From Dendrophyllia cribrosa (lineage: Eukaryota; Cnidaria; Anthozoa; Scleractinia; Dendrophylliidae): a DNA stretch of 64,000 nt. Under the pieces are notes generated by a model. The model saw nothing but the letters and a program-made list of their open reading frames with translations. It was not told the DNA's origin and made no database searches. Location: contig JAJLRJ010000013.1 in assembly GCA_024195265.1 (NCBI GenBank), positions 5,000,612 through 5,064,611 of the forward strand. The letters are read 5' to 3'. Numbering within the stretch: position 1 is the first letter of the stretch; every line of letters starts with the position of its first letter. This document shows positions 1 to 64,000 of this stretch, piece after piece. The translations under genes were made by a program, and so were the position numbers.

Positions 1-93
1 AACCGCGGTCTAACTGTTTGGACTTCGTTTGAATAACCGGCCCTGTATGTCTTGTACAGAGGGAAAATGAAAAAAGAAAAAATCAACACTTAC

Positions 94-246
94 CCCCCAG
101 CTCTTAAGCTTGTAACGCTTCTGGTCAGCACAACAAAATACAAAGTTGTCAAAAACAGCAAACCTGTAGTCTTCATTTCCAGTTCTTACAGGTGAAGAAC
201 GACGTTTCTCGTTCTTGATGTATGTTAAGTTCTGAGAAGGCAACAT
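94..246 (-). CDS. First coding exon of an unrecognised gene (continues beyond window start)
   Basis: The frame opens at the ATG at 246 and runs 51 codons with no stop. It ends in a phase-0 splice donor whose minus-strand sequence is GTAAGTG, directly after the codons for KSWG. The peptide starts MLPSQNLTYIKNEKRRSS and ends in a basic and aromatic stretch, ADQKRYKLKSWG. It has no signal peptide or membrane segment. A TATA box sits about 40-50 bases upstream, and the donor is a near-perfect consensus, so this reads as a genuine 5' exon rather than a chance frame. The remaining exons would lie left of base 1. I do not recognise the family. The peptide is too short for domain assignment. Confidence 0.45.
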
Positions 247-283
247 TTTGATCTGATCAGTCTGTATGTTAGAGGACGCTCTC

Positions 284-295
284 TATTTATTTATA
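284..295 (-). promoter_or_regulatory. TATA box of the minus-strand first exon
   Basis: Read on the minus strand, the sequence TATAAATAAATA lies about 40-50 bases upstream of the ATG at 246. That spacing suits a core promoter with a very short 5' leader. It is the only strong TATA word placed just upstream of an ATG that leads to a clean splice donor in this part of the window. Use as a promoter is inferred; no transcription start data are available. Confidence 0.45.
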
Positions 296-1094
296 GAGGG
301 AGTAAATGAATTTTTCCCTACTCTTCATCGCCTTGGAATGCAAATCTTCGCGCGGTTTTAAGTTCGCTTGTAATCGCTTGCTCCGAGCGCGCGAGGCAGG
401 CGAGGGAAGAGAAGCGGAAAAGGTTTAGTCTAGCTCAACATTTTAGTCTAACAATGTTTAATAGACCGGTTCATCAAAGACGATAAGTTAATTGAACTGA
501 AATCGTTCAATCGTACACTGAGATGGGCCTTAATCTTATAGCAGCGGAAGTCAGACATTTGTATGTGTATGTATGTAAGGGAGGATCAATCTTGTTTCAA
601 TGAAAACTGTTGGTTTTGAATCGGTAAGTTTACGAATAATCCTTCTAAATTTGTTTCTGAAACATGCTTCGAATGTCGGTTATCAGGTTCTATTTGATAT
701 TTATAACTTGCTTAATCTTTTCAGTACACGCTTTCAGTTACGCGTCCTTTAAATAAGTCCGTCACAGATTTAGGTGCCCAGAGGCATCGAGCCCCACACT
801 CTCCCTCTTCACTTGCCTGAAGGGACGCAACGTTGTTACTTAGTTCTGAACCATTTTCACGGCCGCTTCCACTGCGCTTCTATATTAAAATTATTCCTGT
901 CACACCCAATTACGATGGCCAGAATCAAACCTCAATACTACAACAGTGTTACAGAAACTGACTGCTGAACAGCTTCCGTTTGAATGCTGCCCAACAGCTT
1001 TCATTTGAATGGTCACACTGTAGGATTTCATCCACGGATTCAAAAGTTAGAACTACCTTGTACATCATAATAAACGGCAGCACCACAGGAAAGT
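296..1094. other. Non-coding stretch, no gene seen
   Basis: Only short, incoherent frames occur here. The part from about 960 to 1094 has the feel of a dispersed repeat, with two similar phrases built on TTTGAATG at 979 and 1003, but I cannot delimit it. Confidence 0.3.
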
Positions 1095-1102
1095 ACTTCA
1101 TG

Positions 1103-1587
1103 AGGGGGACATTGGGGGTCTCTGAACACCGCAACACCGCAAAAAAAATACCAAACACCGCATCACCGCAAGAAAAGTGGACGAAACACCGTCACCGCAA
1201 TATATATTTTTGTCAAGTTACTTACAAATGAAAAGGGCTTAGGATTCAGTGGCGACCGGCAGCGTATTTAAGATTAACTAGACAGTATTGGACTGCATTT
1301 TGTTACAAATTAAACATAATAGTACGTACTTTTCATAAATAAGTACGGAATAAATAACATATAGAGGCTAAATTTAGATCTGACAAGGGTCAAACAGGAA
1401 ACGGCAACACCGCAGATAATTTCGTTCCACCGAACACCGCGCGCAGACTTTAAAGCACAAACATCGCACACCGTAGAGTATGAGATCACCGCAACACCGC
1501 AAGCTGGGATTTTATTCACCGCAACACCGCATAAAAAAATGAGCAGCACCGCAACACCGCAACACCGATAATCCCGAATGTCCCCCT
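1103..1587. repeat. MITE with AGGGGGACATT termini and CACCGCAA-rich ends
   Basis: The left end AGGGGGACATT (1103-1113) is mirrored by AATGTCCCCCT (1577-1587). The flanks carry an imperfect 8-bp target duplication: ACTTCATG at 1095-1102 and CCTTCATG at 1588-1595. Just inside both ends are clusters of the octamer CACCGCAA, in the same orientation on both sides. The 8-bp duplication and short termini resemble hAT-type non-autonomous elements. No transposase frame is present. Confidence 0.6.
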
Positions 1588-1798
1588 CCTTCATGTGCGC
1601 GTTTCTTTTCCGTGTTGTTCAAAGGTCTTTCTAAAATTTATTATATAATAATTCTTGACGAGAACACATTTTTAAATAAATCACTACCGTGAAGGAGGTT
1701 TGGATAGCCAGTCTTAATTTGCATAGATTTTGGCGATTTTATTCCTTCATTTTCTCCGCATTTAATGATCAGTTTGAGAAGCTATATCAAACACTCTA

Positions 1799-1923
1799 AA
1801 GAGTGTTTGATCAGGTATCCAAACACCTCGAAGTGGGGTATAAAAAAAAGACCGTACTCGGTCGGCTGCGCCTCGTTTTTCAACCCACTTCTCGGTGTTT
1901 GGATAGCCTGATGAAACACTCTT
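1799..1923. repeat. Small foldback MITE
   Basis: An arm beginning AAGAGTGTTTGATCAGG at 1799 is mirrored by a complementary arm ending at 1923 (CCTGATGAAACACTCTT). The two arms are nearly self-complementary over about 40 bases and enclose a GC-richer loop. The element has no coding capacity. Confidence 0.55.
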
Positions 1924-2122
1924 CCTCGTTGCGTTTGATATATTACTTAACACTGAAATACAATCACAGCTTTTCGACAATTTCTCATCTCGTTAATCAA
2001 GTAAAACGTTATTTATGCTGCGCTGAAAATATCACCGCTTCCAGCATTCTTTTTAGTGTGCCGCGGAATGTTGTCAATTCTTGGTCTGAGAGAGAAACTA
2101 TATACCTTATTATAGGAAATAA

Positions 2123-2640
2123 CACTCCATGAAATTAACGCGAATTTTGAGAATTCGCGTTAATTTAAGTCGCGTTAATTTTTGTGAGCGTTAATTTCCG
2201 CGACATTATTTAAGCGGAGCGTTCATTTCCGAGACCTTTATAATTTCACCCTAAATTCTGGATACCGTCCGAACACATATAGCAACAAGGAAACAATAAC
2301 CTTTTTTTGCACACTATTTTTCAATCTTTAACAATGTAAAAGCCTTAAAGATATGTCATCTGAAAGCGCGCAATATAAGAATTAAATTATTATTATTATT
2401 AATATTTGCAGTTCATTCTTGCTTTCAGAAGAGCGGTTCTCGACATCCGTTTTATTTTTTGCACTACAGTCAAAATATCTTTAGAGACATCAATAATCGC
2501 GTTAATTTACTTTATTTTGAAAATTTGCCCCCTTCTCTCGCGTTAATTTCCTTTTTTCAAAAGAAATTTTCCCTCCAATTCGTGTTAATTTAAGTCGCGT
2601 TAATTTCAACGACCTTAATTAAGGTAGCAGGCTTTTGACT
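2123..2640. repeat. Dispersed repeat built on GCGTTAATTT
   Basis: The decamer GCGTTAATTT or close variants recur at the left edge (about 2138-2200) and right edge (about 2497-2610), with a short hairpin around GAATTCGCGTTAA near 2150. The arrangement suggests a degraded terminal-repeat element. The boundaries are approximate. Confidence 0.4.
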
Positions 2641-3054
2641 TCCTTATCGATGCAGCACCATAGTTTCGGCTTAGAAACTAAGTAGAACTCTTTCGCGTAA
2701 ATAATATTTTAAATTTTAGAATGAAGGTAATAGCAATAAACAACGTGAAAGAGAAAAAAATGGGTCCTTTTCTTCAACATCCTCGTGTAAAACTATCGTT
2801 TCCTGGTAGAGTTAAATTTCCTGGTCAGTAGAGAAAATATAGATCTTGGTCTTCATTTGAAACTCTGGGTGGTCAGTATTTTAAGTTCAGCTTGTTTTCT
2901 CGCAATCCTTGTATATCCTAAAATATCACACTATTTGGAAAAGAAAGTGAGCAACCAACTAATGCCTACGTACAAGTTTCCAGATTATTCGTTTAGTGGC
3001 GTTAGTGAGAGTACACGAAACCTGACAATGATTTCCACCCGTTCATAAAAAGGA

Positions 3055-3450
3055 TCGGTCCTTCGTTCCGTCTCCGCCGGGTCTCGCGCAGAACGACGCA
3101 AGAAAACCTGAGAATAAAACGTACGTAAACAATAGGCATACGAAGTCTAGGTAGTTTTTTATAGTTACCGGCCACACTTCGAACAGGTCCCCTCGTTTAG
3201 CTCAGTCACGTCAGCAGAGACGATAAAGTGCCGAGAATTTTCAGCCTGTTGGAATTATCTCGATCCTACAAGATCTACAAACTGCACTGGCGATAGTATT
3301 GAGGAAGTTATTACCTTAGAAGTATTTTTTGTTTGTTTGTAATTTAATCATCTCATATGCATTGCAAGACAAGTCCGGGACCGGCATGTACATGTTAAAT
3401 ATGACAGATGATTCTTTTCGTGCTGAAGCGAGGTCAAAAGTAATCTATTA
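3055..3450 (+). repeat. Dispersed repeat, copy 1
   Basis: This segment is closely similar to 4524-4930. Shared landmarks include CTCGCGCAGAA near the start, CGAACAGGTCCC, ATCTACAAACTGCACTGGCG and GTCCGGGACCGGCATG. The two copies sit in direct orientation about 1.48 kb apart. The repeat family is not recognised. Confidence 0.6.
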
Positions 3451-3781
3451 AAATCCAGTTATGTAACCATACACTGAGTGGTTCAATTTTTCAATTTTTG
3501 AGCCTGAAAAAAATTTACTTTCGTAAACATACGTACTTTCTTGTGCTCCAAAACAAACCGTTGAGAATGGCCGGATCTGGGTTTCCAGAACTAGATCAGT
3601 AATAATACGTAAAACAAGAGAAACGGCAAACTGATCCTTACGGCAGAAAAACGGAAGCAGAATCCAATAAAATAAAACTGAGTCGAATATAGTAGTGCCC
3701 AAGAACCACTTGGAATCAACAGACACGACGAACTTAATTAATTTTCTCATCACCAGTCAGTTTAGTTTATCTCCCGTCAAA

Positions 3782-3985
3782 TCACACTAGCGACATAACG
3801 ACATAACGACGAGGTCACGCAAATTCAAAACACGACGTATATCGATGTTTTATGTCACCAGTGTGAACAACACAACATAAGGACATAATAGGAACATAAT
3901 AACATGGACATAATGACATAAGGAAAAAAAACTGATCTTTTCTTTATGTCAATATGTCCATGTTCTTATGTCATCGCTAGTGTGA
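3782..3985. repeat. MITE with TCACACTAGC termini
   Basis: TCACACTAGC at 3782-3791 is mirrored by GCTAGTGTGA at 3976-3985. The interior is a low-complexity tract of CATAA and GACATAA words on both strands. The sequences flanking it (about 3500-3720 and 4130-4260) are partial reverse complements of each other, so this MITE sits within a larger broken inverted repeat. Confidence 0.5.
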
Positions 3986-4083
3986 ACCAGGCTTTACCAA
4001 TCATATTCATATATTGTTTTTGTTATTCATTTTTTTTTAAACAACTTGTATAACGTTTTTACACTTGTAATCATTTTAAGCGC

Positions 4084-4130
4084 TAGCCCCTGAAGAAGCT
4101 TTGTTTTACAAAGCGAAATATGACAAATAT
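4084..4130 (+). other. CTGAAGAAG-type 3' hairpin, possibly from a Penelope-like element
   Basis: CCTGAAGAAG is followed by the hairpin CTTTG-TTTTA-CAAAG and then CGAAATAT. A similar arrangement occurs at about 41,245-41,290 and, on the minus strand, at about 52,100-52,150 and 56,100-56,150. At 56.1 kb it lies downstream of a recognisable Penelope-like GIY-YIG C-terminus, and I use that to infer the origin of this copy. No coding sequence survives here. Confidence 0.35.
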
Positions 4131-4212
4131 TGGGCACTCTTATATTTCACTCAGTTTTATTTTATTTGCTTCTGCTTCTGTCAGTTTCTATCGTAAGAAT
4201 CAGTTTGCCGTT

Positions 4213-4470
4213 TCTTTTGTTTTGCTCCAAAACAGTCTTTTTCCTTCTAAAATTGGAACAAGGAAGCGGTTATTTGCAGGCGAAACATGATAGATATTAT
4301 TCAGTCATTCTGCTGAATTCAGCTGAAACGCGTTTAAACGGCCACGCGCGCAAGGTGTCCCAACGCCATCTAGTGGGGGTGGGGTTGGTACTTCTTGAAC
4401 TTTTTTCTGCGGTTGTGCGGTCCAAACCAATTTGTACATCTGAGTCATGCTTCGGAATTGAGGGAGTTTA
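4213..4470 (+). repeat. Dispersed repeat, related to 6400-6640
   Basis: GCTCCAAAACAGT, AATTGGAACAAGGAAGCGG and AATTTGTACATCTGAGTCATG recur in order at 6400-6640. The 6.4-kb copy lacks part of the middle. The family is unidentified. Confidence 0.5.
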
Positions 4471-4523
4471 TAATGAACTAGGGACGCTGATGAATGATCG
4501 ATGGATCTGACGGATAAACGCCG

Positions 4524-4930
4524 ATGGATATACGCCGGATCTCGCGCAGAATGACGCAAAAAAACCTGCAAAAACGTAGACAATCTCATATGAAGTCTTT
4601 GCAAACACTTCAAAGGAAGTTTTTGATACTTACCGGCTAAACTTCGAACAGGTCCCTTCGTTTAGCTCAGTCACGTCAGCAAAGGCGATAAAGTTTGCCT
4701 TTTCTTGCAGAATTTTCACCCTGTTAGAATTATCTCGATCCTACGAGATCTACAAACTGCACTGGCGAGGGTATTGAGGAAGTGATTAGTTTAGAAGTTA
4801 TTTTGTTTGTATGTAATTAATTCATCTCATTGCAAGGCAAGTCCGGGACCGGCATGCTATTAACAGCAAATTATGACAAATGATTTTATTACCGTGCTGA
4901 AGCGAGGTCAAAAGTAGCCTATCAAAATCG
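4524..4930 (+). repeat. Dispersed repeat, copy 2
   Basis: This is the direct repeat of 3055-3450. The copies differ by scattered substitutions and small indels, which implies an old duplication or two independent insertions of one family. Confidence 0.6.
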
Positions 4931-5034
4931 ATCCAACTTTACTTATGTAACAACGAAAGTGGTGTTATTAAATGGTCTTAAAATCAGGAGTAAAATCTAT
5001 TATATTATGTTTTAATATTCTCCCTCGCTCCTCA

Positions 5035-5965
5035 CAATTTGGACCTAAATTTAACTTTTGATGGACATATAGTTAATATTGTTTCCTCGTGTATGTCTCG
5101 CCTCGCTCAAATTAACCGCGTCAAGCATGTTTTTGACAAACGTACCCTGTTTAATAATAATTATATATAAACTCTTTAGTTTTTAGCAAGTTATTTTATT
5201 GTTTAAATGTCATGGGCAAATACATGTAAGTGTAATTAAAATAAACTGCAGGCTGTGCAGAACTTTGCTTGCCGCATTGTAAGCGGCGTACGCAAACATG
5301 ACCACATTACGCCTCTAGGACCCCGCAAACGAGGAAACATTGTTGGTGAAACATTGTTTCCCAGAATGTTTCTTGGCCGCGAAAACGAGCGAGAAACAAT
5401 GTTTCCTAGCCGCGCAAACGAGAAAAACACTTACTGGGAAACAAACGCGCGCTGATATATGGGATACGGCACTACGCATGCTCAATTTATGAAGTGCAGT
5501 CCGGAGCAGTCCTCGCGACCCTGGAATCTAGGCAACATTGTTTCCTCAGCGCGCAACCAAACGGGGAAACATTTGTTGAAGAAACAAAATGTTTCTGAAA
5601 AAAGTCAGAAACATTTTTTGTTTCTCGAAAACAAAAAATGTTTCTGCAACAAATGTTTCCTGTCCGCGCAAACGGGGAAACATTTGCAACAATATTTCCT
5701 CGTTTGCAGGCTGTATTATCGAAGCGCTATGATGGCTTTAAATGTATGACGGGCCACGCTCCTGAATATCTGTCCTTGAGCCCAAGTGAGCGGTCAAGTA
5801 GCATTAGAAACTCACAAATGTTGAACATTCCACTTTTCAAAACCGCTAGCGGCCATAGAACTTTTTATTATACTGATAGCGCATTTCAGTAACTGTTTTT
5901 AAAAATCGCCTGAGGACCAAGCTACCAAAAGAATTATGGAACCCTTAAGAACTTTATTTTTGTTA
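5035..5965 (+). pseudogene. CR1/L2-like LINE reverse transcriptase C-terminal relic
   Basis: Fragments of the reverse transcriptase C-terminal region appear in order. About 5050-5160 translates to FDGHIVNIVSSCMSRLAQ followed by NRVKHVFDKRTLF. About 5249-5325 gives LQAVQNFACRIVSGVRKHDH. About 5708-5890 gives FKCMTGHAPEYL, then MLNIPLFKTASGHRTFYY. The order and wording are typical of the region after the palm domain in CR1/L2-type non-LTR elements. The relic is frameshifted, has an internal deletion near 5160-5240, and is split by a MITE at 5335-5707. The tail ends in an AT-rich 3' region near 5965. It is not functional. Confidence 0.7.
5335..5707. repeat. MITE nested in the LINE relic
   Basis: The terminal word GCAAACGAGGAAAC at 5335 is mirrored by TTTCCTCGTTTGC ending at 5707. 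The interior is dominated by repeats and inversions of GAAACATTGTTTC and similar words. It interrupts the reverse transcriptase relic between the ITPLG-type and LYYRSAMMAF-type segments, so it inserted after the LINE. Confidence 0.6.
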
Positions 5966-6010
5966 TTTTCATTGTAATTAGTATTAAATAGTGTATGTAA
6001 ACATAATCTT

Positions 6011-6280
6011 AGGCCTGGGACAAATGTCGAACTTTCAGAACTTTTCATGAGTCGAACTATTAAAATTCAGCGAAAGTGCGACGTTTGTCTCAATTAAATT
6101 CGACGGACTTTATTTGGATCGACCGACACGTTCTATCCGTCTTGAGAAAAATCTACTTTGAATTTGGTTCGTCTGTATTAAGTTCGACGTTTGACCCAAC
6201 AGACGAAAATAATTAATTTGGGTCGATCCAAACTGCAATTTAGTTCGACTCATGAAAAGTTTGACGTTTGTCCCGGGCCT
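6011..6280. repeat. MITE with AGGCC(T/C)GGGAC termini
   Basis: The left terminal region from 6011 (AGGCCTGGGACAAATGTCGA) is mirrored by the right end at 6280 (reading outward GGGCCTCGG, preceded by GACGTTTGTCCC). Both arms carry GTCGAACT and its complement plus CTTTTCATGAGTCGAACT-type sequence. It is non-coding. Confidence 0.6.
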
Positions 6281-6399
6281 CGGTTAATATTGTCTTTGAA
6301 AATCAAAACGCCCCTTTGACGAGAAAGTCAATGAAGTATGTATTTGTATATGTATAATCCGATCGTCTTTAACGGAATAAAATATTCTCTGGATGAAAT

Positions 6400-6640
6400 C
6401 CTGTGCTCCAAAACAGTATTTTTCCTTCTAAAATTGGAACAAGGAAGCGGTTTATATTTGCAGGCGAAACATGATAGATATTATTAAGTCATTCTGCTGA
6501 ATTGAGCTGAAGCGCGTTTCGTGGGGGTGGGGCTGGTACTTCTTGATTTTTTTCTGGTGCTGTGCGGCTCCAACCAATTTGTACATCTGAGTCATGCTGC
6601 AGAATTGAGGAAGTTAATGAACTAGGGACTGATGAACAAT
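6400..6640 (+). repeat. Dispersed repeat, second copy of the 4213-4470 family
   Basis: It shares GGAACAAGGAAGCGG, GATAGATATTATT and TACATCTGAGTCATGC with the earlier copy, in the same order and orientation. Confidence 0.5.
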
Positions 6641-7405
6641 CAATGGATCTGACGGCCTTCTGTGGCAGCCGTAATGTGTGGTCTGATTCTTGCGACTGTA
6701 TCCATTTTCAGACCAAAATATGTGTGCATGTCATTTTCGATCCAATTTTGGACCTGACACTTTGTCACGATATCCCTCTTCCATGTAAACTAAAATGGTT
6801 ATTAAAGACTTATAACCTGTCAGTCAGTGGTGAAGAGATGATGTATCTCAGTGAAACAAGGAAGCGTGCATTGCCTACACGGGTTAAACGTGACCGGATG
6901 TTTTTCAGTTGCATTGCTGAATTGAGCTGAAGCGCGTTTAAACGGCTGAACGCCATATACGACCTCTCGTGGGGGATCGGAACATGAGCTAAATAACTAA
7001 TATAATAACTTTATTTATTTATCCACGGGATCCTTATCACTTAAGAGTGGTCTTCTAAAGAGCCGTGCGCATTAAACCTAGTACAAAAAAGCTAAGACTT
7101 AAAAATTACAAACATTATTAAAAAAGAAATCCTATAATAAGTATGAAACTAATCTGTATGGAATCCCAGCTACGTACATTCATGCTTCGGATTTGAGGGA
7201 GTTTATGGACTAGAGACGTCGATGAACGATCGATAGATCTGCCGGTATAAAGTCAATACCCATCTGAGGCAGCCGTGGAACGCTTTTATTCTTTAGATTT
7301 TGATTTCAATATTTGGCTATTTTACCGGGAGTTTTGAGAAACGGGCCCCTGGGGACGAGAATAAGAAAGGGGAGTGGGAGCTGGGAACTAACACAGAATT
7401 CAAAG

Positions 7406-7460
7406 ATGGCGCGCTGCGTCTCGTGGTTCTGTTTCTCGCATGTTTCGTCAATTTTCGAAG
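7406..7460 (+). CDS. Candidate exon 1, left copy of the inverted-duplicated gene
   Basis: An ATG at 7406 opens MARCVSWFCFSHVSSIFE and ends at a GTTTGT donor at 7461. The exon is 55 bases. An almost identical exon of the same length lies at 44,746-44,800 on the minus strand (MARRVSWFCFSHVSSIFE), with the same donor. Conservation of the start codon, length and donor in both arms supports a real exon, although 18 residues carry little information. In this left copy the continuation through the next exon hits a stop, so this copy may be a pseudogene at its 5' end. The protein is not recognised. Confidence 0.35.
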
Positions 7461-7571
7461 GTTTGTAGCGATTAATTTGTATGGTTTTTAGCGTAAACTA
7501 TTTGAGTTTTAGGGACTATCTTTTCCTGATGTTTAAAAAGTGGCAAATGCATTTCTTTTGTTTCTGTTTAG

Positions 7572-7633
7572 AATCCAGTGTCTTGACGCTGTGCTCTGAA
7601 GCCGGTCTGAAGATGTTAATATTTTAAAACAAG
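7572..7633 (+). pseudogene. Candidate exon 2, left copy (frame broken)
   Basis: It lies between an acceptor ending TTTAG at 7571 and a GTAAGC donor at 7634. Read in phase with exon 1 it gives ESSVLTLCSEAG and then stops. The mirrored exon at 44,570-44,633 differs by small indels and stays open (VLTLCSEAVRRCQAYFKTR). The left version therefore looks decayed, or the exon is part of a non-coding leader in both. Confidence 0.3.
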
Positions 7634-7643
7634 GTAAGCTCAA

Positions 7644-7999
7644 AGGGACACTGTCACCTATCTTTAGCATCACTTTGAAAAGCCAAAAAAACGTATTTGT
7701 TTCAATGGAAACCTATAAATAATGGTCCAGTTTTGTTAACAAATACTCTATCAGTGCACAGAAACTAGTACATGTATTCGTATCTTTGGCTGCGGATGGC
7801 CAGGATGGAAATGGATTGCAACTCGAGAGTCGTAGAAAAATCGCAGAAAAACTTATTATGGTTTGTTATTCCTTGAAGAAATCACTTGATATAATCTTCT
7901 TGGTGTTCTAAAAGCAATTTTATGTTTAAGCAAAGGTACTTTGTCATATATTAAGTGTATTTTGACCAAAAACAGCAAAATCTGCGTGACAATGCCCCT
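7644..7999. repeat. TTAA-targeting MITE (piggyBac-like), copy 1
   Basis: The termini AGGGACACTGTCAC (7644) and GTGACAATGCCCCT (ending 7999) are inverted. The flanks are TCAA at 7640-7643 and TTAA at 8000-8003. The mirrored arm at about 44,555-44,570 reads straight through as GTAAGCTTAAGTC, an empty site with a single TTAA. The TTAA target and the termini suggest a piggyBac-type non-autonomous element. A second, heavily disrupted copy of the same family starts at 44,839. Confidence 0.65.
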
Positions 8000-8099
8000 T
8001 TAAGTCTTAAATTCATGTGTCTTAACAATAGCAAAAAGGTCATTTGCGTATGGTTCCGTTTCCCTTTCTCTCCGTCGTAAACCATTCTGTCAATTTTAG

Positions 8100-8213
8100 G
8101 GTTACAAATTGTGCCACGTGGTGAAATTCGACAACCTGAAGTGGAAGTTTAACATTGTACCGAAAGAACAAGATGGACTCAGCTCCCATACATGTATTAA
8201 GCTTAAGTTTTCT
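8100..8213 (+). CDS. Candidate exon 3 region, left copy
   Basis: After an acceptor-like TTTTAG ending at 8099, an open frame reads GYKLCHVVKFDNLKWKFN then IVPKEQDGLSSHT. No convincing donor was chosen, so the end given is only the end of the conserved and open portion. The mirrored segment at about 38,870-38,935 shares the acceptor and starts GDKFYHVVK, then has a deletion of roughly 30 bases relative to this copy. It is not in phase with candidate exons 1-2 as I read them. Either an exon is missing or this is a conserved non-coding segment. Confidence 0.25.
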
Positions 8214-10459
8214 TAAGCTTATGTTTCTTTGAAAAATTATTTAATTATTATCATTCTTATTTTCTTATGGAAATTTTTTTGACCACATTTTTCCCTGGTC
8301 TGTACTCTTATTTACCGTAGAAACGAGTTTAAATCTCGAGCAATCGACAAAATATTTTAAAGATTCAAGACATGATGTTTACAGTGTATATCGGCGGTAT
8401 TTGCTAATCAATCAAGATTCGAAATATGAAAGTGTTCACCACTGTTGGTTTCATAACATGCAAATCTCGTGCTTGTCAGCAGCTGCTTATTTACCTGGAG
8501 ATTTCTTTTCTTTTACAAAACAATGCCAAACAAAGCAAACTTATGGCAATGAATAACAAATAAAAATAAAAATGTGCACACTTTAATTTGTTTCAAGTTT
8601 AATTTTAATATATCGTAATTGGGCTATTGCACACTCGTTAAACATGTACATGGTTTGCCTCTGAAAATGTAAATAATTTATCTAGAAAAAAATGTTAGTT
8701 GAAAACTTATATTAATAATGCAGTGGTTCTCGAGGTTAGTTGCGGGATTATTTAGTGAAATTTTCTGAACAAACCAGTTTTTCAATCCTTGATTGCTGGG
8801 GCAGATCTAGGGGTGGTTTGGGGATTCAGTCGAACCCCCTTTGTTGAAACTGCTAACGTTTAAAACCTGCAGTGGGAACTTCCATTATCATAACAAATTA
8901 ATGTTAAATTGTTGGAAATATAGTCAAAATTTCAATTATTTTAATAATAAATGGAAATATTTTTTCAGTGTACACAAAAATGGATATGAATATTGCCTAT
9001 TTTCGCTTTTAAATTTCCTGCGCGCTGCCATTTTGAATAGTTATGACGTGTAACGGTTGCTGCTACATGTACAGTACGGGGTCAATGAAAAATTTATTTA
9101 TTTTTTGTTAATTATTAATAATAGTGACAATATAATAGTGTGAACATAGTTTTATTATCTACTTTAGTGATCAACATTGCTCAATTTTTATATGGTAACA
9201 AGAAATTCCAAAGACTTCGAGTTAAGTGTAACATTAACATTTGGGTACATGTCTTTGTAATATAAACAAAGTTTGTAGTGTATTACTACAGTCCAACTAC
9301 AGTAAACACAAAACAACATTAAAGAAGTAAGCATGTCCATTTTCCTATTTTCACTGCCAAGGCAAAACACACCGCGTCTGGTAGTGACTGATAAGAACGT
9401 GACATAAATTTTAAATATGTGATCAGTCCGAAGTTACAATCAGTTTTAGTTCCAGTTACATGTATCAGGGTAAATTTGGGCCAAGGGAAACAAAAAATAG
9501 TTTGAGTTAGTGGGGAATTCAAGTTTTCTGAGTTTGAGTTATCCAAGTAAAAATGACTGAACAATAGGGCCAAATCCAAGGGAAATCAAACTTACATGTA
9601 GTTCGAGTTATCCGAGTTCAAGTTAGCAGGGTTCTACTGTATTGTTTAGAAACAATGTTCTTTTGTGCAACAATTGGACAACTGTGACACATCATAAATA
9701 TTCAAAATGGTGGCGCATGGGAAATTTAAAAGCGAAAATGGGCAATATGACATCCATTTTTTTGTACACTAAAGTTATATTAATTTTGCGCTTGTTTTTT
9801 AAAAAAATTAATTTAGACTTTATTTCCAACAATTTAATGTCAATTTGTTGTAACAATGGAGGTTCCCTTAAAAAAAAAACAGTAAAAATTAAATGGAAAG
9901 TAAGTAAAAAAACATAAAGCCTTGTCATTTGATGAAGCCATAGCGATTCCAGGAAATTATTGTTTAAATATTAGTAGGTCATTCATTTTACCCCTTCTGC
10001 TTTAGCTGATGATTTTCCATTTGATAAGAAATTGTTGTTTGTAGTTATATTTAGCTCCTGTAAAATTATTTTGCCTAGCAACACAAGTTGTTATTTTGCA
10101 ATCACAGAATGGTTGTTCTGTCTTGAGGAGTTCAAAGTCTGTTTATTTGTGAAATAGAAAGTTGTCAAAAAAGGAGAAGTGATTTGCATACAATTCCCAC
10201 CGAGAATGTTATTCATACATGTACATGTAGATTCCGTTTTGATGAAACATGTGTTGCATAGAAAAGCAAAGTGGTCCAGGATGCCCTAAAATTTGCTTGT
10301 ATTACAGAAATTAAAACACTTTGACTGGACCCTCACAATTTCTGGGGGAGCACGTCCCCAGACCGCCCCAGTTACTTCCACATTTGGTGGTCGTTTGTTC
10401 AAACCCCCCTGACAATAAATCCTAGATCTGTCCAAGCTTGATTGGCATAATAGTATGAA
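8214..10459. other. AT-rich intronic-type sequence with degraded repeats
   Basis: No coding exon is visible. Pieces at 8330-8430 (around AATATTTTAAAGATTCAAG) and 8530-8570 (around GGCAATGAATAACAAATAAA) have reverse-complement counterparts at about 37,240-37,960 and 35,575-35,600. They therefore belong to the inverted duplication. Two inverted words around CAGATCTAGG (8800) and CCTAGATCTG (10,420) may bound an insertion of about 1.6 kb, but I could not prove it. Confidence 0.35.
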
Positions 10460-10588
10460 GTGGTTCAATTTTTTTTGTTATGAAAATTTTAAAACCAGTT
10501 TCATTTTTATTTTCTTTTGTCTCAGATTCATTTCCATAATAAGAGACAAAGGAGAACAAAAATCAAACTGGTTTCAAAATTTGACCAC
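10460..10588. repeat. Foldback MITE, GTGGTTCAA family
   Basis: GTGGTTCAATTTTTTTT is mirrored by AAAATTTGACCAC. The inner arms carry AAACCAGTTT and its complement. The same family occurs at 32,869-33,027 and 34,832-34,971. The last of these is the positional counterpart of this copy in the mirrored arm, so this insertion predates the inverted duplication. Confidence 0.55.
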
Positions 10589-10964
10589 ATCAGCTACATG
10601 TACGTGATCAAACTGCATACAGTTTATGAGAATAGGAGCCTCCAACCAATTAAAGGCTCACCGCAGACTTTTCCCCCATGAGAAAAGTTGGTGAACCCTG
10701 AGGATGTCTGCATTAAAAGATGGGATAAAGGAAATGGTCGTTGTCTATTTTAAGTTATTATTAATGTTTAAGGTTGCTGAACACAGTCTACAGTATGTGG
10801 ATGTCTGCAATAATTATTTCTGCTGCTGAAGCAAGAAAGCCAACATGGCACCTACATACAGTGATCATTTTAATTTTGTTCAGTGTATACCATCAAGTTT
10901 TATTTTCCATCTTTTAATCAAACAGACTAATGTAATTATATGTATGTATCTTATTATTTTCCAG

Positions 10965-11167
10965 CTGTGCAGTTTTTAATCATCGTAACTGGCACCATCT
11001 TTACCCAAGAATTAAAACCTACTTCCTCAGAGATGTTCAACACGGAAGGTTTTACGATGGATACATGACACCATTTCTAATCCATGTTCCACAGCAACCC
11101 ACAGCCAAGCTACAACCTGGTCATTACCCACTGGTACTGTCAGCTGTGCTGAGAACCTCATTATCAG
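10965..11167 (+). CDS. Internal exon of unrecognised gene, left copy
   Basis: This is the best-supported exon of the duplicated gene. It is 203 bases, between a TTTTCCAG acceptor ending at 10,964 and a GTAGAT donor at 11,168, open throughout. It encodes AVFNHRNWHHLYPRIKTYF, then LRDVQHGRFYDGYMTPFLIH and VPQQPTAKLQPGHYPL. The mirrored exon at 33,949-34,148 encodes the same protein with many substitutions but no stop and the same splice signals. Preservation of the frame in two diverged copies argues for past or present coding function. Phase joins cleanly to the exon at 13,239. I do not recognise the family; no catalytic motif, signal peptide or membrane segment is evident. Confidence 0.6.
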
Positions 11168-11576
11168 GTAGATATTGCATTTTCCATATCCCAAGTTCCA
11201 AAACACTTAACATACTTGTTCTTTTATACAGTAACTTTTATACTGTACTGTCATGTTCAGCATGTTACAGCTTGTCAGAAGTGTTTCAAATGGGATTTCA
11301 TTGATATGGTCTCAAAAGGGAAATGATCATGTTTGGAGTTGTTGCTGAGGGAGAGGAAACTCTACATGTGTAATTATTAAGAGCTGTAAATGGAATATGC
11401 ATGCTGATATTGGAGCTTAAAGAATAAAATATTAACAACAACAAACTTTATTCTACCCCTAAGCCTGCAATAAGTTAGTACATGTAATTACAATTTTGAG
11501 TAAAAATAATAGGGTTACTGGCTAACCAAAATAACCTTAAGAGTAAAAAATGCCAGGCAACCCAAGTAGTATGTTA

Positions 11577-12575
11577 AGTATTAAGGCCTGGCGCACACTA
11601 CTGGTGTACACGAGTGTAACACCGTGCTTATATGCTTACGTGCTTGTATGCACTAATTCACGCTTCTGTGAAAGGCATGAATTTTGTGCAAAAGCGCAGG
11701 GAAAAAAATAGAGGCACAAGTTAGGCACAGACAAGGCACAGGTTTGGCATGTTTTGCAGAAGGCTTAGGCACAGCTTAGGCATGGTTTATGCACTTTTTA
11801 CGCACATTTAGGCAGGTTTTTTGGAAACGTTTTAAAGCTATATTGAACTCATCCAAGTAAAAGCAAGCCTGTATGAAAATTCTCGACGAGTGACCAATGA
11901 CAGATCTTTTTGTCAATAAACACGCAAATCTCTTGCTGAAATGTAATCCACACGTTTTGACATATGTATGCAAATTTATTGCTGAAATTTGGCCAGCGTG
12001 CAGACAGCGCATCCGATGAATAAAATGACCCATTCCATTTTATAAACCCAAATCGAATGAAAAAACTCTACAAAGTCAATTTGTTCAAACAACTTTTTGA
12101 ATGTTTGGCAGTATTTATCTAAAGCAGATGACAAATGGTCAGAAACTAATACATGTACTAGTACTATTCTACATCTCCAAACGGCCAAGAAAGTGGCAAT
12201 GCGGGAAGAATACAAGTAAACATGATAATATTGATCTCCCGCCATCGCTTTCGCTTGGGAAAAAAGGTTTTGTTGTATGAGGACAATCTTGCACTAATCG
12301 TCATAACAGTGTGTGACCAAAAAGCACTGTGACATGAGCGCAATGCCGAAAATAATATTTCCCTGGAATATTTATCATAACGAGCCGTACAAAGGCACAA
12401 TTTATTTTAGGCACGATTTTAAGTCACGATTTACCTGTAGGCACAATTTAGGCACAACTTACAAAAATGTAGGCACAATTTATGCACGAAAAAAAAGCTA
12501 GTCATGCACACTTTATACTCAACTTGGGCACACTTTATGCACAACTTGTACGTGCCAAGCACACTGTAGAATCCG
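11577..12575. repeat. Irregular cluster of TAGGCACAATTT words
   Basis: Short words such as TAGGCACAATTTA, GGCACAACTT and TTTATGCAC recur irregularly at about 11,700-11,820 and 12,390-12,560, with unique sequence between. The edges carry GCGCACACTACTGG and GTACGTGCCAAGCACAC. This block has no counterpart in the mirrored arm, where the surrounding sequence is contiguous, so it looks like an insertion into the left arm. Confidence 0.45.
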
Positions 12576-13238
12576 TAATTCGATCCTACGCACAACGAAA
12601 CATAATTTTATGTGAAAGAAACGCTGTCTAACCAAGAAAATTGGATTGTAGTTTGAATATGGATTTTCCAAATTGAAAAATGTTACCCCAGGAAATAAGC
12701 TGAACTTATGAGCATTTCGAAAGTCTTTTGTTTCGTTAACATAAGAAACGGAACTAAAACCAAATCGATTTTAAAAATTTTTGACCAGGGTGTTTTTGTA
12801 GGTACGTAATATTGGGTTACCTTGCTGCAAATTGCTATAAAATTGTTACTTTTCGATCATTTATAGCCATTCTTAAAATACGTAATGCTCATTAGCTATT
12901 AACTTTAACTGCAAAAGAAAAAATGCCTACACTTCATCAAAATGGAGAAATTATGAATTGTGCGAGGTTAGACTGTAAAATATTGCGCGTACAGTGCTGT
13001 AGTGTCCAAAATGGCCTCATTTTTGGTGACTTTTATAAAATTTTCTCTTTTATTCAACCCTATATGCAAAACTAAAATTGTTCACAGGGAAGACATCAAT
13101 AAACTTTTGTTTTTTACCAAATCTCAACTTAATCTGAATTTTCAAAAGAGCTAAATTAAGTGTGAACACTGTTCTACATGTATCTGAATCCAGCCTGTGT
13201 GTGATCATCAGTCTTGAACTTATCATTTCTGTTTTTAG

Positions 13239-13322
13239 TTACCCTTAATATAAAGTCAGTCAATGGAGAGAAATGGATCAAGGAAAATTGGAATCACAGG
13301 ATCAATAGGAAATATTGTAAAG
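13239..13322 (+). CDS. Next exon of unrecognised gene, left copy
   Basis: This exon is 84 bases, following a GTTTTTAG acceptor and ending before a GTAAAA donor. Joined to the 10,965-11,167 exon the frame continues without a stop as TSLSVTLNIKSVNGEKWI followed by KENWNHRINRKYCK. The phase agreement across a 2-kb intron supports the exon pair. A related exon follows at 13,693 and another is mirrored at 32,614-32,716. Confidence 0.5.
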
Positions 13323-13692
13323 GTAAAAACAGTAACTAGTTAACTTCAAGATAACAAAATGCTTGCTGACCAAATGTTAAAAGTTTACCTTTACCAGATT
13401 TATTGAATGTTTGCACTGATTGATAAATACTAAAATCCAGAGGGAAAGAAGTTGAATTCAGAATTTCTGTTTCAGTTAACAAGCTTTATGAGCTGCCAAG
13501 GCAAGTGCAAAGGTCACTAATGGGAAATTACATGTATGATATTTGGAGTGGTTTAATACTGAGAGAGAGAAAACTGTACATATCTGATTATGAAGAGGTG
13601 TAAATAGAATATACATGCTGATATTGGGGCTTTTAAAAAGTCCAACCTATGTTTCAGCATCTTGAGTTAATCATTTATAATAATATTTTTAG

Positions 13693-13782
13693 ATACTCTT
13701 CATATAAAGTCAGTCAATCAAAGGAGGAAGGAGATGAATGGATCAAAGAAAAGCTGGACTCACAGGATCCTATACAGTGTAG
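13693..13782 (+). CDS. Tandemly duplicated exon of the same gene, left copy
   Basis: The exon starts after TTTTTAG and ends at a GTAAGAAC donor. The first half matches the preceding exon (TLHIKSVNQ against TLNIKSVNG). The second half is similar in DNA but shifted in frame (KKSWTHRILYSV). The introns after the two exons are also alike (AACTAGTT then CTTCAAG, and TGCTTGCTGACCAAAT), so exon and flank were duplicated together about 455 bases apart. It could be a mutually exclusive or decaying copy. Confidence 0.4.
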
Positions 13783-14120
13783 GTAAGAACTTTGATATTG
13801 TGCAGTAACTAGTTTACTTCAAGTAAGAAGTTAACAAAATGCTTGCTGACCAAATTTGTAAAGTTTTGGGGATACCATTACCAGATTTATTAATTGTTTG
13901 CATTGATTGATTAATACATGTACATGTACAAAACAGACTGAACAATCGATTTACCAACATTTCATTTAAACTTAGTTTACAAATTCAGAGGGAAAGAAGA
14001 TAAATTCAGAATTGCTGTTTCAGTTAATAAACTCTATGAACCAACACAACTGAAATAATTGCATTATTTTGGAGTGGTTACTGAGAGAGAGAGTAAACTG
14101 AACACGACTACATTTTGTAT

Positions 14121-14345
14121 TAATTATTCTCAAACAGCAGATCGGCGTGATATAGTAATCATTCACACACAACAGATCAGCCTGATAGAGTAATCATTCA
14201 CACAAAACAGATCAACCTGATAGATTTTAATCATTCACACACAAAAGATGAACCTGATAGAGTACTTACAGCGTGTAATCATTCACACACAAAAGATCAG
14301 CCTGATAAAGTACATGTGTAATCATCCACACACATCAGTTTCCGG
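14121..14345 (+). repeat. 35-bp satellite, irregular ancestral-type array
   Basis: About six units of a roughly 35-bp repeat contain CATTCACACACAACAGATCA then GCCTGATAGAGTAAT, with variable junctions. This is the older, more diverged form of the repeat that dominates 16-25 kb. It begins directly after the left gene copy, in the position corresponding to 31,560-32,350 in the mirrored arm. Confidence 0.75.
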
Positions 14346-14637
14346 GTGCGGCTGGCAAGAAAGCAAACACACAAATTACAGCAGTATTGTTGGAGGGAGG
14401 AATCTCTTGTAAACAAGCCCGTCACATTTTGGTGGAAAAAAAATTTATAGAACCTTTGGCAAACAGCCGGTTCCGTAGATTAGGCGTTTGCCTAAATATC
14501 AAAATATCAATGAAATTCATAGTCTTGCCTTTTAAATAACTAATGAAACAAAGTTGAGTATCTTTCAATTTAAGATAGCACACAATATATTGCCCCACAG
14601 AGCACTACTTTATAAGATGGGAATTGTAGAATTAATT

Positions 14638-14883
14638 CGGTAGAGTAATCATTCAGACACAACAGGTCAGCCTGATAGAGTAATCATTAACACACAACAG
14701 ATCAGCCTGATAGAGTAATCATTCATACACAACAGATCAGCCTGATAGAGTAATCATTCACACACAACAGATCAGCCTGATAGAGTAATCATTCGAACAA
14801 AACAGATCAACCTGATAGAGTAATCATTCACACACAAAAGATGAACCTGATAGAGTACTTACCTGATAGAGTACTTACTGTAA
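14638..14883 (+). repeat. 35-bp satellite array, segment 2
   Basis: This segment contains about six regular 35-bp units. It is interrupted at 14,884 by the foldback element and continues at 15,944. Confidence 0.8.
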
Positions 14884-15943
14884 GGTATCAGCACCGGCAA
14901 AATTTATGCTCTCCAAATGCCTTGCAAAAATTCTTGGTTAAATGTCATGCCATGAAATATACAAATCCAAAATTTGGGGTCAATATCTCTAATTGTTCAA
15001 AAGTTATGGGCATTTGAAAATGGACCTTTTTTACCTTTTCGAGCATTCTGATTGGTCCAATAGGGTCACATGACTGATTGGCGGGAAATTCAAAATGTAT
15101 TGTCTTTATCAATTCATAGAATTCAACTGGGTCATTCTAGGAACTTCAACCAAAAAGGAATTGAATTAGAGAAGTCACCAAATTCATTTGACAGAATTTT
15201 GGTCAGTCTGACCAAATTTTGTGGAAGATCGACAGCTGTCAATCAGAGAGAAATGTCACATAAAGAAATCACAAAAACAAGTTTTTCTTGCACAGTTTGT
15301 AATATTTTTAAAATCTGTTTTCAGAAATGAGTTTTAAACACCACTTGGCACAAACGTAGTTTCAGCCCCGTAATTTATGTTAATTTATGCAAACCGATGC
15401 AAATAACCGCATATTTCGGTTTTTTCCCGTTAATTTGCATAAATAAACGTACGTTACGGGGCTGAAACTACGTTTGTGCCAAGTGGTGTTTAAAACTCAT
15501 TTCTGAAAACAGATTTTAAAAATATTACAAACTGTGCAAGAAAAACTTGTTTTTGTGATTTCTTTATGTGACATTTCTCTCTGATTGACAGCTGTCGATC
15601 TTCCACAAAATTTGGTCAGACTGACCAAAATTCTGTCAAATGAATTTGGTGACTTCTCTAATTCAATTCCTTTTTGGTTGAAGTTCCTAGCATGACCCAG
15701 TTGAATTCTATAAATTGATAAAGACAATACATTTTGAATTTCCCGCCAATCAGTCATGTGAACCTATTGGACCAATCAGAATGCTCGAAAAGGTGAAAAA
15801 GGTCCATTTTAAAATGCCCATATCTTTTAAACGATTAGAGATATTGACCCAAAACTTTGGATTTGCATATTTCATGGCATGACATTTAACCAGGAATTTT
15901 TGCAAGGCATTTGGAGAGCATAAATTTTGCCGGTGCTGATACC
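14884..15943. mobile_element. 1,060-bp near-perfect foldback element
   Basis: The two arms, 14,884-15,373 and 15,454-15,943, are each 490 bases and reverse complements with only a handful of differences. An 80-bp AT-rich centre separates them. The outer end is GGTATCAGCACCGGC and its complement. Each arm contains the same 86-codon open frame (starting MTDWREIQNVLSLSI), once per strand, at 15,070-15,330 and 15,497-15,757. It resembles no transposase I know and is probably incidental. The element splits the 35-bp array. A clean target duplication is not obvious; TA-type or none is possible. Confidence 0.8.
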
Positions 15944-16281
15944 ATAATCATTCACACACGAAAGATCAGCCTGATAGAGCAAGCATCCACACACATCAGA
16001 TTAGCCTGATAGAGTAATTATTCTCAAACAACAGATCAGCCTGATAAAGTAATCATTCACACACAAAAAACAGCCTGATAGAGTAATCATTCAAACACAT
16101 TATATCAGCCTGATAGAGTGAGCATTCAAACACAACAGATCAGCCTGATAGAGCAATCAACACACAACAGATTAGCCTAATAGAGTAGACATTAACATGC
16201 AACAGATCAGCCTGATAGAGTAATTATTCAAAAACAACAGATCAGCATGAAAGAGTAATCATTCACACACAACAGATCAGC
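15944..16281 (+). repeat. 35-bp satellite array, segment 3, grading into the 39-bp form
   Basis: About nine 35-bp units with GCCTGATAGAGTAATCATTC carry substitutions and small gaps. The transition to the 39-bp unit occurs near 16,270, where GATAGAGTA becomes CATAGCTAGAGTA, a gain of four bases. Confidence 0.8.
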
Positions 16282-19200
16282 CTCATAGCTAGAGTAATCA
16301 TTCACACACAACAAATCAGCATCATAGCTAGAGTAATCATTCACATACAACAGATCAGCTTCATAGCTAGAGTAATCATTCACATACAACAGATCAGCTT
16401 CATAGCTAGAGTAATCATTCACATACAACAGATCAGCTTCATAGCTAGAGTAATAATTCACATACAACAAATCAGCATCATAGCTAGAGTAATCATTCAC
16501 ATACAACAGATCAGCTTCATAGCTAGAGTAATCATTCACATACAACAAATCAGCTTCATAGCTAGAGTAATCATTCACATACAACAAATCAGCCTCATAG
16601 CTAGAGTAATCATTCACATACAACAGATCAGCTTCATAGCTAGAGTAATCATTCACATACAACACATCAGCATCATAGCTAGAGTAATCATTCACATACA
16701 ACAGATCAGCTTCATAGCTAGAGTAATCATTCACATACAACAAATCAGCCTCATAGCTAGAGTAATCATTCACATACAACAAATCAGCCTCATAGCTAGA
16801 GTAATCATTCACATACAACAGATCAGCTTCATAGCTAGAGTAATCATTCACATACAAACATCAGCATCATAGCTAGAGTAATCATTCACATACAACAGAT
16901 CAGCTTCATAGCTAGAGTAATCATTCACATACAACAAATCAGCCTCATAGCTAGAGTAATCATTCACATACAACAGATCAGCCTCATAGCTAGAGTAATC
17001 ATTCACATACAACAGATCAGCTTCATAGCTAGAGTAATCATTCACATACAACAGATCAGCTTCATAGCTAGAGTAATCATTCACATACAACAAATCAGCT
17101 TCATAGCTAGAGTAATCATTCACATACAACAGATCAGCTTCATAGCTAGAGTAATCATTCACATACAACAGATCAGCTTCATAGCTAGAGTAATCATTCA
17201 CATACAACAAATCAGCTTCATAGCTAGAGTAATCATTCACATACAACAGATCAGCTTCATAGCTAGAGTAATCATTCACATACAACAAATCAGCCTCATA
17301 GCTAGGGTAATCATTCACATACAACAGATCAGCCTCATACCTAGAGTAATCATTCACATACAACAAATCAGCCTCATACCTAGAGTAATCATTCACATAC
17401 AACAGATCAGCCTCATAGCTAGAGTAATCATTCACATACAACAGATCAGCGTCATAGCTAGAGTAATCATTCACATACAACAAATCAGCTTCATAGCTAG
17501 AGTAATCATTCACATACAACAGATCAGCTTCATAGCTAGAGTAATCATTCACATACAACAAATCAGCTTCATAGCTAGAGTAATCATTCACATACAACAG
17601 ATCAGCTTCATAGCTAGAGTAATCATTCACATACAACAGATCAGCCTCATAGCTAGAGTAATCATTCACATACAACAGATCAGCTTCATAGCTAGAGTAA
17701 TCATTCACATACAATAGATCAGCTTCATAGCTAGAGTAATCATTCACATACAACAGATCAGCTTCATAGCTAGAGTAATCATTCACATACAACAAATCAG
17801 CTTCATAGCTAGAGTAATCATTCACATACAACAGATCAGCTTCATAGCTAGAGTAATCATTCACATACAACAAATCAGCTTCATAGCTAGAGTAATCATT
17901 CACATACAACATCAGCCTCATAGCTAGAGTAATCATTCACATACAACAGTTCAGCTTCATAGCTAGAGTAATCATTCACATACAAGAGATCAGCTTCATA
18001 GCTAGAGTAATCATTCACATACAACACATCAGCATCATAGCTAGAGTAATCATTCACATACAACACATCAGCATCATAGCTAGAGTAATCATTCACATAC
18101 AACAGATCAGCTTCATAGCTAGAGTAATCATTCACATACAACAGATCAGCTTCATAGCTAGAGTAATCATTCACATACAGCATATCAGCATCATAGCTAG
18201 AGTAATCATTCACATACAACAGATCAGCTTCATAGCTAGAGTAATCATTCACATACAACAAATCAGCCTCATAGCTAGAGTAATCATTCACATACAACAG
18301 CCTCATAGCTAGAGTAATCATTCACATACAACAGATCAGCTTCATAGCTAGAGTAATCATTCACATACAACAGATCAGCTTCATAGCTAGAGTAATCATT
18401 CACATACAACAGATCAGCTTCATAGCTAGAGTAATCATTCACATACAACAAATCAGCTTCATAGCTAGAGTAATCATTCACATACAACAGATCAGCTTCA
18501 TAGCTAGAGTAATCATTCACATACAACAGATCAGCTTCATAGCTAGAGTAATCATTCACATACAACAAATCAGCTTCATAGCTAGAGTAATCATTCACAT
18601 ACAACACATCAGCATCATAGCTAGAGTAATCATTCACATACAACAGATCAGCTTCATAGCTAGAGTAATCATTCACATACAACAAATCAGCCTCATAGCT
18701 AGGGTAATCATTCACATACAACAGATCAGCCTCATACCTAGAGTAATCATTCACATACAACAAATCAGCCTCATACCTAGAGTAATCATTCACATACAAC
18801 AGATCAGCCTCATAGCTAGAGTAATCATTCACATACAACAGATCAGCGTCATAGCTAGAGTAATCATTCACATACAACAAATCAGCTTCATAGCTAGAGT
18901 AATCATTCACATACAACAGATCAGCTTCATAGCTAGAGTAATCATTCACATACAACAAATCAGCTTCATAGCTAGAGTAATCATTCACATACAACAGATC
19001 AGCTTCATAGCTAGAGTAATCATTCACATACAACAGATCAGCCTCATAGCTAGAGTAATCATTCACATACAACAGATCAGCTTCATAGCTAGAGTAATCA
19101 TTCACATACAATAGATCAGCTTCATAGCTAGAGTAATCATTCACATACAACAGATCAGCTTCATAGCTAGAGTAATCATTCACATACAACAAATCAGCTT

Positions 19201-22200
19201 CATAGCTAGAGTAATCATTCACATACAACAGATCAGCTTCATAGCTAGAGTAATCATTCACATACAACAAATCAGCTTCATAGCTAGAGTAATCATTCAC
19301 ATACAACATCAGCCTCATAGCTAGAGTAATCATTCACATACAACAGTTCAGCTTCATAGCTAGAGTAATCATTCACATACAAGAGATCAGCTTCATAGCT
19401 AGAGTAATCATTCACATACAACACATCAGCATCATAGCTAGAGTAATCATTCACATACAACACATCAGCATCATAGCTAGAGTAATCATTCACATACAAC
19501 AGATCAGCTTCATAGCTAGAGTAATCATTCACATACAACAGATCAGCTTCATAGCTAGAGTAATCATTCACATACAGCATATCAGCATCATAGCTAGAGT
19601 AATCATTCACATACAACAGATCAGCTTCATAGCTAGAGTAATCATTCACATACAACAAATCAGCCTCATAGCTAGAGTAATCATTCACATACAACAGCCT
19701 CATAGCTAGAGTAATCATTCACATACAACAGATCAGCTTCATAGCTAGAGTAATCATTCACATACAACAGATCAGCTTCATAGCTAGAGTAATCATTCAC
19801 ATACAACAGATCAGCTTCATAGCTAGAGTAATCATTCACATACAACAAATCAGCTTCATAGCTAGAGTAATCATTCACATACAACAGATCAGCTTCATAG
19901 CTAGAGTAATCATTCACATACAACAGATCAGCTTCATAGCTAGAGTAATCATTCACATACAACAAATCAGCTTCATAGCTAGAGTAATCATTCACATACA
20001 ACACATCAGCATCATAGCTAGAGTAATCATTCACATACAACAGATCAGCTTCATAGCTAGAGTAATCATTCACATACAACAGATCAGCTTCATAGCTAAA
20101 GTAATCATTCACATACAGCAAATTAGCATCATAGCTAGAGTAATCATTCACATACAACAGATCAGCTTCATAGCTAGAGTAATCATTCACATACAACAAA
20201 TCAGCCTCATAGCTAGAGTAATCATTCACATACAACAGATCAGCCTCATAGCTAGAGTAATCATTCACATACAACAGATCAGCTTCATAGCTAGAGTAAT
20301 CATTCACATACAACAGATCAGCTTCATAGCTAGAGTAATCATTCACATACAACAGATCAGCTTCATAGCTAGAGTAATCATTCACATACAACAAATCAGC
20401 TTCATAGCTAGAGTAATCATTCACATACAACAGATCAGCTTCATAGCTAGAGTAATCATTCACATACAACAGATCAGCTTCATAGCTAGAGTAATCATTC
20501 ACATACAACAAATCAGCTTCATAGCTAGAGTAATCATTCACATACAACAAATCAGCCTCATAGCTAGAGTAATCATTCACATACAACAGATCAGCCTCAT
20601 AGCTAGAGTAATCATTCACATACAACAAATCAGCCTCATACCTAGAGTAATCATTCACATACAACAGATCAGCCTCATAGCTAGAGTAATCATTCACATA
20701 CAACAGATCAGCGTCATAGCTAGAGTAATCATTCACATACAACAAATCAGCTTCATAGCTAGAGTAATCATTCACATACAACAAATCAGCTTCATAGCTA
20801 GAGTAATCATTCACATACAACAGATCAGCTTCATAGCTAGAGTAATCATTCACATACAACAAATCAGCTTCATAGCTAGAGTAATCATTCACATACAACA
20901 GATCAGCCTCATAGCTAGAGTAATCATTCACATACAACAGATCAGCTTCATAGCTAGAGTAATCATTCACATACAAGAGATCAGCTTCATAGCTAGAGTA
21001 ATCATTCACATACAACACATCAGCATCATAGTTAGAGTAATCATTCACATACAACACATCAGCATCATAGCTAGAGTAATCATTCACATACAACAGATCA
21101 GCTTCATAGCTAGAGTAATCATTCACATACAACAGATCAGCTTCATAGCTAGAGTAATCATTCACATACAGCAAATCAGCTTCATAGCTAGAGTAATCAT
21201 TCACATACAACAGATCAGCTTCATAGCTAGAGTAATCATTCACATACAACAGATCAGCTTCATAGCTAGAGTAATCATTCACATACAACAGATCAGCTTC
21301 ATAGCTAGAGTAATCATTCACATACAACAAATCAGCTTCATAGCTAGAGTAATCATTCACATACAACAAATCAGCCTCATAGCTATAGTAATCATTCACA
21401 TACAACAGCAGCTTCATAGCTAGAGTAATTATTCACATACAACAGATCAGCTTCATAGCTAGAGTAATCATTCACATACAACAAATCAGCTTCATAGCTA
21501 GAGTAATCTTTCACATACAACAGATCAGCTTCATAGCTAGAGTAATCATTCACATACAACAGATCAGCATCATAGCTAGAGTAATCATTCACATACAACA
21601 GATCAGCTTCATAGCTAGAGTAATCATTCACATACAACAAATCAGCCTCATAGCTAGAGTAATCATTCACATACAACAGATCAGCCTCATAGCTAGAGTA
21701 ATCATTCACATACAACAGATCAGCTTCATAGCTAGAGTAATCATTCACATACAACAAATCAGCTTCATAGCTAGAGTAATCATTCACATACAACAGATCA
21801 GCTTCATAGCTAGAGTAATCATTCACATACAACAAATCAGCTTCATAGCTAGAGTAATCATTCACATACAACAGATCAGCTTCATAGCTAGAGTAATCAT
21901 TCACATACAACAGATCAGCTTCATAGCTAGAGTAATCATTCACATACAACAGATCAGCTTCATAGCTAGAGTAATCATTCACATACAACAGATCAGCTTC
22001 ATAGCTAGAGTAATCATTCACATACAACAGATCAGCTTCATAGCTAGAGTAATCATTCACACACAACAAATCAGCATCATAGCTAGAGTAATCATTTACA
22101 TACAACAAATCAGCTTCATAGCTAGAGTAATCATTCACATACAACAGACCAGCTTCATAGCTAGAGTAATCATTCACATACAACAAATCAGCTTCATAGC

Positions 22201-24706
22201 TAGAGTAATCATTCACATACAACAAATCAGCTTCATAGCTAGAGTAATCATTCACATACAACAAATCAGCTTCATAGCTAGAGTAATCATTCACATACAA
22301 CAAATCAGCATCATAGCTAGAGTAATCATTCACATACAACAGATCAGCTTCATAGCTAGAGTAATCATTCACATACAACAGATCAGCTTCATAGCTAGAG
22401 TAATCATTCACATACAACAGATCAGCTTCATAGCTAGAGTAATCATTCACATACAACAAATCAACTTCATAGCTAGAGTAATCATTCACATACAACAAAT
22501 CAGCCTCATAGCTAGAGTAATCATTCACATACAACAGATCAGCTTCATAGCTAGAGTAATCATTCACATACAACAAATCAGCTTCATAGCTAGAGTAATC
22601 ATTCACATACAACAAATCAGCATCATAGCTAGAGTAATCATTCACATACAACAGATCAGCTTCATAGCTAGAGTAATCATTCACATACAACAAATCAGCC
22701 TCATAGCTAGAGTAATCATTCATATACAACAGATCAGCGTCATAGCTAGAGTAATCATTCACATACAACAAATCAGCATCATAGCTAGAGTAATCATTCA
22801 CATACAACAGATCAGCTTCATAGCTAGAGTAATCATTCGCATACAACAAATCAGCCTCATAGCTAGAGTAATCATTCACATACAACAGATCAGCCTCATA
22901 GCTAGAGTAATCATTCACATACAACAGATCAGCTTCATAGCTAGAGTAATCATTCACATAGAAGATCAGCTTCATAGCTAGAGTAATCATTCACATACAA
23001 CAGATCAGCTTCATAGCTAGAGTAATCATTCACATACAACAGATCAGCTTCATAGCTAGAGTAATCATTCACATACAAGAGATCAGCTTCATAGCTAGAG
23101 TAATCATTTACATACAACAGATCAGCTTCATAGCTAGAGTAATCATTCACATACAACAGATCAGCTTCATAGCTAGAGTAATCATTCACATACAACAAAT
23201 CAGCTTCATAGCTAGAGTAATCATTCACATACAACAAATCAGCCTCATAGCTATAGTAATCATTCACATACAACAGCAGCTTCATAGCTAGAGTAATTAT
23301 TCACATACAACAGATCAACTTCATAGCTAGAGTAATCATTCACATACAACAAATCAGCTTCATAGCTAGAGTAAGTTTTCACATACAACAGATCAGCTTC
23401 ATAGCTAGAGTAATCATTCACATACAACAGATCAGCATCATAGCTAGAGTAATCATTCACATACAACAAATCAGCCTCATAGCTAGAGTAATCATTCACA
23501 TACAACAGATCAGCCTCATAGCTAGAGTAATCATTCACATACAACAGATCAGCTTCATAGCTAGAGTAATCATTCACATACAACAAATCAGCCTCATAGC
23601 TAGAGTAATCATTCACATACAACAGATCAGCCTCATAGCTAGAGTAATCATTCACATACAACAGATCAGCTTCAGAGCTAGAGTAATCATTCACATACAA
23701 CAAATCAGCTTCATAGCTAGAGTAATCATTCACATACAACAGATCAGCTTCATAGCTAGAGTAATCATTCACATACAACAAATCAGCTTCATAGCTAGAG
23801 TAATCATTCACATACAACAAATCAGCCTCATAGCTAGAGTAATCATTCACATACAACAGATCAGCTTCATAGCTAGAGTAATCATTCACATACAACAAAT
23901 CAGCCTCATAGCTAGAGTAATCATTCACATACAACAGATCAGCCTCATAGCTAGAGTAATCATTCACATACAACAGATCAGCTTCATAGCTAGAGTAATC
24001 ATTCACATACAACAAATCAGCTTCATAGCTAGAGTAATCATTCACATACAACAGATCAGCTTCATAGCTAGAGTAATCATTCACATACAACAGATCAGCT
24101 TCATAGCTAGAGTAATCATTCACATACAATAGATCAGCTTCATAGCTAGAGTAATCATTCACATACAACAAATCAGCTTCATAGCTAGAGTAATCATTCA
24201 CATACAACAGATCAGCTTCATAGCTAGTGTAATCATTCACATACAACAGATCAGCTTCATAGCTAGAGTAATCATTCACACACAACAGATCAGCTTCATA
24301 GCTAGAGTAATCATTCACACACAACACATCAGCTTCATAGCTAGAGTAATCATTCACATACAACAGATCAGCTTCATAGCTAGAGTAATCATTCACATAC
24401 AACAGATCAGCATCATAGCTAGAGTAATCATTCACATACAACAGATCAGCTTCATAGCTAGAGTAATCATTCACATACAACAAATCAGCTTCATAGCTAG
24501 AGTAATCATTCACATACAACAGATCAGCATCATAGCTAGAGTAATCATTCACATACAACAGATCAGCTTCATAGCTAGAGTAATCATTCACATACAACAA
24601 ATCAGCCTCATAGCTAGAGTAATCATTCACATACAACAGATCAGCCTCATAGCTAGAGTAATCATTCACATACAACAGATCAGCTTCATAGCTAGAGTAA
24701 TCATTC
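16282..24706 (-). repeat. 39-bp satellite with higher-order organisation, about 216 copies
   Basis: The unit runs CATAGCTAGAGTAATCATTC then ACATACAACAGATCAGCTT. Two positions vary constantly (CAG/CAA before ATC, and TTC/CTC/ATC before ATAG). Rare private variants (CTAGGGTAA, CATACCTAG, short deletions) recur at fixed spacing: 1,397 bases (36 units minus 7 bases) between 17.3-18.3 and 18.7-19.7 kb, and 1,868 bases (48 units minus 4) between 21.38 and 23.25 kb. On the minus strand each unit encodes YVNDYSSYEADLL without stops, giving frames up to 578 codons. These are broken by at least seven frameshifting unit deletions, so I treat them as repeat by-products rather than one gene. Confidence 0.95.
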
Positions 24707-25157
24707 ATACATACATAAACTTTATTTTAACTCGAATTTAAGTGTAGCTTGTGAAGCTAATTTCTTCGAGTAAAATAACATATAAGAAAGCAAAAAATAA
24801 AATTTACAACAACAAAAAATAAATAAATAAATATTTACACTATATACATATTTTTCTATACTAATTAAAACTAATACATTGGTTAGATCACATTTAAATT
24901 CAAGAAGTATAGAAGACAATCACGTCTAAAAAGATATTACTTTAAGAAGTCTTCTAAAACTAGTTAAAGTAGGCTCAGATCTTACATTTATTTATTAGGT
25001 AGGGAGTTCCAGGTCTTAGATGCAAAGTAACGAAAGGAGTTGAGACCAAAAGTAGTGGTAACAGGTTTGCATAGTGATAAAATATTAGTACCTCTAAAAA
25101 AGTATTCTGACTGACGCAGACTAAACATGTCTCTAAGATATTTAGGAAAACTATCAT
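24707..25157 (-). mobile_element. 5'-truncated LINE 3' end inserted in the satellite
   Basis: On the minus strand, 25,157 down to 24,985 encodes FPKYLRDMFSLRQSEYFFRG, then TTTFGLNSFRYFASKTWNSL ending PNK and stop. This is the typical extreme C-terminus of CR1/L2-type reverse transcriptases. It is followed by an AT-rich 3' untranslated region and a tail of ATGT repeats at 24,707-24,722, a normal LINE ending. The satellite resumes on both sides at the same phase of the unit (around GTGAATGATTAC), consistent with insertion and a very short target duplication. The LINE frame happens to be in frame with the minus-strand satellite frame. Confidence 0.75.
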
Positions 25158-25632
25158 AGTTCACATACAACAAATCAGCCTCATAGCTAGAGTAATCATT
25201 CACATACAACAGATCAGCCTCATGGCTAGAGTAATCATTCACATACAACAGATCAGCTTCATAGCTAGAATAATCATTCACATACAACAGATCAGCTTCA
25301 TAGCTAGAGTAATCATTCACATACAACAAATCAGCTTCATAGCTAGAGTAATCATTCACATACAACAGATCAGCTTCATAGCTAGAGTAATCATTCACAT
25401 ACAACAGATCAGCTTCATAGCTAGAGTAATCATTCACATACAACAAATCAGCTTCATAGCTAGAGTAATCATTCACATACAACAAATCAGCTTCATAGCT
25501 AGAGTAATCATTCACATACAACAGATCAGCTTCATAGCTAGAGTAATCATTCACATACAACAGATCAGCTTCATAGCTAGAGTAATCATTCACATACAAC
25601 AAATCAGCTTCATAGCTAGAGTAATCATTCAC
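25158..25632 (-). repeat. 39-bp satellite, block beyond the LINE
   Basis: About twelve further 39-bp units belong to the same array before the LINE inserted. Its right edge grades back to the 35-bp form. Confidence 0.9.
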
Positions 25633-25770
25633 ACACAACAGACCAGTCTGATCGAGCAATCATTCACACACAACAGATCAGCCGGATAGAGTAATCATTC
25701 ACACACAACACATCAGCCTGATAGAATAATCATTCACACACAACAGACCAGTCTGATCGAGCAATCATTC
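25633..25770 (+). repeat. 35-bp satellite, right edge of the array
   Basis: Four diverged 35-bp units lie here, two of them sharing ACCAGTCTGATCGAGCAATC. Confidence 0.75.
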
Positions 25771-25922
25771 ATTCAATGATTACTCTATCAGACTGATCGG
25801 TTGTGTGTCAATGATTACTCTATCAACCTGATCTGTTGTGTGTGAATGATTACTCTATCCGGCTGATCTGTTGTGTATGAATGATTTCTCTACCAGGCTG
25901 CTCTGTCGTGTGAATGATTACA
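25771..25922 (-). repeat. 35-bp satellite in reversed orientation
   Basis: At about 25,770 the array flips: CAATCATTCATTCAATGATT is a palindromic junction. The next four units read GATTACTCTATCA and CTGATCTGTTGTGTGTGAAT. This marks a local inversion point. Confidence 0.75.
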
Positions 25923-26935
25923 ATCTTTATCGGCGTCCGAGCTCTGACACCAAAACAGACTCTTAAGACTTAACTTGCAGTATAAAATTAAGTAGAAGCT
26001 GCTGCTAGAGGACCTAGAAATCTGACATTTTTTGTCGGTTCAGCTCTCATCGATCGTTTTGCTTTTTATAAATAATTTTGAAGGGAGAATAATTTTTTTT
26101 TGCTGAATATTCTAAATCCTTAATTGGTTTGTCAGTCTGAAGTCAAAACTATTTTTATGTCATTAAAAAAGGCGAAAAAAAAAAACCTAACGTTCAGTTA
26201 ACAAATTCTACGAGCTGCCAACGTTAGCGTTAAGGTGGATTTTTCAGCAAAGTGAATCTTGTTAGTATTAAAAATTATGTAGTTTTCTGTACATTAAGAA
26301 GAGCGCGCTAAGTTAGTTAAATATGTTCTTTTAAAATTTTTTAACAAAAACCCTCCAAATATTTTTTATTTCTAGCGTGAAATTTGGTAAAAATTCTGCA
26401 AGCTACAAAAGATAAAAGGTAATTTGTTTAGGCCCGAAATTTCAAACTTTGCTATTTTAAACGATCAAAGATTATTACAATGTCTTTGATCGTTTAAAAT
26501 AGTAAATGTTTGAAATTTCTAGTCAAAAATTACCTCTGGCTTCAAAAATAATAAAAAAAGGAAAAATGGGTGGTCGAGGACGGGGGTCGAACCCCCTTGT
26601 TAAGTCACACAAACTTAAATTAAACGACGGCAGAGATAAGGCCGTCATGTGTTTAAGTCAAGAAGCGCAAGCTTATTACCACTACACCACGGAAGCGTAG
26701 CACGAGAAAGAGAGGTCAAAATTACCCAGAAATAGGTTCTGAGGTCTATTGTTTTCAGTGAATTTATTACCTTTAATTAAGCATGTTTTATTCAAAGTCC
26801 GTGCAAAATGTTGTTTCCTTTGTAAAACAATACATGACATCACAAACTTTTGTAAACAAATTCTATGAGCTGCCAACGCTGGAGTGCAAGCGGGTAGATT
26901 CATCAAAGCAAATCTGGTCTATATTGAAAGAAGAA
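25923..26935 (+). repeat. Hairpin/tRNA-like element, copy A
   Basis: The copy starts in CAATCTTTATCGGCGTCCGA and contains, in order: an AT-rich region, a 36-bp-arm hairpin at 26,436-26,520, a tRNA-like segment (26,575-26,700) and a tail ending in GAGTGCAAGCGGGTA-type sequence. Copies B (27,340-28,300) and C (30,440-31,275, reversed) share this structure. A and C are nearly identical in their first halves, while B is more diverged. A 64-codon open frame across the tRNA-like part is also kept in the other copies, but it is antisense to the pol III boxes. Confidence 0.7.
26575..26700 (-). ncRNA. tRNA-like pol III promoter region (SINE-type head), copy A
   Basis: On the minus strand an A-box-like TGGTGTAGTGGTAATAAGC precedes a good B-box, GGGTTCGACCCCC, but they lie about 95 bases apart, longer than in a normal tRNA. 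Acceptor-stem pairing is poor, so this is not called a tRNA gene. It fits a tRNA-derived SINE head or a tRNA relic with an insertion. The same segment recurs at 27,955-28,085 (minus) and 30,500-30,630 (plus). Further-decayed versions lie at 27,185-27,285 and 31,335-31,455, the latter with a clearer A-box (CCGTAGTCTAGCGGTAA). Confidence 0.4.
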
Positions 26936-26974
26936 ATAAAATACTACTAATCAAATAAAGTAGAACACATACAT

Positions 26975-27100
26975 GTAACAGGATAACCGTTCATACACAA
27001 CAGATTATCCTAATAGAGTAGTCATTCATACACAACAGATCAACCTTAACACACAGCAGGTCAGCCAGATAGGGAAACTATTCACACATAATGCGGTTAA
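26975..27100 (+). repeat. Decayed 35-bp satellite units
   Basis: Three or four degraded units are recognisable by CATACACAACAGAT and AATAGAGTAGTCATTCA. They are mirrored by 31,570-31,780 on the other side of the inner inverted repeat. Confidence 0.6.
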
Positions 27101-27339
27101 ATGGCCCAACAGAACAAGTTTATTTCTTTGAAAACGTCACAAAAAATAGATATGGGAAATCATTTCATTTCCTTGTGATGTCTCCGGTAATTAACGCTTC
27201 TTGACTTAAACACATGACGGCCTTATCTCTGCTGTCGTTTAATTTACGTTGCGTGACTTTCGCCTCCGTTGACCACCCTTGTTTTAAATAAACCAAAAAC
27301 AAAACGAAGGTCAGCTAGCAGAAATTTTGGAATGAAAAT

Positions 27340-28300
27340 TTACAATCTTTATCGGCTTCCGAGATTTCACGCTAAAACAGACTTTTGAGACTAATTTCCA
27401 GGAGAAAATTAAGTAGAAGCCACTGCTAGAAATCTGAAAGTTTTTTTTCAGTTCGGCTTTCATCGATCGTTTTGCTTTTTATAAATAATTTTGAAGGTAG
27501 AAGAAATTTGTGGCCGCATTTTTTAAATCCTTAAAAAATTTGTTTGTCAGTCTGAAGCCGAAACTATTTTCTAACCTTCAGTTAACAAATTCTACGAGCT
27601 GCCAACGTTAGCGTTAAGGTGGATTTTTCAGCAAAGTGAATCTTGTTAGTATTAAAAATTATGTAGTTTTCTGTACATTAAGAACAGCGCGCTAAGTTAG
27701 GTAAATGGTTTTTTTTAACAAAATCCCTCCAAATATTTTTTTTATTTGTAGCGTAAAAATAGTTTCCAAATAAAATGTGGTCAAAATTCTGCAAGCTACA
27801 AAGGAAAAAGGTAATTTGTTTAGGTCGGAAATTTCAAACTTTGCTATTTTAAACGATCAAAGCTTTTCTCTTTGATCGTTTAAAATAGTAAATGTTTGAA
27901 ATTTCTAGTAAAAAAATACCTCTTGCTTCAAAAAAAAAAAAAAGGAAAAATGGGTGGTCGAGGACGGGGGTCGAACCCCCTTGTTAAGTCACACAAACTT
28001 AAATTAAACGACGGCAGAGATAAGGCCGTCATGTGTTTAAGTCAAGAAGCGCAAGCTTATTACCACTACACCACGGAAGCTTAGCACGAGAAAGAGAGGT
28101 CAAAATTACCTAGAAATAGGTTGTGAGGTCTATTGTTTGCAGTGAATTTATTACCTTTAGTCTAATTAAGCATGTTTTATTCAAAGTCCGTGCAAAATGT
28201 TGTTTCCTTTGTAAAACAATACATGACATCACAAACTCTATAAGCTGCCAACGCTAGAGTGCAAGCGGGTAAATTCAGCAAAGCAAATGTGGTCTATATT
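27340..28300 (+). repeat. Hairpin/tRNA-like element, copy B
   Basis: It has the same order of parts as copy A: hairpin at 27,828-27,905 and tRNA-like part at 27,955-28,085. The left part is diverged (AATCTTTATCGGCTTCCGAG and lacking several words present in A and C). Together with upstream satellite relics it forms one arm of an inner inverted repeat with 30,440-31,800. Confidence 0.7.
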
Positions 28301-28844
28301 GAAAGCTTCTGCGCGCTTAGCAAACGAATCAGATTTCAAAATGTTATCTTCGGAGTTTTCTTATTTAGTGATGTATAGTTTCCTGTTGTTTTATCGAGAA
28401 GAATGCACGTAGTTAACATTTCTTGCAACCAAAGTTTTAAATAACCTTCTCAAAAAAATATTTTGAATTTCGAGCGGAACATTTGCTGAAAAAATTGTTA
28501 CTAAACGAATACTGTGAAAAATTTACACTTTTTGCAAGACATGTTTCTATGTGTTTCTCATCTTCGTCAGTTAAAAGTTTGAATTTCCCACTAAAAAGGC
28601 TCCTTTGTAAATTCGAGTTAATGTGCCCACATGTAAGACAAACTGACTGAAGAACAGATTTTAATCACTGTTATAATTCTCGCCATGGTAGTTTGTATCA
28701 AACTGTTATTCTAATAATTGATGTTTTATTAATAGTCACTTTTTCTACAGGTTTTGATGAAACCTTTACTTATTTTGTTTCTAACAGATGGACTGAACTC
28801 AGAAAGGAAATGGATGTTTTGAAGTATAACAGTCACCTTTATTG

Positions 28845-29940
28845 TTGTGTTTCAACGGTCTGTATGAATGAAAGCAAGAACTGTTTTGAACCCTGTATGA
28901 ATGCAAGTAATAAAAGCAAGAACTGTATTGAACCCCGTCTGTCTGTATGAAAGCAAGAACTGTTTTGAACCCTGTATGAATGCAAGTAATAAAAGCAAGA
29001 ACTGTATTGAAGCCCGTCTGTCTGTATGAAAGCAAGAACTGTTTTGAACCCTGTATGAATGCAAGTAATAAAAGCAAGAACTGTATTGAACCCTGTATGA
29101 ATGAAAGTAATAACTATATTGAACCCTGTATAAATGCAAGTAATAAAAGCAAGAACTGTATTGAACCCCGTCTGTCTGTATGAATGCAAGTAATAAAAGC
29201 AAGAACTGTATTGAAGCCCGTCTGTCTGTATGAAAGCAAGAACTGTATTGAACCCCGTCTGTCTGTATGAAAGTAATAACTGTATTGAACCCTGTATGAA
29301 TGAAAGTAATAACTATATTGAACCCTGTATAAATGCAAGTAATAAAACCAAGAACTGTATTGAACCCGTCCTGTATGAATGCAAGTAATAAAAGCAAGAA
29401 CTGTATTGAACCGTCTGTATGAAATACTGTATTGAAATGCGCAAGAACTGTTTGAACTGTATGAATGCAAGTAATAAAAGCAAGAACTGTATTGAAGCCC
29501 GTCTGTTTGTATGAAAGTAATAACTGTATTGAATCCTGTCTGTATGAAAGCAAGAACTGTTTTGAACCCTGTATGAATGCAAGTAATAAAAGCAAGAACT
29601 GTATTGAAGCCCGTCTGTCTGTATGAAAGTAATAACTATATTGAACCCTGTCTGTATGAAAGCAAGAACTGTTTTGAACTCTGTATGAATGAAAGCAAGA
29701 ACTGTATTGAACCCCGTCTGTCTGTATGAATAAAAGAACTGTATTGAATCCTGTCTGTATGAAAGCAAGAACTGTTTTGAACCCTGTATCAATGAAAGTA
29801 ATGAAAGCAAGAACTGTATTGAACCCCGTCTGTCTGTATGAATAAAAGAACTGTATTGAACCCTGTCTGTATGAATGAAAGTAATTACTGTATTGAACCT
29901 TGCCTGTCTGTATGAATGAAGAAAAGCAAGAACTCAAATG
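28845..29940 (+). repeat. Complex minisatellite with units of about 30-60 bp
   Basis: Blocks such as AACTGTTTTGAACCCTG, TATGAATGCAAGTAATAAAA and CCCGTCTGTCTGTATGAA are shuffled into composite units. It is open for long stretches in several frames on both strands, as expected for a stop-poor tandem repeat. The array sits at the centre between copies B and C. No gene is supported. Confidence 0.85.
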
Positions 29941-30439
29941 TTTGTATGAAAGTATAGGAAGGAAGAACTATATTAAAGTGTTTCCTTACTAGTTTATACT
30001 AACAGTATTCACTTATTTTAAAACTAGTCGTGGCATTTTCCATCAAAGTGTAACAAGAAGTTCCGTTCAAGAAATAGGAAAACTTAGGCCCGGTTCAAAA
30101 AGTTAAAAAATTCTGCAAGTTTTTAATACTTGAACCATTGAAACTAAAACATGTTCTAAGAAAAATCGAATGGAGCCCGTTTAAACCAGAACTTCTTGTT
30201 TCAAAGAACAACACGTTTCAAAAAAACTTTTTTTTTTATTTCTTCATTCCAGTCCTACATGTGCTTGAATTCAATTCAAGAAGGACGACTGTAAAACAAA
30301 AAGCAAGATCGAAATTAGTAAACCATAGAAAAACACAATTGTTCACTGTTTCATTCGTTGGCATTACCTAACAAAGCAGCCAAAATTCCACACGGACTAT
30401 GAATAAAACATCACATATTAACACTAATATAGATTCAAT

Positions 30440-31275
30440 GCAAACAATAGACCTCAGAACCTATTTCTAGGTAATTTTGACCTCTCTTTCTCGTGCTACG
30501 CTTACGTGGTGTAGTGGTAATAAGCTTGCGCTTCTTGACTTAAACACATGACGGCCTTATCTCTGCCGTCGTTTAATTTAAGTTTGTGTGACTTAACAAG
30601 GGGGTTCGACCCCCGTCCTCGACCACCCATTTTTCCTTTTTTTATTATTTTTGAAGCAAGAGGTAATTTTTGACTAGAAATTTCAAACATTTACTATTTT
30701 AAACGATCAAAGAGATTGTAATAATCTTTGATCGTTTAAAATAGCAAAGTTTGAAATTTCGGGCCTAAACAAATTACCTTTTTTCTTTTGTAGCTTGCAG
30801 AATTTTTACCAAATTTTACGCTAGGGATAAAAAATATTTGGAGGGTTTTTGTTAAATTAAAAGAACATATTTAACTAACTTAGCGCGCTCTTCTTAATGT
30901 ACAGAAAACTACATAATTTTTAATACTAACAAGATTCACTTTGCTGAAAAATCCACCTTAACGCTAACGTTGGCAGCTCGTAGAATTTGTTAACTGAACG
31001 TTAGTTTTTTTTTCGCCTTTTTTAATGACATAAAAATAGTTTTGACTTCAGACTGACAAACCAATTAAGGATTTAGAATATTCAGCAAAAAAAAATTATT
31101 CTACCTTCAAAATTATTTATAAAAAGCAAAACGATCGATGAAAGCTGAACCGACAAAAAATGTCAGATTTCTAGGTCCTCTAGCAGCAGCTTCTACTTAA
31201 TTTTATACTGTAAGTTAAGTCTTAAGAGTCTCTGTTTTGGTGTCAGAGCTCGGACGCCGATAAAGATTGTAAATT
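30440..31275 (-). repeat. Hairpin/tRNA-like element, copy C (inverted)
   Basis: This is the reverse complement of copy A with very high similarity. Its hairpin is at 30,676-30,760 and its tRNA-like segment at 30,500-30,630. Its outer flank continues into 31,300-31,800, which mirrors 26,940-27,330. Copies B and C with their flanks therefore form an inner inverted repeat around the minisatellite at 28.8-29.9 kb. Confidence 0.7.
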
Positions 31276-31559
31276 TTTATTCCAAAATTTCTGCTAGCTG
31301 ACCTTCGTTTAGTTCTTGGTTTTATCTAAAAGAAGGGTGGTCAACGGAGGCGGAACCCCTAGAAAAGTCACAACGTAAATTAAACGACAGCAGAGATAAG
31401 GCCATCATGTGTTTTAAGTCAAACAGCGTTAATTACCGCTAGACTACGGAGACATCACACGAAAATGATACTTTTGCTTTCCCATATCTATTTTGCGTGA
31501 CGTTTTCAAAGAAATAAACTTGTTTTTTGGGCCATTTAACCGCATTTTGTGTGAATAGT

Positions 31560-32352
31560 TACCCTATCTGGCTGTGACCTGTTGTGTGCTAAGGTTGATC
31601 TGTTGTAGGAATGATACCTCTATCAGGCTGATCTGTTGTGTGTCAGAATGATTACTCCAATTGGCAGATCTGTTGCGTGTTAATGATAACTGTCAGGTTG
31701 ATTTCATGTGAGTGAATGATTACTCTATTAAGATAATCTGTTGTCTATGAACGGTTATCCTGTTACATGTATGTGTTCTACTTTATTTGGTTGATATCAT
31801 TTTGTGTAAATGATTACTCTATCAAGTTGATCTGTTGTTTGTGAATGATTACTCTATCAGGCTGATCCGTTGTATGTGAATGATTACTCTATCAGGCTGA
31901 TCCGTTGTATGTGAATGATTACTCTATCTGGCTGATCCGTTGTATGTGAATGATTACTCTATCAGGCTGATCCGTTGTATGTGAATGATTACTCTATCAG
32001 GCTGATCCGTTGTATGTGAATGATTACTCTATCAGGCTGATCCGTTGTATTTGAATGATTACTCTATCAGGCTGATCCGTTGTATGTGAATGATTACTTT
32101 ATCAGGTTGATCTGTTGTGTGTGAACGATTACTCTATCAGGTTGATCTGTTGTGTGTGAATGATTACTCTACTAACAGGTTGATCTGTTGTGTGTGAATG
32201 ATTACTCTATCAGGTTGATCTGCTGTGTGTGAATGATTACTCTATCAGGTTGATCTGCTGTGTGTGAATGATTACTTTATCAGGCTGATCTGCTGTGTGG
32301 GAATGATTACTCTATCAGACTGATCTGCTGTGTGTGAATGATTACTCTATAA
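31560..32352 (-). repeat. 35-bp satellite array, mirrored arm
   Basis: About 22 units read GATTACTCTATCAGGCTGAT, then CCGTTGTATGTGAAT or CTGTTGTGTGTGAAT. They are opposite in orientation to the 14-16 kb array and adjoin the right gene copy just as that array adjoins the left copy. All are of the 35-bp type; none has the four-base gain of the 39-bp form. Confidence 0.85.
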
Positions 32353-32613
32353 TTACTCTACTCTACGGTGGTATTAAGTTTTGACTAGAAATGTGAAATT
32401 TCTGAATTTGAGGCCATAAATGCACATAATACATGCATGTATTTGTGTACATCACATAATTTTGTTGCATTGAATTTTTTAGTGACGAAGAAACCTGACT
32501 TGATGAAATGTTGTTAGGGAATGTTGCGCAGATTTTTTTGTGTTACATTTAATTTAAGTGCCTTCTTTGCAAGTTGAGACTTTGAGTGTTCTGCACAATA
32601 TTATAGTTCTTAC

Positions 32614-32716
32614 CTTTATAGTGTTTCCTCCTAATCTTGTGAGTCCAGCTTTTCTTTGATCCTTTCTTCTTATTCCCACTTAAATGTATGATTGACTGAC
32701 TTTATATGAAGGGTAT
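32614..32716 (-). pseudogene. Right-copy exon matching 13,239-13,322 and 13,693-13,782
   Basis: It lies between a TTTTTAG acceptor and a GTAAGAAC donor on the minus strand. It begins TLHIKSVNHTFKWE and then hits a stop in the phase set by the preceding exon. At 103 bases it is out of frame with the left copies. The flanking introns (ATCTGAATCCAGCCT and others) match the left arm. Confidence 0.45.
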
Positions 32717-32868
32717 CTAAAAATATAAATGATATATTTAAGACTAATGCTGATACAGAGGCTGGATTCAGATAGTACAGTTGAACAATGACTTATTTAA
32801 TTACACATGTAGAGTTTACTTTTATTCAGTAACCACTCCAAACATGATCATTTCCGTTTAGTGATTAT

Positions 32869-33027
32869 GTTGTAGTTCAAAAACGAATCTTAGGTCAAAA
32901 TGATTTCAAACTAGTTTAGTTTTGATTTTCTTTTGTTCTAGATTAATTGACGTTATCAAAGACAAAGAAAAGTACAAATCAAACTAGTTTGAAATCATTT
33001 TAACCTGAGATCATTTTAAACTACAAC
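32869..33027. repeat. Foldback MITE, GTTGTAGTTC family
   Basis: GTTGTAGTTCAAAA is mirrored by TTTTAAACTACAAC. The inner arms contain TTTCAAACTAGTTT and its complement. The corresponding left-arm sequence near 11,305 lacks it. Confidence 0.6.
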
Positions 33028-33043
33028 AACTATATCAATGAAG

Positions 33044-33603
33044 AGGGTCCTGAAGGGGCGGGGTACCAATCCCATTTCCCAGCCCAATTTTTTTCCAAAT
33101 CCCATTCACACTAGCAGAATTCAGGAAAAATCCCAGTGTTTTTCATACCAGCTCTTTTCTATTCACATCCACATATCAGGTGATTTTCTCGTGCCACTTC
33201 ACATTCCTGTCGCCTGCAGGTAGTCTGACATCCCGCCACATTGTTTTTAACATGTAAATATGCATGCTCAGCGTTTTTTGGCTTGATTGCACCGCTGTAC
33301 ACAAATATCGTTGACCGCAAGACAAGGGAAAATAAAATATTCTGATATTCCTATCGTAGAATTGGCGTAAAATAGGCACTTTTAACAGTTTTCTGATGTT
33401 TGCCAAACTAAGGGAATTAGTTAGATTTAGTTAAGACCAGTAAAGCATTGACTGGACATGCTTAAAGACAACTGTCCCATTCCCATTTCGACGTTTTTTT
33501 TTTCCATTCCCAGTGAGCAGATCCCAGTCCCAGTGACTCAAATCCCATTTCCCAGGGCAAAAACAGGCCAATCCCAGTTCCCATTTTACCCCTTCAGGAC
33601 CCT
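33044..33603. repeat. MITE with AGGGTCCTGAAGGGG termini
   Basis: AGGGTCCTGAAGGGG at 33,044 is perfectly mirrored by CCCCTTCAGGACCCT ending at 33,603. The flanks are CAATGAAG and CAATAAAA, an imperfect 8-bp duplication. The left arm has a single CAATGAAA (reverse complement near 11,297-11,304), an empty site. The interior is rich in TCCCATTTCCCAG words. Confidence 0.7.
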
Positions 33604-33624
33604 CAATAAAATCCTATTTGAAAC

Positions 33625-33851
33625 TAGACTGCGAGCAGTCTCTTTCTTTAACAAATAATAGCTGCGGGAAAAGCGGGAAAAGCGAGCAATGAGTGGCTAG
33701 AAAAGCGAGTGCCAGTGAGCAGAAAAGGAAAAAGTGGGTCTTTTTGCTCCTCCTCCCCAATCCCTCCTCGTTTTTAGCCCCTATTTGCATAATTGTAACA
33801 ATCACTCGAGCCAATGATCTGGAACACAAAAGACTGACTGCTCGCAGTCTA
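33625..33851. repeat. MITE with TAGACTGCGAGCAGTC termini, 9-bp target duplication
   Basis: TAGACTGCGAGCAGTC is mirrored by GACTGCTCGCAGTCTA. The exact duplication ATTTGAAAC lies at 33,616-33,624 and 33,852-33,860. The left arm has the single uninterrupted site (GTTTCAAAT near 11,283). Nine-base duplications are typical of Mutator-like elements. The 227-bp element has no coding capacity. Confidence 0.75.
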
Positions 33852-33948
33852 ATTTGAAACACTTCCTAATTGTATGTTGCATTATTTCTCAATCACAACA
33901 TGCTGTGACATGCTAACTGCTTTGGAACTTGGGTTGTGGGATATCTAC

Positions 33949-34148
33949 CTGATAATGAGGTCCTCAGTACCAACAGTCCCAGTGGGTAATGACCAGGCTG
34001 TAGCTTGGGTATGAGCTGCTGTGGAACATGGATTAGAAATGGTGTCATGTATCCATCACAAATTCTGTCATGTTGAACATCTTTGAGGAAGTAGGTTTTA
34101 ATTCTTGGGCAATGATGGTGACAGTTACGATGATTAAAGACTGCACGA
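33949..34148 (-). CDS. Internal exon of unrecognised gene, right copy
   Basis: Reverse counterpart of 10,965-11,167, 200 bases, with a TTTTCCAG acceptor and a GTAGAT donor. It encodes AVFNHRNCHHHCPRIKTYF, then LKDVQHDRICDGYMTPFLIH and VPQQLIPKLQPGHYPLGL. Compared with the left copy it lost one codon and has roughly one substitution per six residues, but no stop. Downstream, the next exon (32,614-32,716) is frameshifted, so this copy may be decaying at its 3' end. The family is not recognised. Confidence 0.55.
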
Positions 34149-34387
34149 CTGGAAAAGAATAATGTCACATAATCAGTCTGTTTTATTTAAAGATTGAAAA
34201 TGAAACTTGATGGTATACACTAAACAAAATTATTAAAATGATCACTGTATGTAGGTTTTATGTTGGTTTTCCTCAAAGCTATGCACACGCTGACTCGTAT
34301 CAGCAGCAGAAATTGGAGTCACCCACGCAACTGTGTCCGGCAACCTAAAACATTAAAAATAATCTAACAGTAACCAAATCACATTTG

Positions 34388-34675
34388 TATAAAAGCCACT
34401 CTATGCCTTATGAAGGATACGATATGGGTGAAAAAATGTTTGCGTAAGGCATAGGGTGAGCTTAAACACGAATTTGCCAGAGCCGCCGAAGGGTGGGGAA
34501 ACTTGTAGAAACGGTCCAGCTGAGTAGACTTGTGAGAAGAGAAAGATTTTGCATGCAAGGGCGTATAAAAGGTCTTGAGAATCTCCCTAGGGATATCTCT
34601 GGCCAATAGAATGTCTGCCACGAGAGCATGTTGTTACCTGATAATTAATTTAAAACGTCATGCGGTGGCTTTTAC
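34388..34675. repeat. MITE with TATAAAAGCCAC termini
   Basis: TATAAAAGCCAC at 34,388 is mirrored by GTGGCTTTTA ending near 34,675. In the left arm the sequence near 10,735-10,760 reads through without it. An 80-codon frame inside is not conserved and is unlikely to be a gene. Confidence 0.5.
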
Positions 34676-34831
34676 GCGAATGAGAATAGTGACCATTTTC
34701 TTTATCCCAGCCTTTAATAAAGACATCCTTAGGGTTCACAAATAACCCTCATGAGGGAAAATCCTGTCGCGAGCTTTTAATTGGTTGGAGGCTACTATTC
34801 TCATAATCTGTGTGCAGTTGATCATGTAACT

Positions 34832-34971
34832 GTTGTGGTTCAAATTTTTCGTTGGTTAAAACATTTTGAAACCAGCTTGACTTTTGTATTCATGTCTCTT
34901 ATTATGGAAATTAAATAGAGACTGAAGCTGGTTTCAAAATTTTCAAACCAAAGAAACATTTGAACCACAAC
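34832..34971. repeat. Foldback MITE, GTTGTGGTTC family
   Basis: GTTGTGGTTCAAATTTTTC is mirrored by AACATTTGAACCACAAC. It is the mirrored-arm counterpart of the element at 10,460-10,588. Confidence 0.55.
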
Positions 34972-37900
34972 ATACATGTAGTCATATCGCTACATGTAGC
35001 TGCATGCCCAATTGACGAAAATTGATCATTGGATAGCAATCAATATAATCATTACATAATAATTGATAATAATTTTAAAATGGGTTATCATTGATTGTGG
35101 TTAAATTAATTAATGGCAATCTTACCACTTAAATTCTCTTAATTCATATTAATGTTGTTATTGAGATTAATCGATTTTTATTAATTTTATCAATTTTAAT
35201 CAGTTAGGTACAATACAAGACAAAATTACTTGAAACACTTCACTAAAAGTCCAGATTTGTCAGTTCAGAAATGTAGAGCACGTGCTGGCCATCTCCTCTC
35301 ACCCCAATGTTACTTCTCTCTCCCAAATGTTGCATTTGCATAAAATTTTTGGACTCTAGCATCTCGAACATTAACATTGAAGGGGAAAGAAGGGCAGAAA
35401 GCACATACCATTCCAACAGATGTGACTGATATTGTAGGTAAGCCTTCAATAGCCTAATGGCTTACAACTGCCGGAGCTTAACCTGGTTTATGCAGCAGGA
35501 AACAACTGAGAGTATTACTCCTCCCCCCTGGATGGGATGCTGGTCCATCATAAGGCCATCAAATTTCTGGTAATGGTGTGCATTTTTATTGGTTATTCAT
35601 TGCCACAAACAGGGTTGTCAAAAGGTGCGAGCGACATCACCAGCTACTGTGAGGTTTTCACCAGCTAAAAATCAGCCAATTAAAACACAAAAACAGAAAT
35701 AAAAGCTTTTTTAATGACACTTTGGATGTGCCGATTTTCGTTTGAGGACTTTTTTGCCTACCTTGACGTCCTGCGCCCATTCACTTTACTTTCGTGCTCA
35801 TTATATGTAATCTGATTAAATATTCACGGTTTGTTTTGTTAAATTAAGTGATGGTTTCCAACTTTGTTTGTTTACTACATGTATCTGGAATAAAATCTAT
35901 GTTACATGTATTTCACTTCAAAAAACTTTCTAACCTTGGAGTCTGGCCATAATATTATTATGCAATTAAAAATAAGCACTTTGGACTACATTCAAAAGGA
36001 ACTAAAAATTGTTCTATTTAACATGTGTAGTTTCAATTCGATGGAGTGTCAATTTATAAAATAAATTTTCCAGCAACATAAACACGTTCTCAGTAAGGAA
36101 ATTTCGACAACCTTACGCATCGGCATGAAAGTCGGAAGTTTGAAGGTACGAAAGACAAATTTAAAAACAATAAAACAGTGCTTTGCTGTCTTCACTCTTG
36201 CTAAGGTCTGATGTAAACAAATAAGAGTTACAGTACTACAGATCGCCCAAACTTTAAACAATTTCCCTGTGTGCTGTTTCTGATCGGAATATAGAATTTT
36301 TTCATGTGAGGTGTCTTGGAGTCTGGAATTTTTTTTGCGTAACTGTCTCGGAGTCTTGATTTTTTCAAAGCTATTATAATAATTTTAGAAAGGAACTTTT
36401 TAGTCCGGGTGGCTAATGAAAGATTTGAAGATTCTAGTACTCATACAAGCTCTTCGAGCCAATTTCAATCTTGGCCTCGCATTTTATAAAGTCAAAAAAC
36501 AGACTTCCAGAGAAAAATGCTAGTCTTGAATTAATAATTCGTCAGTTCTCTCACTTGGGGGAGATAAGTAAAACTACTGAGTGTGACTTTGACACTGATG
36601 ATGAATTTTAAAGAATACAGGAATTTCACACTCCTTATCACATTTTTCTAAAACAAGAATTGTAATAATTTTTATTGGAAGTTTTCTATAATTTCATGAG
36701 ATACCTGTTACTTATTTCAATTACACTCTAAAAGTTGGCTAGACATATGTTTATCATGTCAGATTTGTTCATTGATAAATATATGGACAATAGTAGAAGT
36801 TAAATCAATGATTTGTGATTCTTATTTCTTGCTGTAAATAAGCAATGATGAAATTAACATTAAACAAGGACATTCATAGATGTTACAGTCCCTGAGCCAG
36901 TGTGGTACCTTTGAAATAATGCAATATATATCAAGTTATTAAAATGATAAATTAAATATGTTTTATTGCTGCTTCTAAGTTGTTAGAATTGCCTTGAGGT
37001 GAGGCCATTTCAATTAGTGTGAAATCCCCAGACCCCTCGCCTGTAGAGGGGCCTCCGGCCCCCGATGACGTTTAATTCAATTTAAAATTAAAATTAAAAA
37101 AAATAATAATAAAATAAAATAAATTAAAAGTTTGCTTTTAATTGTTTGGTGTTGTAGTGTAATGAAAACGGAAAAAAAAGTGAGGAATAAACAGCTGCCG
37201 ACAAGCACAAGATTTGCATGTTATGAAAACAATGCTCTTATATTTTGAATCTTGCTCAATTTGCACCACTGATATTAACGTCACATCTTGAATCTTTAAA
37301 ATATTTTGTGGATTGATAGACATTTAAAACGGCTTGCTAAAGAAAAAGTAAATCAAGCTGATGAATAACACACATTTTTATTGATACATGGGCATTCCAT
37401 CAATCCAATCTTATATTATTTGTTCAGAAAAATCATAATTGTCTGTCACTGAATCGAACCGAACAGCATTTTACAAACAAACTTTCCAAGAGTTCTTATT
37501 CTGTACTTCTCGCTAAAGTAAAGAAGTGGCCTTGAATCTCTTTTACTTCTCGAGTCATCAAGATTTTAAGCTAGATCTGTGGGAAGAAAAGGATGCTATC
37601 ACTAAACCCTTTTAGTTTCGGGAATGATGCTGGCTTCGCAATTACTGCTAATGTAAACAAGCACCTACATGAGATACTTATCTTTTTTGATCTTGCTTGT
37701 TTCACAATAGGCAAATATTTTTTGTTTGAAAAATTACAATAAATTTGCTTCACTGTCAATCTAAGCTGCTGTTATCAAAATTTTGAGTTATTACATGTAC
37801 ATTGTATAAAATTCACAGATCTTGCTCACTTTGATCCAAGGTGAACAGAGCGGCCTTCGACAAGCATTAAGGTTCATATTTCAAATCTTGCTTGATTTGT

Positions 37901-38869
37901 AAACACCGCCGATATAAATATCACGACTTGAATCTTTAAAATATTTTGTTGATTGATCGAGAGGTAAAACTGCCTTTTATAGAAAAAGTAAACAAGTACA
38001 ACTCAGCAGTTTTTGGTCAAAATGATAGAGGATGTGCTTTTTAATTTGCTGAATGCAAAGTACATCTGGGCAGTTGTTTCTGTTATTATCACTTCTGGCT
38101 GAGAAATTTTTGATATGTGATTGGCTAAGACAAGTAGTATGTGTGTTTGAAAATGTGGTATCTATAAAGGGGGCTGATTGTACAATATACATGTACATTA
38201 TTGTAGTAGTAATCTTGGTCCTCGTGTCTTTAGTGCAATAATTTTTCTAGTCATGTATAATTTATTATATGCTTTAGCATAAATATTCAATATGAAATTC
38301 CAGGTTTATAATATTATCTTATTTTTTGTTGGGCAAGGGTGGTAAGCAGTAACGAGATTGTACAGGAAGGAAGGAAGGAAGGTTTTTTGGAGGAGGTGGT
38401 CATTTCAATACCTACAAACATCAAATACAAATTTATATGTATTTTTCTTCATAAAATAATCTTTGTTAATAATTTATTATAATTCATATTTCTGCACAAA
38501 GAATGCTTTCTTTTTTTGGATAAGATGAGTACATGTGTTCATGTATACTGTCATGTACACTGTACATGCTGGCATGCATTCACTCACCCTGCCGTTGAGT
38601 ACTTTCATAATTTGTCTCCAACCCTATGGTTGTGAAAATGATAACTAAGCTTAAATATTATGATTTGTTTAAAGTTACTGTAGGCTCAGGGTTGAAGACT
38701 AAACATTAGGAGCATGCAGCCTGTTGGGCGTGCACTCAGCTCACCCAGATTTACTCGTTTTCACCTGCCCCAAAACAAAATCTTTCTCCAGCCCCCAACA
38801 AACAAACAAACAAATTTCCATAAGAGAATAAGAATTTGATATTGAAATAATTAAGCTGAAGTACATGTA
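34972..38869. other. AT-rich non-coding sequence of the right arm
   Basis: No convincing exon. 35,010-35,210 is a very AT-rich run of ATTAAT and TTGAT words. A segment around TGAATCTTTAAAATATTTTG occurs twice in direct orientation (37,230-37,350 and 37,860-38,000), and both match the reverse complement of 8,330-8,430, so the right arm has an internal duplication. A purine run GGAAGGAAGGAAGG lies at about 38,366-38,385. TACATGTA-type palindromes are frequent (38,530-38,570). Confidence 0.35.
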
Positions 38870-38935
38870 ATTTATTGGGAGCTGAGCCGATCTTGTTCTT
38901 TCGGGGGTTTTCACCACGTGGTAGAATTTGTCACC
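38870..38935 (-). CDS. Candidate exon 3 region, right copy
   Basis: After a TTTTTAG acceptor the frame begins GDKFYHVVKTPERTRSAQLP. It matches the left segment at 8,100 except for a missing block of about 30 bases. The acceptor and flank are conserved; coding status is uncertain. Confidence 0.25.
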
Positions 38936-40099
38936 CTAAAAATGACAGAATAGACCAATTTACAGTTGTCTACTTAGTAACCTGGCCTTTGTGTAGAAAT
39001 GAGGCTGGAGTTGACCTTGTCTTGATAGAAACCTTCCTTCTTTTTATATGTAAATCATGTTGTTCTTTATGCTAACAAACATGATTTACATATACATGTA
39101 AAGGTTTGTATCGGAACAAAGTCAACTCCAACCTCACTTTCACTCAAAGGCCAGGCTACTAAGCACACAACTGTAAAATGGTCTATTGTTTACGACGGAG
39201 AGAAAGGGAAACGAATATGAAGTCAGATCCGAGACTAAATTGGTCTTTCGACTCATCACGCTGTTTTGCTTGTTCGTCTCGTGTACTGAGGTCGTCTCGT
39301 CAACCTCCGAGATCGAATCGTCTTGAAATTGCTCCAAGTCGTCTCATTGTTACTGAGTTTGTCCCGTGGACTCTCCAGTTCGACTCGTAGTGCTTCACTC
39401 TCGAGGTCGTCTCGACGACTGTCCAGTTCAACTTGTTGTGCTTCACTCTCGAGGTCGTCTCGTCAACTTCTGAGATAGACTCGTCTTCCCACAGACACCC
39501 CAAGCTCAGTGTGAGAGTCAGTTACATGTGGTACCATATTCATAATAATTTTTATTAACATGGCTGCAAATATAAAGATTTGTATGGGAATCTCGATAAT
39601 AGATTCAAGAAGATAATTGATTTGCAAAATTTCTCAATAAAAAAGCCGTACCTTATTTTCATGGTGTGTTGCTTGCTTCCTGTGTGGTTATTTTCCTGAT
39701 TTAATGCGATTTAAGCTATTTCTTTGTTCCCCATGTTTCCACTAAAAAAAAATAGGCAGTCTACATTATGACTGCATGTAGCTTACTGCGCCTGTTATTA
39801 CTTACAGTGTAGATTACAGTATTTTATCACGCTGGGCACTTATTAACCTTTTCTATCTTCAGGATAGGTGCTTATGAAATTTGCACCATTATCAGCAAGT
39901 GTAGTCTGTTTATTTTGAAACAAAACAATAAATGGTAACAATGAAACGTGAAGGTGTAACTAAGCAACATTTCTGTAAAAAAATCTGAAGAAAACGCCGT
40001 CTCTGGGGAAGTATCTTATTAGTACTTATTATTGCAGCTGAAAGAACCACATGGACATTGTGGAAAATTCCAATGAATCCAGAGATTCTAAGCCAGTGA

Positions 40100-41490
40100 A
40101 TAAAACACGTAGTGGCTATTCATACAGCACCCGTACGTGGACTTCGATTTGCTATTCATACGGGAGTCCAAAACTTTCGACAATTTTCGATGCTATTCTT
40201 CACTTTTGTTGGTCCACAATATTAAATGTTCGTTTAGTTTTTCGAAGTGCTTCTGGTAAGCGATGTTCATTTGGCTCAGACTAGGGTAGGGCCTACCAGT
40301 GGTTAATTTCTTTAAAAAAAAATCCTAAAAAATAAATAAATAATTCCTCTTGAATACCGTAAAATTTCTGTGTTGTCTGTTCCAGTCTTGTACCGCTGCG
40401 TACAACTTAAAGACAGGGAGTTTGTATTAAACGAAGGGGTAGACTATTAAAAGGTCCGTGTTTGTTTTTGGGTCGAACAAAAAACACACGCACCTTTTAA
40501 TAGTCGACCCCTCCATTTAATACAAAGTTCCAGGGCTCGAGACTTACAGTAGCCAACTAGCCAAAGTCTAGTAAAAATTCAGTTTTGGCTACTAGATTTT
40601 CGCTTTCACAAGCCATTCTGGTTAGTTTAATGAAATGGTAATGCACCGGACAGAAATGAAACTGGAAATCATTTCCGATAAATCGCAATTTATGTAAATC
40701 GAGAGAACAGAAACTAAAACATAGACTGCAAACAGCGTCATATTATTTAATGCTATAAAGAACGATTTCCCTTTTTTGTTACAAAAGCAACGAAGGAAAG
40801 AATCAAACTGCTTTGAGCTGTGATTTATTATGCGTGAAATCAAGCGGAACTTCTAAGCATCACGTTCATTTAGCATAAACAATGAGGTCAAAGAGGTCGC
40901 ATACACTTTTTCCAAAAAGAAAATATATTTCTTGTTCGAGAGTTTGAATGATTTTGAAATTGAGTTGATTTTTATATTTACAAATTCAAAATAAGTTAAA
41001 ATGGAGCAAAATATGTTCAATTCAGTTGAAAGAAGCTAAATGTCATCAATTAAGTTCATCACGTCTATTTATACCATGAGGATCAGAAGTCATCGTGGAT
41101 CTATAAGATGGGCCTCGCATGCCTTAATTAATGGCATTAATTTTACTTTCTTTCTTGCCAATCATTTTCTGTTATTCTGTTATGTCATATTTCAAAAGTT
41201 TTACATGAAACGGTCCTTTTATATATGTATTCATTTTTGTCTTCTAGCCTGCCTTCGTAGAAGGTTTGTTTTGCAAACCGAAATATCGGGCAAATATATT
41301 CAACTGTTTGCTTTTCTATTTCACTTCTGTCTCAATCTCTTCTCCTTGCCGTAAGAATCAGTTTGGCATTTTTAAAGTATACTATTTTTTTCTGAAGTAT
41401 TTTGACTCCCCCCTTACACCCATATGAATAGCAAATCGAAGTCCGCGCACGGGTGCCGAACGAATAGCCACTGTGAATAACTGAGAGAAT
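40100..41490. repeat. Inverted-repeat element nested in the 3.6-kb foldback
   Basis: AGTGGCTATTCATACAGCAC and GACTTCGATTTGCTATTCAT near 40,110-40,165 are mirrored at 41,420-41,480. Inside lie a hairpin at about 40,445-40,505 (TATTAAAAGGT and ACCTTTTAATA) and a CTGAAGAAG-like 3' hairpin with GTTTGTTTTGCAAACCGAAA at about 41,260. Confidence 0.5.
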
Positions 41491-42434
41491 ATAGGCCATC
41501 TAATGTTAGAGCCTTGCTTCCATGTCAACATGGTCACGTGACCTTGTTAACTATCATTATGACTATTGTCATGTTAGATATCTTCCCATAATAAATCTGA
41601 GCAAGTTTGGTGACATTTGGTTGCAATTAACGATAGTTACGAGCAATTTAAGTCTCAGCCTCGTTTCCATGCTGAGCCATACGGGGCCTATTTTTAAACC
41701 ACCATAGCAGCTGCCGGTGCAAGTCGCAAAATTGCCGACAACATTTTCTGTGTTCCTAAGGGTCCCCTTGACACTTCTAGATAGGTGGCTTGTTATCTTC
41801 AAGAAAATCCCACGGGATTACAGATGCTCCCTGACTAAGAGTTTGTTGTGGGCTCGGATTCTATTGTTACACACACTCACTCACTCACTCAGAAGGACAG
41901 CATAGTAGCTTACGCCTCTGAGACAGTAGGCTACAAAAAAAGCTCTCTCTTTATGAGTGGAAACATGGGGAACAAAGAAATAGCTTAAATTGCATTAAAT
42001 CAGGAAAATAACCACACAGGAAGTAAGCAACACACATTGAAAGTAAGGTACGGCTTTTTTATTGAGAAATTTTGCGAATAATTATCTTCTTGAATCTATT
42101 ACCAGGATTCCCATACAAATCCTTATATTTGCAGCCATGTTGATATTACGAAATAATTATGGTACCACACGTACCTGACTCTCACACTGAGCTTGGGGTG
42201 CCTGTGGGACGACGAGTCGATCTCAGGAGTCGACGAGACGACCTCGAGAGTGAAACACGACGATTCGAACTGGAGAGTCGACGAGACGACCTCGAGAGTG
42301 AAGCACGACGAGTCGGGAGACAATTTACCACGGGCGTAGAAAGAGGGTCGCACACCTTATTGAGACTTATATAACGTAATGTCGACACTTAGAATTTTAT
42401 TTTCAATAAATTTTTAAGTGTAAAAAAGAAAATC

Positions 42435-42530
42435 TAAAATCCCCACTCAGGATTGAACCTGTGACCTTAGCTAGGCTTAGGCTTACATAGCCTACTGTAC
42501 CATTGTACCACCTAGCTTCTCGGGTTGCTT
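42435..42530 (-). ncRNA. tRNA-like SINE head
   Basis: On the minus strand an A-box-like TAGGTGGTACAATGGTAC is followed about 45 bases later by a perfect B-box core, GGTTCAATCC, then GAGTGGGGATTTT. Spacing is close to that of a tRNA. Clover-leaf pairing was not verified. The counterpart left arm of the foldback lacks this segment, so it inserted after the foldback arms formed. Confidence 0.45.
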
Positions 42531-42843
42531 AGTCCTAAATTTAACTATATAAACTCCTACCCCTAACCTCAACTGAAAGCTAACCAGTTACTCCATTATA
42601 TAAATCTCAATAAGGTGTTCGACCCTCCCTCTACGCCCGTGGTAAATTGTCTTCCCGACGAGTCGAACTGGAGAGACGACAAGACGAACTCAGTAACAAC
42701 GAGACGACTTGGAGCAATTTCAAGACGATTCGATGAGTCGAAAGTCGACGAGACGAACAAGCAAAACGGCTCGACGAGTCGACTGACCAATTTAGTCTCG
42801 GATCTGACTTCATAAACGGAACCATACGCAAATGACCTTTTTG

Positions 42844-44525
42844 TACGGTGGCCCAAAAGCGTCACGGCAATTTCAATTTGCTAACGGCAGTTTCAATTTG
42901 CTCACGGCAATTTCAACTTCGCTCACGGCAATTTCAATTTGCTCACAGCAACTTCAACTTCACTCACGGCAGTTTCAATTTGCTTATGGCAACTTCAATT
43001 TGCTCACGGCAATTTCAACTTCGTTCACGGCAGTTTCAATTTGCTCACGGCAATTTCAACTTCGCTCAAGGGGCTATGTCACTAGATATGTCACGCAGGC
43101 GGGCCGACGTCAAACAAATTCACGCTACCGCCGTGGAATCGGGCAAAATCCTTCAATTCTGCCGTTCTGTGTACTCCGAAAGGTCTCTGATTTTTCCCAC
43201 ATATAAATAGTAGATTTGTCTTGATTTCATTTCGGTTATTTCCCCAATTCTGTAATCATACGCCTCAGGACATGTCAGTCAGTATCTCAATGTCTAGAAG
43301 TTGCATTCAGCTGTCGTGAAAAGCTTAAAGATCTCGACAAAACAGACGCATGAGAACTGTCACAATCCAAGTGATTACACAACAACCCTTTCTTCCCACG
43401 CTAGGGTTTTCAACGTCTAAAATTACACATGATTACAAAATAAACTAAACAGCTATCAGTTGACAGATCTTGACAGATCTGCTCAAAGTTCTTTTAGTCA
43501 CGCAAGGGTCACACAGTCACCTAAGTTCTCCACACAGCTTTATAACAATCAGTTGAGCATGGATGAAGGTTCTTCTTTGGTGCTGATTGCTGTGGAATCA
43601 ACCCAAAAGTTGTCTTATTTTTCTCTCTTCTACGAAAGTAATGTGCTTTCAACGCTCTAACGGAATTTATAATAACAAACGCAAGCGATATCAAGGTCAA
43701 GCCTAGGTCACGTACGCGAAGAGTTCTAGCTGCCGTAGTTGATCTGTTTTGAATGAAGTCCAGACATTTTCATTGCTCTTTCTCAAGCGAATCAGTAAAA
43801 AAACCTACAAAATATTGGCTTTGTCTGTGGTAATAACAAATTACAAAGCGAAATTTTCCAAGCCGGCTAGGTTTTAACACTGAAGCATGCCACTTTTGTC
43901 GATAGAAATTTCGATCCTTTCCGCTTGAAGCTAAGCGTGTGTTTCTTTGGAAGACATTATTTGAACATTTTAGCACTTTCTTCTCTTGGCTGAATTGAGT
44001 ATATTTCTAAATGTGAGCGCTTACGTTTCCTGCACATTCCTTCTTAAGTTCGGAATGGATGCTATATAGGACATATAGATCAGTGCGCATTTCTTGATTA
44101 TATCCTCTGCCATATTTCTGAGTGCCAGAGTGCTTATAAGTATTTGTGTTAATCGTACACAAGGTTTTGAAATGAGGTTGAGCGGGATTTTGCCGGCGAG
44201 AACAAGGTTTGTGGATGATCAAGAAGCTGTGAGATGTTTTGTGGAAGTTGTGGTGCTTCCACGAACAATGTGCTGAAAAATGAACTAACTCACGATGCAC
44301 TTGGGGCGCCGTGAGCAAAGTTGAAATTGCCGTGAGCAAATTGAAATTGCCGTGAGTGAAGTTGAAATTGCCGTGAGCAAGTTGAAACTGCCGTGAGCAA
44401 ATTTGAAATTGCGTGAGCAAATTGAAATTGCCGTGAGGACCCGTGAGCGAAGTTGAAATTGCCGTGAGCAAATTGAAACTGCCGTAAGCAAATTGAAATT
44501 GCCGTGACACTTTTGGGCCACCGTA
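42844..44525. mobile_element. 1.68-kb foldback element with tandem repeats in its terminal arms
   Basis: The ends TACGGTGGCCCAAAAG and CTTTTGGGCCACCGTA are followed inward by about eleven copies of a 20/21-bp repeat (TTTCAATTTGCTCACGGCAA and a CTTCGCTC variant) at 42,865-43,075 and, reversed, at 44,300-44,510. The exact 6-bp duplication TTTTTG flanks it (42,838-42,843 and 44,526-44,531). The left gene arm has the single uninterrupted site (CAAAAA near 8,032). The 1.2-kb middle has no recognisable transposase. The architecture matches the foldback/Galileo style of element. Confidence 0.8.
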
Positions 44526-44569
44526 TTTTTGCTACTAGTAAGACGCATAAATTGAAGACTTAAGCTTAC

Positions 44570-44633
44570 CTTGTTTTAAAATAAGCTTGACATCTTCGGA
44601 CCGCTTCAGAGCACAGCGTCAAGACACTGAATT
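44570..44633 (-). CDS. Candidate exon 2, right copy (open)
   Basis: Between a TTTAG acceptor and a GTAAGCTT donor on the minus strand. Read in phase with exon 1 it stays open: FSVLTLCSEAVRRCQAYFKT. The left counterpart is broken by indels. The donor continues into GTAAGCTTAAGTC, the empty TTAA site for the MITE found in the left arm. Confidence 0.35.
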
Positions 44634-44745
44634 CTAAACGGAAACAAAACAAATGCATTTGCCACTATTTAAACATCAGTAAAATATAGTTCCTATAAAC
44701 CCAATTAATTTACGCTAAAAACCATACAAATTAATCGCTACAAAC

Positions 44746-44800
44746 CTTCGAAAATAGACGAAACATGCGAGAAACAGAACCACGAGACGCGGCGCGCCAT
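44746..44800 (-). CDS. Candidate exon 1, right copy
   Basis: ATG at 44,800, 18 codons reading MARRVSWFCFSHVSSIFE, donor GTTTGTAGCG. Its length, start and donor match the left copy at 7,406-7,460. Upstream similarity between the arms ends at about 44,837, where a TTAA-type MITE begins. Confidence 0.35.
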
Positions 44801-44917
44801 CTTTGAATTCGGTGTTAGTTCCCAGCTCTCGCTCCTAAAGGGGCATTGTGTTTTGGACAAAATACACTAAGGGAAAGCAAGGCTGATAAACGGTACGGAA
44901 ACGACGGACCATTTTTT

Positions 44918-45140
44918 GGTGGGGGGGATGGGGGGGGGAGAGGGGGGAGAGGGGGGTGTTGGGCAATTTCTTCTGAGTATGAATTTTATTTTTCAGCATC
45001 ACTATTTGCAAGATTTTTTTTTTTACCAAATGCTTGAATTTTTTTCACGTGCTTTCTTGTGCACGATTTTTTTTCTCTTAAATTTCTTCTGCAGGAATTA
45101 TTTTTTGTATATTGCCAAACCCCCCCCCCCCCCCCCCACA
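44918..45140. repeat. Poly-G and poly-C low-complexity block
   Basis: A G-rich run (GGTGGGGGGGATGGGGGGGG and continuing to about 44,956) is followed about 165 bases later by a pure C run at 45,120-45,137. Opposed G and C runs can pair into a very stable stem, and such runs are also common sites of sequencing error. Confidence 0.6.
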
Positions 45141-45498
45141 AAAATTAAATGGTCCGTCCCTAAATAGTTGACAAAGTACTTTTTCTCAAACATGTATTGC
45201 TCTTAGAACACCAAGAAGAAAATATCAAGTGATTTCTTTAAGGAAGAACAAACCATAATAGGTTTTTCTGCATTTTTTTCCATGAAACTTGGGAAGAACT
45301 TGAAAAAATTAGCCAATTTTTTCAAGTTGCAATCCATTTCCATGTTCAGATCGGCTTTGTCCATCTACATTTCAACTTGCGAGACATCATGTGGCACACG
45401 TGTTTCGGGTGACGAGTGAGTACATAGCACGGAACCTGATATTGTGAACGGGTCATTGTGCAGTCTATTTGTGTTGGCTTTCTTGCTGGCGACATTTA

Positions 45499-45559
45499 GA
45501 TCGTTACATCGTGCTGATGAGTTGCAATAACAACGAAACAGTTGTCCACGGTTACGATC
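45499..45559 (+). ncRNA. Type I hammerhead ribozyme, copy 1
   Basis: All canonical parts are present. The stem I 5' strand is GATCG, an internal loop, then CGTG. The core CTGATGA is at 45,514-45,520. Stem II is GTTG/CAAC with loop CAATAA. The core GAAA is at 45,535-45,538. Stem III is one C-G pair plus the A-U closing pair, with a 4-base loop. Then comes the cleavage triplet GTC ending at 45,546, and the stem I 3' strand CACG, loop, CGATC. The very short stem III is typical of the hammerheads known from Penelope-like elements and retrozymes, which often act best as dimers. Confidence 0.88.
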
Positions 45560-46028
45560 CTACTTTATCGGTTTCTATCGTGATGTCTCGGAAATTTTAC
45601 TTTTTTTCTTTTTTACGTGGTCAGATCAGCCTTGCAGTTCATTGTTGACATTGTTTTTGTTCATTCATTTTTTTGGCTGGTTAGGTCTCTCGCAGATCCC
45701 ACGTATCATTAGCAGCATTATCGTTTGCGGTCTTCTGCAGTTTACTTTTATTTCCATATATTTTGGGACCGTAGGTCTTTTCAGATCCGATATGCTGTGC
45801 TCAAAAAGCATGGTTTTGCTCATGCGTTTAAATGTTCAGATCGGCTTGTCCATCTACATTTCAATTTGCGAGACATCTTTGCGATACACTGTGGGCTCCT
45901 TGTTTCCCGAAACACGTGATGTGGCACGCGTGTTTCGGGTGACAAGTGAGTACATAGTACGGAACCTGATATTGTGAACGGGTCATTGTGCAGTCTATTT
46001 GCGTTGGCTTTCTTGCTGGCGACACTTA

Positions 46029-46089
46029 GATCGTTACACCGTGCTGATGAGTTGCAATAACAACGAAACAATTGTCCACGGTTACGATC
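46029..46089 (+). ncRNA. Type I hammerhead ribozyme, copy 2
   Basis: It has the same fold and identical core. The differences are confined to the stem I internal loop (T at 45,509 is C at 46,039, which turns a possible G-U into a C-G pair) and the stem III loop (AGTT to AATT). The predicted cleavage is after 46,076, exactly 530 bases from copy 1. Retention of every core base in both units, with change only where the fold tolerates it, supports function. Confidence 0.88.
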
Positions 46090-46162
46090 CTACTTTATCG
46101 GTTTCTATCGTGATGATGTCTCGCAAATTTTACTTTTTTTTTTTTACGTGGTCAGATCAGCC

Positions 46163-46230
46163 CAACCTCGTTCTCTCTCTCTCTCTCGCTCCAGGGGGTG
46201 GGAAGAAGAGAGACCCTGGGAACGAGGTTG
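46163..46230. repeat. 68-bp MITE inserted in ribozyme unit 2
   Basis: CAACCTCGTTC is mirrored by GAACGAGGTTG. The exact 9-bp duplication AGATCAGCC lies at 46,154-46,162 and 46,231-46,239. Unit 1 at about 45,624-45,640 has the single uninterrupted site (CAGATCAGCCTTGCAG). Similar palindromic sequence occurs at 52,716-52,800, and a half-copy at about 61,005. Confidence 0.75.
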
Positions 46231-46317
46231 AGATCAGCCTTGCAGTTCATTGTTTTTGTTCATTCATTTTTATCTCGTTAATGCGCATGCGCAAAACGAG
46301 ATATCGGTAAGGGACAA

Positions 46318-46373
46318 AAGTTGTTAACAAAGGTTTCTTTGTTTAACTTTGTTAACTTTTGTCCGGGAGGGTA
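46318..46373. repeat. Strong hairpin near the left end of the 5.4-kb insertion
   Basis: GGGACAAAAGTTGTTAACAA is mirrored by TTGTTAACTTTTGTCC, with a short T-rich loop. It is non-coding. Confidence 0.55.
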
Positions 46374-47761
46374 GTTCTTTATACAAGCTATATTATGGCA
46401 TTGAGGATATAGTTGGTTAAACTGGTTAGGATTTCAAGAAGGGCGTCACATACGGCCACTAAAATTTTTGGGGAGCTCCCCCGGACCTATTGTTAATTTC
46501 CCTAGGGTATTGGGATGTCATGTCATGTCATGTTTTTAAGTGGATGTGTCCGAGACGGCTTAATTGATCTTCAAAGGTTTAAGAAATTTGCGTTTTTCTT
46601 GTCAATCATTTTTCGTAAAGCCATTAGACCTCGTTTAGAAGGGTAAAAAACGTCAAATGTATGTTCTTGGGAAACGCAGTTTTAAAAATTCACGGTGTAT
46701 TTTTATAATGAATGGAGATGTTTTGAGGAAGTTAAATGGCACGGGAAAGTTTGTGTTTTCATATGAGCGATAATATAATAAATTGAGGAATAATCAATTA
46801 AGGAAAATAACGAAATATAATATCCAATTTATTCAACACTTTTGAGAGATTTGACAGATTGTAAAGTATAAATAGGTGATGTCATGCAGTTAATTCTCGC
46901 GGAGATTGCAGAGTGATTTTTTGTGTTTAGTTAAGGTGGTTCGATACAGTTTTCTGGAGACCGTACCAACATTTTTCAATCGGCTTTTAAGCGGCCTTCT
47001 CCAAGTCAGATCAACGTGACATTTTCACCACTAACTGGTTTTGAATTGAAGTTTGGCAAGATATATTTTCTGGTAAAATCGATATTACCATGACAACGAT
47101 AAACAAGAAACTTAGAAATCAGTAAAAGTGAAATTTAGCCCGTTTAAGATTTCGCATTGAAAATCCCACATAGGCATCTTAAAATATGGTATATGGCATA
47201 TATATTTTGCAAGAATAAAAAAATTCTGTATGTTTGAATTAAAATAAATCGCAATAACATTTCAAACCTTACTATTTGTGTACTGGTATTAAATTGATCG
47301 AGAGATTAACACTGGTTTTGTGAAATTACTTAATGATAATGTCAAAAAGTAGCTTGATGTTATGTTTGTAAACTTTGAAAGTTTTGTTTACTTTCTCTTT
47401 TGCGATCTTGAGAACTACCTGTTTTCCTAACATCACTTCATGTGCAATTTTTGGGTAATTTTCGATTTGAATGGCTTTTGCAAAAATCTGAGAAACGGCT
47501 CGATGGATTTTTTTAAAACATTCACTGTGCATGCTTACCGATGTGCAAAATATTATCTGAAAGTTTCATTGCCATTGATTCACTGGAACGCCTTTAAATT
47601 TAAAGATGAAAACGACGTTCGAACCGGCCGAAAAAATGACGTTACAAATTTACTTTTTTAAGTTATGCTTAATAATGATTTCAAATCAATGCACACTGCA
47701 TTCCTCCGTGATTTATACTTTCGTTGTGAGCTGCTGTGCATCTATTATCCCTCCCTACTTA

Positions 47762-47790
47762 TCCCTCCCCCCCCCCCCCCCCCCCCCCCG
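47762..47790. repeat. Poly-C run
   Basis: About 22 consecutive C residues follow TTATCCCTCC. The length is likely uncertain in any assembly. Confidence 0.8.
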
Positions 47791-47881
47791 AAAATAACCT
47801 ACAGGCTGATTAGGGTATTACATTTCACAATTCCAAACCTGAAAAACTTAGAAATTACAAAAAAAAAAAAAAAAACTTATA

Positions 47882-48124
47882 CCCCATTCACACCGACGCT
47901 TAAACATGTTTAAATGTTGTTTAGTTTAAAACAGGTTTAGAAAAATACCTCCCAACCTCCCGTAATATTTGGAGTGAAATCTTTACTAAAAGAAACTTTA
48001 TTGACTGTTATTTCCATTCTATGTAGTTTGAATCATATACATTTAAAAACGTTCAAGATAGAGGCTAAAAACGTAGTTAAACTAAACAACATTTAAACAT
48101 GTTTAACCGTTGGTGTGAATGGGG
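47882..48124. repeat. MITE with CCCCATTCACACC termini
   Basis: CCCCATTCACACCGACGCTT is mirrored by AACCGTTGGTGTGAATGGGG. The inner arms share AAACATGTTTAAATGTTGTT and its complement. The paired arms are about 50 bases each. No clear target duplication is visible next to the left A-run. Confidence 0.7.
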
Positions 48125-51100
48125 CTTTAGTTTGCATAAATATATAGCGTTTCCCGATTTAGCGGAAATAACGCGAAAACGGGAGGATTTTTTCCGGTTA
48201 TATAATTGATACTATCCATTAGATTATTACAATGGAATTCAATTCATTCTATAGGTGTCAGAACATTCACTGAAGCGTGATGCTTGAAGTTGTTTCTCGC
48301 GGTGAATTTGCCTGTAAAGAGCTATAAACCCGGCGCAGCTTTTTCTCGACAGCTACAGTGAGCTTACTTTACAGAGGCGTTCGCGACAACGTACCCCTTC
48401 CCTCTCAACGAATTTTGCGTGACCCAAGTCTTTTTTGTTTACATAATACCAGATATCATTTATTACGACTTAATTTACGACTGAATTTGAACACGTTTTA
48501 TAAGCATTTCTCCAAAGCTAGCGAGAACACAAAGAAAAAGTCAATCACAGAATTGATATCAACATAAATTCCCATCGAAAAATGAAATTTCTTTACCGGT
48601 AAAGTCCAAATGCCAGTGGGGTTGACTCGGCTATTTAAAAGCAGAAAAAACCTCCACCAATAGTGAATAGTGTGAGTTATAAGGAAACTACACCAATGCT
48701 ATTGATTCAATTAAACGAGCCAATGAGAAAACGGAACATTCGATCCTTCCCAAGAGTACGAGAGCGGCAAACATTTCATGGACAACGGAATTATTTCATA
48801 TTATCCCGCGAGACATTTACTTATGGGAGCAACTGATGAGGTTCACCTAAAATCCGAAATTCGAGTCTTGCTTAAGAAAAACGTAAGAATTCACTAGCAT
48901 CCGTGAGATTTTCAAAACAGATCACCATATCTGTACAAGCCATGTCGGGATGCAATAACGCCATGATGAAACAACGGAGGTTCTTCAAGCTCCAGGAAAC
49001 ACTACTCAAAAACAGCATAAAACAAGGAGCTAAACCATAACTGCAAGAGGTCATGATTCCAATAGAGACACGGCAGCTTCAGACTTTGAGCTTAGACGCT
49101 CACATCCGTGATAAAGATCCACTTTCTCGCAAGTCTTGCACACCGCAGACTTAGACACTATACCACGGGCTGAGAGATTGATTGATCCTAGCATATTCAT
49201 AAGAAAAGCTGCGGCCGATCACTACTTATCTTGCAAAAAACGTTAGCCAAAGAGGCTTTAACATAATATGCCAAGAGAACTAGCATATTGAAGGCATAAA
49301 GAAACAATAATTCTATAAATGGCTACACAGCATAAAAACTATCTTCGTTTCAGTAAGAGATTTATATCCCAAAGATCATCAAAGGGTCATACAATACATA
49401 TCGAGCATGCTAAACTGAGACAAAAACCATAATTTCTCACCTGTCAAGATAGCTTCCAAAACCGTAATAAGGATCGTTAAGATGTCTGTTTGATACAGGA
49501 TCGTACACAGAGAGTATGGGAAGGAAAAAATCGAAACTCACCGATGCTTGTGTCCAATAAAATACGGTGTGTCCACTTACTTTGGAGTCTGCTTAATACA
49601 GGTTTTACTGTAATCAGAAATCTTACTCATGTAATCTAACACTGAAAAGGGCTCGTGTGGTCAACCCCGGGGTCAACCCGCGTTCGCGTGCTGGACAAAA
49701 TTCTAAACAAAAAGACGAAACAAAATACACAGCATGTATCTCACTTGTCGCATTTCCCATTAGAAAAGGTAGCTCCATTTCCAACTGAGCCTTTGTAACA
49801 GCTTTCCCGTCGATCTTCTCTAATCGGAACAACTTTAAATCAAACGCACCGAGTCCAAACTTTCCGCTTATTGTTAGTTCAAATGTTTACAAGCTATGTC
49901 CATTGAACTGTGCTTTGTCATGTCAAACGGTATGCGACCTATGTGTCGTTCGAATGCCGATCCTTTGTCATCATCTCGACAAAAACTCGGAATAACTTTG
50001 ACCACGCCACTCGACGCCATCACGGAGATCAAGGTCAACGCTCTACGACCCTGGCTCTACGACCCTGGTACCTTTCGCATATAATATCAGTTAATATGTC
50101 ACCTGGTCACGCAGCGAGACAGGTAAATGTCACAAAATAGCTTTGCTATTAGGAAAAAACTATGTTGCTTTTATTAACAACAACAATCGTTAATTTAGTA
50201 TAATTAATAGAATGTCACTTAACTGTTAACTTTTCACTTATCAGTTAACTACTATATTTTTGGACAATTGTCAGTTAACTGTTAACCCCATTAGCACCCT
50301 CCTAAATGCACTGGTATTCTTCCGAATTTCACTTTTGCCGGAACGCAATTGGCATTAAAAAACAAAACGAAAAAAACTCACGAGATAATAATGCCTTTTG
50401 TCACAACATTTCACCCACGACTAAAAAACCTAAAACAAATACTGATGAAAAATGGAGTTTCGTTCAAAACCAACCATTCCTAAAAACTAATTACAAAACG
50501 CCGCCTATCATATCATGCAAGACGTAAATCACTTAACGACATACTCATAACAGCCAAACTTTGAAAGCTAATATAAATGCATCGCAACCGCAAAACCACA
50601 TAGCGGAGTCGGTGTACTTTAGGCCCGTCATGAACCTCATTTCGATTTAAGGGAAACTAAAAAAGTGACCGCCAGGGGTGGTGTCCTGTTTACCCGCTCC
50701 AGACCCAATATTTTCTATATAAGTGCGCCCATAGCAGACGTGACCGAAAAATGACCACGTGATCACCATTTTCCCGCCATTTTTCACGTCAAAATATATA
50801 AAACAGTAGACTTGATACTTCAGCTAACTACAAAACTTTCCGTTTCATTATGCAAGAGTAGGAACAGCAAAATACCATAAATTTTGACTTTTGTTCTATT
50901 TTCGAATACTGCTGGAGAGTTGAAAAAAAAATGGCTGATGGCGCGATGTCTGCTAAACATAGCCCAAATTGTCCTGGCATGGGGGCAGGCAGCTCTAGAG
51001 AAAAGACATGTTGTTACGGTCTCCTTCCATTAGATTAGGCACATGTGAAGTTCATGGTTTGAACAGGGCCTTACTTGAAAGAATATTAAAGATTCAGTCA

Positions 51101-51680
51101 CCATTTGTTGTGTCAATTGATATTTTGATAATTAATATTAATACGTCACCTGCAGTAACTTTATATCTAATAAAACACCACATACTAATTTATAGGACTG
51201 TTTTTATCAGATATAAAGTCACTGCATCCGCACGTGACGTATTATCGATCACTTGATAGGTTTGTGGGCTTTTAATTGTTTTGAAATTGCGGCAACCTAT
51301 TGTATTTGATTTAGAAATTTTTTTCTATTGTCAAATATCCCAACAGAAAATAGACAATGAATAACTGAAAATGCATTGTGCAAATTGACCCAACAACACA
51401 TTTTCATCGTCAATTAGCTAGCAAGGCGGAAAAAGTCTTTCACTTTCACTTCACTAACATCAAAATTATTTACATTCACACTCGTGATTCTTTGTTACTT
51501 ATAACTTTTATTGACTTGCACCAACACGAATTTTCGAACTTTCTCTCAATCTTCTCTATCCTGCCAAGAACCATATCCAGTTGACTACTGCGCCTCGCAT
51601 TTTCTACGTAATGTCTGATTCTACAACGATCTTTACCATATTCACTATCAAGATTCTTCTTTTTTAACCTCACGTTCTAA
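48125..51680. other. Non-coding interior of the 5.4-kb insertion
   Basis: Only short frames are present. A cluster of GTTAACTGTTAAC-type words lies at 50,190-50,295. Nothing here resembles reverse transcriptase, transposase or a structural RNA that I can support. Confidence 0.3.
49745..49874 (-). CDS. Tentative short exon, unrecognised
   Basis: On the minus strand an open stretch reads FELTISGKFGLGAFDLKLFR, then LEKIDGKAVTKAQLEMELPF and LMGNATS, before a GTGAGA donor at 49,744. The peptide has balanced composition and could start at the internal methionine (49,832). There is no supporting neighbour exon, no mirrored copy, and the location is inside transposon-derived DNA. It is kept only because its composition is unlike the surrounding random frames. 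Confidence 0.2.
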
Positions 51681-52715
51681 CGCATTAACGAGATGGCTTT
51701 AAGAGCCCTTTGATTTTAGCTGGTTAGGTCTCTCGCAGATCCCACGTATCATTAGCAGCATTATCGTTTGCGGTCTTCTGCAGTTTACTTTTAAATCCAT
51801 TTCCATCCTGGCCATCCGCAGCCAAAGATAACGAATACTTGTTTCTGTGCATTGGTAGAGTATTTGTTAACAAAACTGGACCATTATTTGCAGGTTTCCA
51901 TTGAAACAAATATGTTTTTTGGCTCTTAGCTGCTGCTTTTCAAAGTTAGAACTTAGAATGTGTACTCCCAACTAGTGAGAACTAATACTGGGAGGGTGCT
52001 GGATAAATAGTGCAGGTGAAATTAAATACTATACGATCAGCGGTTACAGGCTCTTGAGATGAGCGGGTGAGCTCATAGTACGGATTTCAGGAAGAGCTAA
52101 TGTGATACTAATTTTTCGAAAGACACAGCCTTTCTTCTTCAGGGTCTTACAGATAATAACTCGTAAGGCAAGAAAATATGAGGGCCCGTTCTGGTCAAAA
52201 TTATCCTTATATATTTTTCCCTATGTAGAAATGATAAAACTGTGTTTGCAATTATTTGTATTGTGTTTTATAAATAATTATATGTACTACTAGAATTATT
52301 TACATGCGTACGAATTAATTTTATGTGTCCTATAGTTATTTATACGTTGTTTGAATTATTTTATTCTGACCATGAACTATTTTTTCCTCTACATTAATTT
52401 ATTAGCAAATCCCATATGCCTTTGCTCGCTGTTGGCGAATCCCGTCATCCAAATCGCGTTGAACACTGGTAATTTTCAACATGGCGGCCCGAACTATAGT
52501 CGCAGTGGTGTTATCCGAGAAAGAAATGAGCGAGGTTTTCGCAACTTTCTGCAAAATTTGAAGGGAGTATTCCGTCTCTTTTTGATCCCCCACCCCATCC
52601 CCCATCCTTCTGGATCCCCCCTTTTTGACCCCATCTGGACCCCATCTTTTTCTTCTAAGAAATGACCAAATGACAGCGGTTTTGAATTAATACACATGTG
52701 CGAACTAGGCAAAAA

Positions 52716-52800
52716 TCAATCTCGGTCCCATGGTCTTCTCCTTCCCGTTCCTCTCTCGCTCCAGGGGACGGGAAGGAGAAGACCCTGGGAACGAGGTTGG
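52716..52800. repeat. Palindromic MITE, same family as the 68-bp element
   Basis: CATGGTCTTCTCCTTCCCGT is mirrored by ACGGGAAGGAGAAGACC followed by CTGGGAACGAGGTTGGG. It shares the GAACGAGGTTG end with 46,163-46,230. Confidence 0.6.
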
Positions 52801-54139
52801 GAAAAAATGTAAAACGATACGTAGGATCTACGGAAGATAAAGTAATAAAGCCACACACTGTGAATCTATTAATATTAATACAAAATAGTGTTTTTTTAGT
52901 AAGTTACTTTCGATCAAGCTTAATCATTGTGATGCAACATCTATACCCTGATCTGTACAGACACATACATGTATCATATTGAATAATGTAGCAATACTTG
53001 TATGTGAGCACAAATAAAAGCATAGTTTTGGGAGTCACTACTGATTCGAGTTTGATTACAATTGATCTCGATTTAATTCGTTTCGAATCATCGCTTACAC
53101 TGCCTCTGCTAGAAGGTACAAAGCACAAATAGACGCAATGATACGATTCCAAGTTCCTTTTAAATCTTATTAACCGAGATTAAGGGTTTGCTTGAAAGTC
53201 AAATAGATCAGACAATTTCCGAAAAATCTGTTCAGAAATTGTGGAATACCTCCAGAGGTAGTCCTATTTTTCCGTTTCGGAATGGAACGTTGGAACTTTT
53301 CTTACCACTTGAATTAAGAAAAATTCAAATCGCTAAATCGAGTTAACGGTGCGTCAACGGTCTGGGTACCAGGATGGGGAAATGAAATATTTAAATGGTA
53401 AGGGCAATCTCGTCGGTTGGTCGGTAAATCTTGTAAAATCGCTTACCATTATGTAATGGTAACTCCAACCGGTTTTTTTCCTACAAATGGTAAGCACCCT
53501 AAAGGTTTAATTTGTTTTTTCCGTGGTTCACTTTCTCGTTGCGTCCACCATTTTTAAATTTTATGGCGAATACCGCTGACCACTCGTTCCCAAATTCCCG
53601 TTCCTCATTCCCCGTTCCCGGCTACTGGTTAAAGTAAATTAACATCCATTCACGAGTCGGCTCACTCCCAAAAAAATCACATAACATCAATTTACAAACT
53701 AATTGAAGCAAGTTTGGACTGCTCTAAACGTTAACGAGATAAAACGTTTAAATGCAGAGAACCACTCAACACTACGATAAATAGTGGTAACTTTCTTTCC
53801 GGATCTCCTTTATGAAGGGATGCGAGTACCAGACGTCACCTAAAGTGTAGATAAACTGTTTAAAATGCAAGGCTAGTACAACGGAAATTAATGACAGGTT
53901 TAATGGCCAATATTTCCATTAGTAGAACTAGTCTTCCACAGGGCCAGCGTTGGAGTGAAAATAATATACAACGGCTCTTAAATTTGAATATAGATAACAA
54001 GTACATGATTGGCTAATATAAGATTACATGAATAGGTACAAAAACAATGGCTAGTAAATCTGATAACTTCTAAATTAAAGCATATTATAGTTATTGTAAA
54101 TATCATCTACTTCAATGTTCATCACATCTGTTTAAGCCA
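52801..54139. other. Non-coding, no gene seen
   Basis: Contains dispersed low-copy phrases only, for example repeated ATGGTAA words at 53,390-53,490. No exon or structural RNA could be supported. Confidence 0.3.
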
Positions 54140-54779
54140 TTAGGTGTTAGTGTTTAGATAGACTTCTCTTGCTTTGCGCGGGAGGTGTTTTTTGTCGGCA
54201 ATAGTTCCAGAGGAACAAGTTTCATATCTGCAATGGAGTGACCTGGTAGGTGAAGTGGGTAGGAACTGCAGCAGATGAATTTGCGTGACTTGTGTTATTA
54301 GTAGTGGCTTGTCTATGTTCAGTAAATCGTTCGCGAAATGTGCGTTTAGTTTCCCCAATATATTGCTTGTTACATTTTTTGCATTCAATCATATAAATCA
54401 AGTTTTTAGAGTTGCAGGTTATATGCTGTTTTATTTGCCTGGTTTCATTTGTAGAGGTGAAAGAGTATGATGATTTACCATTTTCGATCTGTGGACGGTT
54501 CAGACAGGTCAGACAGCCGTGTTTTGATTCGCAGCGGAACGTTCCGGGAGAGGCCGGAGTTACCGTAGAAGAATTGATAAGTTTAGCGCGTACAAGTAAG
54601 TCACGGAGGTTAGGAGAACGTCGATATGATACAACAGGTGTTTCTTTGAATATTTCTTTACAGTGGTCCGAGGAATGCAGAAGAGGTTGTTTTTTGTGAA
54701 GTAATTTTTGAATGTTTCCTAGTGCTGGATTGTAAGCGATTACTAAAGGTACTCTGTCTATTATTTTTATTTTCAGCAA
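54140..54779 (-). pseudogene. Penelope-like retroelement relic: linker and GIY-YIG region
   Basis: A 185-codon frame (54,779-54,222) reads VVSYRRSPNLRDLLVRAKL, then a cysteine-rich linker (FRCESKHGCLTCL), then NLIYMIECKKCNKQYIGETK and RTFRERFTEHR. This is the reverse-transcriptase C-terminal linker followed by the start of a GIY-YIG nuclease (Y-IGET with RERFTEHR). After HFTYQ the frame breaks. The expected continuation (LPGHSIADMKLVPLELLPT, then KAREVYL) is present but spread over two other frames, so at least two frameshifts have accumulated. The upstream reverse transcriptase core is missing. In an intact element this protein drives retrotransposition in the nucleus. Confidence 0.75.
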
Positions 54780-54954
54780 AAAGATTTCATAAAATTCATG
54801 ATTTCAAAAGCACTGCAGTAGTACTGAATGAACCAGGAAACCAGGAAACCAGGAAAACAAGTTTTTAAACAAGCTTTTAACTAGTGTTAAAACACTAACG
54901 AGGCGTGCACCTTTGGTAAAATGTACCCCATAAGTAAGCTACATAGATGTAACT

Positions 54955-54995
54955 ACATACATACATACATACATACATACATACATACATACATT
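54955..54995. repeat. (CATA)n microsatellite, probable LINE tail
   Basis: About ten uninterrupted CATA units. On the minus strand they follow a LINE-like 3' untranslated region, as in the ATGT tail at 24.7 kb. Confidence 0.85.
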
Positions 54996-55350
54996 GTTTA
55001 TTATCTTTTCCAAAGGGGCTTTTCAAAGATAATACAAAAGATAAAAATAAAGTAATTAATAAAAACCATTAAAACTACCGCAAAATACATATTACAATAA
55101 ATGTAGTAAAACTTAAAAATATAAATATACAAGTGTTTAAAAAGTTATATACTTGTTCCCCTTCAACTCTACTGGCAAAAATTTTACAGCCTTTACTGAA
55201 TAATATGTGTTTTACAGTTGAAAGCATAGTTAATCGAGAGACTGGTTGTAAAACCTGAGAATTGTCTTTGTTCGATCTTTTTGTTATCGTTTTTCGGCCT
55301 TGAACGTGCACAACACAATAGATGTTGATCTTTAGTTCGAGCAACTGACC
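54996..55350 (-). repeat. LINE 3' untranslated region
   Basis: Minus-strand, AT-rich sequence containing GAAAAGCCCCTTTGGAAAAG just before the ATGT tail is the style of CR1/L2/RTE-like 3' ends. No reverse transcriptase frame is retained. Confidence 0.4.
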
Positions 55351-55581
55351 AGTCATAGGGTCTGATCAAAAAACAAAAGATGTGCACGGTCAAGTACGGT
55401 ACAACATAAATTGTAGCTTCTTTGTTATCGTCATTGAAGTCTGCAAGGTTTCATAACCAGTCTCTCGATTAACTATGGTTGAAAGTGATAAATTACAAAT
55501 TTTATCTGGCTAAGCTATGAGCGCAAAAGGAAACTAGCCCAGCTATAAAAGAAGCACAATGAAGATTTTATATTTAAGAAT

Positions 55582-55850
55582 TTAAAAATCCTTTGGTCTC
55601 ATTTTCATCTCGGACCTCGTGACAGTGAGTTGGGGATTGGTTAGGGATGGCCATCCTTTCCAAGCCATTCCTTTATTATCTTGCGCGCCGTTAAGGTACT
55701 GACCATTGAGATTGGAATTATAGCAGGATTTGTACCACCAGGCGCCTGTATATTGCACGGCACAGTTGCTATTTTGTCCAGGTTCATTATTACGATCTTT
55801 GGTGGTAAATGCTTGGTAACGATGATAAGTTAAAGCATCACCAGCAGTGC
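55582..55850 (-). CDS. Last exon of a fibrinogen-related (FReD) protein gene
   Basis: The exon follows a polypyrimidine-CCCAG acceptor at 55,851-55,855 and ends at a TAA at 55,582. It encodes the C-terminal part of a fibrinogen C-terminal globular domain: NCAVQYTGAWWYKSCYNSNL then NGQYLNGAQ, ending SEMKMRPKDF. The C-x(n)-WWY-x-C block and the closing EMKMRP are hallmarks of ficolin, angiopoietin and tenascin-type FReDs, secreted lectin-like proteins often used in innate recognition. The upstream exons (GWTVFQRR-type region and signal peptide) should lie at higher coordinates but I could not find them, so this may be a partial or orphan exon. No frameshift is present. Confidence 0.75.
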
Positions 55851-56099
55851 CTGGGAAAAAAGCAAAGTCCATGAGACTGATGAAAATGAAATTCAGGTGC
55901 GAGTATGACTATGAGTCCATGCATATTAAAGAAAGCTTTTAAAATAACTTAGCTGGAAAGGTAACGTGGTTGTCTCAAGTTACCTACACTCTTTATTTTC
56001 CGTTAACCGTCGTTGGTGTTCTCTGATTATGGGTTTAAAAAAGGGTCTGGATAATAGCAAGGAAGTAATAATTTTCAAAGCAACGACAACTGACTTGAT

Positions 56100-56150
56100 T
56101 TTAAAAGACATGTTTCGACAATCTTTTGTCATCTTCAGTTTGAAATTTTA
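56100..56150 (-). other. Penelope-type 3' hairpin motif
   Basis: On the minus strand, CTGAAGATGACAAAAGATTG followed by TCGAAACATGTC forms a small hairpin (GAC and GTC). It lies about 100 bases downstream of the GIY-YIG stop at 56,245. Confidence 0.45.
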
Positions 56151-56244
56151 AGTTACAAAGTTGAATTTATACTAAGTAAATGAAAATGCTAATGAGAGAA
56201 AACATCTTTGACAAATAAATGAAAGAATGTGTGACAATACGTGA

Positions 56245-56482
56245 TTAAAAAGAAAGTTTTAAATTAACATGATGCAACTGTTGGTTCAAAGAAGGTTGTT
56301 TCCATTTGATATGCAGAGCTTCCTTTATCTTAAGCTGAAAATTGGCGGAAGCATGATCTAAGATATTGAAACAATTGGGTGAACATAAACTGTGGCATTC
56401 TTTAGAGTCTTCCAGGTGTTTGAATACGTGAGAGGCCCTATCAGTGGATAAGTGCTCACGTACGCGTGTGGAAAAATCGGTA
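56245..56482 (-). pseudogene. Penelope-like retroelement relic: GIY-YIG C-terminus
   Basis: An uninterrupted minus-strand frame without its own start reads TDFSTRVREHLSTDRASHVF, then KHLEDSKECHSLCSPNCFNI and LDHASANFQLKIKEALHIKW, ending in KQPSLNQQLHHVNLKLSF and stop. This is the characteristic end of Penelope-like polyproteins (REHL-TD, then FQLKIKEA and PSLNQQ). It is a different, better-preserved relic from the one at 54.1-54.8 kb: it lies upstream of that relic on the same strand and covers a more C-terminal part, so they are not one colinear element. Confidence 0.75.
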
Positions 56483-57099
56483 ATCGCCAGAAATAGCGGC
56501 CATGTTCACCGCGCGTGCGCGAGTATCAGTGGCAATATGGCCGCCAAACACTAGAAGGCTTTGTATGGCAGAAATAAAAAATTGGCTGGCTTATAGCTTA
56601 CCTGGAATATTTGCCGCAATCCGGGTAAATTTATGAACATCTTTTCAAGTGTTTTGGTAAGTTTGATTTTCCCAACAATTGTTATTGGCCCTGCTTTTCA
56701 ACAAAACATATTTCCGAAGCTTCTCTCATACAATGCTCTCTATTTTAGAAGCCATTAATGTCGATTTTCACTCAAAACGGGATTTCGATGCACCATAGTT
56801 CGTAAAGTGATGGGGGTAGCCAACTTGCCGCAATCGTCTGAGAAGAAGCACCGACTGAAATCTCACTTTCTACGATGGTTCCTTCGCCCTGCTTTTTGCT
56901 TTCAAAAATCGTTCAGAGCTGTAAAAATCATTTCCACCAACAGTCCACGCTTAAGTCTTGAAGTTCGCTGTATTCGAACTGCGATATTTGGGCACAGAAT
57001 GCTCCAAATTTGCTGCAAATCCCCTCATTCAAAAGCTAAAGTCTTGTAGTTTTCAACTGCGAGCGAATTATTTCGGTCAGTGGTTTCTATGTGGGCCTG

Positions 57100-57264
57100 A
57101 ATACACTTTATTACTTGGGCGTAGCGACCAAGTATTAAAATGCAGTTTGGTCGTCCACAAATGTGCATTATTGCGCAACTCTGGGGACGGCGGGATTATT
57201 CAAACCTTCACCGCGGTCACAGGTCCGAGGCGTTTTTCGTTTTATTTGGTGGGATTCATTTAGA
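57100..57264 (+). repeat. Inverted repeat arm, mirrored at 58,915-59,075
   Basis: GACCAAGTATTAAAATGCAG through CGTTTTTCGTTTTATTTGGT match the reverse complement of 58,915-59,075 almost exactly. Both arms translate to the same peptide (LLLGRSDQVLKCSLVVHKCA), but conservation of the DNA itself is as strong as that of the peptide, so coding is not supported. Confidence 0.65.
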
Positions 57265-58709
57265 ATTAAGTGGAAACGTGGGCAAGGATGTATAAAATAA
57301 TTAGTTTATGTAACTATCTTTTCATCTTTCCGGCTCAAAATAACGAGCTTCTTTTCGATCGTTGAAAACTGATCAAAACGCTTCGTGCCTGAGCAAAATT
57401 GTGTTGGCAAATGGCGCCGACAGTTCTGCGGTTCGTAGTTTTCAAACGCTTAGAACCTTTTTTAGTAAACTTCCAAAACGTTTAGTGAGTTGACAGTGTA
57501 TTGTCAATATATGAAACTTTTAATAAACAGTGAAAATGACGAGTTGTGTTTTCTCTGTTGCATCTAACAGTTTCATATTCAATATGCGTAAGGAAATAAC
57601 TCAAGAAGACACTGCGAAAGTATTTGACACTCGCGATTAATTCTACGATACCATCATGACGGAAACACGCTAAAACATGTTAAAACGAACATGAAGAAGA
57701 TAATTTAGACGAATACATACATAGCGCTTATTTAATAAGAAGTGAACAGTGGACAGCGAAGGAAGAAATATAAGCGTGGTAGGAATCCCAATTAATTTCA
57801 CTTCTTTCGGTTGTTTGCCTTTCATTAATTTTTATTTCGTGAAGTTGAAAGAACAGAACAGACAACTGAAACTTTGGGTGCAAAAATTCACCGCCGAGAG
57901 AAGATGTAAACAATGCACGCGGTGTCTTGCGAGACGTTTCTTGCGAGTTTTGCTTCCGCTAGTGAATGTTTCTCGGGCGAAAATAACCTTAAAGCGATCA
58001 CTTTTTCATTTAATTTTCTTTTCTGTGTTTCGGATACAGAGGAATAAAAACTGGATATATTTTCGTGTGTCTGATTGCGAGATGTTTTACGAAACAGCTG
58101 CGTTATGCGTTACTGGAAAGGTTTCAAATTACTTTCACATTATGCAAATTGCAACATTGTTACCTCAACTGAAAAAATATATTTCAAAGGGCTAAATTTG
58201 TTTATCTCCTCCTAAATTATCACTTCTGTCGTTAACTTTGATTTAATTTATAAGTTTCATTGAAACTTTGTTATAATAACGGCGGGAATACTTCCAGCAA
58301 AACTTTCAATTGGAAAAGTTGTTTTGACCTCGGGTCCGGACCAGGCAATTACATCATGGCTTCGAAAGGCCACTTTGCGGCTACATTTGCATTCAGTTCA
58401 AAAGTGTCGGAAACACAGACCAGCTAGTTACAAGATTTAGCTAAAACCAATAACAACCATCGGGAAACTCTGACACACGGCCTTTTTTTTCAAAAGTAAG
58501 TACAAAGTAGGCATCGATTTGTATTTTTCAGTATGTACTCGTCTTTTGACACAGTGGACACGCTACTTTAATAATTTGCGTGCGATCTCACACGCTAAGT
58601 GTACTGTGTCTTCTTGTTTTAGACGGTTAACGCGCTTCTTTGTTAGACTACTCACACTATCCGAATACTCCCAATCATCAAACCGTGAAGTTACGTTACG
58701 CCTCGTTGT

Positions 58710-58755
58710 CAAAGCGAGGCTAGGTGCACAACCTTTCATATGAAAATGAGTTTTC

Positions 58756-58786
<31 letters not shown>

Positions 58787-58815
58787 TGAAAGGTTTCGCA
58801 CCTAGCCTCGCTTTG
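58710..58815. repeat. 106-bp almost perfect hairpin MITE
   Basis: CAAAGCGAGGCTAGGTGCAC at one end is mirrored by the complementary sequence ending GCCTCGCTTTG. The arms are about 49 bases with an 8-base loop and only a couple of mismatches. It is non-coding. Confidence 0.8.
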
Positions 58816-58914
58816 ATAGAGAGGCTAAAGGCAAGTCGGAAATGGCCTATTATTCTCCAATATGCCTAATACAACGACGCCCAAGTATACGCTCCCACAG
58901 CGTCTTGTTCTAAA

Positions 58915-59075
58915 TGAATCCCACCAAATAAAACGAAAAACGCCTCTGACGTGTGACCGCGGTGAAGGTTTGAATAATCCCGCCGTCCCCAGAGTTGCGC
59001 AATACTGCACATTTGTGGACGACCAAACTGCATTTTAATACTTGGTCGCTACGCCCAAGTAATAAATCTTTTCGA
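58915..59075 (-). repeat. Inverted repeat arm matching 57,100-57,264
   Basis: Reverse complement of the 57.1-kb arm, with a few substitutions (ACGTGTGACCGCGGTGAAGG against the earlier copy). The pair would form a 1.65-kb loop. Confidence 0.65.
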
Positions 59076-59756
59076 GATTGTTGATCTTTTTCTTTTTTAA
59101 TCTTCGTTTTCGGCCAGAAAATTACATAAAAATCGGCAGTGGCCGGACCACGGACGCGGCCGGACCAGGGGCCACATACTGTACTCGTCTTTTGACACAG
59201 TGGATCTCGCACGCTAAGTGTACTGTGTCTTCTTGTTTTGACGGTTAACGCGCTTCTTTGTTAGACTGCTCACACTATCCGAATACTCCCTATCATCAAA
59301 CCGTGAAATAACGTGCATGCAGATTCCCAAGACAATTATTCTCCAATATACCTAATACAACGACGCCCAAGTATACGCTTCCACAGCGTCTTGTTATTAA
59401 TAAAAGAAACGTGTAAACGGTTGCTTTTGGCCTGGAAGACGCAAACTAATTAAATTAAATTGTTTTCAACTCCAAACCACAAGCTGATTAAAAAAAATTC
59501 TCTGAACCACCTGTTTCCGTAATGTCAACCAGAAAAGTCTTTCACAGAAACTAAACGCATGTAAAATGAATATTGGTAGTCTCCTAGTAAATTGCAACTA
59601 ACATTATTAAAACAACTGTTTTTATCCTCCACAAAAAAGTCGTTCAAATAGAAACAGAAACTAATTAGATTAAATTGTTTTCAACTCAAAACCACAAGCT
59701 TATTGAATTAGTTACACGAACATTGTTGAGGTTAACATTTGGAAGAGTCTGGGTTT

Positions 59757-59905
59757 TGGTCGAGGGTCGAGGGTCGAGGGTCGAGGGTCGAGGGTCGAGG
59801 GTCGAGGGTCGAGGGTCGAGGGTCGAGGGTCGAGGGTCGAGGGTCGAGGGTCGAGGGTCGAGGGTCGAGGGTAATATGTCGAGGGTCGAGGGTAACATGT
59901 CGAGG
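59757..59905. repeat. Heptanucleotide (GGGTCGA)n repeat
   Basis: About sixteen pure units run to 59,872, then two imperfect blocks containing TAATATGTCGAGG and TAACATGTCGAGG. Because 7 is not a multiple of 3 the run is open in several frames on both strands, which explains the short frames over it. Confidence 0.9.
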
Positions 59906-60104
59906 GTTCTTAGAAAAAAAAAATAAAAAGATATGTATGTATTTGAAATTTTCGTAATAGTGACCCGGGTCATAGTAAATTACTTTTATATCCTCAAGAG
60001 AGTATTGACGTACCTTTATTTCCGGTTCACGCGTATGCCAGATGCGTGACGTGACGAGCCAAAGGTCTGGGTTGGAGGATGACACCCAAATACGCGCGTA
60101 TAAA

Positions 60105-60915
60105 TACCGTGTAGGAGTTTAATTTTGCGGGGGTTAATTTTTGCGGATTTCCTTAGATCCGCAAAAAAACTCCCGCAAATTTTTCCGCCGCAGAAATACA
60201 CTCCCGCAGAAAAGTTAGTAAATCTTGTTTTAATGGTGTGATCAGCGTAACAGGAACTTTTTAACAGTGAACATATTTCTCTCATCACTCCGAAGCGACC
60301 GGCACAACAGTCATCTGTATTCCCGATTCAACTCCAGACACGTCCTCAAAAGAACCAGAGACTGTTATCATAATCAACTGATACGTTTTAAGAAGAACGC
60401 ACAATAATTCACTCAGGTTTTCTCGTTGTTGATGTTCATGTTGGCGCTAGCAGAGCTACGGGGATGCTCCGCCCCAAGGTCAAAACCCTTACCCTTTCAT
60501 GTACCGTTTTTTTCCAAAAAGGTACCCCTTTCATATACCTTTCATTGAAAATGGTACCCCTTCATATAACCTTTACGTCACGGTCTGTTTGATATATTTT
60601 GAAAGGCGCTTTTTATAATAGTTAAATGGCGGTTTTCCTTACCTTTTTTTAAAAAGGTACCCCTTTCGGGAGGAGCATCCCCGGATAAGCGCATTATAGG
60701 GAATTCCCCCCTCCCCCCCCCCCCCCCCCCCCATTCGGGTAGAACAGCAACCATATTAAATCAGAATTTTATTTATGCTTGACCAGAAATCCGCAAACAT
60801 TTCCTCCCAGAAGTAATTTTAGCTGTCTCGATCCGCAAAAATTTTCTCCCGCAAAACAAGTTCAGTCGGCAATCCGCAAAATTTTTCTCCCGCAAAAATT
60901 TCCTCGTACACGGTA
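60105..60915. repeat. MITE family with TACCGTGTA termini and CCGCAAAAATTT words
   Basis: TACCGTGTAGGAGTTTAATTT at the left is mirrored by the right end reading CTCGTACACGGTA. Both arms carry several TCCGCAAA and CTCCCGCAAAA words. A second MITE (60,459-60,682) and a poly-C run are nested in the middle. Confidence 0.65.
60459..60682. repeat. Nested MITE with CGGGGATGCTCC termini
   Basis: CGGGGATGCTCC is mirrored by GGAGCATCCCCG. The interior has repeated AAAGGTACCCCTTTC words. It lies inside the 60,105-60,915 element. Confidence 0.65.
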
Positions 60916-61162
60916 GCAAACATACAACAAACATTCCAATATCTGTTTTGTGCTTTCGCTTGGGGTCTTCGGATAATTTTATTTGACGTTCGCGTTCGCG
61001 GCAACCTCGTTCCAAGGGTCTCTGACGACGTTCAAATAGCCAAATGGCATACATTTCGTAAGGATTGTAAAAAAAAAAACATTACCATGAACAATCATTG
61101 CAAAATAAAGCATTGCCAGATGTATTCTTTTCACCTTCGTTATACCATTTAGTCTTTGATCT

Positions 61163-62124
61163 CTAACAATTTTTTTCTAATTCCTTTTTTGAGAATTCAA
61201 GGTTTTCAATTATATCTTTCTTTTGTATTTCTTCTAAAATTGGATTTTCCAGCTCCTTTTCTAGCATGAAGATTTTTTTCTCTAAACTTGTTTCTCTATT
61301 ATTAGTTTTACGTTTTTTGTCCGCGGAATATTTAAGTGATTTTTTACGCACCTTTAGTTTAATCATGTCCCAAAGTAAAGTAGGATTCACTGTTTCATCT
61401 TCTTGATATTCTTCCTGGGTTTCCTCGATAGTTGATTTTATTAGTTTATATAATCATCATCTTTCAAATGAGAAATATTGAGTTTCCAAAAACCTGGGCC
61501 TCTTTGGTTGGTATGAGAAGATATATTTAGAGATATCATCGAATGGTCTGTTTGAAAGCCAGGAAGTATATCAGCCAAGGTAACATTGCTCAGTATGTTT
61601 CGGGACACTAAGAAAAAATCAAGTCTGCAGTGTATTTCAGGATGCCTTTGCCGCCAAGTTAATCTTCTACAATCCGGGTTTAAGGTTCGCCACGCATCAT
61701 TAAGATCCATATTTTCACAGAACTCTTTTACGACCATTTGAGCGTTGAGATGTGTTTTGGCAAGGCCCCCTCTTTTATCTTTTTCGATATCCATAACAAG
61801 ATTAAAGTCGCCGCCAATGATTATTTCTTCACATTGGAAATCTAAAAGATGAGAAAACAAATTTTCAAAGAAATTTGGATTGTCATCTTTTGGTGCATAT
61901 ATATTCGCAATGGTAATACTCTTGCCGTTCGCTGCTAAGTCGCATATAATGTAACGGCCTTCATCATCCATAAAAGTTTTCGATATTTTAAGATCGAAGT
62001 TGTTATTAAATAGAATGCAAACGCCAGCTTTTTTACTGGAAAAGCCACAGAAAAGGCTTTTGTAACCCCATTCTGCGGACCATAAATCCGAGGTTTCAAA
62101 GGAACAATGGACTTCTTGTAACAT
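61163..62124 (-). pseudogene. L1/Tx1-type LINE ORF2 fragment: apurinic endonuclease domain
   Basis: The 227-codon frame (62,124-61,441) reads LQEVHCS, then CDLAANGKSITIANIYAPKD, IIIGGDFNLVMD, LNDAWRTLNP, RLDFFLVSRN and DHSMISLNIS, ending with RGPGFWKLNIS. These are the active-site blocks of the APE-type endonuclease (QE, NIYAP, GGDFN, DH) in their usual order. A frameshift near 61,440 moves the reading to KLIKSTIEETQEEYQEDETV, which continues to about 61,163 and stops. The N-terminus before QEVH and the whole reverse transcriptase are missing, so this is an internal fragment rather than a typical 5'-truncated copy. In an intact element this domain nicks target DNA. Confidence 0.8.
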
Positions 62125-64000
62125 GTTTTTTTCTCAAAGTTTGTGTGGCTTGATTTTTCTTGACTTTCAGTATGTTGATAAGGAGACCTCATAAGGCTGT
62201 TTTGCGAAGACAAAAATTCTATTGCAATTTTTTCTACCTCAACATCCAATTTTATCCCACTACTATGAAAACAAGTTTTCAATTAAGGGCATAACAATGG
62301 GTCAACTTATTTGAAAGCTTGGACCAGGGAAGAGTGCACGCGCTAACTTTGAGCATTAACGAACACCCACCAAACTTCGTGATTTTTTCCCAAGTTTATC
62401 TGGGAACAATGGATGTGATAGGGTTTTTCGTACTTGTGGTGTTTCCATGGCAACCATACCGAGAAACCCAAATTTTGAATTTTCTTCTTAAATTAACATT
62501 TAAACGAAAGAATTGTAGCTTTTTATGTAGTAAATTTTACAATTTAAGATCATTTTAGCGTGTTCTTTCGATTTTGATCAATTTTGACACATTTTTTTTT
62601 GGCTTTTGTAACATGGCAATCTAAGATCGCGGCCATTGAAAATGATGACACTAGTTTGCCGTAACGTACTGTTGAGAAATAGACCAAAAGTATTCTTGGG
62701 TGATCGATAAAAGCGTCGTTTTCATTAACTGTCCACCTTGGTAAAGAATACAAATTGTAAAACAATAAGACAAAACAACACCTACTTTCACCACAATAAG
62801 CCCACATTTATTATTTTTTCTAACTGTGTTCTTACTACAAGACCAAAAAACTATTTGTTGCAGTGCATTTTGATTACAGCTTGTCACATCAAAGAGTAAC
62901 GAAGCAGTTAACAATATACTGGGCTAACAAGTAGATAATTACTGACAGTTTGTTATTAGAGTTGTCCTTTTAAACTAAAGCGAAATCATGTTAGCAGTAG
63001 CGCCAAGGTGCTTTATATCATTCCCTAAATGGCACAGGAGATAGATTAAATTAAACGTCCTCTAACTAAATAATGCATGGCGGCCTTGGTTAATAATTAC
63101 CGTAACAATCATTATACCCCTAATTTTTGCTCTACAACTACAGTTAAATTGTCAAGCAGGGTCAAAACGACCTCAATCACGTGTCTTAATCATGTGATAT
63201 CACGTTTTTATGCCGTGTTCTATCAGCCACTCAAAGAGGATGCAAGGAATGCTACTCCGCGCTCATAAAAGCGGTGCTCTCGCCCAGCAGATTCACCTCT
63301 GGTTGTCATGTCAACAGTGAAGAGGAGCTCGGTACGTGTTTGATTGAGATACACGGGTAGGGTCACCTGCAAAACACGAATCGTTTCAAAAGTAAGAACT
63401 CCAGAAGCGCAATATTTCGACTAACACCTATGTAAAAGGTCGATGAAAGATGCATCATGAAAAATTAACATAAAGTTGCACCTACACGAGGGAACTTGCA
63501 GTTTGCAACCTACAACAGAATGCTGACGAGAGCAGTGCTGGACAAGTTACAAAATACACGCTCCATCGTATTTCGCAGAAAGTAAAAGACTAAAACACAA
63601 TGTTGTTTGCAAGACGAGTCACAATGAAGTGGTTTTACAAACGCAACTTCGGCGTTGTGCTGCAAGTTGCCTTGTCTACAGCATCAGCCATCTTCAGGAT
63701 CTTTCTGCATGTACCGGTATCCATGAACCACTCATTGTCTTCTATTGTTTGTGAGGTATTGTCTTTTTGGTCTTGTTTTGCATTTGTATTATTGTCGTTC
63801 TTTGTTCCTTTTGTTTTACGTAATGTGTGCTCCGGTACATGCAGAATCTACCCATCTTCAGTCGCTTGCCTAATAACGAGATGATTTAAATTTACTATTT
63901 TTAAACAAAAGGTACCTTTCCATCGCCAAGGTGAGCAGTTCCTGGTTCAATCCTGAAAATGAAATAAAGACATTTAACTTTTCTTTTCCTTTCCGAAGTA
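62125..64000. other. No supported gene
   Basis: Short frames only. A B-box-like GGTTCAATCC occurs at about 63,944-63,955 with no convincing A-box upstream. A stop-free 94-codon frame at 63,600-63,884 is hydrophobic and T-rich and looks like chance. Confidence 0.3.

Follow-up and report, generated by a model that had tools for sequence, protein, structure and literature searches.

The 64,000-nucleotide stretch of the Dendrophyllia cribrosa genome analysed here (the window) carries one copy of what is probably a new family of metazoan non-LTR retrozymes, and one that is probably copied at two sites, T1 and T2, by the reverse transcriptase and endonuclease of a Penelope-like element (PLE). The retrozyme family is real and multi-copy, belongs to a known class, is larger than the retrozymes reported so far and has a dimer-type ribozyme. 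Its insertion anatomy suggests a tie to PLE-type two-site copying, and from this and the sequence we infer self-cleavage, circularity and the identity of the enzyme. The original prediction, made from the letters of the window, had held that the family itself may be undescribed; since the class is already in print (PMC7229834, 2020), this is tenable only at the family level, where it is possible. The novelty is the insertion anatomy.

The two tandem type I hammerheads, 530 bases apart, of the original prediction were confirmed by two independent approaches (Table 1). The covariance-model check that it proposed, run with Rfam on both strands of the whole window, matched Hammerhead_HH9 (RF02275) at copy A with 45.5 bits (E 1.9e-8) and at copy B with 47.9 bits (E 3e-9), both below the gathering score of the family, 52. 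An independent hammerhead descriptor returned exactly these two on both strands of the window, and three motifs in 60 dinucleotide shuffles. The core, the GTTG/CAAC stem II, the GTC cleavage triplet and the one-pair helix III, which is closed by a tetraloop, are as first described, and each copy has the core, the three helices and the stem I internal loop of a type I hammerhead. The inner stem I, given as four pairs (CGTG/CACG), has six in both copies: AUCGUG/CACGGU with one U-G pair in copy A and ACCGUG/CACGGU in copy B. The two ribozymes differ twice, by this U-G pair, which is C-G in copy B, and by the helix III loop (AGTT in copy A, AATT in copy B). Loops 1 and 2 are present and their tertiary contact is putative. 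Copy B also holds 41 nt that are absent from copy A and that include one arm of a hairpin.

Table 1. Features of the retrozyme insertion and of related sequences in the window.
Feature	Position	Strand	Evidence or remark
Retrozyme insertion, about 1.6 units, 5'-truncated	45342..46271	+	Tandem homology (copy A begins at 45342; copy B begins at 45832 and ends at 46271); genome-wide siblings
Hammerhead copy A, type I	45496..45568	+	Cleavage after 45546; Rfam RF02275, descriptor
Hammerhead copy B, type I	46026..46098	+	Cleavage after 46076; helix III hexamer CAATTG, a palindrome
Unit between cleavage sites	45547..46076	+	530 nt, 42% GC
T1, copy A	45632..45663	+	9-nt insertion relative to siblings; 15/39 sibling right ends here
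T1, copy B	46240..46262	+	3' of the 68-nt insert
T2	45732..45753	+	About 90 nt after T1 in siblings; 19/39 sibling right ends here
Palindromic insert in copy B, 68 nt, MITE-like	46163..46230		Flanked by its own 9-bp duplication AGATCAGCC at 46154-46162 and 46231-46239
Inverted repeat around ribozyme B	45863..46129	+	45863-45886 pairs with 46106-46129
Fragment of the same retrozyme family, 87 nt, reaching T2	51714..51800	+	96.6% identity to 45671-45757
PLE remnant, GIY-YIG endonuclease	54118..54803	-	Pfam PF01541, E 8.5e-7; downstream sequence holds CTAGCCTTGCATT

The ribozyme stems covary. In a gap-free alignment of 22 distinct ribozymes (the window's two plus 20 of other loci), pairs form in 97.0% of the cells of inner stem I and in 98.9% of those of stem II, but in only 51.8% of those of outer stem I, which is therefore not common to all families. 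The stem covariation score is 0.329; sliding the partners gives no more than 0.093, and none of 500 shuffles reached the observed score. Nine pairs changed on both sides and 19 further pair types were counted, values matched by 110 and 392 of the 500 shuffles, respectively, so that neither is in excess over the shuffles. As a sign against the ribozymes, the original prediction had named free decay of the core bases in other genomic copies; among young copies of the family the 13 core bases diverge less than the flanking columns (0.64% versus 2.16%), yet with a permutation p of 0.059 this conservation is suggestive only.

The loop of helix III may allow pairing between ribozymes. The helix III hexamer is palindromic in 46 of 48 window-family ribozymes (CAATTG in 44, CAGCTG in two, CAGTTG in one, which is copy A, and CGGCTG in one) and in 46 of 55 ribozymes of other loci (two of them, at L005/L006, counted twice), where it is mainly CAGCTG. 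Going from AATT to AGCT takes two changes, which together preserve the palindrome. All 55 descriptor matches have a one-pair helix III, a pair that the descriptor itself requires. Two hexamers with the flanking A-U pair could form an eight-pair helix, of -6.4 kcal/mol for B with B and -3.4 kcal/mol for A with A. A one-pair helix III with a palindromic tetraloop is the arrangement of the amphibian-type dimeric hammerheads, which cleave better as dimers (PMC7229834). In the minimal hammerheads of PLEs helix III or the loop-loop contacts are missing, whereas both window copies have the one-pair helix III.

A long target duplication had been claimed for the window copy and was not found. The repeats at 45623-45672 and 46231-46271 are the unit sequence itself, split in copy B by the MITE-like insert, and the flanks 45200-45360 and 46240-46480 share no direct repeat of at least 11 nt with one mismatch allowed; on the repeat search and the unit alignment the long duplication was rejected for this copy, where no inverted piece was seen either. 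Position 46271 was rejected as the 3' end of the family, as the right ends of the siblings stop instead at T1 or T2. Pieces akin to the 68-nt insert lie at 52751-52802 and 61002-61023. Elsewhere in the window, at 38957-39179 and other places, there are many weak matches to microRNA families, under their gathering scores and often on both strands, which are probably palindromic MITEs. A 9.5-kb tandem array of about 247 copies of a 39-bp unit, with several frames open, occupies 16181-25751, and related 35-bp arrays lie nearby.

That the element encodes no protein and resembles a retrozyme, as first proposed, is supported by the tandem hammerheads and by a longest internal frame of 148 aa, counted from stop to stop, which has no Pfam match. 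The retrozyme contains no reverse transcriptase and no GIY-YIG endonuclease of its own, the PLE remnant of the window being separate. An LTR reading was dropped, with neither TSD nor PPT seen by eye; plant LTR retrozymes have a type III hammerhead, LTR, PBS and PPT, and the hammerheads here are of type I, with PBS and PPT judged by eye only. A tRNA-derived SINE was likewise rejected, as the search found no tRNA, and pol III box matches in the element occur only with two mismatches and carry no information. The sense circle of 530 nt folds with a z of -6.5 and five other units with -4.6 to -6.6; since two of 12 random window stretches also reach -3.7 and -11.7, the self-paired fold of the unit is only consistent with a retrozyme.

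The copies in the genome, whose count the original prediction had called for, are numerous: in the 627-Mb assembly (22 contigs, including the window) the ribozyme core CTGATGAGTTGCAATAACAACGAAAC has 478 matches with at most three mismatches, compared with none for a reversed-pattern control. Searching at the DNA level with 45342-46162 yielded 1648 first-look candidates; the best 40 places were scored, one at 84% identity and the others at 90% or more. One of the 40 is the window itself and the remaining 39 (L069-L107) are referred to below as siblings. A further 68 loci (L001-L068; L005 and L006 are one place) hold 72 of the 73 matches returned by the Rfam type I model (RF00163). The unit is matched by 53 of them, in pieces at 68-90% identity, and not by the other 15. 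As only 74 of 97571 candidates of the RF00163 search were scored and the window's own copies are not among the matches listed, these match counts are not copy numbers.

Complete units from 10 siblings measure 508-554 nt. Besides the 1.6 tandem units of the window copy, ribozymes lie in tandem 527 nt apart in L027 and 531 nt apart at C1:39357922/39358453, and in one sister locus the spacing of partial units is 466 nt. Beyond its own genome, the ribozyme pattern had no match in viral_contigs or genome_contigs. L085 and L087, retrozyme copies of opposite orientation separated by about 117 kb on C12, have common flanks and so look like a segmental duplication and not like two insertions; both were retained in the sibling counts. 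The same insert, starting GGAGCTTAAGCAACGACG, occurs at different unit positions in L075 and L093. It is highly improbable that the element is an ordinary satellite, multiplied by recombination, in which the ribozyme travels as a passenger: the newt and cave-cricket hammerheads were indeed first described in satellites, one of which, pDo500, measures roughly 500 bp (PMC2837043), but the 40 places lie dispersed and are insertions shorter than two units, whose 3' ends are fixed while their 5' ends scatter and which are flanked by repeats.

The evidence on how these insertions were made comes from their ends, which were classified in unit coordinates (u1 being the first base after cleavage). The 5' ends of the 39 siblings scatter, and their right ends fall mainly at two places, T1 (about u117, ending ..TTGCAGTTCATTGTTTTTGTTCA; 15 siblings) and T2 (about u207, ending ..CTGCAGTTTACTTTTATTT; 19 siblings), with five elsewhere; the distance between T1 and T2 ends is mostly 89-90 nt. 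All 39 read through the ribozyme junction without a break and none has its right end at the cleavage site, so a linear, cleaved monomer copied from its 3' terminus is not the template. Uncleaved tandem RNA and a circle both fit the intact junction. Four sibling chains start at u1, while another mapping puts the starts 6 to 21 nt upstream of it.

An inverted piece is present in 23 of the 39 siblings, 16 of which have both outer ends resolved. Eight of these are T1|T2, seven T2|T1 and one T1|T1, that is, 15 of 16 are mixed, where independent end use would make about half of the two-ended insertions mixed. The sister families, in which 21 head-to-head insertions were counted after dropping L005 (the same place as L006), again have 16 resolved cases, with eight T1|T2, seven T2|T1 and one T2|T2 (L035). 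As scored, L106 and L035 are exceptions to the T1/T2 rule; L106, the lone T1|T1 sibling, has a T2 piece 262 bp further out. That pieces of one locus were copied from the same template is supported in part: over u1-86 the same-locus nearest-neighbour value was 0.291 against a permutation maximum of 0.131, and over a second segment it was 0.202, under the maximum of 0.305. Among the ten inverted pieces that start at T1, five (L073, L075, L082, L089 and L099) have their stops in a span of 15 nt (q718-732), at the 3' strand of the ribozyme's stem II and helix III, as if reverse transcriptase had halted at the folded hammerhead.

Direct repeats accompany the two-sided insertions. The two flanks share a repeat of at least 8 nt (longest common substring) in 15 of 39 siblings compared with 42 of 1480 swapped flanks, and of at least 10 nt in 10 of 39 compared with 2 of 1480. 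Repeats of at least 8 nt occur in 13 of 16 resolved two-sided insertions, two of 16 without an inverted piece and none of seven with an unresolved end; the 24 siblings that lack them include 14 of the 16 and all of the seven. In the resolved two-sided insertions the repeats measure 8-14 nt and can contain a few element bases, and in L095 a repeat, AAATCTATCAA, is visible by eye that the script missed. Target duplications of more than 4 bp are accordingly a property of the family, though none was found at the window copy.

The 5' truncation and the size of these repeats, 8-14 nt, are also compatible with copying by LINE (non-LTR) machinery, and a fragment of a LINE-type endonuclease ORF (Exo_endo_phos) lies at 61441-62133 on the minus strand of the window. 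The inverted pieces would then be products of twin priming, in which the inverted piece derives from the element interior. The outer end of the inverted piece is here the other terminus in 15 of 16 resolved siblings and in 15 of 16 resolved sister insertions, no poly-A or simple-repeat 3' tail was seen by eye, and the PLE of the same genome displays the same paired termini; we regard a LINE origin of the copies as improbable. The two 3' start sites, the one-sided tail and the head-to-head pieces are those of Penelope-type insertions. In a lizard PLE, reverse transcription starts internally, both target strands are cut and extended by the PLE protein, and the 'tail' seen in genomic copies is the stretch that separates two reverse transcription start sites (PMC11167929); rotifer PLEs have an inverted pseudo-LTR (pLTR), a tail on one side and duplications of 8-10 bp (PMC3846280). 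On this ground T1 and T2 look like two reverse transcription start sites.

A PLE family of the same genome has the same anatomy. The PLE fragment of the window has 114 relatives, including one at 65% identity in Oculina patagonica, which we take to be a stony coral. In L038, at about 1550-2413, a PLE GIY-YIG fragment is nested in opposite orientation in a sister retrozyme, so that the PLE family was inserted after that retrozyme copy. The 3' part of this PLE gave 1178 first-look candidates, of which the best 40 were scored, at 91-97% identity (its own place aside). Nearly all rows of that search end at a terminus P-T1 because the query ends there, and counts of P-T1 and of a second terminus, P-T2, were taken from separate readings. 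Among the 17 PLE 3' ends read first, three of which belong to head-to-head places, 11 lie at P-T1, soon after CAGTTTTG, and six at P-T2, CTCTGCATTCAAAGG, the two termini being 105 nt apart. Seven head-to-head PLE places were examined. Five are resolved (L125; L123/L124; L126/L127; L133/L134; and L113/L137, about 10 kb apart), the last four of them read at their ends, and each of the five pairs a P-T2 end with a P-T1 end. They share repeats of 12, 12, 13, 8 and 12 nt, compared with at most 7 nt in 20 swapped pairs; in the other two places (L122; L135/L136) one end breaks off short of the termini. Four PLE copies (L128-L131), which share the 5' position of an inverted stretch of about 50 nt, are possibly a shortened subfamily.

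The retrozyme and this PLE also share sequence at one terminus. T1 and P-T1 align as CAGCCTTGCA(G)TTCA..GTTTT with a score of 14; in a sample of 3998 window 40-mers, which includes the element's own copies, 11 score as high. T2 and P-T2 have no significant likeness (score 8, reached by 489 of the 3998). The shared T1 would also fit a decayed or deleted PLE pLTR instead of a separate family with an RNA life of its own, the more so as tandem PLE pLTRs with type I hammerheads are known (PMC7761336). Such an origin is unlikely in the face of 478 matches to a single ribozyme family, relatives with the same unit body at 53 of 68 loci, a helix III that is present and stems that covary. One copy of the PLE family with a 1086-residue frame has, in addition, no hammerhead match with E of 5 or less in a stretch of 4401 bases (the PLE 3' end not included) and no other likeness to the 530-nt unit, although this copy may lack its pLTR.

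A retrozyme family of its own, probably copied by the PLE, is the reading we prefer. Tandem loci would be transcribed, and the two hammerheads, possibly paired via the palindromic helix III, would release a highly self-paired RNA of 530 nt that may be ligated into a circle. As the insertion anatomy shows, genomic copying begins internally at T1 or T2, runs backwards through the intact ribozyme junction and stops at scattered 5' points; where it starts on both sides, T1 serves on one side and T2 on the other, and the result is a head-to-head insertion flanked by direct repeats of 8-14 nt. The enzyme would be the PLE reverse transcriptase with its GIY-YIG endonuclease, because a PLE family of the same genome matches the retrozyme in having two comparable 3' ends, in their pairing, in the repeats and in the T1 sequence. 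Of the two drivers originally put forward, Penelope or LINE, it is thus the first that is favoured by the two fixed 3' termini, the head-to-head pieces, the repeats and the 3' end shared with the PLE. A broader proposal, on which our judgement is evenly balanced, is that animal retrozymes are obligate PLE parasites, whose RNA circle would hold copies of two PLE start sites, T1 and T2, each serving one subunit of a PLE dimer, so that a single circle would prime both target strands with one cDNA from each site.

The enzyme that spreads animal retrozymes has so far been an open question. PLEs were proposed in 2020 only as a strong candidate (PMC7229834), metazoan retrozymes may depend on PLEs (PMC8969392), and a 2020 review describes retrozymes as repeats without a conserved motif that helps to deduce the driver (PMC7761336), in contrast to the T1/T2 anatomy and the PLE-like 3' end of the present family. 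Among the open-licence PMC papers listed, no title or abstract opening reports such shared termini. The two-terminus signature, present in 39 insertions and in sister families as well as in a PLE of the same genome, makes the driver question testable, and the retrozyme RNA may be a natural RNA that a PLE uses in trans.

Among the known systems, the plant LTR retrozymes (PMC4918200, PMC7229834) likewise have a unit released between two hammerheads and differ in their type III hammerheads, LTRs and 4-bp duplications. The axolotl HHR_Amex1 and related amphibian hammerheads (PMC7229834) likewise have a helix III of a single pair, closed by a palindromic tetraloop, and differ from the window family in sequence, unit size and host. 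The closest class is that of the metazoan non-LTR retrozymes of coral, mussel and axolotl (Cervera and de la Pena 2020, PMC7229834), which likewise have type I hammerheads in tandem dimers or longer arrays, no protein, a GC content below 50%, target duplications of more than 4 bp, self-paired RNA and PLEs in the same genome. The unit is larger here, 508-554 nt against about 170-400 nt in that paper, and also lies above the range of about 150-450 bp given for the class, which is not strictly defining. Helix III, one pair and a palindromic hexamer here, is more stable in the invertebrate retrozymes of that paper. From PLEs the retrozyme differs in encoding neither reverse transcriptase nor endonuclease and in having helix III, unlike a minimal hammerhead, and its termini are about 90 nt apart where those of tailed PLEs are separated by 30-40 nt. 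With the tailed PLEs (PMC11167929, PMC3846280) it nevertheless has in common two reverse transcription start sites, a one-sided tail, head-to-head pieces and 5' truncation, and its repeats of 8-14 nt stand beside their duplications of 8-10 bp (PMC3846280).
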